A stretch of DNA of 64,000 nt from Oceanotoga teriensis (GTDB lineage: Bacteria; Thermotogota; Thermotogae; Petrotogales; Petrotogaceae): contig NZ_QGGI01000012.1 in the NCBI RefSeq assembly GCF_003148465.1, positions 1-64,000 on the forward strand, in the 5' to 3' direction. Below are positions 1 through 64,000 of the stretch, in pieces (the first letter of the stretch is position 1; every line of letters begins with the position of its first letter). The translations under genes and the position numbers were made by a program. A model generated the notes under the pieces. That model saw nothing but the letters and a program-made list of their open reading frames with translations, had not been told where the DNA came from and did no database searches.

Positions 1-154
1 TTTTGCTATCTTTTTTTCTTTCTTCCCTTCTCTTTTTTCTCTTTTTTATCGCTTTTTATTCCTTTTTTTACTTGTTTTTATTTTTGTTGCTTTTCGTTTA
101 CTTGTTTTTTATTTCATATCCCTTTTTTATTGCTCTATTTTTCAAGTCACTATT
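1..154. other. Pyrimidine-rich low-complexity stretch downstream of the ABC permease
   Basis: The plus strand here is almost entirely T and C, with loosely repeated units such as CTTGTTTTT and CTTTTTTAT. It lies just 3' of a minus-strand gene, so the transcript would be purine-rich. I see no open reading frame, no clean hairpin and no RNA gene in it. The stretch runs off the window edge, so its full extent is unknown. Confidence 0.5.
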
Positions 155-979
155 TTAATATCTATCAAATGAACCCGTTGTTTTGGCTTTATATTCTGTA
201 AATGCAAAAAATAATCTTCCTATAATTATATATATTATTCCAATAATTATAGTTTTAAATATTGGAGAGGAAGCTTCTTTTAAAGTATAACCATTTAACA
301 TTATTAGTCTTGCTGCTTCTATTCCATGAGTAATTGGTATTATTTTTGATATCATTTGAAGCCAATCAGGAATTACAGATATTGGAAAAGTTATTCCACA
401 AACTATCATTATTATACCTCTTGCTATATTCACCATAGCCCCTGCTTCTTTTGCCCATAGAACTATACTTGCAAAGATACTTCCTATTCCAAATGCTCCT
501 GGCATCATTATTAAAAATATTACAAACCACATTAAAATTGGTGCTTGGAATTGTATTCTATATATCAAAATATATTCCGCTATTGCTATTATATTTGTTA
601 TTAAAGCTATAAAAAGTGATATTAATCCTGCACCAATTAAAAAATCAAATTTTTTTGTAGGAGTTAACCAATTAGATTCTAAAGTTCCAAGCATTTGTTC
701 TTCTCTTAAGTATGTTCCAAAAGTCCAAAGTAGCATGTTAACCCACATCCAAGTAATAGTTCCAATTATTATATAAGCTATATAATTATCTGTTCCAGTA
801 ATGTTTTGAAAATTTTTTAATCCGGAATTATCTGGACCAGATAAGCCTATGGCACTTAATATATATATTAAAGGAAATATTAAAGGCCAAAATAAAAGTT
901 GTATTATCCAAGTTGGATATCTTATTAGAATTATAAATTGACTTTTGAATACGGCATATATTGTTTTTAGTCTGTTCAT
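155..979 (-). CDS. ABC-2 type transporter permease
   Basis: Membrane subunit of an ABC-2 family exporter, 274 residues, with about six hydrophobic segments. A short amphipathic start precedes the first helix (IQLLFWPLIFPLIYIL), and the protein ends in a polar tail. The ATG at 979 follows a GGGGGG tract at good spacing. The ATP-binding gene lies 19 bases upstream on the same strand, so the two form an ATPase-permease pair. ABC-2 systems export lipids, polysaccharides, drugs or peptides; nothing visible identifies the substrate. Confidence 0.88.
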   Translation of the reverse strand: MNRLKTIYAVFKSQFIILIRYPTWIIQLLFWPLIFPLIYILSAIGLSGPDNSGLKNFQNITGTDNYIAYIIIGTITWMWVNMLLWTFGTYLREEQMLGTLESNWLTPTKKFDFLIGAGLISLFIALITNIIAIAEYILIYRIQFQAPILMWFVIFLIMMPGAFGIGSIFASIVLWAKEAGAMVNIARGIIMIVCGITFPISVIPDWLQMISKIIPITHGIEAARLIMLNGYTLKEASSPIFKTIIIGIIYIIIGRLFFAFTEYKAKTTGSFDRY

Positions 980-998
980 TTAAAATCCCCCCAATTAT

Positions 999-1997
999 TT
1001 AATTTTTTAGGTTTTTTCCAGTTATATTTAAGAAAACATCTTCAAGTGTTGTTTCTTTTATATTCATGCTTAAAATTTTGGAATTATTAGTATTTAATAT
1101 GTTTAATACATCATCTATAATTTCATGACCATTATTTTGATGAATAATTATTATATGTTTTTCTTCATTTGCATCGTATTTATACATGAGATTTTTTATG
1201 TTTTTTATTTGATTTAATTCTTTTTCTAATTTTTTTGAATAATTAGTAATTTTAAATTTTATTTTTTTAGTTTCATTTAAAGATTTCTTTAATTTTTCTG
1301 GAGTATCGATTGCAATTATTTCACCGTTGTCTATTATTGCTATTCTGTCAGATAAAAAATCTGCTTCTTCCATATAATGTGTTGTTAATAGTATGGTTTT
1401 TCCTTCATCTTTTAAATTTAAAATTATTTTTCTTAAATTTAAAGCTGCTTGAGGATCCAAACCTAAAGTCGGTTCATCTAATAAAACTACAGGAGCATCT
1501 GGAATTAAAGCTTTTCCTAGTGCAACTTTTTGTTTCATTCCTGTAGAATATTTTTCTACTAATTCATCAGCTCTATCTTCTAAATCTATTTTATTTAAAA
1601 TATATTGAGTTCTTTTTTTACCTTCTTTTCCGTTATAACCATATAATGCAGCAAAATATTCAAGATTTTCTCTTGCCGTTAATTTCCAATATACGCTTCT
1701 ATCTCCTGCTAAAACTGTTCCTATATTTTTTAATGCTTTTAAAGGTTCTTTATTTACATCTATATTGTTTAGAAAAATTTTCCCATTGGAAGGTTTTAAT
1801 AAACCAGAGAGCATTTTTATAGTAGTTGTTTTTCCAGCCCCATTTGGACCTAAGAGGCCAAATATTTCTCCTTTTTTTATTTGAAAACTTATATCTTTTA
1901 CAGCTTTAAGTTCTTTTTTTTCTGTTTTTTTAAATAATTTTTTCTTTTTGATGATGAATTTTTTTTCTAAATTTTCGGCTATTACAGTGAATGACAT
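999..1997 (-). CDS. ABC transporter ATP-binding protein, ABC-2 exporter type
   Basis: ATPase of the exporter whose permease follows immediately. It shows Walker A (GPNGAGKTT), a signature YSTGMKQK, Walker B with VVLLDEPTLGLDP, and the switch histidine in TTHYMEE. The C-terminal region of about 80 residues is typical of CcmA/NatA-like proteins. The reading frame opens further upstream, but the ATG at 1997 (MSFTVIAENL) has GGTGGTG at proper spacing and is the likely start, giving 332 residues. The basic stretch KKKKLFKKTEKKE near the N terminus is unusual but sits in a loop before the first core strand. Confidence 0.88.
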   Translation of the reverse strand: MSFTVIAENLEKKFIIKKKKLFKKTEKKELKAVKDISFQIKKGEIFGLLGPNGAGKTTTIKMLSGLLKPSNGKIFLNNIDVNKEPLKALKNIGTVLAGDRSVYWKLTARENLEYFAALYGYNGKEGKKRTQYILNKIDLEDRADELVEKYSTGMKQKVALGKALIPDAPVVLLDEPTLGLDPQAALNLRKIILNLKDEGKTILLTTHYMEEADFLSDRIAIIDNGEIIAIDTPEKLKKSLNETKKIKFKITNYSKKLEKELNQIKNIKNLMYKYDANEEKHIIIIHQNNGHEIIDDVLNILNTNNSKILSMNIKETTLEDVFLNITGKNLKN

Positions 1998-2148
1998 ATA
2001 CAACACCACCTTTATTTTATTAAAGTGTATTTTAAATATTTTTATAAAAACCATAATTATTTTTCATATTTTTATTATAATATTTAAAAAAATAAAAGTC
2101 AAGTCTTTTTATATTAAAAAAAATAAGTTTATTTTTAAAAAAATAAAT

Positions 2149-2183
2149 AAAAAACTGTGAATTTTTTAATTCACAGTTTTTAG
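2149..2183 (-). terminator. Intrinsic terminator after the DUF4491 gene
   Basis: The arms AAAAACTGTGAATT and AATTCACAGTTTTT pair perfectly around a short T loop. On the minus strand the hairpin is followed by a T-rich tail. It ends the SGNH hydrolase-DUF4491 unit and insulates the downstream ABC genes. Confidence 0.85.
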
Positions 2184-2206
2184 TAGACTTTTTTTAGATT
2201 TTATAA

Positions 2207-2494
2207 TTAATTTTTTTTGTTAGGATTTTTGGGGAACCAACCCTTTTTTACTCTTTCTTCTTGTTCTATTATTTCATGTATACTCCAAAGACATGAAAAA
2301 CCAGTTATAGATATCATTGAAGAGATTAAAGTGTTGTTTATAAATATTGAAATTATTATGAATATTATTCCTAATATTAGAAAAATTGGCCAAGTTTTTT
2401 TCCCAAAATAATATTCTGTTTTTATTACTATTGGATGAAATATACCTATGATTATAAAAGCAAAAAAACCTATGAGAATTCCTTCAAAACTCAT
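2207..2494 (-). CDS. DUF4491 family small membrane protein
   Basis: Protein of 95 residues with three hydrophobic segments. The order and motifs match DUF4491 as I know it: an N-terminal FEGIL-IGF helix, GIFHPIVIKTEYYFGKK-WP, then a second helix pair, FSCLWSIHE, and a C-terminal EERVKKGWFPKNP signature. No function is established for this family. The ATG overlaps the stop of the upstream SGNH hydrolase by four bases (ATGA), and AAAGGAGAT lies six bases before it, so the two are translationally coupled. The family is commoner in Bacteroidota and Clostridia (recalled), so transfer is possible. Confidence 0.8.
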   Translation of the reverse strand: MSFEGILIGFFAFIIIGIFHPIVIKTEYYFGKKTWPIFLILGIIFIIISIFINNTLISSMISITGFSCLWSIHEIIEQEERVKKGWFPKNPNKKN

Positions 2495-3141
2495 ATATAT
2501 ATCTCCTTTTTTAAGGTCTTTAATATTTTTGTGAATATTAACATATGACCTTTTGAATTTGGATGTATTCCATCTATTGTTAGATCTATGTCTAAATCAT
2601 CTAATTTTTTAAAATCTTCATATAGATTAATATATGTTAAATTGTAATGATTTGCTATTTTTTCTATTGTTTTATTATATTTTATTATTTCTAAATTTTC
2701 TTTTGAATAAAGATCTTTTCCAAATAAAAATTGATTTTTTATTTTTTTTGTATAAGGTATTAAATTCATCAATTTTATATTTGTTTTTTTATTGGTTTGT
2801 TCTATCATATTTATTAAATTTAATTCAAATATATCAATATCGCTTATAAACGGATCTTCAAAGTATTTTCCAAGTATTTCATTTGTTCCTATAAATATAA
2901 ATAATAAATCAGGATTTTCTTTTATTACGTCTTTTTCCCATCTTTTTAATAAATCTATACTTTTATTTCCCCCGATTCCTTTATTTATTATGTTTAATTT
3001 TTTTTCTGGATTTTTTATTTTTAAGAAATCATTTATATGTCTAACGAATCCATTACCAATTTCATCAGGTTCCTTGTAAGTTGCTCCAGAATCGGTTATA
3101 CTATCTCCTATGAATAAAAGAGTTTCATTTTTTTTAAACAT
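2491..3141 (-). CDS. SGNH/GDSL-family hydrolase
   Basis: Predicted esterase or lipase-type hydrolase of the SGNH fold, 216 residues. Block I is FIGDSITDSG with the nucleophilic Ser, block II has GIGGNKS (oxyanion Gly), block III is FIGTNEI (Asn), and block V is DGIHPNSKGH carrying the Asp and His. No signal peptide is visible, so it probably acts in the cytoplasm. An in-frame ATG lies 15 bases further upstream, but GGGGAG sits just before the ATG at 3141, which I take as the start. The downstream DUF4491 gene overlaps by four bases. Confidence 0.87.
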   Translation of the reverse strand: MFKKNETLLFIGDSITDSGATYKEPDEIGNGFVRHINDFLKIKNPEKKLNIINKGIGGNKSIDLLKRWEKDVIKENPDLLFIFIGTNEILGKYFEDPFISDIDIFELNLINMIEQTNKKTNIKLMNLIPYTKKIKNQFLFGKDLYSKENLEIIKYNKTIEKIANHYNLTYINLYEDFKKLDDLDIDLTIDGIHPNSKGHMLIFTKILKTLKKEIYI

Positions 3142-3158
3142 TTTATATCTCCCCATTT

Positions 3159-3200
3159 AAAAAACAACTCATTCTGTAATTACAGAATAAGTTGTTTTTA
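3159..3200 (-). terminator. Intrinsic terminator after ppa
   Basis: A hairpin with arms of about 19 bases (AAAACAACTCATTCTGTAA and its complement, one G-U pair) begins at the ppa stop codon and is followed on the minus strand by a run of six T. It separates ppa from the SGNH hydrolase gene. Confidence 0.85.
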
Positions 3201-3692
3201 TTTGTTTGCTTTTTTATATCTTTCAAAGCCATCTTTTATAGCTTGAATTGCTGCTTCTTTGCTTTTCCAGCCATCTGTTTTTACCTTTTTTTCTTCTAAT
3301 TCTTTGTATACAGAAAAGAAATGTTCTATTTCAGCTAAAAAATGAGAAGGAACTTCAGAAAGATTTTCTATATGATTCCATAAAGGATCTTTTTTAGGAA
3401 CACATAGTATTTTTTCATCAGGACCTTTTTCATCTTCCATCATGAACATTCCAATTGGTACAGCTTCGATTACGCAACCTGGAAAAGTACTTTCCCATAC
3501 TAATACTAAAACATCTATTGGGTCGCCATCTAAAGATAATGTATTTGGTATAAATCCGTAATCAGTTGGATAATGCATAGATGAAAATAACATTCTATCA
3601 AATCTTATTAATTTGTTTTCTTTATCATATTCATATTTATTTCTGCTTCCTTTTGGTATTTCTATAAATACATCAACTGTCATTTCTTTCAT
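3198..3692 (-). CDS. ppa: Inorganic pyrophosphatase, family I
   Basis: Soluble cytoplasmic enzyme that hydrolyses pyrophosphate released by nucleotide and tRNA-charging reactions. The family I hallmarks are present: EIPKGSRNKYEYD near the N terminus (Lys and Arg substrate ligands), MHYPTDYGFIP, the metal-binding DGDPIDVLVL, and KKDPLWNHI. The reading frame extends seven codons further, but AAAGGAG lies seven bases before the ATG at 3692, giving 164 residues, close to the family norm. It appears monocistronic; a TATAAT at 3726-3731 on the minus strand could be its -10 box. Confidence 0.95.
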   Translation of the reverse strand: MKEMTVDVFIEIPKGSRNKYEYDKENKLIRFDRMLFSSMHYPTDYGFIPNTLSLDGDPIDVLVLVWESTFPGCVIEAVPIGMFMMEDEKGPDEKILCVPKKDPLWNHIENLSEVPSHFLAEIEHFFSVYKELEEKKVKTDGWKSKEAAIQAIKDGFERYKKANK

Positions 3693-3810
3693 TTTTTTTG
3701 CTCCTTTTTTCATTTTCTATTTTTGATTATAACATAATTTTGTAAAATCAAATTTTTCTTTATTTGAATATATTCTTTACAACTATTCTAAATTATTGAA
3801 ATATTTTGTA

Positions 3811-3839
3811 TTGAATGCTAACAATTAAAAGTGTATAAT
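3811..3839 (+). promoter_or_regulatory. Sigma-70-type promoter for the ArsB/NhaD-like transporter
   Basis: TTGAAT at 3811-3816 and TATAAT at 3834-3839 are separated by 17 bases. The transporter start codon follows about 40 bases later. Confidence 0.75.
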
Positions 3840-3877
3840 TCTTAATTATGTAAATTTATTTTTAGGAGTTGATTTTT

Positions 3878-5152
3878 ATGTTTTATGAGATTGTTTCTAT
3901 AGGAGTATTTATCTTTGTAATGATTGCCATAATAACCCATAAAATAAATAGAACTACTGCTTCAATGTTGGGGGCTCTTATTGTTATTATTATAGGAGTT
4001 TTTGAAGATCAGATGGATGCTTTTACTGATTATATTGATTTTAACACTATATTTCTTTTATTAGGCATGATGATTTTTGTCAATGTTCTAAAAAAAAGAA
4101 ATATTTTTACTTTTATAGGGGTATATACTTTAAAAAAAGTTGGGCATAGTGTTAAGAGCTTGTATTTTATTTTAATATTATTAGTTGCTTTGATTTCAAG
4201 CGTTATTGATAATGTTACTACTATACTTATATTTATTCCAATTTCATTGGCCATTTGTGATTCTTTAGATTTAGAATATTTTCCTTTAATATTGGCAGAA
4301 ATATTTGCTTCTAATATTGGAGGAACAGCTACTATTATAGGGGATCCACCTAATATTATGATAGCTTCAGCAGCCGATATTTCTTTTGTGGATTTTTCAA
4401 AAGTTATGTTTCCTTTATCTTTAATAAATTTGTTGGCTTTAGTGGGATTTGTTTTTTTTGTTTTTAGAAAAGAATTAAATAAGAAAATAGAATCAAAAGT
4501 TATTGATAGTATGGAATTTGAAAGTTTGATTGAAAATAAAAAAGAATTTGTTTTATCTTTTATACTTTTAATATTAGTTATTTTATTATTTGTTTTTCAA
4601 CATCAGTTGAATTTAGAAGCATGTATAATTGCAATGATAGCAGCGTTTTTTTCATTGTTTTTATTAGAAAGACATGACATAGATCATATATTAAAAGAGG
4701 TTGAATGGGAAAGTATTTTATTTTTTATGGGATTGTTTATAATAACGGGAGCTCTTGAAGAAACTGGAGTGTTATCTTTTTTAGCAGATAAATTAATTGG
4801 ATTAACTTCATTGTCTTCAGATGTTTTCTTAGGACTTTTATTGATAATATCATCATCAATTTCTGGATTTCTTGATAATATCCCTTTTACAGCAGCTGTT
4901 ATTCCTGTTATTGAGAATCTTATAAAATTGAGTCCAAAGATAAACTTTAATATATGGTATTATTTATCTGCTGGGGCTTGTGTAGGAGGTAATATGACTT
5001 CTATAGGTGCTTCTGCAAATATAATTGCTTTGGCCTTATTATACCAGTTTAAAGGTATGAAAGTTTCTTTTGGAAGATTTTTAAAATATGGGTTTTTTAT
5101 AGTTTTAATAAATATTATTATATCTTATATTTATTTTAAAATTATATTTTGA
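3878..5152 (+). CDS. ArsB/NhaD-type ion transporter (P-type permease family)
   Basis: Integral membrane transporter of the ion transporter superfamily, 424 residues and about eleven helices. It has the expected two-fold signature: SSVIDNVTT in the first half and SGFLDNIPFT in the second, with GDPPNIMIA paired with GASANIIAL. Family members extrude arsenite or exchange Na+ for H+; no other ars gene is nearby, so a Na+/H+ antiport role is the better guess. The start at 3878 follows GGAG by nine bases. The next gene begins 19 bases downstream and is probably cotranscribed. Confidence 0.85.
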   Translation: MFYEIVSIGVFIFVMIAIITHKINRTTASMLGALIVIIIGVFEDQMDAFTDYIDFNTIFLLLGMMIFVNVLKKRNIFTFIGVYTLKKVGHSVKSLYFILILLVALISSVIDNVTTILIFIPISLAICDSLDLEYFPLILAEIFASNIGGTATIIGDPPNIMIASAADISFVDFSKVMFPLSLINLLALVGFVFFVFRKELNKKIESKVIDSMEFESLIENKKEFVLSFILLILVILLFVFQHQLNLEACIIAMIAAFFSLFLLERHDIDHILKEVEWESILFFMGLFIITGALEETGVLSFLADKLIGLTSLSSDVFLGLLLIISSSISGFLDNIPFTAAVIPVIENLIKLSPKINFNIWYYLSAGACVGGNMTSIGASANIIALALLYQFKGMKVSFGRFLKYGFFIVLINIIISYIYFKIIF

Positions 5153-5171
5153 TATTTTAAGGGGGAGGATT

Positions 5172-6119
5172 ATGGGATTGAAATATATTTCTTTTATTAT
5201 TATTTCTTTTTTTACTATTTATTTGTTTGGTTTATCTTTTATATCGTCTTTTCAAGATAATATTTATGTTTTTTTAGTACTTTTATTTCTTATTTTGGGT
5301 ATTTTAAATTCAATAATTCGAGAATTTTTTTTAATTTCTAAAAAAGATAAAAAATTTTTAAAATTCAATTTTGAAGATATTTTTTTTGTATTTTTAGGAG
5401 CTTTTATTGCATACGTTTTAAATATATATTTAAAACAAGGGGCTATAATAGCGGCAAGTTTAGTTGGTATTATTTCAAGTTCTTTTTTAAAAAATAAGAG
5501 TATTCCTATTTATACGGGTGCTTTTGCTGGAATGGTATCTCCAGATCTATATCATGATTTTTATCATATAATTATTGTTTCTTTGATAACGGGTATTTTT
5601 TATGTTTTATCAAAAGATGTTTTTAAAGGAATTGGTGGAAAACTTGGTGCTACAGCTTTTGTTTCATGGGTTTTGTTATCTTTCATATTTGATTTTTCAT
5701 TTATAAAAGGTGAATTTTATTATGATTTAGATTTTGTTGTCTTTTTTATAAGTTTTTTGGGAGTATTTTTGACTTTTTTTTTGCAATATTATTTAAATAA
5801 AGATTTAGTAGCTTCATCTTCCATATTGAGCCTTTTGGGTGCTTTAATTTTTCCTGTTATCTTTTTTGAAAAAGGAGTTGATTTATCAATTTTATTTATG
5901 GCATCTACTTTTGCTGGTATGAGTACTGATAAAAAGATAAATAACTTTGCTTTTATGGTTTTAGTATCATTCTTTGTTTCTATTATTTTTGTTTATAGTT
6001 ATAGTCATTTTGGTGGTGGTGGGGGTAAACTTGGAACCATATCTTTTGGATGTGTTTTGGGTGTGAAAGGAATTTGTAATTTTTTTAATAGACACAATAT
6101 ATTTATACTCAAAAAGTAA
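5172..6119 (+). CDS. Membrane protein with two repeated halves, function unknown
   Basis: Protein of 315 residues with about nine or ten hydrophobic segments. I do not recognise the family. It contains an internal repeat: GAFAGM (116-121) matches STFAGM (245-250), and GGKLGATAF (155-163) matches GGKLGTISF (284-292), both offset by exactly 129 residues. A preceding ASLVG-type helix (95-99) is echoed at 219-223. The Gly-rich loop HFGGGGGKLG resembles a substrate or ion loop of a pseudosymmetric transporter. ATG follows GGGGGAGG. It sits 19 bases after an ion transporter gene. Confidence 0.8.
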   Translation: MGLKYISFIIISFFTIYLFGLSFISSFQDNIYVFLVLLFLILGILNSIIREFFLISKKDKKFLKFNFEDIFFVFLGAFIAYVLNIYLKQGAIIAASLVGIISSSFLKNKSIPIYTGAFAGMVSPDLYHDFYHIIIVSLITGIFYVLSKDVFKGIGGKLGATAFVSWVLLSFIFDFSFIKGEFYYDLDFVVFFISFLGVFLTFFLQYYLNKDLVASSSILSLLGALIFPVIFFEKGVDLSILFMASTFAGMSTDKKINNFAFMVLVSFFVSIIFVYSYSHFGGGGGKLGTISFGCVLGVKGICNFFNRHNIFILKK

Positions 6120-6200
6120 CTTATTGTTGATTTAAAATTAGCTTTTGAACATGTTAATTTAACATATCATCTGATATAATTATATCATAAGATTAATTAA

Positions 6201-6249
6201 TATAGTTTATTTATAGTATAGATAATTTATATAGCTTATATATAGTATA
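6201..6249. repeat. Imperfect 20-base direct repeat
   Basis: TATAGTTTATTTATAGTATA at 6201-6220 recurs with two differences at 6230-6249, giving a 29-base period. It lies between convergent genes and immediately before the shared terminator. The AT-rich composition makes a chance origin possible. Confidence 0.4.
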
Positions 6250-6275
6250 AAATCCGATCGAAAGATCGGATTTTT
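6249..6275. terminator. Bidirectional intrinsic terminator
   Basis: AAAATCCGATC, a GAAA tetraloop, and GATCGGATTTTT form an 11-pair stem flanked by A and T tracts. It can end both the plus-strand membrane protein transcript and the convergent minus-strand three-gene unit. Confidence 0.88.
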
Positions 6276-6505
6276 CATTTTAGTAGTTTATTCAGAGTAT
6301 TTATAGCATTTATACTATTATTACTTAATTCTTTTATTTGTTTTTTTATTGAGATGGTTTTTATTATATTAGATTTGTCAATTTCAGGTTCTATAATATT
6401 TTCTTCAACTATTGTTTTTGTTAGAAGTTCTCCTATTTTTGAAGCTTCTTCTTTTTTTAATTCTTCAAGTATATTTAAAATTTCATCGGTCTTTTTTTTA
6501 ATCAT
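6275..6505 (-). CDS. Small helical protein of unknown function, third gene of an unknown operon
   Basis: Protein of 76 residues, rich in Lys, Glu and Ile, predicted mostly helical with no hydrophobic segment. I recognise no family. It is the last gene of a three-gene unit: its ATG overlaps the preceding stop by four bases, and AGAGG lies a short distance upstream. The shared bidirectional terminator begins at its stop codon. Tight coupling suggests its product is needed together with the two upstream proteins, possibly as a small partner subunit; this is inference from arrangement only. Confidence 0.65.
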   Translation of the reverse strand: MIKKKTDEILNILEELKKEEASKIGELLTKTIVEENIIEPEIDKSNIIKTISIKKQIKELSNNSINAINTLNKLLK

Positions 6506-7038
6506 ATTTTAACCTCTTTGTTTATAATATATTTGTTTGCTTCTTTTATTATTAAGTTCGCTTCTATTAATTCGTTTAATGCTAAAGTTGTTTGAATTTG
6601 CCATCTTATTTCATCTTGAGTTATTTGATTAAAATCTATTTCTGGATTTAAATTGTCATTTATTCTTGGGAATAATAAATAATAAAGATCTTTTATTGTT
6701 AAAAAAGTATCAAATTCCTTTAAAAGAGATAATATTTCATTTTTATAATCTACATTTGTTTTGAATTTGTTTTTTATATGTTCATTTATGACTTTTAATT
6801 GATTTATATTTTTATGTTCTTTCGGCATTAAATATTTTAATTTTTGTTTTTTTATTTTTTCTAAATCTTTTATGGAGTTACTTAAATCTTTTATAGAAGA
6901 TTCAATGGTATTTTTAATTTGTAAATCCATTATATTTATTTTTTTATTTTTGTATATTTTTTGATATTTCCTATGTTCTTTTTTTATTATTTGTATTAGC
7001 TCATCTATTTTTATTATCAATAATTTTTCATCAATCAT
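6502..7038 (-). CDS. Coiled-coil protein with a possible C-terminal winged helix, unknown function
   Basis: Protein of 178 residues. Residues 1-105 are highly charged and helical, with heptad-like spacing (KDLEKIKKQKLKYL). Residues 105-175 look like a winged helix: an ILSLLKEF helix, LTIKDLYYLLFP, then EIRWQIQTTLALNELIEANLI and a terminal strand. That last part resembles the Mrr-N type wing, where an RW-x-A-L-x-x-L segment precedes GLI. This is a by-eye resemblance. The start overlaps the preceding gene by eight bases and has GAGGTG upstream. It may be a DNA-binding component. Confidence 0.65.
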   Translation of the reverse strand: MIDEKLLIIKIDELIQIIKKEHRKYQKIYKNKKINIMDLQIKNTIESSIKDLSNSIKDLEKIKKQKLKYLMPKEHKNINQLKVINEHIKNKFKTNVDYKNEILSLLKEFDTFLTIKDLYYLLFPRINDNLNPEIDFNQITQDEIRWQIQTTLALNELIEANLIIKEANKYIINKEVKI

Positions 7039-7573
7039 ATTTTACACCTCTATAGATTGGGGGTCTTTTGAAGAATTTTTTATATTTATTAATGAATTTA
7101 TATGCGGTTTCTTTATCTGTTTTATAAAGAATATCTGTGAAATCAAAATATTTAATATCTTTTAATTTTTTTGCATCAAATTCTTTTAAATAATGAATTA
7201 TTTCTCTGAATGATTCATCGGCAAATAGGTTTTTTATTTCTATTATATTTTCCATAGAATTTGAAGGAATATTTAAATTTTCTATTTTTTGTATTATTTT
7301 TTCTTTTTCTGAGTTGTTTAAAGATTTATTTTTTATATTTAAGTCGATTTGTTTTTGTTTTTCGAAGATTTTTTCAGGTGAGTTTTTTTGATTTTTTTCT
7401 TTTTTTATTAATTCTTTTTTTACTTTTTCAGCTAATTCAGGTTTATTTTCCATTAAAAATTTTTGTGCAAGAGTTAAGTAATAATCTTTAGTATTTTTTA
7501 AAGGTTTTTTTAAATAACTATTCAATTTTTCCTCGATTCTTTCAATATCTGTTATTTTTCTTATTGTATTCAT
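7031..7573 (-). CDS. Lysine-rich helical protein of unknown function, first gene of an unknown operon
   Basis: Protein of 180 residues, no signal peptide and no membrane segment. The first 60 residues look like a paired-helix repeat (YLTLAQKFLMENKPELAEKVKKEL), a charged linker follows, and residues 110-170 contain a more globular part with FADESFREIIHYLKEF and FDFTDILY. I recognise no family. The ATG at 7573 has GGAGGAG at good spacing. About 240 bases of AT-rich sequence separate it from the divergent M23 peptidase gene, and its promoter must lie there. Confidence 0.65.
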   Translation of the reverse strand: MNTIRKITDIERIEEKLNSYLKKPLKNTKDYYLTLAQKFLMENKPELAEKVKKELIKKEKNQKNSPEKIFEKQKQIDLNIKNKSLNNSEKEKIIQKIENLNIPSNSMENIIEIKNLFADESFREIIHYLKEFDAKKLKDIKYFDFTDILYKTDKETAYKFINKYKKFFKRPPIYRGVKYD

Positions 7574-7750
7574 AAGGCTCCTCCAAATTAATTATTACTA
7601 TATATATATTAACAGATTATAAGTGATTTTTATAATTAATATTTATATTCTTATTTGCAATAGTTTTTGTATATTTATTTGAATTTTACCATAATTAATT
7701 ATTTTGTCTATTTTTATTTTTATGTTATTTTATGTAAAAATTTTAGAAAC

Positions 7751-7782
7751 TTGATGCATTTTTTTAATTTTTTGTATATAAT
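7751..7782 (+). promoter_or_regulatory. Possible promoter of the LysM/M23 peptidase gene
   Basis: TTGATG at 7751-7756 is followed by overlapping -10 candidates TATATA (7775-7780, 18-base spacing) and TATAAT (7777-7782, 20-base spacing). It lies in the divergent intergenic region, 35-40 bases before the start codon. Confidence 0.45.
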
Positions 7783-7815
7783 TGAATAGAGAATATTATA
7801 GTGAGGTTATTTTAA

Positions 7816-9057
7816 ATGAAATATAATAATTTTTTTGTTTGTCTTTTCTTTTTGATAATTCCATCAATTGTTTTTTCTAATGTATACTTTTTTTCCAATG
7901 TAATTGGAGAAAAAGAGTATTTTTTTGATGGGGAAAATATTTTATTGTCTATAGATAAAGTATCTCAATATACGGACTTTGATAATGTTGTCAAAAATGA
8001 TTTTTTGATAGTATTACAAAATGATACTGATAAATACTTTATTTTTCCGGATAATAAGATAGTTGTTAAGAATTCTAATAAAACATATTATTTTTCTGAA
8101 TCAGATTTAATTGAGAAAAATCAGGATTTTTTTATAAGTGAAAAACTTTTAAAAGAACTTTTTGGTATAGAAAAAACTTTTAAATCTAATAATTATTATT
8201 TTAATTTTAAAGATTATAATTATGTTGAACCAAAAGAAAGTAAGAGCTATATTATGAGAAAAGTTTCTGGTCTGGATATTTATGAAAAAGGGTATTTTTA
8301 TTCTGTGCAATCAAATGATTCTATTTTAAAGATTTCTAATAAAACTGGAATTTCTGTTCAAGTTTTGGTAGATAGAAATGAAGATATTGTTTATAGTAAA
8401 TATTTGTATAAAGATCAAAAACTTTTTATTCCAGAAAAAAATGTGTTTTATTATAAAGTTAGAAGTAAAGATACTTTGAATATTTTGTCTAAATATTATT
8501 TTACAGATACGGCTAATATTAAATGGGATAATAGTAAAAAGTTTTTATATGTTGGTGAAATTATTGAAATCCCTGCAGAATCAATAGGTCTTTCTTATAA
8601 TAGAAATCAGGAAATTGGATGGCCTGTTATAGGTGTTATTTCTTCTTTATATGGTTATAGAATACATCCAATATATAAGACGAGAAAGTTTCATAGTGGC
8701 CTTGATATAGCTGCTCCTGAAGGTATACCAGTTATGGCTTCTACTGAAGGTAAGGTTGTAGAGGTTGGCTATGATGAAGATGGATATGGAAGATATGTTA
8801 AAGTTTCTTATAATAATAGATTTTATATGTATGGACATATGAGCAAAATTTTAGTTCCTGAAGGATATTATTTGAATAAAGGTGAAACTTTGGGCCTTGT
8901 AGGCTCAACAGGGCTTTCGACAGGACCTCATGTCCATTTTGAAGTTAGATATTCTAATAATTCTACTATAGATCCTTTGAAAGTGTTAAAAAAGAATATG
9001 CAAGATACTTATTTAGTTAATAGTTCTGATTATAAGTACAATTCTGGTGGCGAATAA
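7816..9057 (+). CDS. Exported LysM and M23 family metallopeptidase
   Basis: Predicted envelope peptidoglycan hydrolase, 413 residues. A signal peptide spans residues 1-22. Residues 30-130 may be a copper-amine-oxidase-N-like or similar beta domain. Two LysM-like motifs follow (about 162-206 and 212-253), which bind glycan. The M23 domain is C-terminal (about 266-390), with zinc ligands in HSGLD (His293, Asp297) and HVHFE (His374), and a GHM motif at His341, so it looks catalytically intact. ATG follows a GTGAGG sequence. It is the only gene between a divergent operon and the rpmE promoter, so it is probably transcribed alone. Confidence 0.9.
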   Translation: MKYNNFFVCLFFLIIPSIVFSNVYFFSNVIGEKEYFFDGENILLSIDKVSQYTDFDNVVKNDFLIVLQNDTDKYFIFPDNKIVVKNSNKTYYFSESDLIEKNQDFFISEKLLKELFGIEKTFKSNNYYFNFKDYNYVEPKESKSYIMRKVSGLDIYEKGYFYSVQSNDSILKISNKTGISVQVLVDRNEDIVYSKYLYKDQKLFIPEKNVFYYKVRSKDTLNILSKYYFTDTANIKWDNSKKFLYVGEIIEIPAESIGLSYNRNQEIGWPVIGVISSLYGYRIHPIYKTRKFHSGLDIAAPEGIPVMASTEGKVVEVGYDEDGYGRYVKVSYNNRFYMYGHMSKILVPEGYYLNKGETLGLVGSTGLSTGPHVHFEVRYSNNSTIDPLKVLKKNMQDTYLVNSSDYKYNSGGE

Positions 9058-9101
9058 TAATTGTCTAATTAGTTAATTTATTATTAAGTTATCTATGTTT
9101 C

Positions 9102-9131
9102 TTGACACTATTAATTTTATTATGCTATAAT
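9102..9131 (+). promoter_or_regulatory. Consensus sigma-70-type promoter for rpmE
   Basis: TTGACA at 9102-9107 and TATAAT at 9126-9131 have 18-base spacing. It stands 37 bases before the rpmE start codon. Confidence 0.88.
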
Positions 9132-9167
9132 ATACCGGAAATAATATAAATAAGAGGTGGATTAGTT

Positions 9168-9380
9168 ATGAAAAATGGAATACATCCTGAAATGAAACTC
9201 ATAACTGTTAAATGTGCTTGTGGTGCTGAACACAAGATTTATTCTACAGTTGATTCATTCAGATTGGATGTTTGCTCAGAATGTCACCCTTTCTATAAAG
9301 GTGAAGGTGCTGGACTACTTGATACTGAAGGAAGAATTCAGAAATTCAATAACAGATATAAAAACTTCCTCAAGAAGTAA
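9168..9380 (+). CDS. rpmE: 50S ribosomal protein L31
   Basis: Ribosomal protein L31, 70 residues, a component of the large subunit at the inter-subunit bridge. It is the zinc-type paralogue: Cys16 and Cys18 in KCACG, and Cys36 and Cys39 in [10 protein letters not shown], can bind Zn. The start MKNGIHPE is the conserved N terminus, with AAGAGGTGG upstream. It has its own strong promoter and a terminator seven bases after the stop, so its level can be set independently of the structured element and S1 gene that follow. Confidence 0.96.
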
Positions 9381-9387
9381 AAAAATA

Positions 9388-9416
9388 GGGGAGATATTAT
9401 CTCCCTTTGTTTTGTT
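9388..9416 (+). terminator. Intrinsic terminator after rpmE
   Basis: The arms AGGGGAGA and TCTCCCT close a five-base loop and are followed by TTTGTTTTGTTTT. Confidence 0.85.
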
Positions 9417-9444
9417 TTAAATTTTTAATTATTATAGATAAAAG

Positions 9445-9586
9445 TATCCAGGCGATTGGGCCTTGCATTTCAAGAAAAAGCTTGAATATCCAATCGTCAA
9501 AATAATTGGACTTTTCGGAGGTGAACACCATAGCCTGGGCCCGGGCCGCGAAATTGCGAAATCACGACTTTGCAAGGTTCTCGTGA
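9445..9586 (+). ncRNA. GC-rich structured RNA element of unknown family upstream of the S1-domain gene
   Basis: This non-coding stretch is strikingly GC-rich against AT-rich surroundings, as expected for structured RNA in such a genome. Complementary segments: CCAGG (9448-9452) with CCTGG (9534-9538); CGATTGG (9453-9459) with CCAATCG (9490-9496); TTCAAG (9469-9474) with CTTGAA (9481-9486); CACGA (9563-9567) with TCGTG (9581-9585). CCTTGCA (9461-9467) is also perfectly complementary to TGCAAGG (9571-9577), which would make a pseudoknot or an alternative fold. I do not recognise it as SRP RNA, tmRNA, 6S, RNase P or a known riboswitch. It may be a leader controlling the S1 gene or a separate small RNA. 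Confidence 0.6.
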
Positions 9587-9615
9587 AAAATCATTAGAAG
9601 GGCAGGGGTATTTAA

Positions 9616-9993
9616 GTGAGCGAAAGTATTGCCCAAGGTTCTTTTGTTAACGCCAAAGTTGTTGATATCAAAAAATTTGGTGCTTTTGTAGAGATTGAAT
9701 CAGGTGAAGAGGGATTTATTCATATTTCTAAGGTTTCTAAGAAATATGTTAAAGACGTGACTGACTTTTTAAAAGTAGGACAAGAGATTACAGGTAAAGT
9801 TATCGGTAAAACTAAAGATGGTAAATATGAGTTATCATTAAGGGAAGGCGACTCTAAATCTACAAGTGATGAAGGGGCAGCTAATTCAGAAAATTTTGAA
9901 AAGAAATTAACACGCTTTTTAAAAGATTCTGATAGAAAAATTTCTGAATACAGAAAACATTTAGATAAAAAAAGAAAGTCTAGAAGAAGATAA
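9616..9993 (+). CDS. S1 RNA-binding domain protein, YugI-like
   Basis: Small RNA-binding protein of 125 residues. An S1 (OB-fold) domain fills residues 5-80, with the motifs GAFVEIESGEEGFIHISKVS and GKVIGKTKDGKYELSLRE. A basic tail follows, ending KKRKSRRR, which should favour RNA or ribosome binding. Similar proteins (general stress protein 13 or YugI) associate with ribosomes. The start is GTG, with AGGGG about ten bases upstream. It follows the structured GC-rich RNA element and ends at its own terminator, so control through that leader is plausible. Confidence 0.85.
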   Translation: MSESIAQGSFVNAKVVDIKKFGAFVEIESGEEGFIHISKVSKKYVKDVTDFLKVGQEITGKVIGKTKDGKYELSLREGDSKSTSDEGAANSENFEKKLTRFLKDSDRKISEYRKHLDKKRKSRRR

Positions 9994-10005
9994 TAATAAA
10001 TTTAT

Positions 10006-10028
10006 AGGGAGCTTATAGCTCCCTTTAA
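10006..10028 (+). terminator. Intrinsic terminator after the S1-domain gene
   Basis: AGGGAGCT, a TAT loop and AGCTCCCT form a perfect eight-pair stem. The T-tract after it is short. Confidence 0.78.
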
Positions 10029-10093
10029 GTTTATTTAAATAGTTTTGTGATAAAATATATATATTAGATAATTGGGTGTGAGGAGGACAAGAC

Positions 10094-11359
10094 TTGAGTA
10101 AGTTTAAAAGAATTAAAGGAACTCAGGATATTTATGGTGAAGATATAAAATATTGGGACTTTATAGAAAAAACTATGAAAAAAGTTTTTTTGAAATATGG
10201 GTTTAAAGAAATAAGAACACCAATTTTTGAGAGTACAGATCTTTTTAATAGAGGTGTTGGTGAGGGAACAGATATTGTTCAAAAAGAGATGTATACTTTT
10301 GAAGATAAAGGCGGTAGATCTATAACTTTAAGACCAGAAGGTACGGCTTCAGTTGTCAGAGCATATATTGAAAATTCTATGATTAATTTTGGTTCACCAA
10401 TGAAATTATTTTATAATGGTCCTATGTTTAGATATGAAAAACCCCAAGCTGGTAGATTAAGACAATTTTATCAGATAGGTGCAGAAGTTTTTGGTACTGA
10501 ATATCCTCTTTCTGATGCTGAAGTTATTTGTATGATAAATGATGCATTTAAAGAATTGGGATTAAATAATTATACTATTAGACTTAATTCTATAGGCAAA
10601 AAAGAAAGTCGTGAAGAGTATAAAAATATTTTAAAAAATTATTATTCTGATAAATTCGATGATTTGTGTGAAGATTGTAAAATAAGGTATGAAAATAATA
10701 TTTTAAGATTACTTGACTGCAAAATAGATACAAATTATGCCAAAAATGCACCATCTATACTTGAGAGTTTAAATCATGAAGATAAAATGCATTTTGATAG
10801 TGTAAAAAAACATTTAGAAACTATGGATGTTCCTTTTATAGTTGATGATAAGATTGTTAGAGGTTTGGATTATTATACTCAGACTGTTTTTGAATTTATA
10901 CATGAAGGTTTAGGTGCACAATCAACTTTAGCTGCTGGTGGAAGATATGATAATTTGGTTTCTGAAATAGGTGGTAATAGTACTCCAGCTATAGGTTTTG
11001 CTATGGGTATTGAAAGGCTTGTTATGGCTCTTAAATCTGAAAATATTATTATTGATGATTGTGAAGATATTGATGTATACATAGTTAATTCTGGTGAAAG
11101 TGCCGAATTTGAGGCTGTTAGAATAGCTAGAGAACTTAGAGATAAAGGTATTAAAACTTTTATGAATATTTCAAAAAGAGGTTTTTCTTCACAAATGAAA
11201 CATGCAAATAAACTTAATGCAAGTTTTGCCGTTATTATAGGTGAAGATGAAATAGATAAAAATATAGTTACTTTTAAAGATATGGAAAGTGGAGAACAAA
11301 TTCAAGTTGAAAGAGGTTGGTTTGTCAATTTGATACTTGAGAAACTTGCAAATAAATAG
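10094..11359 (+). CDS. hisS: Histidyl-tRNA synthetase
   Basis: Class II aminoacyl-tRNA synthetase that charges tRNA-His, 421 residues, the normal length. Motif 2 is seen as MFRYEKPQAGRLRQFYQ, the histidine-specific loop as RGLDYYTQTVFE, and motif 3 as GFAMGIERL. The C-terminal anticodon-binding domain begins near residue 320 with DVYIVN. The start codon is TTG at 10094, supported by GAGGAGG eight bases before it and by the conserved KFKRIKGTQDI start. It is the first gene of a long co-directional run; the next begins 13 bases downstream. Confidence 0.96.
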   Translation: MSKFKRIKGTQDIYGEDIKYWDFIEKTMKKVFLKYGFKEIRTPIFESTDLFNRGVGEGTDIVQKEMYTFEDKGGRSITLRPEGTASVVRAYIENSMINFGSPMKLFYNGPMFRYEKPQAGRLRQFYQIGAEVFGTEYPLSDAEVICMINDAFKELGLNNYTIRLNSIGKKESREEYKNILKNYYSDKFDDLCEDCKIRYENNILRLLDCKIDTNYAKNAPSILESLNHEDKMHFDSVKKHLETMDVPFIVDDKIVRGLDYYTQTVFEFIHEGLGAQSTLAAGGRYDNLVSEIGGNSTPAIGFAMGIERLVMALKSENIIIDDCEDIDVYIVNSGESAEFEAVRIARELRDKGIKTFMNISKRGFSSQMKHANKLNASFAVIIGEDEIDKNIVTFKDMESGEQIQVERGWFVNLILEKLANK

Positions 11360-11372
11360 TGGAGTGGTTTTT

Positions 11373-12230
11373 ATGTTATTATTGAGGCCTTTTATGGTGT
11401 TTATTGCAATGATTCTTTTTTATATTCCTCCTTTACAATTTATTGGAATAGCTTTATTGTTTTTTATTTATCATGTTTTAATAAAAAATCGTAATGAACA
11501 TATAAAAAAGATGAAAGAAGTTTATAAAGTCAATAATTGGAATTTTCCTTTGGAAAAAGAAGGTAACCCTTTTTTATGGCTTTTCGTTTATATAGGATCT
11601 TTGATTGTGTTGTTTTATTTTAGCACTGAAGTTACCAATGAAGTTATGGCTTTGAGTTTAGAAGAACTTTCTCTTTATAATATTGAAAAATGGAAGTCTT
11701 TTTTGATCATTTTTTCATTTTTTACAATGTGGGTCTCTTATACTTTTATGATAAATAGAATCATTAAGGATCAATGGAAACTTCAAGAATCTGAATTAAA
11801 TCATAATATTGTTAATAATAGAATTATAATTTTAAGAGAAGGCAGTATCGTAATGCTTTTTAGAGTTTTAACTCTAAATTTTTATGAATGGTTTGTTTTA
11901 TTTTCTTTACTTAGAGAAACAGCTCTGCATTATTTTGAAGATGGAACTGCAACAGGCAATTATGAAAATCTAATTTCTGATAAAATAAAAATTAAAGATG
12001 TAGCTAAAAAAGAATCTCATGAAACTGATATTCAAGAAAATAGTGTTGAAAATATATATGAAAGAATAAAAAAAGATATTTCTTTTTTAAATGATAATGA
12101 AAAATATTCTAAAATATTTTATGAAGTAACCTCTCTTTCGAATGAAAAAGCCAAAGAACTTTTATATTTGCTTTTTAAAGATAATTGGATTTCTAAAGAA
12201 GAGTATGATAAAATAAATAATTTTATTTAA
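11373..12230 (+). CDS. Membrane protein of unknown function
   Basis: Protein of 285 residues. Four to five hydrophobic segments lie within the first 200 residues (two in 5-45, one near 70-85, one near 115-135, one near 170-190), followed by a charged cytoplasmic tail. The last 65 residues (YERIKKDISFL, SNEKAKELLYLLFKDNWISKEEYDKI) resemble a SHOCT-like short oligomerisation tail, by eye only. The frame opens 12 codons earlier inside hisS, but GGAGTGG precedes the ATG at 11373. No family recognised. A hairpin follows its stop. Confidence 0.75.
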   Translation: MLLLRPFMVFIAMILFYIPPLQFIGIALLFFIYHVLIKNRNEHIKKMKEVYKVNNWNFPLEKEGNPFLWLFVYIGSLIVLFYFSTEVTNEVMALSLEELSLYNIEKWKSFLIIFSFFTMWVSYTFMINRIIKDQWKLQESELNHNIVNNRIIILREGSIVMLFRVLTLNFYEWFVLFSLLRETALHYFEDGTATGNYENLISDKIKIKDVAKKESHETDIQENSVENIYERIKKDISFLNDNEKYSKIFYEVTSLSNEKAKELLYLLFKDNWISKEEYDKINNFI

Positions 12231-12256
12231 TTGAGGGGGTTAAACCCCTCAATTTA
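12231..12256 (+). terminator. Hairpin, weak terminator, before the glycan genes
   Basis: TTGAGGGG and CCCCTCAA pair perfectly around GTTAAA directly after the membrane-protein stop. The tail TTTATATATA is a poor T-tract, so read-through into the glycan genes is likely. Confidence 0.65.
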
Positions 12257-12275
12257 TATATAAGGGGGAATTTTT

Positions 12276-13499
12276 TTGAAAGTTCCATTATCATCACCAG
12301 ATATTACGGATTTTGAAATTAATTTTGTTAATGATGTTTTAAAATCAAATCAATTGGCATTAGGCCCATATCTCAATATGTTCGAAGAAAAAATAAAAAA
12401 ATATTTTGGGGTTAAATATGCCATTGCTGTCAATTCTGGAACTTCTGCATTACATTTGATTCTTAAAGCTATGGAATTTAAAAGAGGAGATAAATTGATA
12501 ACTACTCCTTTTACTTTTATATCGAGTTCTAATGTTGCTTTATATGAAGATGGGATTGTTGAGTTTGTTGATATAGATAAGGATGATTATAATATATCTA
12601 TACCTTTGTTGAATAAAAAATTAAAGGATTTAGATCGAGCTTTTTTTATGGGAGTAGATATATTTGGTCAATCACTTGACTGGGATAGTATCGATTATGA
12701 TAAAAATAAAATATTTATTATAGAAGATTCTTGTGAGGCTATTGGTGCTGAATATAAGGGGAAAAAAGTTGGTACTTTTGGTAAGGCTGGTACATTTGCA
12801 TTTTATCCTAATAAACAGATTACTACAGGTGAAGGTGGAATTGTAATAACTGATTGTGAAGATATTTATAAAAAATGTAAATCTATGTCCAATCAGGGCA
12901 GAGGCGATGATATGCAATGGCTTGAACATGTAAGAATTGGATTTAATTATAGAATGGATGAAATGTCAGCAGCTTTAGGATATGGTCAAATGATTAGACT
13001 GGATGAAATTTTAAAGAAGAGATCTTTAATAGCTGAAAATTATTATGATCTTTTTTCAGAAGAAAAAAGAATTGTTTTGCCTAAAATAAATAATTTTAAT
13101 ATTCCAAGTTGGTTTGTATTTGTTATTAGGCTTGATTTAAATTGGGTATCGAATTTTTTAGATTTGCCAGAGTGGATTATAAATTTTGATTTTTCTGAAA
13201 GAATAGAATCTGATAAAAGAGATGTGTGGAGTAAAAATATCTTTAAAGTTCAAAATTTTTTGAATGATTTTATAAATAAATTGACTTTAAAGGGTGTACA
13301 ATGTAAGAATTATTTTAAACCCGTTCATACACAAAAATTTTATAGAGAAAAGTTTGGTTTTGAATATGGAGACTTTCCAATTACTGAACTTATTTCATCT
13401 TTAACAATAGCTATACCTTTTTTTACTAATTTAACTTTTGAAGAACAAGTTTATGTTTTTGAGTCTATTAAAGAAGTCTTGGGAGAGATGGAAGTATGA
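12276..13499 (+). CDS. DegT/DnrJ/EryC1-family PLP-dependent sugar aminotransferase
   Basis: Predicted to transfer an amino group to a nucleotide-linked 4-keto sugar, making an amino sugar for surface glycan. Family landmarks: PLSSPDIT at the start, AVNSGTSALHL, TTPFTFISSSN, EDSCEAIGA (PLP-binding Asp), and FAFYPNKQITTGEGG with the Schiff-base Lys near residue 181. At 407 residues it is longer than usual; about 40 extra residues (285-330, FLDLPEWIINFDFSER) are inserted before the C-terminal PVHTQKFYR. TTG start after AAGGGGG. The next gene overlaps by four bases, an ATGA junction. Confidence 0.9.
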   Translation: MKVPLSSPDITDFEINFVNDVLKSNQLALGPYLNMFEEKIKKYFGVKYAIAVNSGTSALHLILKAMEFKRGDKLITTPFTFISSSNVALYEDGIVEFVDIDKDDYNISIPLLNKKLKDLDRAFFMGVDIFGQSLDWDSIDYDKNKIFIIEDSCEAIGAEYKGKKVGTFGKAGTFAFYPNKQITTGEGGIVITDCEDIYKKCKSMSNQGRGDDMQWLEHVRIGFNYRMDEMSAALGYGQMIRLDEILKKRSLIAENYYDLFSEEKRIVLPKINNFNIPSWFVFVIRLDLNWVSNFLDLPEWIINFDFSERIESDKRDVWSKNIFKVQNFLNDFINKLTLKGVQCKNYFKPVHTQKFYREKFGFEYGDFPITELISSLTIAIPFFTNLTFEEQVYVFESIKEVLGEMEV

Positions 13500-15349
13500 A
13501 TTTTGTCTTAAAAAGAAAATATAAAATAGTTTTTATAGATTATATTTTATTTTTTATCTCTTATTTAATAGCAATGTTCATGAGGTTTCAATTTGATTTT
13601 GATGAATTTTCTAAATATATTTCTCCTATAATTTTATATCCATTTATAATGATTGTAATTTTTAAAATAACCGGAGTTTATAAATCTATTTGGAGATTTG
13701 CAACTCTTAAAGAACTTTTACCTATTTTTTATAGTGGATTTTTTGGATTTTTAATAAACTTTTTTATCTTTGAACTCTTTAGTAGATATGTTACTGATTT
13801 TTTTATATTACCTTTTTCGGTTGTATCTTTTGCAAGTTTATTGGGAGTTTTGCTTGTTTCATGGAGTAGAATTTTTTGGTTTTCATATAGCAAGAAAGAT
13901 AAAAAAGCTGTTAATTTAAGCAAAAAAATTTTGATAATTGGTGCTGGAGATGCTGGTGTTGAATTACTATCTGAATTTGAGAGACATCCTGAAGCGGGAA
14001 TAGTTTTAGGTTTTTTGGATGATGATGATTCTAAAATAGGTAGAAAAATAAGAAATTATGAAGTGCTTGATAAACCAGAAAATATTATGAAATATGTAGA
14101 GAATATGGAAATTAATGAGGTCATAATAGCTATTCCTTCAGCCAATTCAGATGAAGTTAAAAATATTCTTGATTTTATAGATAAGTCAAAAGTAAGAGTT
14201 AAGACTCTCCCAGGAATTTTTGAAATTCTTAATAATAAAGTATCTCTTGGTTTTCTTAGAGATGTTGAAATTTCTGATTTATTGGGGAGAAAGGAAATAG
14301 AAGTTAATTTAAATGAAATAGAAAGTTATATAAAAGGAAAAAATGTTTTGATTACCGGTGCGGGTGGTAGTATAGGAAGTGAAATATGTAGACAAGTTTC
14401 AGCTTTGAAACCCAAAATATTGTATGTTTTAGGTAGAGGTGAAAATAGTATTTTTAAGATAAATAAAGAGTTAAAAAATAAATTTCCAAATTTAATGATT
14501 GAAGAGATTATATGTGATGTTACTAATGAAAAAAGACTTTATAATATTTTTAAAAAATATAAATTTGATATAGTATTTCATGCTGCGGCACATAAACATG
14601 TTCCTTTAATGGAGAAAAATCCATCTGAGGCATTTATGGTTAATACTTTAGGTACTTATAATATTGCCAGATTTTCTGGAGAGTTTAATATAGAAAGATT
14701 TATATTTATATCTACTGATAAAGCTATAAATCCAACTTCCATAATGGGAACATCTAAAAGGCTTGGTGAAATGCTTATTAGATCTATATCTAAAGATTTT
14801 GATACTAAATTTGGTATTGTTAGATTTGGAAATGTTTTGGGTAGTAGAGGAAGTGTAGTTCCAATATTTAAAGAACAGATAAAAAATGGTGGCCCAGTTA
14901 CTGTAACTCATAAAGATATGAAAAGATATTTCATGACTATTCCTGAAGCAGTAGCTTTAGTTTTACAAAGTGGAAAATATGCTGAAGATGGAGAGGTTTT
15001 TATTTTGAATATGGGAGAACCTGTTTTAATAGATTCTCTTGCAAGGGAATTGATTAGATTATCTGGTTATGTTCCAGATCAAGATATAAAAGTAGTTTAT
15101 ACAGGTATAAGACCAGGTGAAAAATTATATGAAGAATTGTTTTTAGAAACAGAAGAATTTTTGAAAACAAATAATAGTAGAATATTTAAACTTAAAGCTA
15201 ATAATATGATAGATTATGATAAAATAAATAATTTTGTTGAATTTTTAAATATGGCAATTGAATCAAATAATTTTGATCTTATAAATGCGATTATTGGAAA
15301 ATATGTTCCTGATTCTAAAGCGAGGGTTGATAATGAAATTTCAAGATAA
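13496..15349 (+). CDS. Membrane nucleotide-sugar 4,6-dehydratase/epimerase, CapD/PglF/WbpM type
   Basis: Two-part protein of 617 residues. The first 130 residues hold four membrane helices, then a Rossmann-like CoA-binding-type domain (GAGDAGVELLSE, near 150). An extended SDR catalytic domain starts near residue 285 (ITGAGGSIGSE), with FISTDKAINPTSIMGTSKR as its active-site region. Relatives convert UDP-GlcNAc to a 4-keto-6-deoxy sugar. Directly after a DegT aminotransferase this suggests a diamino-sugar route such as bacillosamine, although no acetyltransferase is present here. It overlaps the preceding gene by four bases. Confidence 0.92.
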   Translation: MNFVLKRKYKIVFIDYILFFISYLIAMFMRFQFDFDEFSKYISPIILYPFIMIVIFKITGVYKSIWRFATLKELLPIFYSGFFGFLINFFIFELFSRYVTDFFILPFSVVSFASLLGVLLVSWSRIFWFSYSKKDKKAVNLSKKILIIGAGDAGVELLSEFERHPEAGIVLGFLDDDDSKIGRKIRNYEVLDKPENIMKYVENMEINEVIIAIPSANSDEVKNILDFIDKSKVRVKTLPGIFEILNNKVSLGFLRDVEISDLLGRKEIEVNLNEIESYIKGKNVLITGAGGSIGSEICRQVSALKPKILYVLGRGENSIFKINKELKNKFPNLMIEEIICDVTNEKRLYNIFKKYKFDIVFHAAAHKHVPLMEKNPSEAFMVNTLGTYNIARFSGEFNIERFIFISTDKAINPTSIMGTSKRLGEMLIRSISKDFDTKFGIVRFGNVLGSRGSVVPIFKEQIKNGGPVTVTHKDMKRYFMTIPEAVALVLQSGKYAEDGEVFILNMGEPVLIDSLARELIRLSGYVPDQDIKVVYTGIRPGEKLYEELFLETEEFLKTNNSRIFKLKANNMIDYDKINNFVEFLNMAIESNNFDLINAIIGKYVPDSKARVDNEISR

Positions 15350-16313
15350 ATTTTCTATTTCAGTTATAATTGTATGTAGAAATGAGATTGACAATATTGA
15401 AAATTCTATAAATTCTTTTTTTAATCAAAAAAGAGTTCCCGATGAAATAATAGTTGTTGATGGTATGTCTGATGATGGAACTTATGAAAAAATTGTCGAT
15501 TTTAAAGATAAACATAAAAATATAAAAATATTTCAAAATGAAAAAATTTATACGCCTTTTGGTCTTAATATAGGGATAAAGAATTCTAAAAGTGATTTTG
15601 TTATGATTGCAGGAGCGCATACTATTTTTGATGAGAATTATATAGAGGTTTGTATGAATTTTCTGGAAAATAATGAAAAAGCAGAAATCTGTGGAGGCAT
15701 AGCTAAAGCTTATGCTTCTGAAGGAATTTTATCTAAATCTTTTGCTAAAGTTTATTCGAGTATTTTTGGTGTTGGAGGTTCTAAACATAGGTATTCAAAT
15801 AAACTTCAAAAAGTTGATACTGTAGCTTATGGGGTTTATAAGAGAGAACTTTTTGATAAATATGGTTTTTTTGATGAAAGACTTATTAGAAATCAAGATA
15901 TAGAACTCAATTATAGATTTAGAGAAAATAATGTTGATATTTATTTATTACCGATTGAAAATTTTTATATAGTTCCAAAAAACTTAAAATGTTTTTTAAA
16001 AAAGAATTTTGACAATGGTTTTTGGAATTATATAACATTGAAAATAAATAAAAATGGAATTGGATTAAGGCATTTTATACCTTTGTTTTTTTTAATATAT
16101 ATTTTTATGTTAATTTTATTTACCATTCTTAATATTTATTTATTTAAAGTTATTCTAATCTTTATATTATTTATATATATTATTATAGATTTGTTTTTTT
16201 CTTTTGAAAAAAATTTTATATCTTTTTTGTTTAATTTTATATTTTATCCAATGCTTCATATTAGTTATGGACTTGGAACTTTTATGTCTATAATAAAAGG
16301 GGGAAAAGTATGA
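15333..16313 (+). CDS. Family 2 glycosyltransferase with C-terminal membrane helices
   Basis: Predicted inverting glycosyltransferase, 326 residues. The GT2 fold is seen in the N-terminal 220 residues: SVIIVCRNE, IIVVDGMSDDGT, a DXD-like segment, and NQDIELNYRFRE, the ED-type acceptor region. The last 90 residues hold two or three membrane helices, as in exopolysaccharide transferases of the ExoA type. The frame is open upstream, but the ATG at 15333 (MKFQDKFS) has GCGAGGG before it; this overlaps the dehydratase by 17 bases. The next gene overlaps by four. Confidence 0.9.
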   Translation: MKFQDKFSISVIIVCRNEIDNIENSINSFFNQKRVPDEIIVVDGMSDDGTYEKIVDFKDKHKNIKIFQNEKIYTPFGLNIGIKNSKSDFVMIAGAHTIFDENYIEVCMNFLENNEKAEICGGIAKAYASEGILSKSFAKVYSSIFGVGGSKHRYSNKLQKVDTVAYGVYKRELFDKYGFFDERLIRNQDIELNYRFRENNVDIYLLPIENFYIVPKNLKCFLKKNFDNGFWNYITLKINKNGIGLRHFIPLFFLIYIFMLILFTILNIYLFKVILIFILFIYIIIDLFFSFEKNFISFLFNFIFYPMLHISYGLGTFMSIIKGGKV

Positions 16314-17215
16314 TTTTTATTCCTTTTTTTTTGAATATTTTAATAACTCCTTTTATTATTAAATTTGCTTTAAAGTTTTCTATTGTAGATAAACCAGATA
16401 ATAATCTTAAAAATCATAAAAAAATAACACCTTATCTTGGTGGATTGTCTTTATTTTTGAGTATTTTACCTTTTTATTTTGATGATTTATATTATATAAT
16501 TCCAGCTTTTATAATAATGATTATAGGACTTTTTGATGATATTAAAAATATTAATCCTTTTTTTAGATTATTTGTTGAATTTGCTGTTATTACTTTTACT
16601 GTTGTTAATTTTCATATGGGATTTAGTATTATTATAAATATACTTTTTATAATAACGGGAGTTGCTTTAATAAATGCTGTTAATATGATAGATGGTATGG
16701 ATGGACTTTGTTCTGGAACAGCTTTAATATCACTTTTATTTTTTGCTATAATAAGTAAAAACTTTGATATATTATATTTTGTTTTTGCTTTATTAGGATT
16801 TTTAGTATTTAATTTTTATCCTGCAAAAATTTTTTTAGGAGATGCTGGATCATATTTAATAGGGTTTACTTTATTTTATAATTTTAATTATCTTACGTCT
16901 AAATCGGGTTTTGGTGGATATTTTATAGGTTTAATCATAACAGCTTATTTTTTTACAGATTTGTTTTTTTCTATTTTGAGGAGAATTATGAATGATAAAT
17001 CACCTTTTTATGGTGATAAAGAGCATATTTATGATAAAATTAGAAGTAGATTTAATACTAAGATTTCAACAACGGTTTTGATTAATTATATTATAGTTTT
17101 TTCTTTTGGTTTAATTTCATGGTTTTCATGGTTTAAACCTTATCTTGGGATAGGTATTGCATTTGTTTTGTTTTTATTTACCGGGGTTTATTTTAGATTA
17201 TATAAGTATGATTGA
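16310..17215 (+). CDS. Polyprenyl-phosphate sugar-1-phosphate transferase, MraY/WecA/TagO family
   Basis: Integral membrane enzyme of 301 residues with about ten helices. It should transfer a sugar-1-phosphate from a UDP-sugar to undecaprenyl phosphate and so start a lipid-linked glycan. Motifs: the TPYLGGL loop, FDDIKNINP (metal-binding Asp pair), NAVNMIDGMDGL, and FNFYPAKIFLGDAGSYLIGF, a pattern nearer WecA/TagO than MraY. The final cytoplasmic loop (YGDKEHIYDKIRSRF) carries the conserved His. Its position after dehydratase, aminotransferase and GT2 genes supports a surface-glycan role rather than murein synthesis. Confidence 0.88.
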   Translation: MIFIPFFLNILITPFIIKFALKFSIVDKPDNNLKNHKKITPYLGGLSLFLSILPFYFDDLYYIIPAFIIMIIGLFDDIKNINPFFRLFVEFAVITFTVVNFHMGFSIIINILFIITGVALINAVNMIDGMDGLCSGTALISLLFFAIISKNFDILYFVFALLGFLVFNFYPAKIFLGDAGSYLIGFTLFYNFNYLTSKSGFGGYFIGLIITAYFFTDLFFSILRRIMNDKSPFYGDKEHIYDKIRSRFNTKISTTVLINYIIVFSFGLISWFSWFKPYLGIGIAFVLFLFTGVYFRLYKYD

Positions 17216-17232
17216 AAAGAGGTGCATTTTTA

Positions 17233-18540
17233 TTGGCAATTTTGAAAGATAGCCGTAGAAATTATTTAGTCGTTAAGCCTTGGGCTGTTAAAAAAATATT
17301 TTTTAATGATAATTCTGAATTAGATGATTTTGATATTTTTGAAAAATATACATTTGAAGTAGAAGCTAAAACAGGAAGCTTTAAATGGATGTTTAATGAA
17401 TTTAGTCATGAAAAAATGGATGATTTTGAAAATTTGAAAGTGGATATAGAGTATATTCCACTTGTTTTGACTTTGTTCAGAATAAATAAATTTTTGAATT
17501 CTAATTATAAAAATATGGCTTCAGTTTTATCATCTGATTTGGATAATATGACAAATGAAATAATTACTAAAGAAAGTTTACTTTTTGCAAATGAAGAGAG
17601 TTCTAATATAGTTTTTGTTTATTTGAAAAAGAAAAAAACTACTATTGAGCATCATCTTATATTTAGTAGTATGGATTATAATAATTATTTTGACATAAAA
17701 ATTAATGTCAAACCCGATATACTTTTGAATTTTTATTCAAATTTATTGAATGAATTTAATAAGTATAGATTAGAAACTTTGCCTGTAGTTATTCAAAGTA
17801 TGTCAAATGTTTATGATGAAGTTATAAAAGGTATAGATGTTTTGAATTATGATAATATAAAAGATATTGAAGATAAGATATTTTCCATTTATGATATAGA
17901 TATCATGAAAATAATAGATCCCATAGATTCTTCTACAGATTTTGAAGATTATATTAATTATCTAAATTTTTTGTATAAAGAAAACAATAATAATAAAGAT
18001 GAAAATGAAGTTGAAATAGATTTTATGATAGAAGACATGGAAAATCTTGAAGAACAGATTAAAAATATACTTGAAAATGAAGATTTTTCTGAAGAAGATG
18101 GAGTTTATAGTGTTAATATTTCTGGGAATGATGTGCAAAACAGTGAAAATGAAGAGTTATTTAATGAAATAGAAGAAGAAATGATGGAAATTCTTGATGG
18201 GATTATTTTTGAAGATGATTATGATGAAGATTATATAATTGATGAACTTAAAACTCTCATAAAAAATGTAAATTTTTTATTTTCAAATAATATTTATACT
18301 AAAGCAGATTTTCAAAGAAAACTTCTGTTGGATATAATAAATGCTTATGGAGTTAAAAAAGTTTTGAATATAACTAATTTACTTCAAGAAGTTTTCGAAG
18401 ATATTAGCATAGAAATGGAAATAGATAGTGTTTATGCAATTTCTGAAGATAAGATTATAAATGATTATAAGAAATGGTATAAGAATATTTTCAGTAGTAA
18501 AGGAATATCTATATTTAATGCCATTAAAAATGGTAAGTAA
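17233..18540 (+). CDS. Acidic protein of unknown function between glycan genes and fliS
   Basis: Soluble protein of 435 residues with no membrane segment or signal peptide. The first 150 residues look globular; residues 250-345 are very acidic (MIEDMENLEEQIKNIL, EIEEEMMEILDGIIFEDDYDED), and the C-terminal 90 residues return to a mixed helical pattern. No family recognised. A TTG at 17212 opens the frame, but AAAGAGGTG lies eight bases before the TTG at 17233, which I prefer. Placement before fliS hints at a flagellar or motility role; no motif supports this directly. Confidence 0.7.
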   Translation: MAILKDSRRNYLVVKPWAVKKIFFNDNSELDDFDIFEKYTFEVEAKTGSFKWMFNEFSHEKMDDFENLKVDIEYIPLVLTLFRINKFLNSNYKNMASVLSSDLDNMTNEIITKESLLFANEESSNIVFVYLKKKKTTIEHHLIFSSMDYNNYFDIKINVKPDILLNFYSNLLNEFNKYRLETLPVVIQSMSNVYDEVIKGIDVLNYDNIKDIEDKIFSIYDIDIMKIIDPIDSSTDFEDYINYLNFLYKENNNNKDENEVEIDFMIEDMENLEEQIKNILENEDFSEEDGVYSVNISGNDVQNSENEELFNEIEEEMMEILDGIIFEDDYDEDYIIDELKTLIKNVNFLFSNNIYTKADFQRKLLLDIINAYGVKKVLNITNLLQEVFEDISIEMEIDSVYAISEDKIINDYKKWYKNIFSSKGISIFNAIKNGK

Positions 18541-18596
18541 AGCCTTTTTGTTTTTAGACGATTATATAATGATAAACTTTTTTAGGAGGCTTTTTT

Positions 18597-19205
18597 ATGA
18601 GCGATAAAGTTTTACTGAGTTTAAGTGGTATAAAAAATGAAAATTTTGAAATTGAAAAAAATGAATTTGAAACTTTTGAAAAATTAGTTGATTTTTATGG
18701 TGAGGATACAAAAGGAATTTTAACTTATATCAAAATTAATGATCAAGAAATACCTTTAAATTATTTCGATGAGGTTAAAAATGCATTTTTTGAAGGTGGA
18801 GAATCTATAGAACTTATGTTTGAAACTAAAAAATCAGTATTAAATTCTCTTATAGAGGAAGGATTTGAATATATAAATAAGGTTAGAGAAAATCTTGATA
18901 ATCTTTCTAAAGAAGTTTTGATGAATAGCCAAGAGGGACATAAAATGTTAGGATCTCTTAGTGAGGGGTTTGAAGCTTTACTGACTATAATTAATCAGAC
19001 TAATGAATATATAGGGGAAGTTACGTATAATGAACAACAAATAGAAAAAATTAAGAGCATATTATCTACAATAGTACAAGCTCAAGCTTCAAAAAATTAT
19101 ATAGAATTATCAGATAATGTAGATTTCGATCTTCCAGAAATTATAAATATATTTGATGATGTTTTGAAAGAATCAAAAAGAATTTTAAATCATAAAGTAA
19201 ATTAG
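18597..19205 (+). CDS. Helical protein of unknown function, adjacent to fliS
   Basis: Protein of 202 residues. A short N-terminal beta-like part (KVLLSLSGI, ILTYIKINDQEIPL) is followed from residue 80 by long helices (SLIEEGFEYINKVRENLDNLS). No membrane segment and no recognised family. The ATG has TTAGGAGG upstream and fliS starts ten bases after its stop, so the two are surely cotranscribed. The helical C terminus and context would suit a flagellar export chaperone or filament-associated factor, but this is inferred from neighbours alone. Confidence 0.7.
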   Translation: MSDKVLLSLSGIKNENFEIEKNEFETFEKLVDFYGEDTKGILTYIKINDQEIPLNYFDEVKNAFFEGGESIELMFETKKSVLNSLIEEGFEYINKVRENLDNLSKEVLMNSQEGHKMLGSLSEGFEALLTIINQTNEYIGEVTYNEQQIEKIKSILSTIVQAQASKNYIELSDNVDFDLPEIINIFDDVLKESKRILNHKVN

Positions 19206-19215
19206 GAGGGATCAT

Positions 19216-19650
19216 ATGTATCAAAATCCCAATTCCAATACTTATTTAGAAAATTCGGTTAATACTGCAAGTCCTGCTAAATTAGTTGAAATGCTTTATA
19301 AAAATGCACATGAAAGGCTTCAACGTTCTTTAAAATTAATAGATGATAAAAGTATAGCAGAAGTAAATTTTGAATTGAAAAGGGTTCAGGATATAATAAA
19401 TGAGTTAAATGTATCTTTGAATATGGAAGTTGGCGGAGATATATCTGTAGGATTGAGATCTTTATATTCGTATTTAAATAGAAGATTGCTTGAAGCAAAT
19501 ATGAAAAAGGATAAAGAAATTATTTTAGAAGTTGATGGATTTTTAGTTGAATTACTTGAAACTTGGAGAGAAGCTATGAAAAATGCTCCTCAGACAGTTA
19601 AAGAAATGAATAATGATATTAAGAGATCTAAATTTGATATAGAAACTTAA
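19216..19650 (+). CDS. fliS: Flagellar secretion chaperone FliS
   Basis: Cytoplasmic chaperone that binds the flagellin C terminus and stops it polymerising before export. At 144 residues it is near the family length. The N terminus NPNSNTYLENSVNTASPAKLVEML is typical, as are the four-helix pattern with YKNAHERL, RVQDIINELNVSLNME and ISVGLRSLYSYLNRRLLEAN. AGGAGGG precedes the ATG. Flagellin and the FliD cap gene are not in the window. A terminator follows within 20 bases. Confidence 0.93.
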   Translation: MYQNPNSNTYLENSVNTASPAKLVEMLYKNAHERLQRSLKLIDDKSIAEVNFELKRVQDIINELNVSLNMEVGGDISVGLRSLYSYLNRRLLEANMKKDKEIILEVDGFLVELLETWREAMKNAPQTVKEMNNDIKRSKFDIET

Positions 19651-19663
19651 TTTTTAAATCATT

Positions 19664-19696
19664 AGAGGGGGCCTTTGGGCTCTCTTTTGTTTTTTG
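19664..19696 (+). terminator. Intrinsic terminator after fliS
   Basis: AGAGGGGGCC, a TTT loop and GGGCTCTCT form an imperfect hairpin, followed by TTTTGTTTTTTG. It closes the run that starts at hisS. Confidence 0.8.
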
Positions 19697-19972
19697 TTAT
19701 AATAATATTAAATGTAGTTTATATTTCTAGTTTAATTTAAAATAAATTTATTAAAAACGTTACAAATAGAAGTTTTTTTTAAAGTTTTTTTATTAATATA
19801 TTATTGTGTTAAAAAATACGTATATTACAGCGTATATAGAATATGAAATAAAGGAGGGTAGAGGTTATAGTAAAACGTGTAATATTATAAAACTTTTAAA
19901 ATAATTTATGATGAAATTGGTCTTGAATATTATATAATAAAAGTTTTATAAGTTTTATATAACTTATTATAA
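19697..19972. other. AT-rich intergenic region with an inverted repeat and an orphan Shine-Dalgarno sequence
   Basis: There is no supported gene here. It contains a perfect 14-base inverted repeat, TTATAAAACTTTTA at 19885-19898 and its complement at 19938-19951, ending about 20 bases before the next start codon. A strong AAGGAGGG stands at 19851-19858 with no ATG, GTG or TTG at usable spacing; an ATA-started 7-codon frame follows. A TATAAT at 19698-19703 could be a -10 element. Confidence 0.5.
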
Positions 19973-21769
19973 ATGCCTTTTAATAATAGATTTAAAAACT
20001 TTAGAACTATTATATATTTATTGATCGTTATAATTGTTTATTTTATCATTTTTTGGGCTTATTCAAATGTAGATGGAAAGGAAAATGTTTCTGTTAATAC
20101 TGGCACCATAGACATTGTAGATATAAAAAACGATAAAAAATTGGATTATAAACCTTTTGAATTTGAAAAAGAATATGGAATAATTCTTGGAGGCTTTGAT
20201 GGTATTTATGTTTTTGATTTTAAAACAAATTCTATAATAGAAAATTTGAGAACTGGTAAGTATATAAGTGAAGTTATAAAAGAAAAAAATATTCTTTATT
20301 TAACAGATAGAGAAGGTTTAAAGATATATGATTTTTCTAATATAAAAGAACCTAAATTAATTAATTCTTTTAATACTTATGGAGAATCATTGGCTTTTGA
20401 TAAAGTTGAAGATTTTGTATACCTTGCCGATGGCAAAAATGGAATAGTTTCTTTTAAAATAGAAGAAGATTTTAATATATTGATAGAACAACATGTCAAA
20501 TTAAATGGAATAGTTTTATCTATACTTCATTATGATGATTTTATATTTGCTATGGGGCCAAAATTAGGACTTTTAACTTTTGAAATAAAAGATGGAAAAA
20601 TCTTTGAATATAGTCATTATAATGATTTTATTAATCCTACTTCTATGCAAATTTTTGAGGATAATATTTATTTATTAGATGAATATAAAGGTCTTTATAT
20701 GTTTGATATAAAAGATATTATTAATGATGCTAATACTCAACCTGTTAAAATTTATCCTCTTGAGATGACATCTTCTTTTTATGTCAACAAAGATGGTATT
20801 TTTTATGCAAATTCAAAAGGTATTTTTGATTTAGCAGGTGATGAAATAATAAGAGAAAATTTTGATAGAACTAAAATAAAAGTTAATGATAATCTTATAT
20901 ATATTTCTCAAAGAGAAAAAGGTTTTAAAGTATATGATATTTTAAAAAAAGAATATGTATATAAGTATAATATATTAAATTATATAAATAATTTTAAAGT
21001 ATTTGAAAATGGTATTTTAATAGAAGATTCTTCTAATATAATGTTTATGGATAATGAAATGAAAAAAATATGGGATATTAATTTAAATGGAGAAGTTTTA
21101 AAATATTCGAAAGGTTTTTTAGTAAGTGGGGATACATTTTTTTCTATTGTTGACAATAAAAAGAAAGTTACTTATGATTCGACTATTAATGTAAATAATT
21201 TTAAAAGTATAAATATAGGTGATTTTATTATAAATGAAGATGGAATTTTCAGATTTGAAAATTTTGATAATTTATATGCTGGAAAAGTTAATGATTTGTG
21301 TGAATGGAGTAATGGATTTTTATTTAATGATGATAATAATATATATTTTTATGATTATGAAAATTATGAAGTTACAAAAAAATTTTTTCATACTAATAAA
21401 ATTCAAGGGGTTTTTACATTTGAAAATGGAATTATTTTTTATACAAATTATAGTTTTTATATTTTAAATAATGATTTTGATGTTATAGATAGTTTTCAAT
21501 ATGATATAAAACCAGATAATTTTATAGTTTCTGAGAATAAAGTTTTTTTTACAATTCAAAGCAGATTTTTTGTTGTAGATATCTTTAATACTGATAGGTA
21601 TAAGATAAAAGAAATGGAATTGCCAATAGTAGATATAGATTATTTCGAAAATAAAGTGTATATATCTCTTTCTTCAGAAGGTATTATTTGGTATGATATA
21701 AATGAAAATCTTGATTTAGAGAAGCTTGGAGAAGTTTTGATCTTTAATGCAAATAATTTTTTATTGTAA
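19973..21769 (+). CDS. Membrane-anchored beta-propeller protein with LVIVD-like repeats
   Basis: Protein of 598 residues. One N-terminal membrane helix (about 13-33) anchors a large extracytoplasmic domain of repeating beta strands. Repeats of the type ILYLTDREGLKIYDFSN-x-KEPK and DFVYLADGKNGIVSFKI match the LVIVD propeller unit, and similar strand groups continue to the end. Such domains usually bind protein or carbohydrate partners; no catalytic residues are evident. The ATG lacks a clear Shine-Dalgarno sequence, unlike nearly every neighbour, and an inverted repeat lies just before it. Confidence 0.75.
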   Translation: MPFNNRFKNFRTIIYLLIVIIVYFIIFWAYSNVDGKENVSVNTGTIDIVDIKNDKKLDYKPFEFEKEYGIILGGFDGIYVFDFKTNSIIENLRTGKYISEVIKEKNILYLTDREGLKIYDFSNIKEPKLINSFNTYGESLAFDKVEDFVYLADGKNGIVSFKIEEDFNILIEQHVKLNGIVLSILHYDDFIFAMGPKLGLLTFEIKDGKIFEYSHYNDFINPTSMQIFEDNIYLLDEYKGLYMFDIKDIINDANTQPVKIYPLEMTSSFYVNKDGIFYANSKGIFDLAGDEIIRENFDRTKIKVNDNLIYISQREKGFKVYDILKKEYVYKYNILNYINNFKVFENGILIEDSSNIMFMDNEMKKIWDINLNGEVLKYSKGFLVSGDTFFSIVDNKKKVTYDSTINVNNFKSINIGDFIINEDGIFRFENFDNLYAGKVNDLCEWSNGFLFNDDNNIYFYDYENYEVTKKFFHTNKIQGVFTFENGIIFYTNYSFYILNNDFDVIDSFQYDIKPDNFIVSENKVFFTIQSRFFVVDIFNTDRYKIKEMELPIVDIDYFENKVYISLSSEGIIWYDINENLDLEKLGEVLIFNANNFLL

Positions 21770-21772
21770 TTA

Positions 21773-21811
21773 AAACTCCAAAGTAGAATTAAACTACTTT
21801 GGAGTTTATTA
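21773..21811. terminator. Bidirectional intrinsic terminator
   Basis: AAACTCCAAAGTAG and CTACTTTGGAGTTT form a perfect 14-pair stem around AATTAAA, between the convergent propeller and STAS genes. Confidence 0.88.
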
Positions 21812-21814
21812 TAA

Positions 21815-22114
21815 TTATTTTATTGTAATTATTTTATCGAGTTTTACTATTTCTATAACTTTTTTGACATTTGAATTTGAAACATTATGTATTTCCATTA
21901 TACCATTTTCTTTTTTATAATCTGCAAAAAAATAAAATATTCTTCCAAGTCCAGAACTGTCTATATATTCAAGTCCATCCATGTCTATTATGATTTTTTT
22001 CATTCCCTTATCTTTTAAGTCATATAACATTTCTTTTAATTTTCCCGAGTTTGATATATCAATTCTACCTTCTAATTTTATTTTTCCGATATTTCCAGTT
22101 ATTTCTTTTTTCAT
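21815..22114 (-). CDS. STAS-domain protein, anti-sigma factor antagonist type
   Basis: Single STAS domain of 99 residues. The loop EYIDSSGLGRI carries Ser53 and Ser54, the site that is phosphorylated in SpoIIAA/RsbV proteins and controls binding to an anti-sigma kinase. ATG follows GGGGG. No HPK-type anti-sigma kinase or alternative sigma gene is near it. A SpoIIE-type phosphatase that could act on such a protein is encoded at 55605-57002, and the two may belong to one partner-switching path; that link is inference. Confidence 0.9.
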   Translation of the reverse strand: MKKEITGNIGKIKLEGRIDISNSGKLKEMLYDLKDKGMKKIIIDMDGLEYIDSSGLGRIFYFFADYKKENGIMEIHNVSNSNVKKVIEIVKLDKIITIK

Positions 22115-22195
22115 ATTTATACCCCCTAATTAGAGTCTGTTAATTTTTCATAGCTTTTTAATATAATTATAACATAAATTCTCATTATATACCAA

Positions 22196-23995
22196 TTATT
22201 TTTGAGATGATTCATAAAGTTCTTCTAATTCTTGATTTATTTGATCTTCTTCTATGGTTATTTTCTCAAGGTTTTTTTCATATTTTTCTTTTTTCTCCAT
22301 CAATTCGATAACTTTTGAATAATTGTTTCCATTTATTATTAATTCTTTTTCAGTTAGGTCTATTTTTTTGAATAAATCATCAGCAATTATTATTATTTCT
22401 TCTTTCCTTCTTTCTAAAGCTTTTATTCTATTTTTTATCTTTTTCATTTGTAAAAGTATGTCTTTATCTTTCTTTTTTTTATTTAATTTAAAAGAATCTT
22501 CTTGTATTTCTTCTAAAAAATCATCTAATTCTGTAGAAATATGCGATTTTCCATTTTTTATGAAAATAAATTTATCTGATATATTTTTTAATAATTTCTC
22601 ATCATGGGATACTAATATTATTGCGCCTTTAAATTCTTTTAAGGTTTCTTCTAATGTTTGAACTGTTAATATATCTAAATGGTTTGTTGGCTCATCGAGG
22701 ATTAACACATTTGGTTTATTTAATATTTCTTTTGCCAATGCCAATCTTGTTAATTCTCCACCAGATAAAGTATTTATAGTTTTAAATACATTTTCTCCAA
22801 CAAAACCAAATCTTCCAAGATATTTTCTTACTTCATAATCTGGCCATTCTGGCATAAGTTTCCAAGTTTCTGTCATTATATCATTTAACCTATTAAATGA
22901 TGAAATTACCTGATCGAGGTATCCTATTTTTATATTGTGTCCCCATTTATAATGACCAGAATTTTGAATTAATTTATTATTTATTATTTTTAATAAAGTT
23001 GATTTTCCACAACCATTATTTCCTATTATCGAAACTTTTTCACCTTCATTTACTTCAAAGTTTATGTCTTTTAGTAAAGGTGAATTATTGTTGAATTCGA
23101 ATTTTAAGTTTGTGACTTCAAGAACTTTATAACCAGTTTTTTGCGGTTCTGGTATTTTTATTTTTATAGCTCTTTCTTCTTCGATGGTATCAATTTGTTC
23201 ATACTCTTTTTTTATCTTTTCTAAGGATCTTTCTCTTATTATAGCTTGACGAACCATTTTTTCAGTAGCCCATTTTCTATACCTTTTTATCATTTTTTCA
23301 AGTCTATCCATTTCTTTTTCGAGATTAGATTTTCTTGAAGCAACTGAATAAATCAAATTTTCTCTTTGTTTCATATAATTATCAAAAGGTCCTTTGAATT
23401 CCCATACTTGATAATTGTTTATTTCCCAATATTTATTACAGAGATTATTTAAAAAATTTCTGTCATGAGATACCGTTATAATAGCTCCTTTATATTTCTT
23501 TAGATAACTTGTTAACCATTTTATTGAATATAAATCTAAATGGTTTGTCGGTTCATCTAAAAGAAGTAAGTTATGATTTCCAGCCAATGTTTTTCCCAAA
23601 GACAGTCTTGTTAATTCTCCACCACTTAAAGATTTTACTTTTCTTTCCCAAGTTTCCTCTGGAAATCCCAAGCCTATTAATACACCCTTTATAGATTTAT
23701 CCATCATTATATCATCTACATTATTTATTCCTCTTTTTACAAAGGAAATTAAGTTTTCATCTGGATTTTCCATTCTAAATTGTTTTAAGAATTCAATTTG
23801 AGTTTTATTACTTTTTATAACAGAACCTTCTAAAGGTTCTATAATTTCAGTTAGTATATTTAATAATGTTGTTTTACCGGATCCATTTTGTCCTATTAAA
23901 GCTATTCTATCTTCATCATATACGGTCAAGTTTACATCAAAAAATAGATCTTGTTCACCAAAATTATGAGAAATATTTTCTAATTTTATAAGCAT
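22196..23995 (-). CDS. ABC-F family ATPase
   Basis: Soluble tandem ABC protein, 599 residues, of the ribosome-associated ABC-F type. There are two ATPase domains (Walker A GQNGSGKTT near residue 37 and GNNGCGKST near 327), each with an LSGGELTRL signature and LLDEPTNHLD. A charged interdomain linker (about 215-275, RLEKMIKRYRKWA) matches the P-site tRNA-interaction motif region. The C-terminal 100 residues form a charged coiled coil as in Uup/YdiF-like members. The start overlaps the previous stop by one base (TAATG). Confidence 0.93.
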   Translation of the reverse strand: MLIKLENISHNFGEQDLFFDVNLTVYDEDRIALIGQNGSGKTTLLNILTEIIEPLEGSVIKSNKTQIEFLKQFRMENPDENLISFVKRGINNVDDIMMDKSIKGVLIGLGFPEETWERKVKSLSGGELTRLSLGKTLAGNHNLLLLDEPTNHLDLYSIKWLTSYLKKYKGAIITVSHDRNFLNNLCNKYWEINNYQVWEFKGPFDNYMKQRENLIYSVASRKSNLEKEMDRLEKMIKRYRKWATEKMVRQAIIRERSLEKIKKEYEQIDTIEEERAIKIKIPEPQKTGYKVLEVTNLKFEFNNNSPLLKDINFEVNEGEKVSIIGNNGCGKSTLLKIINNKLIQNSGHYKWGHNIKIGYLDQVISSFNRLNDIMTETWKLMPEWPDYEVRKYLGRFGFVGENVFKTINTLSGGELTRLALAKEILNKPNVLILDEPTNHLDILTVQTLEETLKEFKGAIILVSHDEKLLKNISDKFIFIKNGKSHISTELDDFLEEIQEDSFKLNKKKKDKDILLQMKKIKNRIKALERRKEEIIIIADDLFKKIDLTEKELIINGNNYSKVIELMEKKEKYEKNLEKITIEEDQINQELEELYESSQK

Positions 23996-24684
23996 TATTC
24001 ACCTCTTATTGCAAGCAAAGCTTCTTCTTTGCTCATTTCTTTATAAGCACCTTCTTCTATAGTTAATTTCAAAGATCCTATTTGTGTTCTCTTAAGATCT
24101 GTTAATGTGAGATCTATTTTTTTAATCATCCTTTTAACTTGATGATATTTACCTTCTGTTATTTTTAGTTCTATTGTGTTAGAATCTAATTTTTTAGCAA
24201 TTGATTTTTTTGTTATAAAATCTCCAAGATCCATAGGTTCCATGAGCATTTTTAATTTTTCATCTTCTATTTCTTCTTTTGTTTTAATTATATATGTTTT
24301 ATAAACTTCTTTCTTGGGAGATATTATTTTATGAATATAATTTCCATCATTTGATAGGATTAAAAGACCGTTAACATCGACATCCAGTCTTCCTGCTATT
24401 GACAAATCATCTTTGAATGGATGATCAATGAGATCTAAGACTACTGGTATATTTGAATCTTTATTTGCAGATAAATATCCTTTTGGTTTATTTAACATTA
24501 TATAAATGTTATCATAAGCCATTATTTTTTCGTTTTCATATTTTACTATATCATTTTTATTTACTTTGTATGAAGGACTTTTTATAATAGAATCATTTAT
24601 TTTAATTTTTCCTTTTTTTATTAATATTTTTACCTCAGAACGTGAACCAATTTTTGAATTACTAAGATATTTATCAAGTCTCAT
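23995..24684 (-). CDS. Pseudouridine synthase, RsuA/RluB family
   Basis: Cytoplasmic rRNA-modifying enzyme of 229 residues. An S4 RNA-binding domain occupies residues 1-60 (MRLDKYLSNSKIGSRSEVKILI). The catalytic domain follows, with AGRLDVDVNGLLIL carrying the nucleophilic Asp, and KITEGKYHQVKRM near the C terminus. The frame begins three codons earlier at a GTG, but GGTGG before the ATG at 24684 favours that start. The target uridine cannot be told from sequence. It is cotranscribed with the ABC-F gene. Confidence 0.9.
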   Translation of the reverse strand: MRLDKYLSNSKIGSRSEVKILIKKGKIKINDSIIKSPSYKVNKNDIVKYENEKIMAYDNIYIMLNKPKGYLSANKDSNIPVVLDLIDHPFKDDLSIAGRLDVDVNGLLILSNDGNYIHKIISPKKEVYKTYIIKTKEEIEDEKLKMLMEPMDLGDFITKKSIAKKLDSNTIELKITEGKYHQVKRMIKKIDLTLTDLKRTQIGSLKLTIEEGAYKEMSKEEALLAIRGE

Positions 24685-24703
24685 TTTTACCACCTTTATT
24701 ATA

Positions 24704-24740
24704 AAGAACTCATAAAGTATTTTAAGCTTTATGAGTTCTT
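24704..24740 (-). terminator. Intrinsic terminator of the clpC-radA-disA-smpB unit
   Basis: AAGAACTCATAAAG and CTTTATGAGTTCTT form a perfect 14-pair stem whose right arm covers the stop codon of the ABC ATPase gene. The T-tract on the minus strand is weak, so some read-through to the pseudouridine synthase gene is possible. Confidence 0.72.
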
Positions 24741-25643
24741 AACTATGTAAGAATATATATCTTCAAGATTTGGATTTATTTTTTTTGTTGAAATATCTTT
24801 TTTATCATTATCAAATAATATTTTTTCTTTAGATTCTATTATTATTTTATTTTTTGAGATATTTCTAATATTTATTATATTTTTATCATTTTTAAGTTTA
24901 TCTATTATATTTTTTAATTTTTGTACATCATCAGATTTAAATTCGTACATGTTTATTATTTTATCAAATTCTTTATATATTTTTTCAGTTTTTTCATTTA
25001 TAGCAATTTTCCCATTTAAGATTACAGCTATATTTGAAGAGATTTGTTCTATTTCCCAAATATAATGAGAAGAAATTAATACAGTCACATTTGATAATGT
25101 ATTTTCATTTATTATATATTCCCTTATAAATTTTGAAGTTTCAACATCTATTGCATTAGTTGGTTCATCTAATAGAAGTATTTTAGGGGATTTTACCAAA
25201 GCTCTTGCTATATTTAATTTTTGTTTATTTCCAGAAGATAAATGTTTTGTTAGTTTTTGCTTGTATATATTTAAACCAAAATCTTCTATTAATTTTTTTA
25301 TTTTGTTTTCATATTTTTCTTTTTTTAAACCTGATATGATTGCAAACATTTTTAAGTTTTCTTCTGGAGTTAAGTCTTCTTCAAGGACTGTATAATCTGA
25401 TACTAAACTTATCATTTTTTTTATTTCTTTTTTATTTTTTTTAATATCATGATTAAAAATTTTTATATCACCTGATGTAGGAGTTATAAGTGTTGAAAGC
25501 ATTTTCATAATCGTAGACTTTCCAGCTCCATTTGGACCTAAAAGGCCATATATAGTTCCTTGAGGTATTTTTAAAGATACATCATTTACAGCCAAGGTGT
25601 CTCCAAAATTTTTTGATACATTGTTTATTTCAATGGCATTCAT
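24729..25643 (-). CDS. ABC transporter ATP-binding protein without adjacent permease
   Basis: ATPase of the CcmA/NatA type, 304 residues. Walker A is GPNGAGKST (near 36), the signature is a weakened LSSGNKQKLN, Walker B is ILLLDEPTNAID, and the switch His lies in ISSHYIWE. The C-terminal 80 residues are charged. It follows smpB by 12 bases at the end of the clpC run, and no permease gene is nearby, so the membrane partner must be encoded elsewhere. An ATG with AAAGGAG upstream sets the start. Confidence 0.86.
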   Translation of the reverse strand: MNAIEINNVSKNFGDTLAVNDVSLKIPQGTIYGLLGPNGAGKSTIMKMLSTLITPTSGDIKIFNHDIKKNKKEIKKMISLVSDYTVLEEDLTPEENLKMFAIISGLKKEKYENKIKKLIEDFGLNIYKQKLTKHLSSGNKQKLNIARALVKSPKILLLDEPTNAIDVETSKFIREYIINENTLSNVTVLISSHYIWEIEQISSNIAVILNGKIAINEKTEKIYKEFDKIINMYEFKSDDVQKLKNIIDKLKNDKNIINIRNISKNKIIIESKEKILFDNDKKDISTKKINPNLEDIYSYIVKNS

Positions 25644-25655
25644 CTTATTACTCCT

Positions 25656-26105
25656 TTAAATATCGTATTTTATAGTTCTTTTCATTTTTCTTTCAAAATC
25701 TTTTTTTGCTAAAGTTTCTCTTTTATCGTATTGTTTTTTCCCTTTTGCAAGACCTATTTCTAATTTTATCAATCCTTTTTCAGTGATATAAATTTTTAAA
25801 GGAATTATAGTTAATTTTTCTTTTTTTAGTTTTTCTTGTATTTTTCTCAGTTCTTCCTTGTGTAAAAGAAGTTTTCTTTGTCTTAATGGTTCATGGTTAA
25901 AAATTGATGAATTTCCATAAGGAGTTATATTAGCATTATTTAAGTATGCTTCACGATTTTTAACTTTACAGTATGAATCTTTTATATTTATATGCCCATT
26001 TTTTATTGATTTAACTTCTGAGCCAGTTAATGAAATGCCAGCTTCAAATTTGTCAAGTATAAAATAATCATGATAAGCTTTTTTATTATTAGTAATTATC
26101 TTCAT
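25656..26105 (-). CDS. smpB: SsrA-binding protein
   Basis: SmpB binds tmRNA and brings it to stalled ribosomes for trans-translation. The protein has 149 residues, the usual size, with NKKAYHDYFILDKFEAGISLTGSEVKSI near the start, the central NANITPYGN segment, and the basic C-terminal tail KRETLAKKDFERKMKR that occupies the mRNA channel. The start overlaps disA by 17 bases, and GAGGTGG lies inside that overlap. The tmRNA gene itself is not in the window. Confidence 0.95.
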   Translation of the reverse strand: MKIITNNKKAYHDYFILDKFEAGISLTGSEVKSIKNGHINIKDSYCKVKNREAYLNNANITPYGNSSIFNHEPLRQRKLLLHKEELRKIQEKLKKEKLTIIPLKIYITEKGLIKLEIGLAKGKKQYDKRETLAKKDFERKMKRTIKYDI

Positions 26106-27201
26106 TTTTAAATTCCACCTCTAAATCTTTTTCTTTGATATCTTCTGTTTCTTTTTTCTTTCTATGCAATGCTCCCAATATTATTTCGGCTCTTCTTTTA
26201 CCTATTCCAGCAACATTGGTTAAATCCTCAAAAGATGCTTCCATCAATGAAGGAAGTCTTTCAAAATTATCTACAACATTTTTAACTGCTGATGAAGGTA
26301 ATTTTGTTGAGTATAATATTCTATAACCCCTTGGGATTATTATTTTTTCTTCAAGTTCATCATCGGAGGATACATCATATCCCAAAGTTCTTGCTATTGT
26401 GAATAAATTTACTAAATCGTCGGTTTTTACATTATTAAAATTTTCTATAGCATCTTCCGATTTTTGATAATTTAAATCATCTACATTATAATCCATTATG
26501 ATTGCTCCAACAAGTTTAGGAACAGATCTTAAGATTTCTTCATATTCGAGTTTAGAACTACCAGCTATTTCTCCAAGTTCTCTCAAATATTTATCTGTTG
26601 CTTGAGTTATTTTTATGGTTAACATTCCTTTTGATATTATTTCAGCTACATCATATAAACTAACATTTTTTCTCACTTCTTCTATGTTAAGATAATCTAT
26701 TAAATCTAAAAAACTTTGCTTATATCTTTGAGCAATTGTTATTTCTTGGTTTACTCTTGCAAAGAGTATATTTTCTGTTAAAAGTTCGTGTTTTTTGTTT
26801 TTATAAAATACAGATACCGAATTACGTCTTTTTGAAACAGCTATGGTTATATCTCCAGTTTGAAGTGATACTTTTTCAGCTGTTCTATGTCTCATACCGG
26901 TTTCATCTGAATTTAATGATTTTTCAGGATTTAATTGAGCATTTGCAAATAGTATTTTTTCAGCATTTTTATCGAGTACTATAGCACCATCCATTTTTGC
27001 AAGCTCATATATTTTTTCTGGTATGAATAAAGCATCTAATTCGAAGCCAAGTTGTATTAAACCTTCTTCAAGATACTTTTCAGGGCTTGAAGCTAAAAAT
27101 ATTAAAGCTCCTAAATTTGCTTCCATTATTCTATCGATTCCTTTTCTTAATTGTTTTCCAGGTGCTAAAAAATCAAGTATTTTTAATAAGCCCTCATCCA
27201 T
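26089..27201 (-). CDS. disA: Diadenylate cyclase and DNA integrity scanning protein DisA
   Basis: DisA makes c-di-AMP from two ATP and monitors branched DNA. Of its 370 residues, the first 145 form the DAC domain with the catalytic Asp71-Gly-Ala and Arg104-His-Arg motifs (RHRTAE). A helical spine follows, and a C-terminal helix-hairpin-helix domain has VAGIGKRRAEIIL. All catalytic motifs are intact. Its place after clpC and radA matches the order known from Bacillus and Thermotoga. ATG follows AAGGGGG, which itself lies at the end of radA. Confidence 0.96.
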   Translation of the reverse strand: MDEGLLKILDFLAPGKQLRKGIDRIMEANLGALIFLASSPEKYLEEGLIQLGFELDALFIPEKIYELAKMDGAIVLDKNAEKILFANAQLNPEKSLNSDETGMRHRTAEKVSLQTGDITIAVSKRRNSVSVFYKNKKHELLTENILFARVNQEITIAQRYKQSFLDLIDYLNIEEVRKNVSLYDVAEIISKGMLTIKITQATDKYLRELGEIAGSSKLEYEEILRSVPKLVGAIIMDYNVDDLNYQKSEDAIENFNNVKTDDLVNLFTIARTLGYDVSSDDELEEKIIIPRGYRILYSTKLPSSAVKNVVDNFERLPSLMEASFEDLTNVAGIGKRRAEIILGALHRKKKETEDIKEKDLEVEFKNEDNY

Positions 27202-27203
27202 AT

Positions 27204-28541
27204 TTAAACCCCCTTGAATAATTTAACTAATTCATTTATATTTTTTATTGGAGTACAAGATTTAACTTTTTTGCTATTTTTTTCTGGAATTAATATATTT
27301 TCCATACCAAGTCTTTTTGAAATTTCAATTCTTTTTTCTATTGAACTCACAGAACGAATTTTTCCATCTAATCCTATTTCACCTATAGCTATTGTAGGAC
27401 CTAATGGAGGTGTTTCTAATAATGATGAAACTAAAGAATTAGCTATCGCTAAATCTATTGCAGAATCATTTATTTTGAATCCACCAGAGGTACTTACAAA
27501 TATATCTTTAGATTCTATAGGCATTTTTAGTTTTTTTGATAAAACAGCACTTATCATTAAAACTCGATCTAAAGGGACACCAGATGTGATTCTTCTGGGA
27601 GTTCCATAAACTGGTTTACTCACTAAAGCTTGAATTTCTATTGGAATTAGTTTATTCCCTTCTTTTATTATTGTTAAAGTATTTCCTGATTCATTTGAAT
27701 AATCATTTAAAAAAAATTCATTCATATTTTCTATTGGGATTAATCCTTTTGAAGTCATTTCTAATAATATTATTTCATCGGTAGGTCCATATCGATTTTT
27801 GGTTATTCTTACCATTCTTAATCCAGAAGTTTTTTCAAGATCAAATTGTATAACACAATCTACTATATGTTCTAATATTTTTGGACCTGCAACGGCTCCT
27901 TCTTTGTTTACATGTCCGATTAAGACTATTGTTATATCATTATTTTTTGCAAAATTAGTTATTTTCTTAGAGCATTCTCTAACTTGTAATATGCTTCCTG
28001 CTATTGAATCAAATTCATCTGATTTCATGGTTTGAATTGAATCGATAAAAACAACCGAGGGTTTTTTTGTTGATTTAGATATGGTGTTTATTATTGAATC
28101 TATATCATTTTCAAATATAAGACCTATATTTTTATTTTCTATATTTAATCTTTTATATCTTTGTATTACTTGAGTTTTTGATTCTTCACCAGTTGCATAA
28201 AGTACAAATCCATCAATATCTTTAGAAATTTGAGATATTAATGTACTTTTACCTATGCCAGGTTCACCACTTATTAAATAAATTCCACCTTTTACAAAGC
28301 CGCCATTTATGGAATCATTGAATTCTTTTATGGAAGTTTTAATTCTTACAGGTATAGAAACTTCTTCATCAAGATAAGTTATTTCTGATGTTGTTTTTGA
28401 TGTTTTTTTATTTTTTTTAAAATCAATATCCGCGGTAAATTCTACCGCGGATGATATTGAATTACATGATGGACATTTAGCAAACCATTTATCAGATTCA
28501 AATCCACATTCATTGCATACAAAATATTTTTTCGTCTTCAA
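27204..28541 (-). CDS. radA: DNA repair protein RadA
   Basis: RadA (Sms) is a RecA-like ATPase that helps branch migration in recombinational repair. The order is a C4 zinc finger (CNECG and CPSCN, residues 9-27), a RecA core with Walker A GEPGIGKST near residue 93, the diagnostic KNRYG motif near 250, and a Lon-protease-like C-terminal domain. Length 445 is typical. The start is TTG at 28541, overlapping the clpC stop by four bases, with GGTGG just before it. Translational coupling to clpC is likely. Confidence 0.95.
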   Translation of the reverse strand: MKTKKYFVCNECGFESDKWFAKCPSCNSISSAVEFTADIDFKKNKKTSKTTSEITYLDEEVSIPVRIKTSIKEFNDSINGGFVKGGIYLISGEPGIGKSTLISQISKDIDGFVLYATGEESKTQVIQRYKRLNIENKNIGLIFENDIDSIINTISKSTKKPSVVFIDSIQTMKSDEFDSIAGSILQVRECSKKITNFAKNNDITIVLIGHVNKEGAVAGPKILEHIVDCVIQFDLEKTSGLRMVRITKNRYGPTDEIILLEMTSKGLIPIENMNEFFLNDYSNESGNTLTIIKEGNKLIPIEIQALVSKPVYGTPRRITSGVPLDRVLMISAVLSKKLKMPIESKDIFVSTSGGFKINDSAIDLAIANSLVSSLLETPPLGPTIAIGEIGLDGKIRSVSSIEKRIEISKRLGMENILIPEKNSKKVKSCTPIKNINELVKLFKGV

Positions 28542-31033
28542 GTGTTTTTTACCACCTTTTTCTTTTTGGAGACAATTTTTTTGAATGAAAGACCATCTTT
28601 TTTACTTCCAATAGATATTTGATCGCCTTCTTTAAATTTTCCTTTTAATAATTCTTCTGAAAGGGGATCTTCTATATATTTTTGTATAGTTCTTTTTAGA
28701 GGTCTTGCACCATAAACTGGATCATATCCTTTTTCTAAAATGAAATCTATGGCATTTTTACTTATCTTTATTTTTATATCTTTATCTTCAAGTCTTGTTG
28801 AGATATCTTTTAGTTGAATTTCAATTATAGATTTTATATTTTCTTTAGTTAAAGGATGGAATACGACTACATCATCTAATCTATTTATAAATTCTGGTTT
28901 GAAAGCTTTTTTTATTGCTGACATTACAGAGCTTTTTATTTCTTTGTATTCGGATTTTTCAGAGATCTCTTCTACAAAACCAAGAGATCTTTTAGATTTA
29001 TTTATATGTTCAGAGCCCAAGTTTGAAGTCATTATTATTATAGTGTTTCTAAAATCAACTGTTCTACCTTGTGAGTCTGTAAGTCTTCCTTCATCCATTA
29101 TTTGAAGTAATATGTTGAATACATCAGGATGTGCTTTTTCAATTTCATCCAAAAGAATAACTGAATATGGTCTTCTTCTTACCACTTCTGTTAATTGACC
29201 ACCATCTTCAAAACCAACATATCCTGGAGGAGCTCCAACAAGCCTTGAAACATTGAATTTTTCCATATATTCACTCATATCAATCCTTACAAGAGAACTT
29301 TCATCACCAAATAAATATTCGGAAATAGTTTTAGCGAGTTCTGTTTTACCTACCCCTGTAGGACCTAAAAACATGAAAACTCCATTAGGGCGTCTTGGAT
29401 CTTTTAAACCACTTCTGGATCTTCTAATAGCTTTAGAAACAGATACTATTGATTCGTGCTGACCTATAACTCTTTCATGTAAAACAGCTTCTAAGTTTAA
29501 TAATTTATCTATTTCACTTGATTCAAGTTTTTTTAATGGAATTCCTGTCCAATTTGATACAACATCGGCTATTTCTTGTTCTTTAATTGGAATTACTTGA
29601 TTTTCTGCTTTTTTTCTCCATTCCATATAATTTTCTTTGTATGCATCTCTTAAAGTTTCTAATTCTGAGTTTATTTTTTCTACTTCATCCATCTTGTTTT
29701 CAGAAATTTTTAAATTTTTTTCAGCTTCAAGAGATTCAATTTTTTCTACTTCTTTTTTTAATTTTTTTGGTAATGTCAAAGTATCAAGTCTCGCTTTTGC
29801 ACCAGCTTCATCTATTATATCAATAGCTTTATCTGGTAAATATCTATCAGTTATATATCTGACTGACAAATTTACAGCATTTTCTATGGCAAAATCTGTG
29901 TAATTTACCATATGATGTTCTTCATATTTAATCTTTATTCCTTTTAATATTGCGATAGCTTCTTCATTGGAAGGTTCCGCAACAAATATTTTTTGAAATC
30001 TTCTTTCAAGTGCAGGATCTTTTTCTATAAATTTTCTATATTCTGAAGATGTCGTAGAACCTATAAGAGTTATACTTCCATTTGCAAGTGCTGGCTTTAA
30101 AACATTTGCAGCATCCATAGAAGAACCCTCAGCAGCTCCAGCTTCTACTATCATATGAAGCTCATCTAAGAATAAAATTATATCTTCAGTTTTTTCCAAA
30201 ACTTGCATGAGTTTTTTCATTCTTTTTTCAAATTCACCCCTATATTTTGTTCCCGCTACTAAAGAGGTTATATCAAGTGCAAATATTGTTTTATTTTTTA
30301 AAACTTCTGGTACATCACCATCAGCAATTTTTTTAGCTAAACCTTCAACTATAGCACTTTTTCCAACGCCAGCTTCACCTATTAACACAGGATTATTTTT
30401 TTTCCTTCTGGCAAGAATTTCCATAACTCTTCTTATTTCAATTTCTCTACCTATTACAGGATCTAATTTTTCTTCTCTCGCTTTTTCTGTTAGGTCTGTT
30501 CCAAAATCTTCTAATTGTTTTAAAGCATTTTGTTTTTGCCTTTTTTTGTCTTCATTATCTTCAAATTCAATTGTTTCCTCATTTGGCTTTATTTCGCCCT
30601 TCATCATTAAATCTGCAAGCTGTTTTCTCATATTTGAAAGATTAACTCCCATTCTTTTCATTATATGAGATGCAATACCTTCAGCTTCACGACAAATACC
30701 TAACAAAAGATGTTCGGCATCTATTCTTGAAGAACCCATTAATTCAGATTCATCATAGGCCAATTCTATTATTCTTTTTGCTCTTGGAGTTGGTTGTGGT
30801 GCTCCAATTATTCCTTGACTAGAGTTTGTTCCTACAACATTTGTTATTTCAGATTTTAATTTTTCATAATTTATTTCAAACTCTTTGAATACTACATCAA
30901 GATATTTTCCACCTACTTTTAATAATCCAAGTAATATATGTTCTGTTCCAACATATGGGTGTCCCATGTCTTTAGCTTCATTCTGCGCATTTATAAACAC
31001 TTTGGCAGCTCTTTCAGTAAAATTGTCGAACAT
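28538..31033 (-). CDS. clpC: ATP-dependent Clp protease ATP-binding subunit ClpC
   Basis: AAA+ unfoldase that feeds proteins to ClpP, 831 residues. A double Clp-N domain (1-145) has the repeated GTEHILLGL and DAEHLLLGI. The first ATPase module has GEAGVGKSA, a short coiled-coil middle region follows (about 410-460), and the second module has GPTGVGKTE. A ClpP-binding hydrophobic tripeptide is expected in the second module. The frame opens at 31048, but GGAGGTG directly precedes the ATG at 31033. It heads clpC-radA-disA-smpB. The usual ctsR, mcsA and mcsB neighbours are missing. Confidence 0.95.
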   Translation of the reverse strand: MFDNFTERAAKVFINAQNEAKDMGHPYVGTEHILLGLLKVGGKYLDVVFKEFEINYEKLKSEITNVVGTNSSQGIIGAPQPTPRAKRIIELAYDESELMGSSRIDAEHLLLGICREAEGIASHIMKRMGVNLSNMRKQLADLMMKGEIKPNEETIEFEDNEDKKRQKQNALKQLEDFGTDLTEKAREEKLDPVIGREIEIRRVMEILARRKKNNPVLIGEAGVGKSAIVEGLAKKIADGDVPEVLKNKTIFALDITSLVAGTKYRGEFEKRMKKLMQVLEKTEDIILFLDELHMIVEAGAAEGSSMDAANVLKPALANGSITLIGSTTSSEYRKFIEKDPALERRFQKIFVAEPSNEEAIAILKGIKIKYEEHHMVNYTDFAIENAVNLSVRYITDRYLPDKAIDIIDEAGAKARLDTLTLPKKLKKEVEKIESLEAEKNLKISENKMDEVEKINSELETLRDAYKENYMEWRKKAENQVIPIKEQEIADVVSNWTGIPLKKLESSEIDKLLNLEAVLHERVIGQHESIVSVSKAIRRSRSGLKDPRRPNGVFMFLGPTGVGKTELAKTISEYLFGDESSLVRIDMSEYMEKFNVSRLVGAPPGYVGFEDGGQLTEVVRRRPYSVILLDEIEKAHPDVFNILLQIMDEGRLTDSQGRTVDFRNTIIIMTSNLGSEHINKSKRSLGFVEEISEKSEYKEIKSSVMSAIKKAFKPEFINRLDDVVVFHPLTKENIKSIIEIQLKDISTRLEDKDIKIKISKNAIDFILEKGYDPVYGARPLKRTIQKYIEDPLSEELLKGKFKEGDQISIGSKKDGLSFKKIVSKKKKVVKNT

Positions 31034-31263
31034 CTTTTTCACCTCCATATTCGACCATATTTGCTGTATTCATTGCACTTATATTTTATCACGAATATTT
31101 ATAATTACAAAATTTTTATATTACAAACATCCTATATATAGGCAACAAAATAAATAAGATAAAATAAATCATAATTTGTGTATAAAATAAATGACTATAA
31201 TATTTATTAAAAGTCCGAAAAACAAAAAAACATTTGTTTAATATTTTTGTTACTTTAATGCAA

Positions 31264-31292
31264 TTGACAATATTCTTCAACTCTGATATAAT
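31264..31292 (+). promoter_or_regulatory. Consensus sigma-70-type promoter of the tRNA-rpmG-secE-nusG unit
   Basis: TTGACA at 31264-31269 and TATAAT at 31287-31292 have the ideal 17-base spacing. A hairpin with GTTAGC (31301-31306) and GCTAAC (31318-31323) lies in the 5' leader just before tRNA-Thr. The promoter probably drives both tRNAs and, by read-through, much of the ribosomal and RNA polymerase block. Confidence 0.92.
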
Positions 31293-31335
31293 CATTCACG
31301 GTTAGCGCAACTTGATGGCTAACGAACAAAATAAC

Positions 31336-31411
31336 GCCGACGTAGCTCAATTGGCAGAGCGGCTGACTTGTAATCAGCAGGTTGGGGGTTCAAGTCCCTT
31401 CGTCGGCTCCA
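31336..31411 (+). tRNA. tRNA-Thr (anticodon TGT)
   Basis: The acceptor arms GCCGACG and CGTCGGC pair fully. The anticodon stem GCTGA/TCAGC closes a loop with TGT at positions 34-36, and the T arm has GGTTCAAGTCC. The CCA end is encoded. Confidence 0.97.
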
Positions 31412-31427
31412 TAAAAACAATAATTGT

Positions 31428-31514
31428 GGTTAGGTGCCCGAGCGGCCAAAGGGGGCGGACTGTAAATCCGCTGGCAGATTGCCTTCGAAGGTTCGAATCC
31501 TTCCCTAACCACCA
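31428..31514 (+). tRNA. tRNA-Tyr (anticodon GTA)
   Basis: The acceptor arms GGTTAGG and CCTAACC pair fully. The anticodon stem GCGGA/TCCGC closes a loop with GTA. The long variable arm typical of bacterial tRNA-Tyr is present, and CCA is encoded after the discriminator A. Confidence 0.97.
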
Positions 31515-31542
31515 TAATTTTTAGCTGGGCGAGGTGAAAGCT

Positions 31543-31707
31543 ATGGCTTCAAAAAACGTAATAGTGAACTTTTCTTTAAAGTGTTCTGAATGTGGTACAA
31601 GAAATTATTATAAGAAAAAGAATAGAAATTTTAAAGAAAAAATTGAATTGAAAAAGTTTTGTCCAAAGTGTAGAAAACATACATTACATACTGAATCAAA
31701 AATATAG
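31543..31707 (+). CDS. rpmG: 50S ribosomal protein L33
   Basis: Large-subunit protein L33, only 54 residues. It reads MASKNVIVNFSLKCSECGTRN and ends with FCPKCRKHTLHTESKI. The two CxxC pairs (CSEC and CPKC) mark the zinc-binding form. GAGGTG stands seven bases before the ATG. It sits between tRNA-Tyr and secE, the order found in Thermotogales and many other bacteria, and must be transcribed with the tRNAs from the promoter at 31264. Confidence 0.96.
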   Translation: MASKNVIVNFSLKCSECGTRNYYKKKNRNFKEKIELKKFCPKCRKHTLHTESKI

Positions 31708-31714
31708 AGTTGAA

Positions 31715-31745
31715 AAAGCCCCTTCAAATGTCAAGGGGCTTTATT
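31715..31745 (+). terminator. Hairpin between rpmG and secE, partial terminator
   Basis: AAAGCCCCTT and AAGGGGCTTT pair around eight bases, followed by a broken T-tract (TTTATTT). No separate promoter for secE is evident, so it likely allows partial read-through and sets a step down in expression. Confidence 0.75.
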
Positions 31746-31782
31746 TCATAAGAATATGGGATTGTTTGAGGAGGTACAGAAT

Positions 31783-32010
31783 ATGTCAAAATTCTGGGTT
31801 TTTTTGAGTTCTGTGTGGCAAGAAGCTAAAAAGGTTAGCTGGCCATCAAAGAAAGATTTAATGAAATCGACAGGTGTCGTTTTAGTTATAATTCTTTTTG
31901 TTTCTGTTTATTTGTTGGTAATTGACTGGGGATTATTATCGGCATTCACAAAATGGGTATACCCTATATTCCTTGGAGGAATGGCTACAAATATGACACC
32001 CAATCCATAA
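31783..32010 (+). CDS. secE: Preprotein translocase subunit SecE
   Basis: Small essential subunit of the SecYEG channel, 75 residues. It has the conserved amphipathic segment VWQEAKKVSWPSKKDLMKST followed by one membrane helix (VVLVIILFVSVYLLVIDWGL). The short single-helix form is standard outside Enterobacteria. The frame opens nine codons earlier, but GAGGAGG precedes the ATG at 31783. nusG follows after 23 bases, the near-universal order. Confidence 0.95.
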   Translation: MSKFWVFLSSVWQEAKKVSWPSKKDLMKSTGVVLVIILFVSVYLLVIDWGLLSAFTKWVYPIFLGGMATNMTPNP

Positions 32011-32033
32011 ATTATAAAAGTGGGTGATTGAAT

Positions 32034-33101
32034 ATGCGTAAAGAATGGTATGTTTTACAAGCGTACTCAGGTATGGAAAATAAAGTAAAAGAATTATTAG
32101 AAGAAAAGTATAGAATGTTAGGCTTTGCGCATTTTTTTGGAAAAATAATAGTTCCAGAAATAGAAGAGCTTGACTATTCAAATAAAAAAGTAGAAAAAGT
32201 TTTTGTTAATAATGATTCTAAAGTTTTTACTAAAAAAGGTAAAGATATAAAAAAAGGTGATGTTATAGCTAAAGAAGCTGATTTTTTTGCTAAAGAAAAT
32301 GGAATTATTACATCTTTAAAAAATTTTAGAAGAATTATAATAGAAACAAAAGGTAAAAAATATTCTACTACCTATTTAATTCCGGAAAATGCCGGAATTT
32401 TAGCTGGTTTAAGAGTGGGTAAAGATGTTAAAGCTGGCATGCCATTCACAAAAGATGCTTCTTTTGAGTGTGAAGTTGATGGTGAAATAGGTGCTATAGA
32501 AAAAGTAAAAAAAGTAATAATAGATAATTCCTTGGGAGAAAAGGATGTCTATATAGTTCCACGTTCTAATTTTGATTCTAAAGTTTTTAGAAATGGAACA
32601 GAAATTTCTAAAGGTGAAAAATTAGCAGAAGGAAAAGAATTTAAAGCTAAATCATCTGGTAGAGTTGATGTTAGAGAAACTGCAATGAGAAAAGAAATTA
32701 GAATAATAAAAACTTCAAGAAAAAAACTTTTTCCAGGGTATATTTTTATAGAAATGATGCATGTTAAAGAAGCCGAAAATCTTGTTAAATCAATACCTTA
32801 TGTTTCAACATTTTTGAATGTTGGTGGTAAACCTATAAGACTTAAAAGAAATGAAATAAGAGCTTTATTAAGACTTATTGGTGAAGAAGATTATGAAGAT
32901 AAAAAAGATAAAACTGAAATAAGAATTGATTATGAAATTGGCGAGCATGTTAAAATAATAAATGGACCATTTGAATTTTTTACTGGAAAAATTAAAAATA
33001 TAGATTTAGATAAACATGAAGTTAATGTTTCTGTTTCTATGTTCGGAAGAGAAACTGACGTTGAGTTGGGTCTATCTGAAATAGAAAAAATAGTTGAATG
33101 A
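32034..33101 (+). CDS. nusG: Transcription factor NusG with large internal insertion
   Basis: NusG binds RNA polymerase and modulates elongation, termination and coupling to ribosomes. At 355 residues it is about twice the usual 180. The NGN domain begins with EWYVLQAYSGMENKV and resumes near residue 230 with KLFPGYIFIEM; between them is an insertion of about 180 residues with two related beta-rich parts (KVFTKKGKDIKKGDVIAKE and KVFRNGTEISKGEKLAEGKE). The C-terminal KOW domain has GEHVKIINGPFEFFTGKI. Thermotoga NusG is known to carry such an insertion. ATG start after GGGTGAT. Confidence 0.95.
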   Translation: MRKEWYVLQAYSGMENKVKELLEEKYRMLGFAHFFGKIIVPEIEELDYSNKKVEKVFVNNDSKVFTKKGKDIKKGDVIAKEADFFAKENGIITSLKNFRRIIIETKGKKYSTTYLIPENAGILAGLRVGKDVKAGMPFTKDASFECEVDGEIGAIEKVKKVIIDNSLGEKDVYIVPRSNFDSKVFRNGTEISKGEKLAEGKEFKAKSSGRVDVRETAMRKEIRIIKTSRKKLFPGYIFIEMMHVKEAENLVKSIPYVSTFLNVGGKPIRLKRNEIRALLRLIGEEDYEDKKDKTEIRIDYEIGEHVKIINGPFEFFTGKIKNIDLDKHEVNVSVSMFGRETDVELGLSEIEKIVE

Positions 33102-33231
33102 TTAAAGTTTTGTTTACCAAAGATGTTTTATTTTTTACCAAATTTTATTATTTATTTCATAATAATTCTATATTATAAATTGGAATTTAGTGGGAGGAGA
33201 AATCCGAAAATACCACAAGGAGGTAGGAAAA

Positions 33232-33660
33232 ATGGCTAAGAAAATAGCAAGAGTAATAAAATTACAGCTACAAGCTGCTAAGGCAACTCCAGCCCCTCCA
33301 GTTGGTCCAGCACTTGGACAACATGGTGTAAATCTTATGGAGTTTTGTAAAAAATTTAATGCTGAAACAGCAGATAAAGCTGGTATGTTATTGCCTGTAG
33401 AAATAACTGTTTATGAAGACAGATCATTTACATTTGCAGTAAAAACCCCTCCAGCATCATTCTTGATAAAGAAGGCAGCAGGTGTAAAATCAGCAGCACA
33501 TAATCCTGGTAAAGAAATAGCTGGAAAGATCAAGAGAAGTCAGGTAAAAGAAATTGCCGAAACTAAGATGCAGGATCTAAATGCTAAAACCATTGAAGCT
33601 GCCATGAATATTATCATGGGAACAGCTAAAAATATGGGTATAGAAGTTGTAGAAGGATAA
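33232..33660 (+). CDS. rplK: 50S ribosomal protein L11
   Basis: L11 forms the stalk base with 23S rRNA and is the site of thiopeptide action, 142 residues. The N-terminal [29 protein letters not shown] and the C-terminal RNA-binding domain ([20 protein letters not shown]) are both standard. The frame extends 14 codons upstream, but AAGGAGGT lies just before the ATG at 33232. About 130 AT-rich bases separate it from nusG; I see no clear terminator or L1-type operator in them. Confidence 0.97.
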
Positions 33661-33676
33661 GAGAGGGGGTAAAATA

Positions 33677-34378
33677 ATGGCAAAGCATGGAAAGAAATAT
33701 TTAGAAGCTAAAAAAATAGTTGAATCAGATAAATTATATGATTTAAAAGATGCAGTTGAACTTGCAAAAAAAGTTTCATATGCTAAATTCAACGCTTCAG
33801 TGGAAGTACATGTTCAATTAGGAATAGATCCTAAAAAAAGTGATCAAAACGTTAGAAGTACAGTAACTTTGCCTCATGGAACAGGTAAAGATGTTAAAGT
33901 TTTAGTTTTTGCTCAAGGTGAAAGAGCTGAAAAAGCTAAAGAAGCTGGAGCAGATTTTGTTGGAGCTGAAGATTTAGTTGAAAAGATAACTAAAGAAGGC
34001 TGGACAGATTTTGATGTTGCTATAGCTTCATCTGATATGATGAGATTTGTTGGGAAATTAGGTAAAGTATTGGGACCAAAAGGATTGATGCCATCTCCAA
34101 AAGCTGGAACAGTTACTGATGATATAGAAGCAGCAGTAAAGGGATTTAAAGCTGGTAGAGTTGAAGTAAGAAATGATAAAACTGGTAATGTTCATTTCCC
34201 AGCAGGTAAAGTTTCTTTTGAAGATGATCAATTAGTTGAAAATATAAAAAATGGTTTAGAACAATTATCTAAATTAAAACCAGCGGCATCAAAAGGTAAA
34301 TTTTTCCAAAAAGTAGTAATTGCACCTACAATGGGACCTGGAATTAAACTTGACATAAATGCTTTATCTATAGTATAA
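33677..34378 (+). CDS. rplA: 50S ribosomal protein L1
   Basis: L1 forms the mobile L1 stalk that handles E-site tRNA, 233 residues, the usual length. Recognisable stretches are [35 protein letters not shown] and the closing [11 protein letters not shown]. It follows rplK by 16 bases with GAGGGGG before the ATG. In other bacteria L1 represses its own operon by binding the mRNA; no matching site was identified here. Confidence 0.97.
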
Positions 34379-34389
34379 TTTTTCAGGAA

Positions 34390-34549
34390 AAGTTAATAAT
34401 GTCGTACCTAAGACAGTAGGTTATATTGAAATCAATATATTAAAGATGCCTGCCGAGGTGCGTGGAGAAAAGAGACAAGTTTTTTGTTGTCTATGTTCCG
34501 CGACCCTCATTTAGTCGTGGAATTTTTTTATTTAAGGAGGTGCATTGAG
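34390..34549 (+). ncRNA. L10 leader, autoregulatory RNA of the rplJL operon
   Basis: The interval between rplA and rplJ has the L10 leader landmarks: AAGACAGTAGG near 34410, and TGCCTGCCGAGGTGCGTGGA near 34446, which with neighbouring sequence form the kink-turn region bound by L10(L12)4. A terminator-like hairpin follows and the rplJ ribosome binding site closes the element. Excess L10 complex would bind and reduce expression. Confidence 0.88.
34496..34529 (+). terminator. Intrinsic attenuator at the end of the L10 leader
   Basis: TTCCGCGAC and GTCGTGGAA form a nine-pair stem (one G-U) around a nine-base loop and are followed at once by seven T. It ends 20 bases before the rplJ start, so the leader can act by premature termination. 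Confidence 0.86.
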
Positions 34550-35092
34550 TTGTTAACCAGAAAAGAGAAAACTTTATTAGTAAACGAATTTGTAGATGCA
34601 TTCAAGAATTCTTCAATAGTAGTTTTTACAGATTTCACAGGTATGCCTGTTTCTCATACTGATGATATGAGAATGCAACTTTTTAAGGAATATGAAAGTG
34701 AAGCTGTATATAAAGTAATGAGAAATTCATTGTTAAAAACAGCTATCAAAGAAGCTGGATTAAACTTAGAAGATTATGAAGAATTTCTTGAAGGTTCAAC
34801 AGGTGTTTTTTATGTAAAATCAGGAGATCCTATAGTGGGATTAAAAGTATTAACTGAATTTGCAAAAAAACATGATGGAAAACCATCTATAAAAGGTGGA
34901 GTTCTTGAAGGACAAATATTTGATGCTAATAAAGCAGAAGAGTTATCAAAACTTCCATCAAAACAAGAACTTATCGGTATGTTTGTACGTGGCTTGAACG
35001 CCCCTATAAATGGAGTAGTTAATGTTCTTGCTGGAACAATTAGAAATTTATCAAACGTTTTAAATGCAATTAAAGATCAAAAATCAGAATAA
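34550..35092 (+). CDS. rplJ: 50S ribosomal protein L10
   Basis: L10 is the scaffold for L7/L12 dimers on the ribosomal stalk, 180 residues. It shows the conserved TRKEKTLLVNEFVDAF, VVFTDFTGMPV, and a helical C terminus that binds L12. An in-frame ATG upstream lies within the attenuator hairpin, so I reject it. AAGGAGGTG is seven bases before the TTG at 34550, which gives the normal length. Expression should be controlled by the preceding leader RNA. Confidence 0.95.
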   Translation: MLTRKEKTLLVNEFVDAFKNSSIVVFTDFTGMPVSHTDDMRMQLFKEYESEAVYKVMRNSLLKTAIKEAGLNLEDYEEFLEGSTGVFYVKSGDPIVGLKVLTEFAKKHDGKPSIKGGVLEGQIFDANKAEELSKLPSKQELIGMFVRGLNAPINGVVNVLAGTIRNLSNVLNAIKDQKSE

Positions 35093-35111
35093 TATTACGG
35101 AGGTGTTCTAA

Positions 35112-35495
35112 ATGACAAAAGAAGAACTCATTCAGGCAATAAAGGAAATGACAGTAGCTGACTTAGCAGATTTAGTAAAAGCTTTAGAAGATGAATTCGG
35201 AGTATCAGCAGCAGCACCAGTTATGGCAGCTATGCCAGGAGCAGTTGCAGGTGGAGCAGCAGCAGAAGAAGAAAAAACAGAATTTGATGTTGTATTAAAA
35301 AGCTTCGGTGCTAAAAAAATAGGTGTTATAAAAGTTGTTAGAGAAGTTACAGGTCTTGGATTAAAAGAAGCAAAAGACTTAGTTGAAAAAGCAGGAACTC
35401 CAGATGCTAAAGTTAAAGAAGGCGCAGCAAAAGCTGAAGCTGAAGAACTTAAGAAAAAATTAGAAGAAGCTGGAGCAGAAGTAGAACTTAAATAA
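35112..35495 (+). CDS. rplL: 50S ribosomal protein L7/L12
   Basis: Multi-copy stalk protein that recruits translation factors, 127 residues. The N-terminal dimerisation helix, an Ala-rich hinge ([17 protein letters not shown]) and the C-terminal factor-binding domain with [25 protein letters not shown] are all standard. GGAGGTG stands before the ATG. A hairpin about 55 bases after the stop lies between it and rpoB. Confidence 0.97.
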
Positions 35496-35551
35496 TTTGA
35501 AGTAATTGAATTATTTTCTTAATAAAAAATTTATAAAATGATGATACAATT

Positions 35552-35592
35552 GAATCCGCATTGGGCCATAAGGTCTGATGCGGTTTCATTTT
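35552..35592 (+). terminator. Attenuator-like hairpin between rplL and rpoB
   Basis: GAATCCGCAT (35552-35561) pairs with ATGCGGTTTC (35578-35587), one mismatch, with a smaller inner stem GGCC/GGTC. The following TTTTGC tract is weak. It resembles the partial terminator that sets the rplL to rpoB ratio in other bacteria. Confidence 0.7.
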
Positions 35593-35656
35593 GCTTAAAA
35601 ATAGAAAAAAATTGTAACATTTTAATATAAATATTCCAAAAGCCGAGGTGATTCCA

Positions 35657-38600
35657 GTGAACACCCGCACTTTAAAAGTGGGAAAAAGAGAAAGAGATTT
35701 CTTTGGAAATGTACATGAAAATTTTGAAATGTACGATGATTTGATAAAAATTCAAAAGTCTTCATTCAAAGATTTTCTTGAAAAAAGACTACAAGAAACA
35801 ATAAGAAAGTTTATGCCGCTTAGAGTTCCAATAAAAACTACAGCTAAAAAGAACAAAGAAATCCTACTTGATTTTGTTAATGTGAAATACGAGGATCCTT
35901 TAATGACTGAAGAAGAATGTAAGTCAAAAAACCTTACCTACTCTGGAAGAGCGTTTCTTACCGTTCAGATAACCGATACATCAACAGGTGAAACTATAGA
36001 AAAAGAAGATGTTTTTTTATGTAATATTCCTTATATGACTGATAGAGGAGTATTTATTATTAATGGTGCAGAAAGAGTAGTAGTAAATCAATTAGTTAGA
36101 TCTCCAGGGATTTACTTTGTTAAAGAAGAAGAAAAAGATTCTAATAAAGAAATGTTTTTAGCACATTTTTTACCTGTAAAAGGTGCTTGGCTTGAAATAA
36201 TATTCAATCCAAACTTAGGTAAAGAGGTTCTTCAAATAAGAATCGATAGGAAAAGAAAATTTAATTTTTTCTTGTTTTTGAAAGCTTTAGGTTATGAAAA
36301 TGATCTTGATATACTCGATCTTTTTCCTGTAAATATAGATCTTGAAGATGAGTTTGATGTTGAAACATATAATGATTCAACCGTACTTTCTGATATGCAT
36401 TTTCAAGAACTAGAGGAAATGGAACCTTCTAAAACCACTGTAAGAGGAATGAAACTTTCAGAAGCAAAAGAATTATTATTTAAGTATGATGTGAAAAGTA
36501 TTAAAGTATCTCATAGAGTTGCACAGCTAACTCTTGATAAAATGAAGAAAAGGTATGAAAAAGAAGGTCCTTTAACATCTCTTGAAGCTTATAAAGAAAT
36601 GTTTATAAAGCTTAAACCTACTGAAATACCTCGTGGACAAAAAGCAAAAGAAGAAATCGAGGAAATGTATTTTAGAGAAGATAAGTTTGATTTTTCAGAT
36701 ATAGGAAGGCAAAAAGTTCAAGTTTCTTTAAAAGATGTATATTTTAAATATCTTAAAGAAGTTAAGGGAAAAGAATTAACAGAAGATGAATTGAATAATT
36801 TAGAATATCCAGTAGAATCAATGGCTATAGAACATTTGGATATAATTCTTTCAGCAAGACATCTTTTAGACCTTGAGGAAAACCCTGAAGCACTGGATAC
36901 CAGGGATCATCTTGGAAATAAAAGAGTTAGATCTGTTGGAGAACTTATGCAAATTGAGTTTGAAAAAGCGTATTCTAAAATGATTCAACATATACCAGAA
37001 AAGATAGCTATGTCACAATCTTTAAATAAAATAAATCCACAGTCTCTTATAAATTCAAGAGCTATTATGACATCTTTTCATCAATTTTTTGCTACTTCAC
37101 AATTATCACAGTTTATGGATCAAATAAATCCTTTATCAGAATTAACTCATAAGAGAAGACTTTCCGCGATAGGTCCTGGTGGATTAAAAAGAGAACATGC
37201 AAAATTTGAAGTTCGTGATGTCCATCATTCACATTATGGGAGAATGTGTCCTATTGAAACGCCAGAAGGTGCAAATATAGGACTTATAACTTCGCTTGCT
37301 ATTCTTGCAAGAACGGATGAATATGGATTTTTGAAAGCTCCTTATTTTAGAGTTAAAAATGGAAAGATTTTTAATAAAGATATAGTGTATTTGTCAGCTG
37401 ATGAAGAAGAAACTCATAAAATAGCCCCTGCATCTGTTGAGAGAGATGAAGATAATAATATAGTATCAGAATATGTTGAAATAAGGTATCTTGGAAAGGT
37501 TACTTTATTTCCTAAAGAAGAAGTTGAATTTATAGCTGTTACACCTAAACAAATTGCATCAGTTTCTGCATCTTTGATTCCATTCTTAGAACATGATGAT
37601 GCCAATAGAGCTCTCATGGGATCCAATATGCAAAGGCAAGCAGTTCCTTTACTTTATACAGATGCTCCATATGTAGGTACTGGAGTTGAGTGGTTGGCGG
37701 CAAGAGATTCTGGATATGTTATACTTGCAAAACATAGGGGTGTTGTTACTTATGTTGATGGAAGAAAAATTGTTATTACCAGAATAGATGAAGAAGGAAA
37801 TTATATAAAAGATAGAAATTCAAATTATATTAAAGATGAATATAAAATATTAAAATATGTAAGATCTAATCAAGATATGTGTATAAACCAAAGACCTATA
37901 GTTGACATGGGAGAAATAGTTGAAAAGAATGCTCCTCTTGCTGATGGCCCTTCTACAGAAATGGGTGAATTGGCATTAGGTAAAAATATTTTAGTAGCTT
38001 TTGTTCCATGGGAAGGTTATAATTTTGAAGATGCTATAGTTGTTTCAGAAGAATTATTGGAAAAAGATTCATTTACTTCTGTGCATATAGAAGTTTATGA
38101 AACTAAATCAATGGATACACAATTGGGACCTGAAGAAATTACAGCAGATATTCCAAATGTGAAAAAAGAACTTTTAAGAAATCTTGATGAAGAAGGTATA
38201 GTAAGAGTTGGTTCTTATGTATCTTCTGGAGATATACTTGTTGGTAAGGTTACACCACGTGGAGAATCAGAAACATCACCAGAAGAAAAACTTATTAAAT
38301 CTGTTTTCGGTGATAGAGGAAGAGATGTAAAAGATTCTTCATTGACATTACCTCATGGTATAGAAGGTAGAGTAATAGATGTGCAAGTTTTCGATAGAAA
38401 GGATATTCCTAACCTCGAAATAGGTGTGAATAAATATGTTAAAGTTTATATAGCTACCAAAAAAACATTACAAGCTGGGGATAAATTGGCTGGAAGACAT
38501 GGTAATAAGGGTGTTGTTTCTACAATACTACATAAAGAAGATATGCCATTTTTACCAGATGGTAGACCTATACAAATGATGTTATCTCCTTTGGGAGTTC

Positions 38601-39220
38601 CTTCACGTATGAATATAGGACAGGTTCTAGAATTACATCTTGGTTGGTTGGCAGAGTTATCAGGAAAATACTTTGCAACGCCTATTTTCGATGGAGCAAC
38701 TGAAGAACAGATAACAACAGAGTTACATAGAGTTAGAAAAGAAAAACAACTTGATCTTGGTGAAACAGATGATAATATAACCGCAAAAATAGTATTGAGA
38801 GATGGAAGAAATGGAGAACCATTTGATTATCCGATAGATATTGGATTTATGTATATGATCAGATTATCTCATATAGCTAAAGATAAAATTCATGCAAGAG
38901 CTACTGGTCCATACTCTTTAATTCACCAACAACCATTGGGTGGTAAAGCTCATCTTGGTGGACAGAGATTTGGAGAAATGGAAGTTTGGGCTCTTGAAGC
39001 TTATGGAGCAGCTCATACATTAACTGAAATGTTGACTTATAAATCGGATGATATTAGAGGTAGAAATGAAGTTTATAAAGCAATATTAAAAGGTGAAAAT
39101 CTACCAGAACCAGGAATTCCTGAAAGTTTTAAAGTATTAGTAAAAGAATTACAGGGTTTATTATTAGATATTAAGTTGTTTGATGAAGAAGGTAAAGAAT
39201 TAGACGTAGATAAATTATAA
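35657..39220 (+). CDS. rpoB: DNA-directed RNA polymerase subunit beta
   Basis: The beta subunit forms half of the RNA polymerase active-site cleft, 1187 residues. Landmarks: GAERVVVNQLVRSPG; the rifampicin region around SQLSQFMDQINPLSELTHKRRLSA; GYNFEDAIVVSE; the lysine-bearing DKLAGRHGNKGVV; and the C-terminal GGQRFGEMEVWALEAYGAA. The rifampicin pocket keeps the residues of sensitive enzymes (Gln, Asp, His and Ser positions), so sensitivity is expected. GTG at 35657 is preferred to GTG at 35648 because GAGGTG, which contains the latter, lies six bases before it. Confidence 0.97.
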   Translation: MNTRTLKVGKRERDFFGNVHENFEMYDDLIKIQKSSFKDFLEKRLQETIRKFMPLRVPIKTTAKKNKEILLDFVNVKYEDPLMTEEECKSKNLTYSGRAFLTVQITDTSTGETIEKEDVFLCNIPYMTDRGVFIINGAERVVVNQLVRSPGIYFVKEEEKDSNKEMFLAHFLPVKGAWLEIIFNPNLGKEVLQIRIDRKRKFNFFLFLKALGYENDLDILDLFPVNIDLEDEFDVETYNDSTVLSDMHFQELEEMEPSKTTVRGMKLSEAKELLFKYDVKSIKVSHRVAQLTLDKMKKRYEKEGPLTSLEAYKEMFIKLKPTEIPRGQKAKEEIEEMYFREDKFDFSDIGRQKVQVSLKDVYFKYLKEVKGKELTEDELNNLEYPVESMAIEHLDIILSARHLLDLEENPEALDTRDHLGNKRVRSVGELMQIEFEKAYSKMIQHIPEKIAMSQSLNKINPQSLINSRAIMTSFHQFFATSQLSQFMDQINPLSELTHKRRLSAIGPGGLKREHAKFEVRDVHHSHYGRMCPIETPEGANIGLITSLAILARTDEYGFLKAPYFRVKNGKIFNKDIVYLSADEEETHKIAPASVERDEDNNIVSEYVEIRYLGKVTLFPKEEVEFIAVTPKQIASVSASLIPFLEHDDANRALMGSNMQRQAVPLLYTDAPYVGTGVEWLAARDSGYVILAKHRGVVTYVDGRKIVITRIDEEGNYIKDRNSNYIKDEYKILKYVRSNQDMCINQRPIVDMGEIVEKNAPLADGPSTEMGELALGKNILVAFVPWEGYNFEDAIVVSEELLEKDSFTSVHIEVYETKSMDTQLGPEEITADIPNVKKELLRNLDEEGIVRVGSYVSSGDILVGKVTPRGESETSPEEKLIKSVFGDRGRDVKDSSLTLPHGIEGRVIDVQVFDRKDIPNLEIGVNKYVKVYIATKKTLQAGDKLAGRHGNKGVVSTILHKEDMPFLPDGRPIQMMLSPLGVPSRMNIGQVLELHLGWLAELSGKYFATPIFDGATEEQITTELHRVRKEKQLDLGETDDNITAKIVLRDGRNGEPFDYPIDIGFMYMIRLSHIAKDKIHARATGPYSLIHQQPLGGKAHLGGQRFGEMEVWALEAYGAAHTLTEMLTYKSDDIRGRNEVYKAILKGENLPEPGIPESFKVLVKELQGLLLDIKLFDEEGKELDVDKL

Positions 39221-39269
39221 TTGCTAAAAAAGTTGTCATAGGAATAAAACTATGACAACTTTTCGGCAA
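39221..39269 (+). terminator. Long perfect hairpin between rpoB and rpoC
   Basis: AAAAGTTGTCATAG and CTATGACAACTTTT form a perfect 14-pair stem around GAATAAAA, with outer TTGC/GGCAA pairs. It is followed by CGGC rather than a T-run, so it is more likely an RNA-processing or stability site, or a weak attenuator, than a full terminator. Confidence 0.7.
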
Positions 39270-39314
39270 TAAATAATCTTGATATAAATAAACCCTCAAG
39301 GAGGGAGAAAATTA

Positions 39315-42300
39315 ATGGCGAAAGTTTCTTCTTTTCAGAGAAAGATATCAAAAATAAAGGTTGGACTTGCATCACCGAATACAATTTTAGAATGGTCAAA
39401 TGGGGAAGTAAAGAAACCTGAAACTCTTAATCATAGAACAAGTAAACCAGAAAAAGATGGTTTATTTTGTGAAAAGATTTTTGGCCCTACAAAAGATTAT
39501 GAATGTGCTTGTGGAAAATACAAAGGTAAAAAATATGAAGGTACAGTATGTGAAAGATGTGGGGTAAGAATAGAATCAAAAGAATCAAGAAGAAGAAAGA
39601 TGGGACATATAGAACTTGCAACACCAGTTTCTCATATATGGTATTTGAAATCTTCACCTTCAATACTTTCTATAATATTGGGAAATACAGTTAAAGATTT
39701 AGAAAATATAATATATTATGGTTCTAAAAGAGTTATAGAAAGAGCATATTTAACTCTTTCAAATGAAAGTCAAGAAAAAGATTTGGATTATTATCCAGGA
39801 GAAATTCTTTATCAAAGAGAATATGAAATATATTCTCAATATGTTGACATAGCTGTTGAACCAGCTGTAAAAGTTTCTCGTGTTAAAGGTATGCCTACTT
39901 CTCAGATATCAGGTAAAGTGAGTATAACGAGTGAGATGACCCATACTGAAAGAGAATTGACTTGGATAACAATAGAATCAGAAGATGGTCAAAAAATGAA
40001 GTATCCTGTTTTTGAAGGAGCTTCTATAATGGTTGAAGATGAACAAGAAATAGAGGAAGGAACTCCTCTTGCAGATAGGTTTTTGTTTGAAGAAGATTTC
40101 CTAACTCATCATGAATATACTATATTTTCAGAATATTATCCTGGCCAAATAGAAATAGACAGAGAAATCGAAAGAGATACACCTATAGTTGTTATAACCG
40201 ATATCGATAAAAGATTTTCTAAAAGAATAGGTAAAAGAACAGGTGATATCTTATTAGAAGATGAAGCCAGAGCTTATGAAGAAGTAATGAGAATTTTAAA
40301 TTCTAAAATTAAATATGAAAGAGAACAACTCATTGGATTGAAAATATCAGAAAATATAACTGTTTCAGATAGAATTGTTGAAAAAGGTACTTTGATGAAT
40401 GAAGATCTACTTCAAGAATTTTTAGAATTTGGAATTAAGGACATAAAAGCTAATAGTGAAGATGGAGCTGAACAGATATATCAGATAAATAAATATGAAT
40501 TATTTAAAGCTAATTATGGTGCTGAATCTATAAAAGAATTACTTGAAAAAATAGATCTTGAAAGATTGAGAGCAAAATTAGAGTCAGATATAGAAAAATT
40601 AGATAAAAGAAGTCAAAAAGCTTTAAAATTATTAAAAAGATTAAAATTAGTCAAAGATTTTATAAAATCTAATAATAGACCTGAATGGATGATAGTTAAT
40701 ACTCTTCCTGTAGTTCCACCAGATTTGAGACCTTTAATACAGATCGATGGAGGAAGATTTGCTGCTACTGATTTGAATGATTTATATAGGAAAGTTATAA
40801 ATAGAAATAATAGGCTTAAAAAACTTATGGATATGGAAGCACCTGAAATAATAATTAGAAATGAAAAAAGAATACTTCAACAAGCTGTTGATTCTCTTAT
40901 TTATAATGGAAGAATAGGTAAGCCTATGACAGATAGAAGTAAAAGACCGTTAAGATCTTTAACAGATCTTTTAAAGGGTAAAAAAGGTAGATTTAGAAGA
41001 AATCTTTTAGGAAAACGTGTTGATTATTCTGGAAGAGCTGTTATAGCTGTTGGTCCAGATTTAAAGATACATGAATGTGGATTACCTAAGAAGATGGCTT
41101 TAGAATTATTTAAACCATTTGTACTTGCAGAATTACTCAAAGATTCTAATGTTGCGAGTAAAAATGCCAGAAAATTGAAAAAAACAATAATTGAAAAAGA
41201 AATGCCTCAAGCTTGGGAAATACTTGAAGAAGTTATCAAAGGACATCCTGTTATGTTAAATAGAGCTCCTACACTTCATAGAATTTCTATTCAAGCATTT
41301 ATTCCGAGACTTATTGAAGGTAATGCTATAAGATTACATCCATTAGTTTGTCCACCATTTAATGCTGATTTTGATGGTGACCAGATGGCTGTTCATGTAC
41401 CTCTTTCTGCCGTTGCACAAGCTGAAGCAAAATTTTTAATGTTATCCAGATATAATATAATTTCTCCGGCTAATGGAAGACCTATTTCTATGCCTGGTAA
41501 AGATGTTATAGCAGGTTCTTTCTACTTAACTATGCATGAAAATAAAGAATTTGATAATCTAAAATTACCAAAATCATATCAAGAATCTTTAAAAGATGGA
41601 TATATAAAAAATATATTTGCTGATGAAATGGAAGCAACCTATGTTCATGATTATGATAAAATAATAAATTCTGGAGTTCATTTCAATGATGGAAATTTTG
41701 AATGGGTTAGACCTGTATTTACATTGCATAAAACAATTGGTTTTAGAAATGATAAAAATAAGATTATAAAATCTACAATAGGTAAAATAATTTTCAATCA
41801 AGTCGTTCCAGAAAAATTGAAAGATTATTCAGCTAAGATGGATAAGAAAGGATTAAAAAATCTTATTTTTAAGACATTTAAAATGTATGGTATAGATAGA
41901 ACTGCAGACTTATTGGATGATATAAAATCTTTTGGATTCCATTATGCAACAATTTCTGGATTGACAATATCGATAAAAGATGTTTTAGTATCTCCAAAAA
42001 GACAACAAATAATAACAAATTCAGAAAATAAAGTACTTAAAATAGAAGAATTATATGAAGAAGGATATTTGACAGATAATGAAAGATATATAGAAGTTGT
42101 AAAAGTTTGGGAAAAAACAACTGCTGATGTTACAAAAGTTACTGCTGAAGAGTATAGAAAACATACATTTAATCCAATTTGGATGATGGTTGACTCTGGA
42201 GCCAGAGGTAATATAGACCAGTTAAAACAGTTGGCTGGTATGAGAGGTCTTATGGCTGATCCAGCTGGTAAAATTATAGAAGTCCCTATAAAATCCAACT

Positions 42301-44249
42301 TTAAAATGGGTCTTTCAGAGCTCGAATTCTTTACATCTACACATGGTTCAAGAAAAGGTTCGGCAGATACTGCTTTAAGAACTTCTACAGCGGGATACTT
42401 AACAAGAAGACTTGTAGATGTTGCACAATCCATTACAATAAATGAAACTGATTGTGGAACTACAAGAGGTATAATAGCCGAAGAATTGTGGTCAGATAAC
42501 TCTAAAATAGAAAAATTGTCTGATTTCTTATTTGGTAGAGTTCTTGCAAAGAATGTTTTAGATCCAGAAAGTGATGAAGTTATAGTTAATCCAAATAATG
42601 GTAAAGAATATGTTAGAGATGTTATGCTTGATGAAGATGATTCATTGTTCTTGTCAGAATATAAAGATGAAATAAAAGTTTTTGAAGAAAAACAATTAAA
42701 ACTTGAAGATTTCAACAGTAATCAACATTTGATATCTTTAAATGATTATAAAATAGAAGATAAAATTATAATAGAAAAGAATGAAGTTATAACTAAGGAA
42801 GCTATTGAAGAATTAAAATTACATAATATAACAAATATAAGAGTTAAAGATTATAAAGCAGTCAATTTTGTTCATGTTGGTGAAGATATAAATGTAAATG
42901 ATGAAAATGGAAAAGAAATTACATTGTTGAAATACCAAGAAAAGATTGATGAAAAAACAGCATCTATTTTAGAAAGACATAATATAGAAAAAGTTTTGGT
43001 TAGACCACTTATTTATATAAGGTCACCTTTAACTTGTGAATCAGAATCTGGATTATGTGCAAAATGTTATGGAATGGATCTTGCAAGTCATAAACATGTT
43101 AATATAGGTGAATCTGTTGGAGTTATAGCGGCTCAATCCATTGGTGAACCTGGAACACAGCTTACAATGAGAACTTTCCATACAGGTGGTATTGCAACTG
43201 CTTCTGATATTACACAGGGATTGCCAAGAGCAGAAGAATTGTTTGAAGCAAGAAAGAAGCTCAAGGGACCTGAAGGTATATTCTCAACTGTTAAGGGTAC
43301 AGTAAGGTCTATAACAAGAGATGAATCAGATAAGAGAAGTAAAAAACTCAAATTTATAGTAGAAGATACAGAACATGAATTACATACATTTGATGCCGAT
43401 TATAGAACAAAACCAGTGGTTGCAGAAGGAGATAGAGTACTTGAAGGTGAAAGACTTACTTCTGGAAATATAAAACCAAGAAAAGTTCTATCAGATCTAG
43501 GCGTTGAAGCTGTTTCAACATATCTTTTGAAAGAAATAAAGAAAATATATGCTGAACAGGGTGTTGATATTCATGATAAACATTTTGAAATTATAATAAG
43601 ACAGATGTTAAATAAAGTAGAAATTACTGATGGTGGAGATACAGACTATATGCCAGGAGATCTTTTACCTTTTAATAGATCGAGAAAGATAAATGAATCT
43701 ATTTTAAAAGAAAATTCAAGAATAGATGATAATAGAAAAGAAGTAATAGGTAAAAGATTGGCTAGAAAAGTTATAATTCCTTCAGAGAATGAGGAAGAAG
43801 ATAAAATATTCTCTAAATATGATGAAATAACAGAAAATATGTTGAAAGAAATAATAGAAGCAAAAATAAAAGAAATAGAAGTTTATGAAGATTATGAAGA
43901 AGTTTTAAATGATGAAGAAGAAATAGAAATAATAGGAACACAAAAAACATATTTAGTAAATCCTAAATCTACCATACAATCTGAGAGAAAACTTCTCAGA
44001 ATAACCAAAGCTTCCCTAGAAAGAGAAGGATGGTTATCAGCAGCTTCATTCCAACAAACTGTACAAATATTAACTGAGGCTGCAATTGAAGGCAAAGATG
44101 ATTTCTTAAAAGGTCTTAAAGAAAATGTAATTGTTGGACAACCAATTCCAGCAGGTACGGGATTAAAAGTTTATTCTGATTTAGAGTATGAAACACAAGA
44201 TAATAAACTTAATGAAGATATTCAAGACATAGAAACTAAAATATCTTAA
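39315..44249 (+). CDS. rpoC: DNA-directed RNA polymerase subunit beta'
   Basis: The catalytic subunit of RNA polymerase, 1644 residues. The N-terminal zinc site (CACGKYKG, CERCG), the Mg-binding NADFDGDQM, the bridge-helix region, the second zinc site (CESESGLCAKC) and the C-terminal GQPIPAGTG are all present. Residues of about 150-390 are a large insertion relative to E. coli, like that known in Thermus and Thermotoga beta'. Another less conserved stretch precedes the second zinc site (YKIEDKIIIEKNEVIT). ATG follows GGAGGGAG. A strong terminator ends the operon. Confidence 0.97.
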   Translation: MAKVSSFQRKISKIKVGLASPNTILEWSNGEVKKPETLNHRTSKPEKDGLFCEKIFGPTKDYECACGKYKGKKYEGTVCERCGVRIESKESRRRKMGHIELATPVSHIWYLKSSPSILSIILGNTVKDLENIIYYGSKRVIERAYLTLSNESQEKDLDYYPGEILYQREYEIYSQYVDIAVEPAVKVSRVKGMPTSQISGKVSITSEMTHTERELTWITIESEDGQKMKYPVFEGASIMVEDEQEIEEGTPLADRFLFEEDFLTHHEYTIFSEYYPGQIEIDREIERDTPIVVITDIDKRFSKRIGKRTGDILLEDEARAYEEVMRILNSKIKYEREQLIGLKISENITVSDRIVEKGTLMNEDLLQEFLEFGIKDIKANSEDGAEQIYQINKYELFKANYGAESIKELLEKIDLERLRAKLESDIEKLDKRSQKALKLLKRLKLVKDFIKSNNRPEWMIVNTLPVVPPDLRPLIQIDGGRFAATDLNDLYRKVINRNNRLKKLMDMEAPEIIIRNEKRILQQAVDSLIYNGRIGKPMTDRSKRPLRSLTDLLKGKKGRFRRNLLGKRVDYSGRAVIAVGPDLKIHECGLPKKMALELFKPFVLAELLKDSNVASKNARKLKKTIIEKEMPQAWEILEEVIKGHPVMLNRAPTLHRISIQAFIPRLIEGNAIRLHPLVCPPFNADFDGDQMAVHVPLSAVAQAEAKFLMLSRYNIISPANGRPISMPGKDVIAGSFYLTMHENKEFDNLKLPKSYQESLKDGYIKNIFADEMEATYVHDYDKIINSGVHFNDGNFEWVRPVFTLHKTIGFRNDKNKIIKSTIGKIIFNQVVPEKLKDYSAKMDKKGLKNLIFKTFKMYGIDRTADLLDDIKSFGFHYATISGLTISIKDVLVSPKRQQIITNSENKVLKIEELYEEGYLTDNERYIEVVKVWEKTTADVTKVTAEEYRKHTFNPIWMMVDSGARGNIDQLKQLAGMRGLMADPAGKIIEVPIKSNFKMGLSELEFFTSTHGSRKGSADTALRTSTAGYLTRRLVDVAQSITINETDCGTTRGIIAEELWSDNSKIEKLSDFLFGRVLAKNVLDPESDEVIVNPNNGKEYVRDVMLDEDDSLFLSEYKDEIKVFEEKQLKLEDFNSNQHLISLNDYKIEDKIIIEKNEVITKEAIEELKLHNITNIRVKDYKAVNFVHVGEDINVNDENGKEITLLKYQEKIDEKTASILERHNIEKVLVRPLIYIRSPLTCESESGLCAKCYGMDLASHKHVNIGESVGVIAAQSIGEPGTQLTMRTFHTGGIATASDITQGLPRAEELFEARKKLKGPEGIFSTVKGTVRSITRDESDKRSKKLKFIVEDTEHELHTFDADYRTKPVVAEGDRVLEGERLTSGNIKPRKVLSDLGVEAVSTYLLKEIKKIYAEQGVDIHDKHFEIIIRQMLNKVEITDGGDTDYMPGDLLPFNRSRKINESILKENSRIDDNRKEVIGKRLARKVIIPSENEEEDKIFSKYDEITENMLKEIIEAKIKEIEVYEDYEEVLNDEEEIEIIGTQKTYLVNPKSTIQSERKLLRITKASLEREGWLSAASFQQTVQILTEAAIEGKDDFLKGLKENVIVGQPIPAGTGLKVYSDLEYETQDNKLNEDIQDIETKIS

Positions 44250-44274
44250 TTTAAATACATATAAAGTTATAATA

Positions 44275-44317
44275 AAATGCATGATTTCTTAAAACTTAGA
44301 AATCATGCATTTTTTAT
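44275..44317 (+). terminator. Intrinsic terminator of the rpoBC operon
   Basis: AAATGCATGATTTCT and AGAAATCATGCATTT form a perfect 15-pair stem around TAAAACTT, followed by TTTTT. Confidence 0.92.
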
Positions 44318-44346
44318 TTGTAAATTTTTATACTCTATTGTATAAT
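44318..44346 (+). promoter_or_regulatory. Promoter of mtnA
   Basis: TTGTAA at 44318-44323 and TATAAT at 44341-44346 have 17-base spacing, immediately after the rpoC terminator and 35 bases before the start codon. Confidence 0.8.
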
Positions 44347-44380
44347 TTTAATATATCTATAATGAAAGGAATGAATATAA

Positions 44381-45430
44381 ATGGGAAAATTAAAAGGTAT
44401 GTCCATGGAATGGATAGATAATAAGTTAATTCTTATCGATCAAAGATATTTGCCTTTAGAAGAAATATTTTTTGAATGTACTAATTATAAACAAGCTGCT
44501 ATATCTATAAAAGATATGATAGTTAGAGGTGCACCAGCTATAGGAGCTACAGCTGCATTTGGAATGGCTTTGGCTTCTTTTGAATTTGATTCAGAAGATA
44601 AACAAAATTATATCAAAAAAATGCAAAATGCAAAAATAGAACTTTCAAAGACAAGGCCAACAGCTGTTAATCTTTTTTGGGCTTTGAATAGAATGTATAG
44701 TTTAATAGAAGATAAAATAGAGAATTTAGAAACGAAAGAAATGAGTATTCTTCTTGAAAAAGAAGCAGTAAATATTGCGAAAGAAGATATAGAAATTAAT
44801 AAAGCGATTGGACTAAATGGTGGAAAATTATTAAACGATGGTGATACAGTTTTGACTCATTGTAACGCTGGAGCACTTGCAACTGTTGATTATGGAACAG
44901 CACTGGGTGTTATAAGAGGTGCAATTGAATCAGGAAAGAATATAAAAGTTTATGCTGACGAAACAAGACCTTATTTACAAGGAGCAAGGTTAACTGTTTG
45001 GGAATTAATGCAAGATGGTATAGATACAACATTGATATCGGATAATATGGCTGGATGGGTAATGAATCAAGGAAAGATAGATGCCGTTGTTGTTGGCGCG
45101 GATAGAATTGCTGCCAACGGAGATACAGCAAATAAAATAGGAACATATTCTGTTGCTGTTCTTGCAAAAAGACATGGTATTCCTATGTATATAGCGGCAC
45201 CACTTTCAACTATAGATATGAAAACTAAAACAGGTGAAGATATACCTATTGAAGAAAGAAATCATGATGAAGTGAGGCTATGCCATAAAATAAAGATGGT
45301 TATGGATAATGTAAAGGTCTTTAATCCGTCTTTTGATGTAACTCCAAATGATTTGATAACTGCGATAATTACCGAAAAAGGTGTTATTAAACCACCATTT
45401 GATGAAAATTTAAAAAAATTATTTAAATAA
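44381..45430 (+). CDS. mtnA: S-methyl-5-thioribose-1-phosphate isomerase
   Basis: Cytoplasmic aldose-ketose isomerase of the methionine salvage pathway, converting methylthioribose-1-phosphate to methylthioribulose-1-phosphate. It has 349 residues. Key motifs are VRGAPAIGATAAFGM, THCNAGALAT with the catalytic Cys near 160, ADETRPYLQGARLT, and VGADRIAANGDTANKIGT with the catalytic Asp near 240, which separate it from eIF2B-like relatives. ATG follows AAAGGA. No other salvage gene is in the window, and the gene has its own promoter and terminator. Confidence 0.95.
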   Translation: MGKLKGMSMEWIDNKLILIDQRYLPLEEIFFECTNYKQAAISIKDMIVRGAPAIGATAAFGMALASFEFDSEDKQNYIKKMQNAKIELSKTRPTAVNLFWALNRMYSLIEDKIENLETKEMSILLEKEAVNIAKEDIEINKAIGLNGGKLLNDGDTVLTHCNAGALATVDYGTALGVIRGAIESGKNIKVYADETRPYLQGARLTVWELMQDGIDTTLISDNMAGWVMNQGKIDAVVVGADRIAANGDTANKIGTYSVAVLAKRHGIPMYIAAPLSTIDMKTKTGEDIPIEERNHDEVRLCHKIKMVMDNVKVFNPSFDVTPNDLITAIITEKGVIKPPFDENLKKLFK

Positions 45431-45459
45431 AAGAATAGCAGTATTACTGCTATTCTTTT
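45429..45459. terminator. Bidirectional terminator between mtnA and the TylF-like gene
   Basis: AAAAGAATAGCAGT and ACTGCTATTCTTTT form a perfect 14-pair stem with a three-base loop, flanked by A and T tracts. It includes the last bases of the minus-strand gene. Confidence 0.88.
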
Positions 45460-46160
45460 ATTATATAAGACATTTTAGGTTCAAAATCAAATTTTTTAAT
45501 TCTTAAATCATTAAAATTATTAAAGTATTCATAAATTGCTTGAGATTCTCCTGGCCAAATGGGATTATTTATTTCATCAAACACAATTATTCCACCTTTA
45601 ACAACTTTAGGGTATAAATATTCTAAAGCAATTTTTGTTGGTTCATATAGATCGAAATCTAAGAATAACATTGAAATTGTAAGATGATTATTATTTTTAA
45701 CATATTCTGGAATTGTTTTAATCGCATTACCTTTTATCAATTCGATTTTTGAAAAATTGTTTAAAAATCTATTTTCATCATATAGCTTTTCACAGTTTAA
45801 AAGATCTTGATAAACATCAAATTTTGGATTCATACCATTTAATCTTAAATTTTTATTTTTTTCATTAGAAATATCTTCATTTGAAATTGTTGGAAATCCT
45901 TCAAAGGTGTCAAAACCAATTATTTTTCTATAAAGTGCATAAGGTTCAAGTATAGTAGATAATTTTGCCCATGCAAAAATACCGCCACCATGGTAAACTC
46001 CACATTCTACAATATTTCCTTTTACTTCTTTTATTTTTTTAAATAATTCATATCTTACAAGAAATCTTGCCATTACTTGTCTTCTAACATATTTTTCAAA
46101 ATTGTCGATATTTTTTTGAATTGAAGCACCGTTATTTAAAAAAAGTTCATCTATTTGCAT
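45450..46160 (-). CDS. TylF/MycF-family SAM-dependent O-methyltransferase
   Basis: Predicted sugar or small-molecule O-methyltransferase, 236 residues. GNIVECGVYHGGGIFAWA is the SAM-binding first motif, IIGFDTFEGFP is the acidic second motif, LFLDFDLYEPTKIALEYLYPKVVKGGIIVFDE carries metal-binding Asp residues, and the end is KMSYIIKE. Relatives methylate deoxysugars of macrolides or of surface polysaccharide. No glycan genes adjoin it, so the substrate is open. ATG follows TAGGAGG; the upstream region is shared with a divergent ABC operon. Confidence 0.87.
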   Translation of the reverse strand: MQIDELFLNNGASIQKNIDNFEKYVRRQVMARFLVRYELFKKIKEVKGNIVECGVYHGGGIFAWAKLSTILEPYALYRKIIGFDTFEGFPTISNEDISNEKNKNLRLNGMNPKFDVYQDLLNCEKLYDENRFLNNFSKIELIKGNAIKTIPEYVKNNNHLTISMLFLDFDLYEPTKIALEYLYPKVVKGGIIVFDEINNPIWPGESQAIYEYFNNFNDLRIKKFDFEPKMSYIIKE

Positions 46161-46305
46161 AATTTTTTCCTCCTAAACTTTTTATGCCAATAATATTATA
46201 AGATATTCCTGTAAATACCAAGATATCAGATTTCTTAAAATTCACTTAAACTTTTATGATAGAATTAAAATAATTATAACATTGATTTATAAGGGGGTAT
46301 TTAAT

Positions 46306-47211
46306 ATGGAAGATATTTTAAAGATTGAAAATTTTAAAAAATATTATAAGGATGTAAAAGCGGTTGATGGAATATCTTTGAGTATACAAAAAGGTAAAAC
46401 TACTGCTATACTTGGCCCTAATGGCGCAGGTAAAACTACTACTGTTGAGACTTTAGAAGGCCTTAGAAAACCTACTATGGGGGATATATATTATTTTGGT
46501 GAAAAAGTTTTTGAGATAGACAGAAAAATAAAGGAAAGAATAGGAGTTCAACTTCAAAGTACTACTTTTTTTGACAATTTAACGGTTGAAGAAATTATAA
46601 GAGCTTTTGGTGGATTATATAAAAAAAGTATAGAAACAAATATTTTACTCAAAGATTTAAATCTTGAAGAAAAAAGAAAAGCGAGAATGAAAAATTTATC
46701 TGGTGGACAAAAGCAAAGAGTAGCACTTGCTTGTGCTATAGTTAATGATCCTGATATTATATTTTTAGATGAACCTACTACTGGATTAGATCCACAGGCA
46801 AGAAGAAATTTATGGGAACAGATTGATGATTTTAAAAAAAGAGGGAAAACAGTAGTTCTTACAACGCATTATATGGAAGAAGCAGAATTTCTTGCAGATT
46901 ATATATATGTTATAGATCATGGTAAGATAATTGCTGAAGGAACTGTAGATAAACTTATAAAATCATTGAATATGAATTCATTAATAACTTTTGAAACTTT
47001 AGATTTTGATTCAAATATAGATTTATTTAATGGAGATTTAAAGAAAGTTGATGATGTTTATCAATATGAAACTGATGATGTTGAAAAATCTCTCATAAAG
47101 ATTTTTGAATATTCAAAAGAAAAAAATTTTAAAATTGATAATTTAAAGGTTAGAAAACCAAATCTTGAAGATGTTTTTTTAACATTAACTGGAAGGTCAT
47201 TAAGAGATTAG
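46306..47211 (+). CDS. ABC transporter ATP-binding protein, ABC-2 exporter
   Basis: ATPase of a three-gene exporter, 301 residues. Walker A GPNGAGKTT, signature LSGGQKQRV, Walker B IIFLDEPTTGLDP, and TTHYMEEAE all match drug-export type DrrA/CcmA ATPases; the C-terminal part ends VFLTLTGRSLRD, typical of DrrA. The frame opens eight codons earlier, but AAGGGGG lies before the ATG at 46306. The first permease follows after ten bases. Confidence 0.92.
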   Translation: MEDILKIENFKKYYKDVKAVDGISLSIQKGKTTAILGPNGAGKTTTVETLEGLRKPTMGDIYYFGEKVFEIDRKIKERIGVQLQSTTFFDNLTVEEIIRAFGGLYKKSIETNILLKDLNLEEKRKARMKNLSGGQKQRVALACAIVNDPDIIFLDEPTTGLDPQARRNLWEQIDDFKKRGKTVVLTTHYMEEAEFLADYIYVIDHGKIIAEGTVDKLIKSLNMNSLITFETLDFDSNIDLFNGDLKKVDDVYQYETDDVEKSLIKIFEYSKEKNFKIDNLKVRKPNLEDVFLTLTGRSLRD

Positions 47212-47221
47212 GAGTGATTTT

Positions 47222-48352
47222 ATGAGATGGTTTAAACTTACATCAGCTATGATAAAAGATAATTTTAGACAATTTGATAGTGTTTTTTGGACTATAATAT
47301 TTCCATCAATATTTTTATTATTTTTTATTTCAATATTTGGAAATGTACAAAATAATGAAGAAAATATAGAATTTAAAGTTGGAATTTATTATGAAAATCA
47401 AGATATTGGTATATTAAAAAATATTTTAAATAATGTATTTGAAGATGAAGAATTTAAAAAAACATTTAAAATATCTAAATATGAAAATTTTGAAAAATCT
47501 TTAGAAGATCTGAAAGAATATAATATCGATATAATAGCATATTTCCCAGAAGATATTAATAAAGTTAATTTTTTTAATTTGAATGATGATAAACCTATTA
47601 TAAAAATATATAGAACTCAAAAAAGCTATTCTAAAATTACTTCAGAGGTTTTTTCAAGTGTATTAAATGAAATAAATTTAAGGTTCAATACTATGGGAAG
47701 AGAATTAAATATAGAAACAGATTATATTTATTTAAATACAAATGATGAAGGTTTTGTTTATGAAGATTTTATTTTTCCTGGTATATTAATGATGGCAATA
47801 TTAACTGTTTCTATTTTTAATCTTCCATTGAATTTTGTGGATTATAAAAATAGAGGAATTATTAAAAGAGTTTTTGTTACACCTTTAAAAATGAGCCATT
47901 ATTTTTATTCTTTTTTGATTTCAAATTTTAGTATTTTATTTTTAGCCATAATACTTCTTTATTTTGAGGCATCATTTTTAAATATATCAACTTTGATTTT
48001 TAATTATAAATTTATATTTTTCTTACTTTATTGTTGTATAACGGCACTTTCATTTGGACTTATAATAGCATCATTTTTTAGACGTATAGGAACGGCATCT
48101 TCTGTTTCAAATATTGTTTATTTTATAACTATTTTTTTAAGTGGTTTGTATTTTCCTACAAAAGAAATAACTTCTTTCGTTAGATGGTATGTTTATATAA
48201 ATCCAGCAACATATATGGTTGATGGACTTAGAAATATTCTTTCTGGAGATTCTATAGGTATTATTAATATAATTGTACCTGCTATTTGGTTTTTAATTGG
48301 ATTAATTTTATTTTCATTTAATTTTAAAAGGGTGATGTCAGATGAAAAATAG
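47222..48352 (+). CDS. ABC-2 type permease, first of a pair
   Basis: Membrane subunit of 376 residues in the YhgE/Pip-like ABC-2 layout: one N-terminal helix (about 20-42), a large extracytoplasmic domain (45-175), then five to six helices and the family signature near the end (GLYFPTKEITSFVRWYVYINPATYMVDGLR). GGAGTG precedes the ATG. Its partner permease overlaps it by 11 bases, so the exporter probably works as a heterodimer with two copies of the ATPase. Substrate unknown. Confidence 0.88.
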   Translation: MRWFKLTSAMIKDNFRQFDSVFWTIIFPSIFLLFFISIFGNVQNNEENIEFKVGIYYENQDIGILKNILNNVFEDEEFKKTFKISKYENFEKSLEDLKEYNIDIIAYFPEDINKVNFFNLNDDKPIIKIYRTQKSYSKITSEVFSSVLNEINLRFNTMGRELNIETDYIYLNTNDEGFVYEDFIFPGILMMAILTVSIFNLPLNFVDYKNRGIIKRVFVTPLKMSHYFYSFLISNFSILFLAIILLYFEASFLNISTLIFNYKFIFFLLYCCITALSFGLIIASFFRRIGTASSVSNIVYFITIFLSGLYFPTKEITSFVRWYVYINPATYMVDGLRNILSGDSIGIINIIVPAIWFLIGLILFSFNFKRVMSDEK

Positions 48353-49403
48353 AACTATACATTTATTAAAAGTTTTTTGGATGGAAACCTTTAGAAATAA
48401 AATCAGTTTATTTTTTACTGTATTTTTCCCACTCCTTTTTATAATAATATTTGGAACTTTGTTTGGAGAAGGAGGGTCATTTGATAATGAAAAAGATCTT
48501 GCAAAAATTGGAGTTTTAAAAATTGAAGAAGATTTTAAAGAATATTTAAAAAATTATGAGATTATTTTTTATAAAGATGTAGAAAAATTAAAAAAAGATG
48601 TTGAGAATGGTGAATTAAAGTATGGAATAGAAAATAAAGAAAATAGTTATTATATATATTTAACAAATGATCTAACTAATTATCAAAATTTTCAAAATAT
48701 AAAATCTGAAATTGATAATTCTTTGAAGAGATATAATTATCAAAATTTAAAAGATTTTTTTATCATTGAAGATGAAGTAGTTGCAGTAGGAAAGAAAAAA
48801 GTTACAGATCTTGGATTTATAATTACAGGGGCTTTGGCTATATCTATACTTTCTGGAGGAATGTTTTCAGTCATTACTATTTTTGGAAGATATAAAAAAG
48901 AAAATATTATAAAAAAATTTATGACTACCCCAGTTAAACCAATTGAATTTGTTTTTTCTTCGAGTTTTGTTCAAATAATTTTAAATTTTTTTGCAGTATT
49001 TTTAAATATATTATTCAGCATAATAATTTTCAATACAGGACTTGAATTTAATTGGTTATTATTGATTATATCTATTTTTTGTGCATCAATAGCTATGATG
49101 GGATTTGGTATTTTATTATTATTGATATTTAAAAAAGTTGAAACTGCTCAAAATGCTTCATCTATTCTTTATATGGTTATGACTTTTTTTGCTGGAGTAT
49201 ATTTCCCTTTAGAATTGATACCTTCTTCTATAAGATGGCTATCATATATAATGCCAATAAAGTATTTGGCAGATACAATAAGATTTTCAGCATCTATTCA
49301 AGATATGTCTTTTACTTATTTTTGGATAATTAATATTACTTTTTTTATAATAGGTATTTTATTATTACAATTTGCATCAAATAAATATGTAACTGAAGAA
49401 TAA
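48342..49403 (+). CDS. ABC-2 type permease, second of a pair
   Basis: Membrane subunit of 353 residues with the same layout as its partner: N-terminal helix (20-40), an extracytoplasmic domain shortened to about 120 residues, and six C-terminal helices ending in the signature GVYFPLELIPSSIRWLSYIMPIKYLAD. The two permeases look like diverged duplicates. GGGTGATG before its ATG lies inside the end of the upstream gene. A long hairpin terminator follows directly. Confidence 0.88.
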   Translation: MKNRTIHLLKVFWMETFRNKISLFFTVFFPLLFIIIFGTLFGEGGSFDNEKDLAKIGVLKIEEDFKEYLKNYEIIFYKDVEKLKKDVENGELKYGIENKENSYYIYLTNDLTNYQNFQNIKSEIDNSLKRYNYQNLKDFFIIEDEVVAVGKKKVTDLGFIITGALAISILSGGMFSVITIFGRYKKENIIKKFMTTPVKPIEFVFSSSFVQIILNFFAVFLNILFSIIIFNTGLEFNWLLLIISIFCASIAMMGFGILLLLIFKKVETAQNASSILYMVMTFFAGVYFPLELIPSSIRWLSYIMPIKYLADTIRFSASIQDMSFTYFWIINITFFIIGILLLQFASNKYVTEE

Positions 49404-49456
49404 AAAAAGATTTGACTAAAGATAGTGTATAGAACTATCATAGTCAAATCTTTTTT
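49403..49456. terminator. Large bidirectional terminator
   Basis: AAAAAAGATTTGACTA and TAGTCAAATCTTTTTT form a perfect 16-pair outer stem; inside, GATAG and CTATC make a second stem. It serves the plus-strand ABC operon and the convergent dnaE gene. Confidence 0.92.
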
Positions 49457-51849
49457 ATTATTTTAGTAGGTATTTTATGATATATTTTCTTATCATATAT
49501 AATGCCACTACTATCAAATATAAAATTTTTATAGGCATAACCTATTATATTGAAAGTTTTATTACTTAAATATTTTTTATGTAATTCATTAGATAAATTA
49601 TTTAATTTATTTTGTGAAAGGGGAAGTCCTATGGTTTCAGTTTCATATATTATTAAATCTTCAATAGTAGTTTTAATTTCTTTAGTATCTTCTGTTATGG
49701 TATTTCCAAAAACACTGCTTTCTATTTCTTTTAATTCTTCTAATTCTCCTCTTAATAGTTTAGTAGATTCTCTTAAGAACATTTTTCTATTAATGTTTAT
49801 AAAATCAAGAGCTCCAGATCGAATAAGAATTTCTATTATATTTCTTGTTATTTTCTTTGATATACATATATTTATGAACTCTTCAAAATTTTTAATGTTA
49901 TAGTTGGAAAAAAGTTCTTCTATATTTTTTCCAATACCTTTTATACAAGAAATAGGAGGAAATATATATTCTTGTGAATAAAATCCTTTTGGATATTTTA
50001 GAGAAGGATTATATATTTTTGTGTTTAAAAAAGAACATTCATTTATTATATCAGTGTTTAATCCTCTTAATTTTATGTAATTAAATACAAATTTAGAAGG
50101 GTTTTTAAATTTTTCTTCAGCTATCCAATATGAAATATGAGCATAAGCTGAAGCATGTGATTTTGCAAAAGCATATTGTGCAAACATTTCAATTTTTGAA
50201 AATATTCTTATTGAATTTTCTTCACCTATCTTTTGGGAGGCATTTTTTATGAATTTATTTTTAATTGGAGATAATTTATGTAAATCTTTTTTTGCAACTG
50301 CTTTTCTTAAAAGATCTGATTCATTTTTATCTAAACCACCTATTTTTTGTCCCAGTTTCATTATTTGTTCTTGATAAACAATTACACCATTAGTTTCAGG
50401 AAATATTTTTTTTAAGAAATCTGGTGAAGAATTGTCGAGATATTCATCAAGCATTCCAGATTCTAAAGGGCCAGGTCTATTCATGGCTATTAATAATATT
50501 AAATCTTCGAATTTTTTTGGTTTAATCTTTAAAGAAACTTTTCTTCCAAGTTTAGATTCCAATTGGAAAATTCCCTTCGTTAAACCTTTAGAAATACCAT
50601 CATAAATATAAGTGTTTTGAAGTTCATCAAAAGTTTCTTTAGCTTGTATCATTTTTAAAAAGTTTAAAGTATCTAATGAAAGAATATCAAATTTTTCTAT
50701 ATTGAGTTTTTTCAAATCTTCCATTTGATATTCTATTATTGGAAATTCTTTAAAATCAATAGGCAAAATACCTCTTAAATCTTTATTAGAAATTATTATG
50801 CCTGCAGCATGAGTTGATTCAGCTGTTTCTAATCCTTCAAAATAATAAGCGATTTTTAGAATTTCTTTTGTTTTTGAATCTGATTTTTTATATAATTCAT
50901 AATTTTCGGAAGATCTTATGGGATTTTTTAAATAAGGAATATATTCAAAGTTATCTTTTAATTTTTTTAAAACAGATTTAAATTTCATAGTTGAATATGT
51001 TCTTATTTGAGCAATTTTATATTTTCCATAATATTTTTCTAAAAGGGTTATTAAATAATTTCTTTGAGTTGAATCAATATCTATGTCTATATCTGGTAAT
51101 TCTTTTCTAAAAATGTTTAAAAATCTTTCAAATAATAAATCATATTTTAAAGGATTAATTTTTGTTATTCCAAGTTTATATACTAAATAAGAGCTGACAG
51201 CAGATCCTCTTCCTGGTCCCACAGATATTTTATTGTTTTTAGCAATATCTATTATTTTTTTCACATTTAATATGTAATTAGATACATTTAATTCTTTAAT
51301 AACTTTTAATTCTTCTTTTAAAATTTTTATTTCATTTTCATCGAGATTATTTTTTGATAATTCTTTTTTCAAATCTTCAAAATTTCCAATATAAGGAATT
51401 CCAACGTTTATTTTTTCAATATTATAATTTATATCAATTTTAGAAATTTCTTTTAATTGGGAATAATTCTTCTTATAATCTTCTATAGAATAATTTTCTT
51501 TGTCATCAAAAAAATTTTTTAATTCATAACAAGGATAAATTATTTCTGGAATTGAAAGGTTTATAGGTTCAAGATTTATAGAATAGACATTGTTATAGTC
51601 CCTTATTGCAAGAATTATATCTTTTTCATTTTTTAATAAATAATTTTTATCATTTTTTTCATAAATTATTATAGGTCTAATATTATTAATTTTACATAGA
51701 AAAATAAACCCCATCCATGATTTTGGATGAGGTTCTTTTAATATAATAGTTTCTATTTTCATTTTTTTTGAAATTTGTATCAAATCTCTCATCTGTATAT
51801 AGGATTTGCCTATAGTTAAAGATGTTTTCACAGGACCTAATACATTCAT
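49444..51849 (-). CDS. dnaE: DNA polymerase III alpha subunit, short DnaE with degenerate PHP domain
   Basis: C-family replicative polymerase, 801 residues, much shorter than E. coli DnaE (1160). The palm carries PDIDIDID near residue 253; GPGRGSA, STHAAGI, AMNRPGPLESGM, YQEQIM and FAKSHASAYAHISYW are also typical. The N-terminal 75 residues align by eye to the PHP domain but lack its metal ligands: the usual HxH entry reads VKTSLTIG, and TDHG reads KEPH. The C terminus stops after helix-hairpin-helix sequence (ISCIKGIGKNIEE), without a clear OB fold. ATG at 51849 follows GGTGAT and the preceding stop by one base. Confidence 0.9.
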   Translation of the reverse strand: MNVLGPVKTSLTIGKSYIQMRDLIQISKKMKIETIILKEPHPKSWMGFIFLCKINNIRPIIIYEKNDKNYLLKNEKDIILAIRDYNNVYSINLEPINLSIPEIIYPCYELKNFFDDKENYSIEDYKKNYSQLKEISKIDINYNIEKINVGIPYIGNFEDLKKELSKNNLDENEIKILKEELKVIKELNVSNYILNVKKIIDIAKNNKISVGPGRGSAVSSYLVYKLGITKINPLKYDLLFERFLNIFRKELPDIDIDIDSTQRNYLITLLEKYYGKYKIAQIRTYSTMKFKSVLKKLKDNFEYIPYLKNPIRSSENYELYKKSDSKTKEILKIAYYFEGLETAESTHAAGIIISNKDLRGILPIDFKEFPIIEYQMEDLKKLNIEKFDILSLDTLNFLKMIQAKETFDELQNTYIYDGISKGLTKGIFQLESKLGRKVSLKIKPKKFEDLILLIAMNRPGPLESGMLDEYLDNSSPDFLKKIFPETNGVIVYQEQIMKLGQKIGGLDKNESDLLRKAVAKKDLHKLSPIKNKFIKNASQKIGEENSIRIFSKIEMFAQYAFAKSHASAYAHISYWIAEEKFKNPSKFVFNYIKLRGLNTDIINECSFLNTKIYNPSLKYPKGFYSQEYIFPPISCIKGIGKNIEELFSNYNIKNFEEFINICISKKITRNIIEILIRSGALDFININRKMFLRESTKLLRGELEELKEIESSVFGNTITEDTKEIKTTIEDLIIYETETIGLPLSQNKLNNLSNELHKKYLSNKTFNIIGYAYKNFIFDSSGIIYDKKIYHKIPTKIIKKI

Positions 51850-51850
51850 A

Positions 51851-52786
51851 TTAATCACCATATTTATTATAGATATTTTTGATTGCATTTTTAAAGTCAT
51901 CAGGAATAGGGGCTATAAACTCCATCCATTCATTTGTTCTTGGGTGAAATAAATTCATTTTCACCGCATGAAGCATTTGTCTATTTATACATAATTCGTT
52001 TTCAAATTTTCCGATTTTTGAATAAGTACTATCGCCTAAAAGCGGAGATTTTAAATATTTAAAATGAACTCTAATCTGATGTGTTCTTCCTGTTTTTAAG
52101 TTTATCCATACTAAATTTAAATTGTTATTAAATTTTTTAATAATTTTATATTTAGTGATAGATTCTTTTCCGCCCTCTATTATAGCCATTTTATGTCTTT
52201 GTGTTGGATGACGTGAAATAGGTCTATTTATAATTCCTTGAGGTCTTTGAATAGGGCCTTTAGTAAGTGCAATATAAAATTTTCTTATAGTTCTTTCTTG
52301 AAATTGTTTTGAAAGATTTTCTCTGGCCATATTGTTTTTTGCTACAATTATTAATCCGGAAGTATCTTTATCTAATCTATGAACTATGCCTGTTCTTAAT
52401 TCATCACCAATATCTTCAAAATCATCTATATGACCTTTTAATGCATTTACCAAAGTTCCATTATATATTTTTCCTGCTGGATGAACTATCATATTGTATG
52501 GTTTATTTATTACTATTATATCATCATCTTCATATATAATATTTAAATTTATATTTTCTGGTAAGATCTCTGGTTTTTCTGGTTTTTCTGGTACTTCTAT
52601 GTATATTAGGTCACCAGTTTTAATTTTATAATTAGGTTTTTTTATTTTTTTATTCACTTTTATTGAACCATTTTTTATAGAATTTTGTATAAAATTTCTT
52701 GAAATCCAATCCGGAACTTTTTTAGAACAGAACTTATCTAATCTTTCATCTTTTTCATTTTCATCTACTAAAATTTTTTCTATCAT
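51851..52786 (-). CDS. Pseudouridine synthase, RluA/RluD family
   Basis: 23S rRNA pseudouridine synthase of the RluD type, 311 residues. An S4 RNA-binding domain (about 15-75) precedes the catalytic domain with the hallmark TGIVHRLDKDTSGLIIVAK, where Asp is the nucleophile. KTGRTHQIRVHFKYLKSPLLGDSTY is the second conserved block. The start overlaps lspA by 26 bases, with GGGGGAA inside lspA as the ribosome binding site. lspA-rluD pairing is common in bacteria. Target site unassigned. Confidence 0.93.
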   Translation of the reverse strand: MIEKILVDENEKDERLDKFCSKKVPDWISRNFIQNSIKNGSIKVNKKIKKPNYKIKTGDLIYIEVPEKPEKPEILPENINLNIIYEDDDIIVINKPYNMIVHPAGKIYNGTLVNALKGHIDDFEDIGDELRTGIVHRLDKDTSGLIIVAKNNMARENLSKQFQERTIRKFYIALTKGPIQRPQGIINRPISRHPTQRHKMAIIEGGKESITKYKIIKKFNNNLNLVWINLKTGRTHQIRVHFKYLKSPLLGDSTYSKIGKFENELCINRQMLHAVKMNLFHPRTNEWMEFIAPIPDDFKNAIKNIYNKYGD

Positions 52787-53204
52787 TCTTGTTCCCCCAT
52801 ATCAAATATATTACAAGTAAAAAACCACCTATTGTTACAAAAGAGTCAGCTATATTGAAGATTGAAAAATAAGGAACATAAAACATATCTACTACATAAC
52901 CAAATCTGATTCTGTCTATTATATTTCCTATTGCACCGCCAATTATAAAGCATAATGATAGATCTAAAATTTTAGATTTGCTTCTTAATTTATCTCTAAA
53001 TATTAATAATATGGTTGCAATAAATGTTGAAAAAATACCATGAAAATAAGCTTTTTCTGATAGCATTCCAAAAGCTATACCGGTATTTTCAGCATATGTC
53101 AATTTGAAGATTCCTAAGGATATTGGATTTAATTTTAAAACACTCTCAGACCAGTACTTAGTTAACTGGTCTAAGAGTATTATTATAGGTATTGTCCAAC
53201 TCAT
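52761..53204 (-). CDS. lspA: Lipoprotein signal peptidase (signal peptidase II)
   Basis: Membrane aspartyl protease that cleaves prolipoprotein signal peptides, 147 residues with four helices. The catalytic Asp residues are Asp106 in GYVVDMF and Asp120 in FNIADSF. DQLTKYW near the start, AENTGIAFGM and GNIIDRI are the other conserved blocks. The first membrane helix is shorter than usual because the protein starts at MSWTIPIIILLDQL. ATG follows AAAGGA. It begins one base after the cheR stop. Confidence 0.95.
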   Translation of the reverse strand: MSWTIPIIILLDQLTKYWSESVLKLNPISLGIFKLTYAENTGIAFGMLSEKAYFHGIFSTFIATILLIFRDKLRSKSKILDLSLCFIIGGAIGNIIDRIRFGYVVDMFYVPYFSIFNIADSFVTIGGFLLVIYLIWGNKNDRKNFSR

Positions 53205-53205
53205 T

Positions 53206-54021
53206 TTAATTTTCCTTTTGATAGAAGAAAGGCGCTATTGTTTTTAATCCTATTTCTCTATAATTAAAAATTCTTTCTGTAGATCCAACGAATAAAACGC
53301 CTCCAGGTTTTAAAGCATCCGCAAATTTTTTATAAAGTGCTTCTTTTGCTGGATTATCAAAATAAATAACAACATTTCTACAAATTATTAAATCATGATT
53401 TGTATCAAATTTGTCTGTTAATAAATTAATTCTTTTAAAATTTATAAGGGATTTTAATTTTGGAGAAACTTGATATTTATTATTTTGAAGTTTTGTAAAA
53501 TATTTTGTTTTTATCGAATTATCAACATTTACAAGGCTTCTTTCATCATATATACCTTCTTGAGCTCTTTTTAAAACGAATTTATCTAAATCAGCCGCTA
53601 TTACTTTTGAATTTCTTGACATATTAGATTCGTTCAATATTATTGATAAGGTATAAGGTTCTTCACCAGTTGAACATCCTGCACTCCAAATTTTTAAAGA
53701 ATTATTAGCTTCTTTGTATAATTTTGGAAGCAGATCTTTCTTTAGATAATCCCATTTTTCGGGATTTCTAAAAAATTCTGTAACATTGATGGTAAGTTTG
53801 TCCAAGAATTCATCCCATAATATATCTGAACTTTTCAAATCATTAAAATATTCGCTATAAGATTTATAATCATGTTTTCTCATGAGCATATCAATTCTTC
53901 TTCTCACTCTATGTTGTTTATAGCCGGTTAAATCCATTTCAAATCTTTTAATAAGGTCCTTTAAAAATTTTTCATAATCATCATCATTATATGGTGAAGA
54001 ATAAAGGATACTATCGCCCAT
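53206..54021 (-). CDS. cheR: Chemotaxis protein methyltransferase CheR
   Basis: Transfers methyl groups from SAM to glutamates on chemoreceptors, adjusting sensitivity. It has 271 residues: an N-terminal helical domain (15-80, HRVRRRIDMLMRKH), then the catalytic domain with NVTEFFRNPEKWDYL, WSAGCSTGEEPYTLSI (SAM site), and LIICRNVVIYFD. The GSTE motif near the end (LFVGSTERIF) is present. ATG follows GGAGGTG. No receptor or cheB gene is adjacent; neighbours are lspA and an exported protein. Confidence 0.94.
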   Translation of the reverse strand: MGDSILYSSPYNDDDYEKFLKDLIKRFEMDLTGYKQHRVRRRIDMLMRKHDYKSYSEYFNDLKSSDILWDEFLDKLTINVTEFFRNPEKWDYLKKDLLPKLYKEANNSLKIWSAGCSTGEEPYTLSIILNESNMSRNSKVIAADLDKFVLKRAQEGIYDERSLVNVDNSIKTKYFTKLQNNKYQVSPKLKSLINFKRINLLTDKFDTNHDLIICRNVVIYFDNPAKEALYKKFADALKPGGVLFVGSTERIFNYREIGLKTIAPFFYQKEN

Positions 54022-54034
54022 AAAAACACCTCCA

Positions 54035-54772
54035 TTATATTTGGATACTTATTGAAATGCCTATCCCATCATTTGAATAACTTAAAAAAATATTTTTGTT
54101 TATTGGAAATCTTATTATAAAATTATCTTCATGTTTTTCGAAGTAAAATGAATTAATATTTAAATTTCCTGTTTTTATATTATAATATATATTAAATTCT
54201 TTTTCCATTATAATTATCTCATTTAAATTGAAATTTTCAAAATTTAAATATATATTTTTAAAAAATAAATAGGGTTTTATATCATGATTTTGAAAATTTA
54301 AAGATATACCAAATAAATCTTTGTTTTTTAATGTTAAAGCATATGCTGAGTCATAAAAGTCATTGACTTTAAACCAAAAAGAAGTACTGAAATATTCTTT
54401 ATTAAAATAAATACCAAAGTATAGATCTTTCATATTTAATATTATATAATCATCTATTATCATATGAAAAGAGTCAAAAGAATTTTTGACATAAAAAATA
54501 TCTTTTTTGTCATCTATAAATCTATAATGAATTTTAAATCCTGGTTGAGAAAAATCAAAATAATTAAAAATATCTATAAGATTGGATGTTTCAAATTCTC
54601 TTTCTTTTAATTTAAAATTATAGTTTAAAGATGTATCATATAGGTCTTCAAATTCTATATCAAAATCCATTCTATTATTTAAATATTTTCCATAATCATT
54701 TGTTAGTTTAAAAGTACTTGTGAAAACAAAGGTATTTATAATAATAAAAATTAATATCATACATTTTTTCAT
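54035..54772 (-). CDS. Exported beta-rich protein of unknown function
   Basis: Protein of 245 residues with a signal peptide (MKKCMILIFIIINTFVFTSTF). The rest alternates polar and hydrophobic or aromatic residues in short strands (DLYFGIYFNKEYFSTSFWFKV), and the last strand ends with Ile, as in an outer-membrane barrel or a beta-sandwich. No family recognised. The frame opens four codons earlier at a TTG, but GGGGGA sits directly before the ATG at 54772. It lies between yebC and cheR on the same strand. Confidence 0.7.
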   Translation of the reverse strand: MKKCMILIFIIINTFVFTSTFKLTNDYGKYLNNRMDFDIEFEDLYDTSLNYNFKLKEREFETSNLIDIFNYFDFSQPGFKIHYRFIDDKKDIFYVKNSFDSFHMIIDDYIILNMKDLYFGIYFNKEYFSTSFWFKVNDFYDSAYALTLKNKDLFGISLNFQNHDIKPYLFFKNIYLNFENFNLNEIIIMEKEFNIYYNIKTGNLNINSFYFEKHEDNFIIRFPINKNIFLSYSNDGIGISISIQI

Positions 54773-54792
54773 AATATCCCCCAATATAAATT

Positions 54793-54820
54793 AAAATGGG
54801 GATCAGAGTCCCCATTTTAT
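54793..54820 (-). terminator. Terminator after yebC
   Basis: AAAATGGGGA and TCCCCATTTT pair perfectly around a six-base loop on the minus strand after yebC. Confidence 0.82.
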
Positions 54821-54833
54821 ATAAAAGGTATTT

Positions 54834-55592
54834 TTAACCTAATTTTTTTGATAATTCTTCGAGTTCAGCATCATCAATATCGTAATTTCCAAATACTTGC
54901 TGAACATCATCATTATCTTCTAAGTTATCCAAAAGTTTCAATAATTTTTCAGCATCATTGCCTGAAATGTTTACTGTTGTTTTTGGATTATAGGTTAATT
55001 CATCTTCTATCGAATAACCATCTGCTTTTAAAGCTTCTCTTACGTCTGAAGTTAAATCTGGTTCAACAGTTATTTCTATAGGGTCTGTATCTTCAGTTAT
55101 ATCTTCAGCGCCAGCTTCAATAGCTTGCATCATAAATTCTTCCATATCAGAAACCTCTTCTTTAGGAACTTTTATCAAACCTTTTCTTTCAAAATTCCAA
55201 GAAACCGCTCCAGCTTCAGCTAAAGAACCATTACCTTTTGATAGAAGATGTCTTATTTCTTGAGCAGATCTATTTTTATTATCTGTAACAACAGATATTA
55301 ACAAAGCAACGCCTGCTGGACCATAACCTTCATATAATAATTCTGTTAGTTCTTCACCTTCAAGTTCTCCTGTACCTTTTTTAATAGCTGTTTCAATCTT
55401 ATCTTTTGGCATGTTTGCCGCTTTAGCTTTATCTACTGCAGATCTTAATCTTGGATTAGCATCAGCATCTCCACCGCCATCTCTTGCGGCTATAGTTATT
55501 TCTCTTATGATCTTAGTAAAAGCTTTAGATCTTTTCGCATCTTGAGCACCTTTTCTATGTTTAATATTAGCCCACTTATTATGCCCTGACAT
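54834..55592 (-). CDS. yebC: YebC/PmpR/TACO1-family protein
   Basis: Conserved cytoplasmic protein of 252 residues, annotated in families as a transcriptional regulator and more recently linked to translation of proline-rich stretches. The start MSGHNKWANIKHRKGAQDAKRSKAF is diagnostic. The middle EGYGPAGVALLISVVTDNKNRS and C-terminal LLDNLEDNDDVQQVFGNYDI are also standard. ATG follows TAGGAGG. It follows the phosphatase gene by 12 bases and is probably cotranscribed with it. Confidence 0.95.
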   Translation of the reverse strand: MSGHNKWANIKHRKGAQDAKRSKAFTKIIREITIAARDGGGDADANPRLRSAVDKAKAANMPKDKIETAIKKGTGELEGEELTELLYEGYGPAGVALLISVVTDNKNRSAQEIRHLLSKGNGSLAEAGAVSWNFERKGLIKVPKEEVSDMEEFMMQAIEAGAEDITEDTDPIEITVEPDLTSDVREALKADGYSIEDELTYNPKTTVNISGNDAEKLLKLLDNLEDNDDVQQVFGNYDIDDAELEELSKKLG

Positions 55593-55604
55593 ATATTATC
55601 CCTC

Positions 55605-57002
55605 CTAAAAACCTTTCATCACTAAAATTGTGGTATCATCATGTTGAGGAGCACTTTTCACAAAATTGTCCACCGAATCAATTATACGGTTAACTATTAC
55701 ATTTGTGTTTTCGTTTATTATCGGTTTTATTAAATTTTCCAGTCTTTTTGTTCCATATTCTTCTTTTTCTTCATTTCTTGCTTCTGTTATTCCATCAGTA
55801 TAAGATATGAATAGAAATTCAGATTTGTAAGAATATTTTTCTATTTTGAAGTCTATATCTTCAAATATACCCAAAGGAAGACCTGTTGCTACTGAAGTAT
55901 ACTCATTAGAATCAAGATAAATAGGACAATTATTATGTCCCACATTTACGATTTTAACATTTTTTTCTTTTGAATTCAATAGAATAAAAATAGCTGTTAC
56001 AAATCTATCATCAGGTATATTCTTTTCCAAATAATTATTTACGTATTTTACAAGAGAATCAATACTATCTCCAGCTTCGATTCTACTTCTGACAACTGCT
56101 CTCATAGAACTCATTATCAATGCTGCTGGTACTCCTTTTCCAGATACATCTGCCAATAAACCTAAAACTTCATTATCATTTATTTTTATGACATCATAAT
56201 AATCTCCACCAACATCATAAGCAGATCTGTAAAAAGCTGATATTTGACAATTTAAAATATTAGGTATTTTTTTTGGCAATAAAGAATTTTGAATTTCTTT
56301 TGCTATTTTTAATTGCTCATCAAATTTTTGTTGTTTAATTTTTTCATTTAAATAATTTATAGTATCGAATCCAAAAGCGAGTTGCTCACAAACAGATTCC
56401 ATTATTTTTTTGTCTGAAGCAAGAAAAATCGAATTATCTGTTTTTCCATATAATAAAATAAAACCCCATATTTTTAGTTTTGATTTTATAGGAATTAATA
56501 AAAAAGAACTTTCAGTATGATTAACAGAGTCCTTTTCTCTTAAAATTGTTTTTGGAGAGTCTATTTTTTTTAAAAGATAAAGAATTGGTTCTATATTTTC
56601 AAAGTTCATATCTCTTAATTCCAAATATAAAGGGTTAAAATTTACATTTTGAGTTTCAAAGTCTACAAATTCTCCAACTATAACATTTTTAAAATCTACA
56701 GTATCTTTAAGTCTTTTTACTATTTGTTCTATAGACAGTCTTGGATCTTTAGTCGAAAAAATTAGCTTAGAAATTTCTAAAACGGTAGTCAATTCTTCAT
56801 ATAATTTAGAAATTTCTTCAAATTGAGCTTGAAGAATCATAGTATTTTCTTCTATTTGTATTTTATAATTATTTAACTCTGAAAGATGTTTATCTGTTAA
56901 AAAATTAATTCTTTCATATAGTACATTCACATTTTCTTCTTCATCTGTGTATATTTTTAAAGCATTATTTAATTTTGAATAGAGAGACTTTGCATCAAAC
57001 AT
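55605..57002 (-). CDS. SpoIIE/RsbU-type serine phosphatase with GAF domain
   Basis: PP2C-family phosphatase of 465 residues. An N-terminal coiled coil (about 10-70) leads to a GAF-like sensor domain (75-215), and the SpoIIE catalytic domain is C-terminal (about 235-465), with VGGDYYDV, LLADVSGKGVPAALIMS, VGHNNCPIYL, YTDGITEARN and HDDTTILV providing the Mn/Mg-binding Asp set. Relatives dephosphorylate STAS antagonists. The response regulator gene ends one base before it. I prefer the ATG at 57002, after GGGTGA, to the GTG at 57011. Confidence 0.92.
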   Translation of the reverse strand: MFDAKSLYSKLNNALKIYTDEEENVNVLYERINFLTDKHLSELNNYKIQIEENTMILQAQFEEISKLYEELTTVLEISKLIFSTKDPRLSIEQIVKRLKDTVDFKNVIVGEFVDFETQNVNFNPLYLELRDMNFENIEPILYLLKKIDSPKTILREKDSVNHTESSFLLIPIKSKLKIWGFILLYGKTDNSIFLASDKKIMESVCEQLAFGFDTINYLNEKIKQQKFDEQLKIAKEIQNSLLPKKIPNILNCQISAFYRSAYDVGGDYYDVIKINDNEVLGLLADVSGKGVPAALIMSSMRAVVRSRIEAGDSIDSLVKYVNNYLEKNIPDDRFVTAIFILLNSKEKNVKIVNVGHNNCPIYLDSNEYTSVATGLPLGIFEDIDFKIEKYSYKSEFLFISYTDGITEARNEEKEEYGTKRLENLIKPIINENTNVIVNRIIDSVDNFVKSAPQHDDTTILVMKGF

Positions 57003-57003
57003 A

Positions 57004-57363
57004 TCATTCACCCACTAATTCATTTACCGTATCTATTAAAGATTTTGGACTGAACGGTTTTGTTAATACTTTTTTTGCACCAAGTGATAAGGCTGTTTCT
57101 TCATCAGATTCTCCACCTTTAGCAGTTAATACTATGATCGGAATTTTTATATCTATACCTTTAAGTTCTTTTAATACTGTAAAGCCATCCATTATGGGCA
57201 TCATAATATCAAGGCATACGAGATCAGGTTTTTCTGATAAAATTTTTTCTAAGCCTTCTTTTCCATTAGATGCTTCTATCACATCATAACCAGATGTTTT
57301 AAGATTAAAAGTTATTATCTTTCTCAATACTTCAGAATCATCGACAACAATAATTTTTTTCAT
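57004..57363 (-). CDS. Single-domain response regulator
   Basis: CheY-like receiver of 119 residues with no output domain. The acidic pair is in VVDDSEVL, the phospho-acceptor Asp in [13 protein letters not shown], the conserved Thr in VLTAKGG, and Lys in TKPFSP. GGAGGGG precedes the ATG at 57363, so the eight-codon extension upstream is not used. It lies directly before the SpoIIE-type phosphatase and may act on it, for example by controlling its GAF or coiled-coil region. No histidine kinase is adjacent. Confidence 0.94.
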
Positions 57364-57364
57364 A

Positions 57365-57943
57365 TTAACCCCTCCAGACGGTTTCAATACAGTAAGGATA
57401 ATAAATAAAATTCTTTAAGTTCATTTTATTTATTATTTTATAAAAATTAAAAATATTTTTTGTATTTTGAAAAAATTCTAATATGTATATTTTATTATTA
57501 TTATTATAACATTTCAAGTCTTCAAAAATTTCATTTTTATTGTAAAAATTTTGTCCCTTTTGAATTAAATCCATATTTTTAAAGTTTTCATATATATTTT
57601 CAGATATATATATTCTAAATTTAAACTTATCTATTTCTTCATTGATATTAAAATCATCATTTTTTTCTTGAAATTCTATTAATTTAAGACCTTTTGGAGA
57701 ACAAGAATTCAAAATTTCAAAATTAAAGCTTTTTTTTGTATTTACTATTATATAAAGTTCTCTGTTGATATATCCCAAAGGTAAAGCTGAAGTATAAGAA
57801 AAAATTGGTTTTGGACTAAATCCTTTAGAAAATTCAAGAGGACATTTAGCTCTTCTCAAGGTATATTCTATGATGCTTATGAAGTCTCTATGTGAAGTGA
57901 AAGCTAAATTCCCATATTTTTTTAATTTTAACATATATTTCAT
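57365..57943 (-). CDS. DUF2344 (TIGR03936) radical-SAM-associated protein
   Basis: Protein of 192 residues. The N-terminal part matches the family well: [43 protein letters not shown] and [13 protein letters not shown]. In most genomes this domain is fused to, or encoded beside, a radical SAM protein near rpmA or rng; here no such partner adjoins it, and the next gene is a response regulator. The C-terminal 80 residues diverge from the pattern I recall. ATG follows GGAAGGAG. Its function is not established. Confidence 0.8.
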
Positions 57944-58127
57944 AAAAAATATACTCCTTCCATTTTATCATATCATAATAATATTATTATGTTTTTTTAG
58001 TTTTATTTTAAAAACTTAAGCTTTATAATTATACTAAATTAATTTCATCAAATTATTAAATATAAAAAAATTTTAAGAACTATATGATATAATTTGTTTT
58101 GAAAAATTAATAATTGGAGGAATAAAG

Positions 58128-60221
58128 TTGAAAAGTTATTTAATAGGATTTTTTATAGGAATATTTTTCTTTATATTTTTATTTATACATACAAGTAATT
58201 TTTATAAAAATACATCATCCATATTTTTTGTCAATTCAAATTATAATACATATTTGTTCGAAGATGGTGAAAGTATTCTCCCAACAAAATACAAATATGT
58301 TAATTTAGAAGATATTCCAGAAGAATTAATATATATGCTTTTATGGTCTGAAGATAGGGATTTTTATGAGCATTATGGAGTTAATATAAAGGCTCTGTTC
58401 AGAGCTACTCTTATAAATATTAAAAATAGATCTTTTTCTCAAGGTGGATCAACTTTGAGTCAACAACTCGCGAAAACTTTATATTTGACCAATGAAAAAA
58501 CTATTATGAGAAAAGTTATGGATATGATGCTGGCATTTTTCTTGGAAAGATCTTATACAAAAGATGAAATATTAGAGGCTTATATGAATAGTGTTTATCT
58601 TGGAAATGATATTTCTGGATTTGGGGCGGCTTCAGAGAGATATTTCAAAAAAGATTTAAATGATTTAGATTATAATGAAATGTCTATGTTAGTTGGAATA
58701 ATTAATGGACCAGAATTATATAATCCGTATAAATATCCAGATAGAGCTAAAAATCAAGCTTCAATTCTTTTAAATTCCATTCATGGAAATGAATTGATAA
58801 AGTTTGATAAATCAAACATAGAAAAAATGGTTAATGATATACAAATATATAAATTAGATTATAAAGAGGATTATTTAGATTTTATTTATCAAGTAAAAAA
58901 AGAAGAAGAAGCATTAAACTTAAAAGGTGGAGGTTATAAAATAAAAACAACTTTTAATAGAGATTTATATGATTCTTTTACATTAAATGCTTCTGAATCT
59001 TCAATAGTTATAAATAATAAGACCGGATCTGTTGAATCTTTTTGGGGTGGAGAATACTCGATATTCATTTCTAATAAACAAATTGGTTCTGTGATAAAAC
59101 CTTTTTATTATGCATTAGCATTAGATAAAGGCTATACATTCGATACTATACTTCCCGATGAACCTATGGATTTTGGAGGATGGAGACCAAATAATTATGA
59201 CAAAAATTTTAGAGGTGAAATAAGTCTTGAAGATGCCATAGTTAAATCTATAAATATACCGTCTATATATTTAGCAACTCATATTGAAAAATCACCAACA
59301 GATTCAATAGAAAAAATAAAGAATTTTTTAGAATCTGATATAGGACTTAAAGGCATGTATCCAGAAGATTTAACACTTGCATTGGGAACTGTTGAAACAA
59401 ATCCTTTTGAATTAATAAAAGCTTTTACAATATTTCCAAACTATGGATTAATACCAAAAATATATACAATATCAGAAATATATGATAGAAAAGGTAATTT
59501 AATATACAAAAAATATCCTGAGATAGATAAAAAAATAGATGAAATATCTATAAAGACTTATTCTTCTATGAATAATCTATTGAGACAAGTTGTAGAAAGA
59601 GGATCTGCAAAGAGAATAAATATAGAAGGAATAGATCTTCATGGAAAAACGGGAACTCCTGAGTTATCGACATGGTTTTCAGGATATACTGGAAACAAAA
59701 GTATAGTAGTTAGAGTAGATGGTGTAGATTTATTATCTTCAACATCGGCTGTTCCTGTAGCTGGAAATATAGTAAAAAACTTTATATATTCGGGTTATAA
59801 TTTGAAAGTTCCAAAATATATGAATGCATATGATGATGAACAAAAACTGGATTTTTTTGAAGACCCTATAACTTTTGTTTCAAAGGGAATGGATGTTATA
59901 GAATATTTAAAATTTTCAAAATTAAAATACTCTACAGATGATTTGAATGAAAAATTAAAAGAAGCAAATTCACAATTAGAATATATATATCCAGATGTAG
60001 TTAATAGAATAAATGAATGGAAAAATATCAATCTCGTAGATTTTATGAAAGATCCTTATTCATTTATACAAAATGGATACAATCTAAGAAATTATTTAGA
60101 AAATATAAGTATTACAGATGAAATCAAGAAAAAACTTTTGAATATATCAGATGAAATAAAATATTTATATCCTGATCAAGCATCTTTAATAATAGAGTTT
60201 ATAAGTGAAAAGGGGCTTTAA
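58128..60221 (+). CDS. Class A penicillin-binding protein with C-terminal tandem repeat
   Basis: Bifunctional murein synthase of 697 residues. One membrane helix (5-22) precedes the GT51 transglycosylase with the catalytic Glu75 in SEDRDFYEHYG and QGGSTLSQQLAKTL. The transpeptidase has SVIK (Ser near 321), SIN (VKSINIPS) and KTGT (near 505), so both activities look intact, though the SxxK block lacks the usual TFKP spelling. The last 120 residues are two copies of a helical unit (EDPITFVSKGMDVIEYL / KDPYSFIQNGYNLRNYL), not part of normal PBPs. TTG start after TGGAGG. Confidence 0.92.
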   Translation: MKSYLIGFFIGIFFFIFLFIHTSNFYKNTSSIFFVNSNYNTYLFEDGESILPTKYKYVNLEDIPEELIYMLLWSEDRDFYEHYGVNIKALFRATLINIKNRSFSQGGSTLSQQLAKTLYLTNEKTIMRKVMDMMLAFFLERSYTKDEILEAYMNSVYLGNDISGFGAASERYFKKDLNDLDYNEMSMLVGIINGPELYNPYKYPDRAKNQASILLNSIHGNELIKFDKSNIEKMVNDIQIYKLDYKEDYLDFIYQVKKEEEALNLKGGGYKIKTTFNRDLYDSFTLNASESSIVINNKTGSVESFWGGEYSIFISNKQIGSVIKPFYYALALDKGYTFDTILPDEPMDFGGWRPNNYDKNFRGEISLEDAIVKSINIPSIYLATHIEKSPTDSIEKIKNFLESDIGLKGMYPEDLTLALGTVETNPFELIKAFTIFPNYGLIPKIYTISEIYDRKGNLIYKKYPEIDKKIDEISIKTYSSMNNLLRQVVERGSAKRINIEGIDLHGKTGTPELSTWFSGYTGNKSIVVRVDGVDLLSSTSAVPVAGNIVKNFIYSGYNLKVPKYMNAYDDEQKLDFFEDPITFVSKGMDVIEYLKFSKLKYSTDDLNEKLKEANSQLEYIYPDVVNRINEWKNINLVDFMKDPYSFIQNGYNLRNYLENISITDEIKKKLLNISDEIKYLYPDQASLIIEFISEKGL

Positions 60222-60223
60222 CT

Positions 60224-61027
60224 ATGATACAGTTAAAAAAAGGAAAATATTTTATAAAAGAAGGAGAAATACCAAAAAAAATATTTTATATAAGAGAAGG
60301 TAGATTAACAGATGGTAATAAGGAGTATTTAGAGGGTACTTTTATTTCTATTGTTTCTTATATATTGCAATTACCTATTGCAAAGGGTTTGAAGTCTTTG
60401 TCGAATATTAAAATAGAAGAATTTGATGATTTTAATGATATAGATGATTCTATAATAAAAAATTTTATTCAAGAAATTTCAAAAATAACAAATAATTTAA
60501 TGTATTTTCCCATAGAAAAGAGCTATGCGGATCCTAATAAAATAATAAATTATAAATTGGAACTTTTTTCTAGTAATAATGATGAAGAATATTTTGATAT
60601 TGAAGAAAATGATGAATTAAAAGAATTTTTTGATAATTTTAATTTCTTTTTTGATAAAGAAGAACAAATAGATTTACCAGAAAGTTTTGAAGAATATAAA
60701 AAATTATTGAAAAATTTTATTTTAGAACTCAATATATCAAAATTGATAAATTATTTTAAAAAAGGTTTAAATAAATATGAAGTTGAACAATCTGAATTAG
60801 AAGTATTTTTTGATGAATTAATAGACATAGCTATTACAATAAATGATAGAGCTCTTGTTTTATATCTTGTTTATATGTCAGCTATAAAAATAGAAAATAT
60901 TGATAAAATAAATAAATATTTAAAGAAAAATTGGGAATTTTTGAGATTCAACGGTATAAACAATTGGGTAGATTACTCTATGAGATATATAAACAATAAA
61001 ATGATCTCAGAGGGTGATAAAATATGA
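60224..61027 (+). CDS. Cyclic-nucleotide-binding-like protein of unknown function
   Basis: Protein of 267 residues. Its start, LKKGKYFIKEGEIPKKIFYIREGRLTDG, resembles the first strands of the Crp/cNMP-binding fold, but the phosphate-binding cassette is not evident. Residues 95-175 are acidic and probably flexible; the last 110 are helical (ALVLYLVYMSAIKIENIDKIN). It starts three bases after the PBP stop and overlaps the next gene by four bases, so all three are cotranscribed. The function is unknown; a scaffold or sensor tied to wall synthesis is a guess. Confidence 0.68.
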   Translation: MIQLKKGKYFIKEGEIPKKIFYIREGRLTDGNKEYLEGTFISIVSYILQLPIAKGLKSLSNIKIEEFDDFNDIDDSIIKNFIQEISKITNNLMYFPIEKSYADPNKIINYKLELFSSNNDEEYFDIEENDELKEFFDNFNFFFDKEEQIDLPESFEEYKKLLKNFILELNISKLINYFKKGLNKYEVEQSELEVFFDELIDIAITINDRALVLYLVYMSAIKIENIDKINKYLKKNWEFLRFNGINNWVDYSMRYINNKMISEGDKI

Positions 61028-61512
61028 ATTTTATGAATTTGAAAAGTTTTGGTTCAAAATTAAATGGGATTTATTTGATAAAAAAAGGAATAGTTGGTGG
61101 AATAACTTATTATAAAGATAAAATTTTTTTATCTTATGTTTATAAGCAAGGAGATTTTCTTGCAATAGACAAATTCCAATATGAAATTGGAATAATTGAT
61201 TATTATTGTTTTACAGATGTAGAGTATGAATTTATAGAAGATGAAGAGTTATTTAAAAGAATTAAAGAAGATAAAGAATTTGCCAAGAATTTTTATAAAT
61301 TTTTAAAAGATTATACTATGGAAGTGACGGCTTTTTCAAGGGAAGAACCTGAAAAAATTTTATATTATAATTTAAAAAAGATAAAAGAATATGGTGGAAT
61401 ATTAAAAGGCATACATAAGGATTTTGTCAATGAATTTAAATTAAAACCTTATTTTGACAAAATGATAGAAAACAAAAAAATAAAACTTGTAGATCAATAC
61501 TATTGCTTATAA
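61024..61512 (+). CDS. Crp-fold protein with degenerate DNA-binding end, unknown function
   Basis: Protein of 162 residues. Its first 80 residues look like the later strands of a Crp-type sensor domain (IYLIKKGIVGGITYYKDKIFLSYVYKQGDFLAID, then YEFIEDEELFKRI), followed by a dimerisation-like helix and a C-terminal part that resembles a worn helix-turn-helix (IHKDFVNEFKLKPYFDKMIENKKIKLVD). The first strand pair of the fold is missing, and the upstream gene carries just such a beginning. ATGA junction with that gene. It may pair with the upstream protein. Confidence 0.68.
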   Translation: MNFMNLKSFGSKLNGIYLIKKGIVGGITYYKDKIFLSYVYKQGDFLAIDKFQYEIGIIDYYCFTDVEYEFIEDEELFKRIKEDKEFAKNFYKFLKDYTMEVTAFSREEPEKILYYNLKKIKEYGGILKGIHKDFVNEFKLKPYFDKMIENKKIKLVDQYYCL

Positions 61513-61570
61513 AAAATTAACAATACTTTCATAAAAATTCTTTCAAATGATGATAAAATACGTAAATGGA

Positions 61571-61643
61571 TCCTGGTATCAAAGCTCAACAAAGATTGAG
61601 TACCTTGGGCCATAATAATTATTCCAATACAGGAGGTGACTTT
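61571..61643 (+). ncRNA. L21 leader-type element before rplU
   Basis: Between the Crp-fold gene and rplU, CTCAA (61585-61589) pairs with TTGAG (61596-61600) and GGTA (61575-61578) with TACC (61601-61604), enclosing an asymmetric bulge, followed by TTGGGCC. The ribosome binding site AGGAGGTG closes the element. Position and hairpin fit a ribosomal-protein leader of the L21 type; identity is by analogy. Confidence 0.6.
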
Positions 61644-61958
61644 ATGTACGCAATTATTGACTTTGGTGGAAAGCAGTATAAAGTAGAAGAAGGTCAAACA
61701 TTGATTACTGAAAAGGTTAATGGAGTTGAAGCCGGATCAGAATTCGTTTTTGACAAAGTAATATTCTTCAAGAATGATGCAGAAACAAAGGTTGGTAAAC
61801 CTTTCATAGAAGGTGGAAAGGTTACAGCTGAAGTTGTTGAACATGGAAAAGATAGAAAAATAAAGATTCTAAAGTTTAAAGGAAGAAAAAACTTCAGAAA
61901 GAGAAAAGGACATAGACAGCTTTATACTGAATTAAAAATAAAAACTATTGAAGCGTAA
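61644..61958 (+). CDS. rplU: 50S ribosomal protein L21
   Basis: Large-subunit protein L21, 104 residues. The opening [20 protein letters not shown] and the basic [23 protein letters not shown] close to the C terminus are the family markers. The frame runs 26 codons further upstream through the leader hairpin, but AGGAGGTG precedes the ATG at 61644. The stop overlaps the next start (TAATG), so L21 and Prp are translationally coupled, followed by L27, the order common in many bacteria. Confidence 0.96.
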
Positions 61959-62245
61959 TGATAAAAGTTTTATTTGAAAAAAATTATATTCTTATAAAAG
62001 GTCATGCATCAAATGATTTATATAAAAAAGATATAGTTTGCAGTGCTGTCAGTACTTTGACTCAATTTGTTGCTAATGTATTAAGTAAAGAAAAGTTAGC
62101 TTCATTTAAAATTTCTGAAGGTTATTTAAAGATAGATCTTTTAGAAAAAAATGACTTTTCAAATAAATTGGTCAAATATTTAATAGAAACGATTAAAGGA
62201 ATTGAAAAAAATTATCCTGATTACGTGAAAGTTGAGGTGAAATGA
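61958..62245 (+). CDS. prp: Ribosomal-processing cysteine protease Prp
   Basis: Small protein of 95 residues of the YsxB family. The catalytic pair is His16 in IKGHAS and Cys28 in DIVCSAVSTL. In Staphylococcus, Prp removes an N-terminal extension from L27. Here it is encoded between rplU and rpmA as usual, with the stop three bases before the L27 start. However, that L27 has no extension to cleave, so the substrate or role must differ in this organism. Confidence 0.92.
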   Translation: MIKVLFEKNYILIKGHASNDLYKKDIVCSAVSTLTQFVANVLSKEKLASFKISEGYLKIDLLEKNDFSNKLVKYLIETIKGIEKNYPDYVKVEVK

Positions 62246-62248
62246 AGA

Positions 62249-62497
62249 ATGGCTAAAAAGCGTGGTTCCGATTGGAACAAAAAGGATAGTAATCCAAAGT
62301 ATCTTGGAGTAAAAGCTGGAGAAGGTTCTAGAGTGCCAGCAGGATCAATTATTCTAAGACAAAGAGGTACAAAAATTCACCCAGGAAAGAATGTGGGCTT
62401 AGGAAGAGATTTTACATTATTTGCTAAAACAGATGGTATTGTTAGATTTGAAACTAAAAACAACAGAAAGTATGCTAATGTATACGCTGAGAATTAA
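62249..62497 (+). CDS. rpmA: 50S ribosomal protein L27
   Basis: L27 reaches the peptidyl-transferase centre with its N-terminal tail, 82 residues. [43 protein letters not shown] is standard. The N terminus, [14 protein letters not shown], departs from the usual HKKGGGSSRNGRDS. An in-frame TGA (the prp stop, 62243) lies two codons before the ATG, so no longer start is possible. GAGGTGA lies upstream within prp. Confidence 0.95.
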
Positions 62498-62510
62498 GAG
62501 GTAATATGAT

Positions 62511-63041
62511 ATGAACAGCAGTAGAAAAATTGCAATAGCTGGTATAATAGGTGCTATTTCATTTTTACTGACTTTCATTGAATTTCCTATTTTTCCAGTA
62601 GTTGGATTTTTAAAATTTGATCCATCAGATTCATTGATAATATTCACTAATTTAGTTTATGGATTTGTTCCATCTCTTTTAACACTTATAGTAAAAAGTT
62701 TTTTGTTTATATTTAAAAGTGGAGATGGAGGACTTATAGGAATATTGATGAATTTTATATCTGGTTTTGTTTTTATAGGTATTTTAAATTTATTCAAAGA
62801 TAAAATAAACAGATGGATATTATATTTTATAGATAGTCTAATAGTTGGATTTGTACTATTTTTTATGAACTATTTTATTTCAATTCCTGTTTATACAAAT
62901 ATGAAAACATCAGAATTTATAAATACATTACCTATAAATATGTTTCAGTTTTTTGTTTTAACGGTTATTTTTAATTTAATAAAATTTTTTATAGACTCGA
63001 TTATTGCTCATTTATTAAACAAAAGAATTAAAGTGAGTTAA
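62511..63041 (+). CDS. ECF transporter S component, RibU-like
   Basis: Substrate-binding membrane subunit of an energy-coupling-factor vitamin importer, 176 residues with five to six helices. FPIFPVVGFLKFDPSDSLIIFTNLVYGFVPSLLT resembles the riboflavin-specific RibU signature, where LKFDPSD leads to a GF-FGP-like helix. The ATPases and EcfT partner are not in the window. ATG follows GAGGTAAT, 13 bases after rpmA, and rplM follows 21 bases after its stop. Riboflavin is the likeliest ligand but not proven. Confidence 0.82.
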   Translation: MNSSRKIAIAGIIGAISFLLTFIEFPIFPVVGFLKFDPSDSLIIFTNLVYGFVPSLLTLIVKSFLFIFKSGDGGLIGILMNFISGFVFIGILNLFKDKINRWILYFIDSLIVGFVLFFMNYFISIPVYTNMKTSEFINTLPINMFQFFVLTVIFNLIKFFIDSIIAHLLNKRIKVS

Positions 63042-63062
63042 ATAACGAAAGGAGGATGGAAA

Positions 63063-63512
63063 ATGAATTCCAAAATGACACAAAAATCATTTCATGCAAA
63101 GAAAGAAGATATCGATAGAAAATGGTATCTTGTAGATGCAGAAGGAAAAACATTGGGAAGATTAGCATCTCAAATTGCAAAAGTATTACAAGGAAAAAAT
63201 AAACCTATATATACTCCAAGTATAGATACTGGAGATTTTGTTGTTGTTATAAATGCAGAAAAGATAAATTTAACAGGTAAAAAGATGGAACAGAAAGAAT
63301 ACTACCGCCATACAGGTTACCCAGGAGGTTTAAAAACAACATCCGTTAAAGAAATGTTGGAAAAACATCCTGAAAGAGTTTTGGAACATGCAGTTAAAGG
63401 TATGCTTCCAAAAAATTTACTTGCTAAACAAATGTTAAAAAAATTAAAGATCTATGCTGGTACAGAGCATCCACATTCAGCTCAAAATCCAGAATTATTA
63501 GATCTTAAATAA
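63063..63512 (+). CDS. rplM: 50S ribosomal protein L13
   Basis: Early-assembling large-subunit protein L13, 149 residues. Typical blocks are [51 protein letters not shown] and [17 protein letters not shown] precedes the ATG. rpsI follows 12 bases after the stop, the near-universal rplM-rpsI pair. Confidence 0.97.
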
Positions 63513-63524
63513 GGAGGGTTAAGT

Positions 63525-63929
63525 ATGGCTGAATTTATTGATTACTACGGTACTGGTAGAAGAAAAACCGCAGTTGCAAGAGTACATTTAAGACCAGGTA
63601 CAGGTAAAATAAAAATAAATGGAAAAGATTATGATAAATTTGTAGATTATTTTAAGAATGCAGTTTGGGAAAAACATGCTATAGATCCTATAACAGTTGT
63701 AGGATTGGAAAACAAGTTTGATTTTGTTGTTAGAGTTCATGGTGGAGGATTAAGTGGACAAGCTGGAGCAGTTAGACTTGGTGTTGCAAGAGCATTATTA
63801 GAATATGATAATGATTTGAGAACAGAACTAAAGAAAATGGGAATGCTTACAAGAGATCCAAGAGTTGTAGAAAGAAAGAAAGTTGGTCTCAGAAAGGCAA
63901 GAAAGAGAGCACAATTCTCAAAGAGATAA
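63525..63929 (+). CDS. rpsI: 30S ribosomal protein S9
   Basis: Small-subunit protein S9, 134 residues; its C-terminal tail contacts P-site t[47 protein letters not shown], and the terminal basic [16 protein letters not shown] all match, including the final Lys-Arg. AAGGAGGG precedes the ATG. A strong terminator follows. Confidence 0.97.
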
Positions 63930-63952
63930 TATTTTTATATACAAAAATGTCC

Positions 63953-63985
63953 AGAACGGCTCACAAAGAGCCGTTCTTTTTTAGT
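63953..63985 (+). terminator. Intrinsic terminator after rpsI
   Basis: AGAACGGCTC and GAGCCGTTCT form a perfect ten-pair stem around ACAAA, followed by a run of six T. Confidence 0.93.
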
Positions 63986-64000
63986 CAGAGAAGGAGAAAT

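Follow-up and report, generated by a model that had tools for sequence, protein, structure and literature searches.

Comparison among relatives shows that an RNA element of about 140 bases, lying upstream of a gene for a small S1-domain protein, adopts a conserved fold in the 64-kb stretch of DNA analysed here (the window). Helix P1 encloses P2, three small hairpins and P3 follow, and a CCUUGC/GCAAGG pairing is present in every aligned copy. The element is very probably a cis-acting translational leader, judging from sequence comparison. Our best guess, evenly balanced, is a structured 5′ cis leader that sets translation of the YabR/GSP13-like S1-domain protein, including feedback by that product. 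We file the element as a previously unlisted family of structured translational leaders, which resembles the rpsA and rpsO leaders in its possible working and is a member of neither. A covariation-backed, lineage-restricted RNA family, found in seven of eight genera of one Thermotogota family, is thereby added to the translational leaders. The locus contains the following features.

9168–9380, + strand: rpmE (bL31), upstream of the S1 gene in all relatives
9387–9417, + strand: rpmE terminator hairpin with a T-rich tail
9449–9586, + strand: conserved RNA element, matching covariance model R1 with 128 bits; a single copy in each of 14 genomes from the window's own family
9600–9608, + strand: weak Shine–Dalgarno (SD) region GGGCAGGGG of the S1 gene, complementary to the CCTTGC arm (SD −8.3, arm:SD −10.2 kcal/mol)
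9616–9993, + strand: S1-domain gene, 125 residues, GTG start, one S1 domain (Pfam S1, E 2.7e-14)

Conserved fold of the element

The interval is conspicuously GC-rich, as the initial annotation had stated. Its G+C content is 48% at 9449–9586 versus 26% across the window, and only 0.28% of 138-nt windows are equally rich. The folding energy of the single sequence is ordinary (z = −0.87), so the case for an RNA is built on comparison and not on energy. The alignment contains 31 G-U cells against 6 A-C cells, which assigns the RNA to the + strand.

The fold was scored over 13 distinct copies and comprises 40 pairs: P1 (9 bp), P2 (8), hairpins A, B and C, P3 (6), and a six-pair CCUUGC/GCAAGG pseudoknot. 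Its parts are located in the window as follows.

9451–9459, + strand: 5′ strand of P1, GGCGATTGG, partner 9490–9498; nine of nine pairs changed on both sides
9461–9466, + strand: pseudoknot or switch arm CCTTGC (seventh base A9467), a 5′-side bulge between P1 and P2; partner 9572–9577 in 13 of 13 copies, SD alternative in 12 of 13
9469–9486, + strand: P2 hairpin, TTCAAG...CTTGAA; eight of eight pairs covary in the family
9490–9498, + strand: 3′ strand of P1, CCAATCGTC, paired by comparison with 9451–9459
9499–9516, + strand: unpaired A/U-rich linker, variable in sequence and length, 75–100% A/U in every copy; a possible S1-domain contact
9517–9524, + strand: invariant GGAGGTGA, fully complementary to the 3′ end of the 16S rRNA of this genome (TCACCTCC); no conserved start codon follows
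9520–9529, + strand: small hairpin A, GGT-GAAC-ACC, near-invariant across copies, leaving covariation nothing to score
9533–9546, + strand: hairpin B, GCC...GGC with a conserved GGNCC core, in 12 of 13 copies (absent in copy L007)
9547–9558, + strand: hairpin C, CGC...GCG in the window, variable in sequence and length; double changes at four of five model pairs
9562–9586, + strand: P3 hairpin, TCACGA...TCGTGA, with TGCAAGG (9571–9577) in its loop; paired in 97% of cells, with both bases changed at one pair
9572–9577, + strand: GCAAGG of the P3 loop, the pseudoknot partner of the CCTTGC arm at 9461–9466

Under this fold, 96.7% of the cells in the 13 copies are paired, and the paired fraction falls to 28–45% when partners are slid. 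In this alignment, which was fitted to a covariance model and is biased toward the structure, both bases have changed at 23 of the 40 pairs, versus 12.8 ± 2.0 in shuffles (0 of 500 as high). A MAFFT alignment of nine copies that predates any model gives the same picture, with 20 of 40 pairs double-changed and again no equal among 500 shuffles. Nearly all of the covariation resides in P1, P2 and hairpin C. The pseudoknot is paired in all copies and is nearly invariant. Five of its pairs are constant and the sixth shows a compensatory change from C-G to U-A in L007, which makes the pseudoknot a well conserved but not a proven pairing.

Most of the pairings proposed in the initial annotation are real. 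The seven-pair helix CGATTGG/CCAATCG extends to the nine pairs of P1, with a compensatory change at each, and the inner hairpin corresponds to P2, covarying throughout. In the 3′ hairpin TCACGA/TCGTGA, each pair is broken in at most one copy. The match CCTTGC(A)/(T)GCAAGG survives among relatives as its six-pair core. The closing helix CCAGG/CCTGG, on the other hand, is present only in the window sequence: its CCAGG side is unconserved among relatives, and CCTGG is part of a conserved hairpin. Two conserved segments had been overlooked, namely the invariant GGAGGTGA at 9517–9524 and the core GCCNGGNCC at 9533–9541. The unpaired core as a whole, GGAGGUGA..CC..GCCNGGNCC plus CUUNNCAAGGUU, is nearly invariant among copies.

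Over the element, no family of Rfam 15 is matched at its gathering threshold. Lax thresholds yield no credible match for the window copy and six other copies, and the riboswitch families of Rfam show no similarity. A search of the open literature, mostly outside subscription papers, found no description of the element. An Rfam search and covariation in relatives had been named at the outset as checks on the idea of a functional, pseudoknot-capable RNA outside the known families; strong covariation and the negative Rfam result both support it.

Several identities can be dismissed. SRP RNA, tmRNA and RNase P RNA are all found elsewhere in the genome. The 6S model RF00013 is unmatched anywhere in the genome, the element included, and the fold differs from the long-hairpin fold of 6S RNA. 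Mimicry of 16S rRNA by sequence was also rejected, as the real similarity scores fall within the shuffled ones. By eye, GGUGAA..CCCGGACC of the element resembles the conserved 1375–1400 region of 16S. Separately, the search of the whole genome (G000) for 6S RNA was negative and a control search also missed the 6S RNA of Thermotoga maritima; Thermotogota 6S RNA may lie beyond the reach of the Rfam model.

Distribution and gene context

Covariance model R1 was built from nine copies and searched against 103 Thermotogota genomes. Fourteen genomes each yield exactly one strong match, and the others yield none. These 14 genomes represent seven of the eight genera of the window's own family, and the four copies that lay outside the model (in genera g4, g7 and g8) are recovered with E values of 1.8e-25, 1.7e-22 and 2.5e-16/3.4e-18. 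The next-best matches in the phylum have E values of 0.05–0.9, and those examined do not lie near an S1 gene. A scan with a stringent pattern over 84,980 genomes, from which near relatives were possibly omitted, returned three members of the same group, together with a match in Hyphomicrobium that the covariance model does not support. No copy was found in viral contigs.

In all 14 genomes, the element lies between rpmE and the S1-domain gene, which starts about 30–40 nt after it (30 nt in the window). Across the order, the S1 gene itself is found in 38 of 38 genomes. The eighth genus, g5, and the sister family carry a short rpmE–S1 spacer in place of the RNA, 65–84 nt in the examined loci including the first codons, and the rpmE–S1 linkage is equally conserved in the genera without the RNA. 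The next gene after the S1 gene is hisS. Genus g5 (loci L014–L021), where the RNA is absent, shows a strong SD ahead of the S1 gene and, unlike the RNA-bearing genera, no hisS within about 1.5 kb after it.

The S1 gene is not rpsA, whose bS1 product has six domains versus one here. The nearest NCBIfam models of its product are PRK08582 (YabR), PRK05807 and PRK08059, along with CvfD. All scores fall under the curated cut-offs (for example, 90.8 versus 171), making the product a relative and not a confirmed member.

The placement of the element after the rpmE terminator, asserted initially, is correct for the window genome and fails in some relatives. In L018, the gap from the rpmE stop to P1 measures only some 25 nt, which leaves no room for a promoter. 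Between the element and the start codon no terminator is present in the window (9418 to 9616), and reading of the other leaders revealed none before the S1 start codon; the arrangement that defines a transcription attenuator, a terminator between aptamer and start codon, is thus missing. Without a terminator and with so short a spacer in L018, control would most simply act at translation. Likewise, the constant single copy, the fixed linkage and the lack of a terminator before the start codon point to a cis-acting translational leader.

Two further features of the region were observed. A perfect sigma-70 promoter precedes rpmE at 9102–9131 of the window (TTGACA, 18 nt, TATAAT, with TG before the −10). 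About 20 nt past the rpmE stop, genera g2, g3 and g6 (L003–L011) share a conserved tract of six to seven G residues, for example TTTAGGGGGGATTT, with no obvious rpmE terminator.

Shine–Dalgarno strength and competing pairings

The SD of the S1 gene is weak where the RNA is present. Its pairing with the anti-SD amounts to −6.7 to −8.7 kcal/mol in genomes with the RNA, versus −10.2 to −10.7 kcal/mol in relatives without it; the median over genes of the window is −9.8 kcal/mol. In most copies the SD region reads GGGCRRGG and is complementary to the arm CCUUGC/U. The pairing of CCUUGC with the SD reaches −7.5 kcal/mol or lower in 12 of 13 leaders and −10 or lower in 10 of 13, but these leaders are related by descent and not independent, and the match in six of seven genera is a small sample. 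Among window genes, 2 of 55 reach −10 kcal/mol with the arm, one possibly being the S1 gene itself.

The arm therefore has two potential partners of overlapping strength, with energies across copies of −7.8 to −11.6 kcal/mol for the P3 loop and −4.6 to −12.1 kcal/mol for the SD. The weakest SD pairing, −4.6 kcal/mol, belongs to L018. In 12 of 13 copies, imposing the conserved fold leaves the SD unpaired more often. In unconstrained folds, the partner of the SD varies by copy among hairpin B, P2, the linker and the coding region. Because of these varying partners, and because L018 lacks the arm:SD match, we treat a switch as hypothetical. The initial annotation had offered a pseudoknot or a switch arm as alternatives. 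Both may be right, since the CCUUGC arm can pair with the SD as well as with the P3 loop. Overall, control of the S1 gene at the level of translation is supported by the absence of a terminator, by an SD that is weak only where the RNA is present, and by the two possible pairings of the arm.

The invariant GGAGGUGA, present in 13 of 13 copies, is an exact complement of the 16S 3′ end (−15 kcal/mol). An upstream open reading frame following it was rejected, as there is no conserved start codon and indels break every frame. The segment may be a docking site for the 30S subunit inside the leader. Complementarity to the 16S 3′ end with no start codon behind it makes such docking a serious rival to feedback by the S1-domain protein, or a part of the same mechanism.

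Candidate modes of control

Feedback by the product of the downstream gene is plausible, though slightly short of an even chance. In such a mechanism, which we favour among the candidates, the signal would be the S1-domain protein itself. Protein made beyond the capacity of its ribosomal sites would bind the A/U-rich linker or the pseudoknot. Once bound, it would block or remodel the leader and outcompete the 30S subunit at the weak SD, resulting in negative feedback as on rpsA mRNA. The CCUUGC arm would leave the SD free when placed on the P3 loop, and mask it when placed on the SD. A more specific proposal, which we consider rather doubtful, is that the arm alternates between the SD copy in the P3 loop and the true SD, and that its state is read by the 30S-bound S1-domain protein or by a 30S subunit docked on GGAGGUGA, an 'SD without a start codon'. 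We know of no earlier autoregulatory leader for a YabR/GSP13-type protein, and the alternating-arm switch, if true, would be the first. A leader that senses small 30S-bound S1-domain proteins would provide a direct handle on when and why such proteins are made.

Alternatively, the leader may be controlled by 30S subunits or by another ribosomal protein, such as bL31 or S18/S6 near the anti-SD, with GGAGGUGA capturing the 30S subunit and the supply of ribosomes or of the ribosomal protein setting access to the weak SD. We consider this unlikely. The invariance of GGAGGUGA and its strong complementarity to the 16S 3′ end, in front of no conserved start codon, speak for 30S capture, but a tertiary core could instead explain the invariance. 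Constant adjacency to rpmE, with a spacer in L018 too small for a separate promoter, also fits, as does the position of YabR: both YabR and YugI are 30S-binding proteins, and YabR sits near S18/S6 (PMC10090944). The rpmE–S1 linkage is, however, just as conserved where the RNA is missing, and the element follows rpmE rather than preceding it; both points count against this reading.

The remaining three readings, a thermosensor, a small-molecule aptamer and a free-standing RNA, have a lower probability. A temperature or stress switch comparable to cold-shock mRNA leaders, in which the balance between the pseudoknot and the CCUUGC:SD pairing would shift with temperature and tune a stress-type S1-domain (OB-fold) protein, is improbable. 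The two competing pairings do have similar predicted energies, and relatives of the GSP13/CvfD type are named post-transcriptional regulators. The highly conserved unpaired core (GCCNGGNCC, CUUNNCAAGGUU), however, resembles a binding site that a simple thermosensor would not need, and the alternative pairing is not kept in L018. An invariant junction core, variable covarying helices and a pseudoknot would suit the aptamer of a new riboswitch controlling the S1 gene. Against this very improbable reading, the element serves one gene only, in the same context in every genome and with no metabolic link, and resembles no riboswitch family in Rfam. Least probable of all is a small RNA that stands upstream of the S1 gene by chance. 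Its position behind the rpmE terminator in the window genome, where the Rfam model finds no 6S RNA, would allow a free-standing transcript; but in every copy the element stops a short way upstream of the start codon, no terminator follows P3, the same gene is always linked, and the SD differs with the presence of the RNA. A leader acting in cis is preferred to a free-standing RNA, since the same S1 gene accompanies each copy and SRP RNA, tmRNA and RNase P RNA are accounted for at other loci.

The proposed leader shares features with several known systems. Bacterial S1 (bS1) competes with the 30S subunit on a structured, weak-SD leader and so represses its own mRNA; repression disappears with a canonical SD, and bS1 binds pseudoknots with high affinity (PMC10931766). 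Like the rpsA translation initiation region of γ-proteobacteria, the present leader is structured, contains A/U-rich single strands and a weak SD, and precedes an S1-domain gene. It differs in encoding a single S1 domain (125 residues) in place of six, in its conserved pseudoknot and covarying helices with no Rfam match, and in that own-product feedback is here a proposal. The S15/rpsO, S4/alpha operon and L20 leaders similarly place a long-range pseudoknot near the translation start in the mRNA of a ribosomal RNA-binding protein (PMC10931766). The element has no covariance-model match to them, and its pseudoknot lies upstream of the SD without embracing it, save in the alternative pairing. 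With YabR, YugI (GSP13) and CvfD of Firmicutes, the gene product shares one S1 domain and a basic tail, although its family scores lie under the curated cut-offs. The L10 leader (RF00557) belongs to a separate family that the element does not match; it is a known, structured ribosomal protein leader in the same genome, located at 34389–34538 of the window (65 bits).
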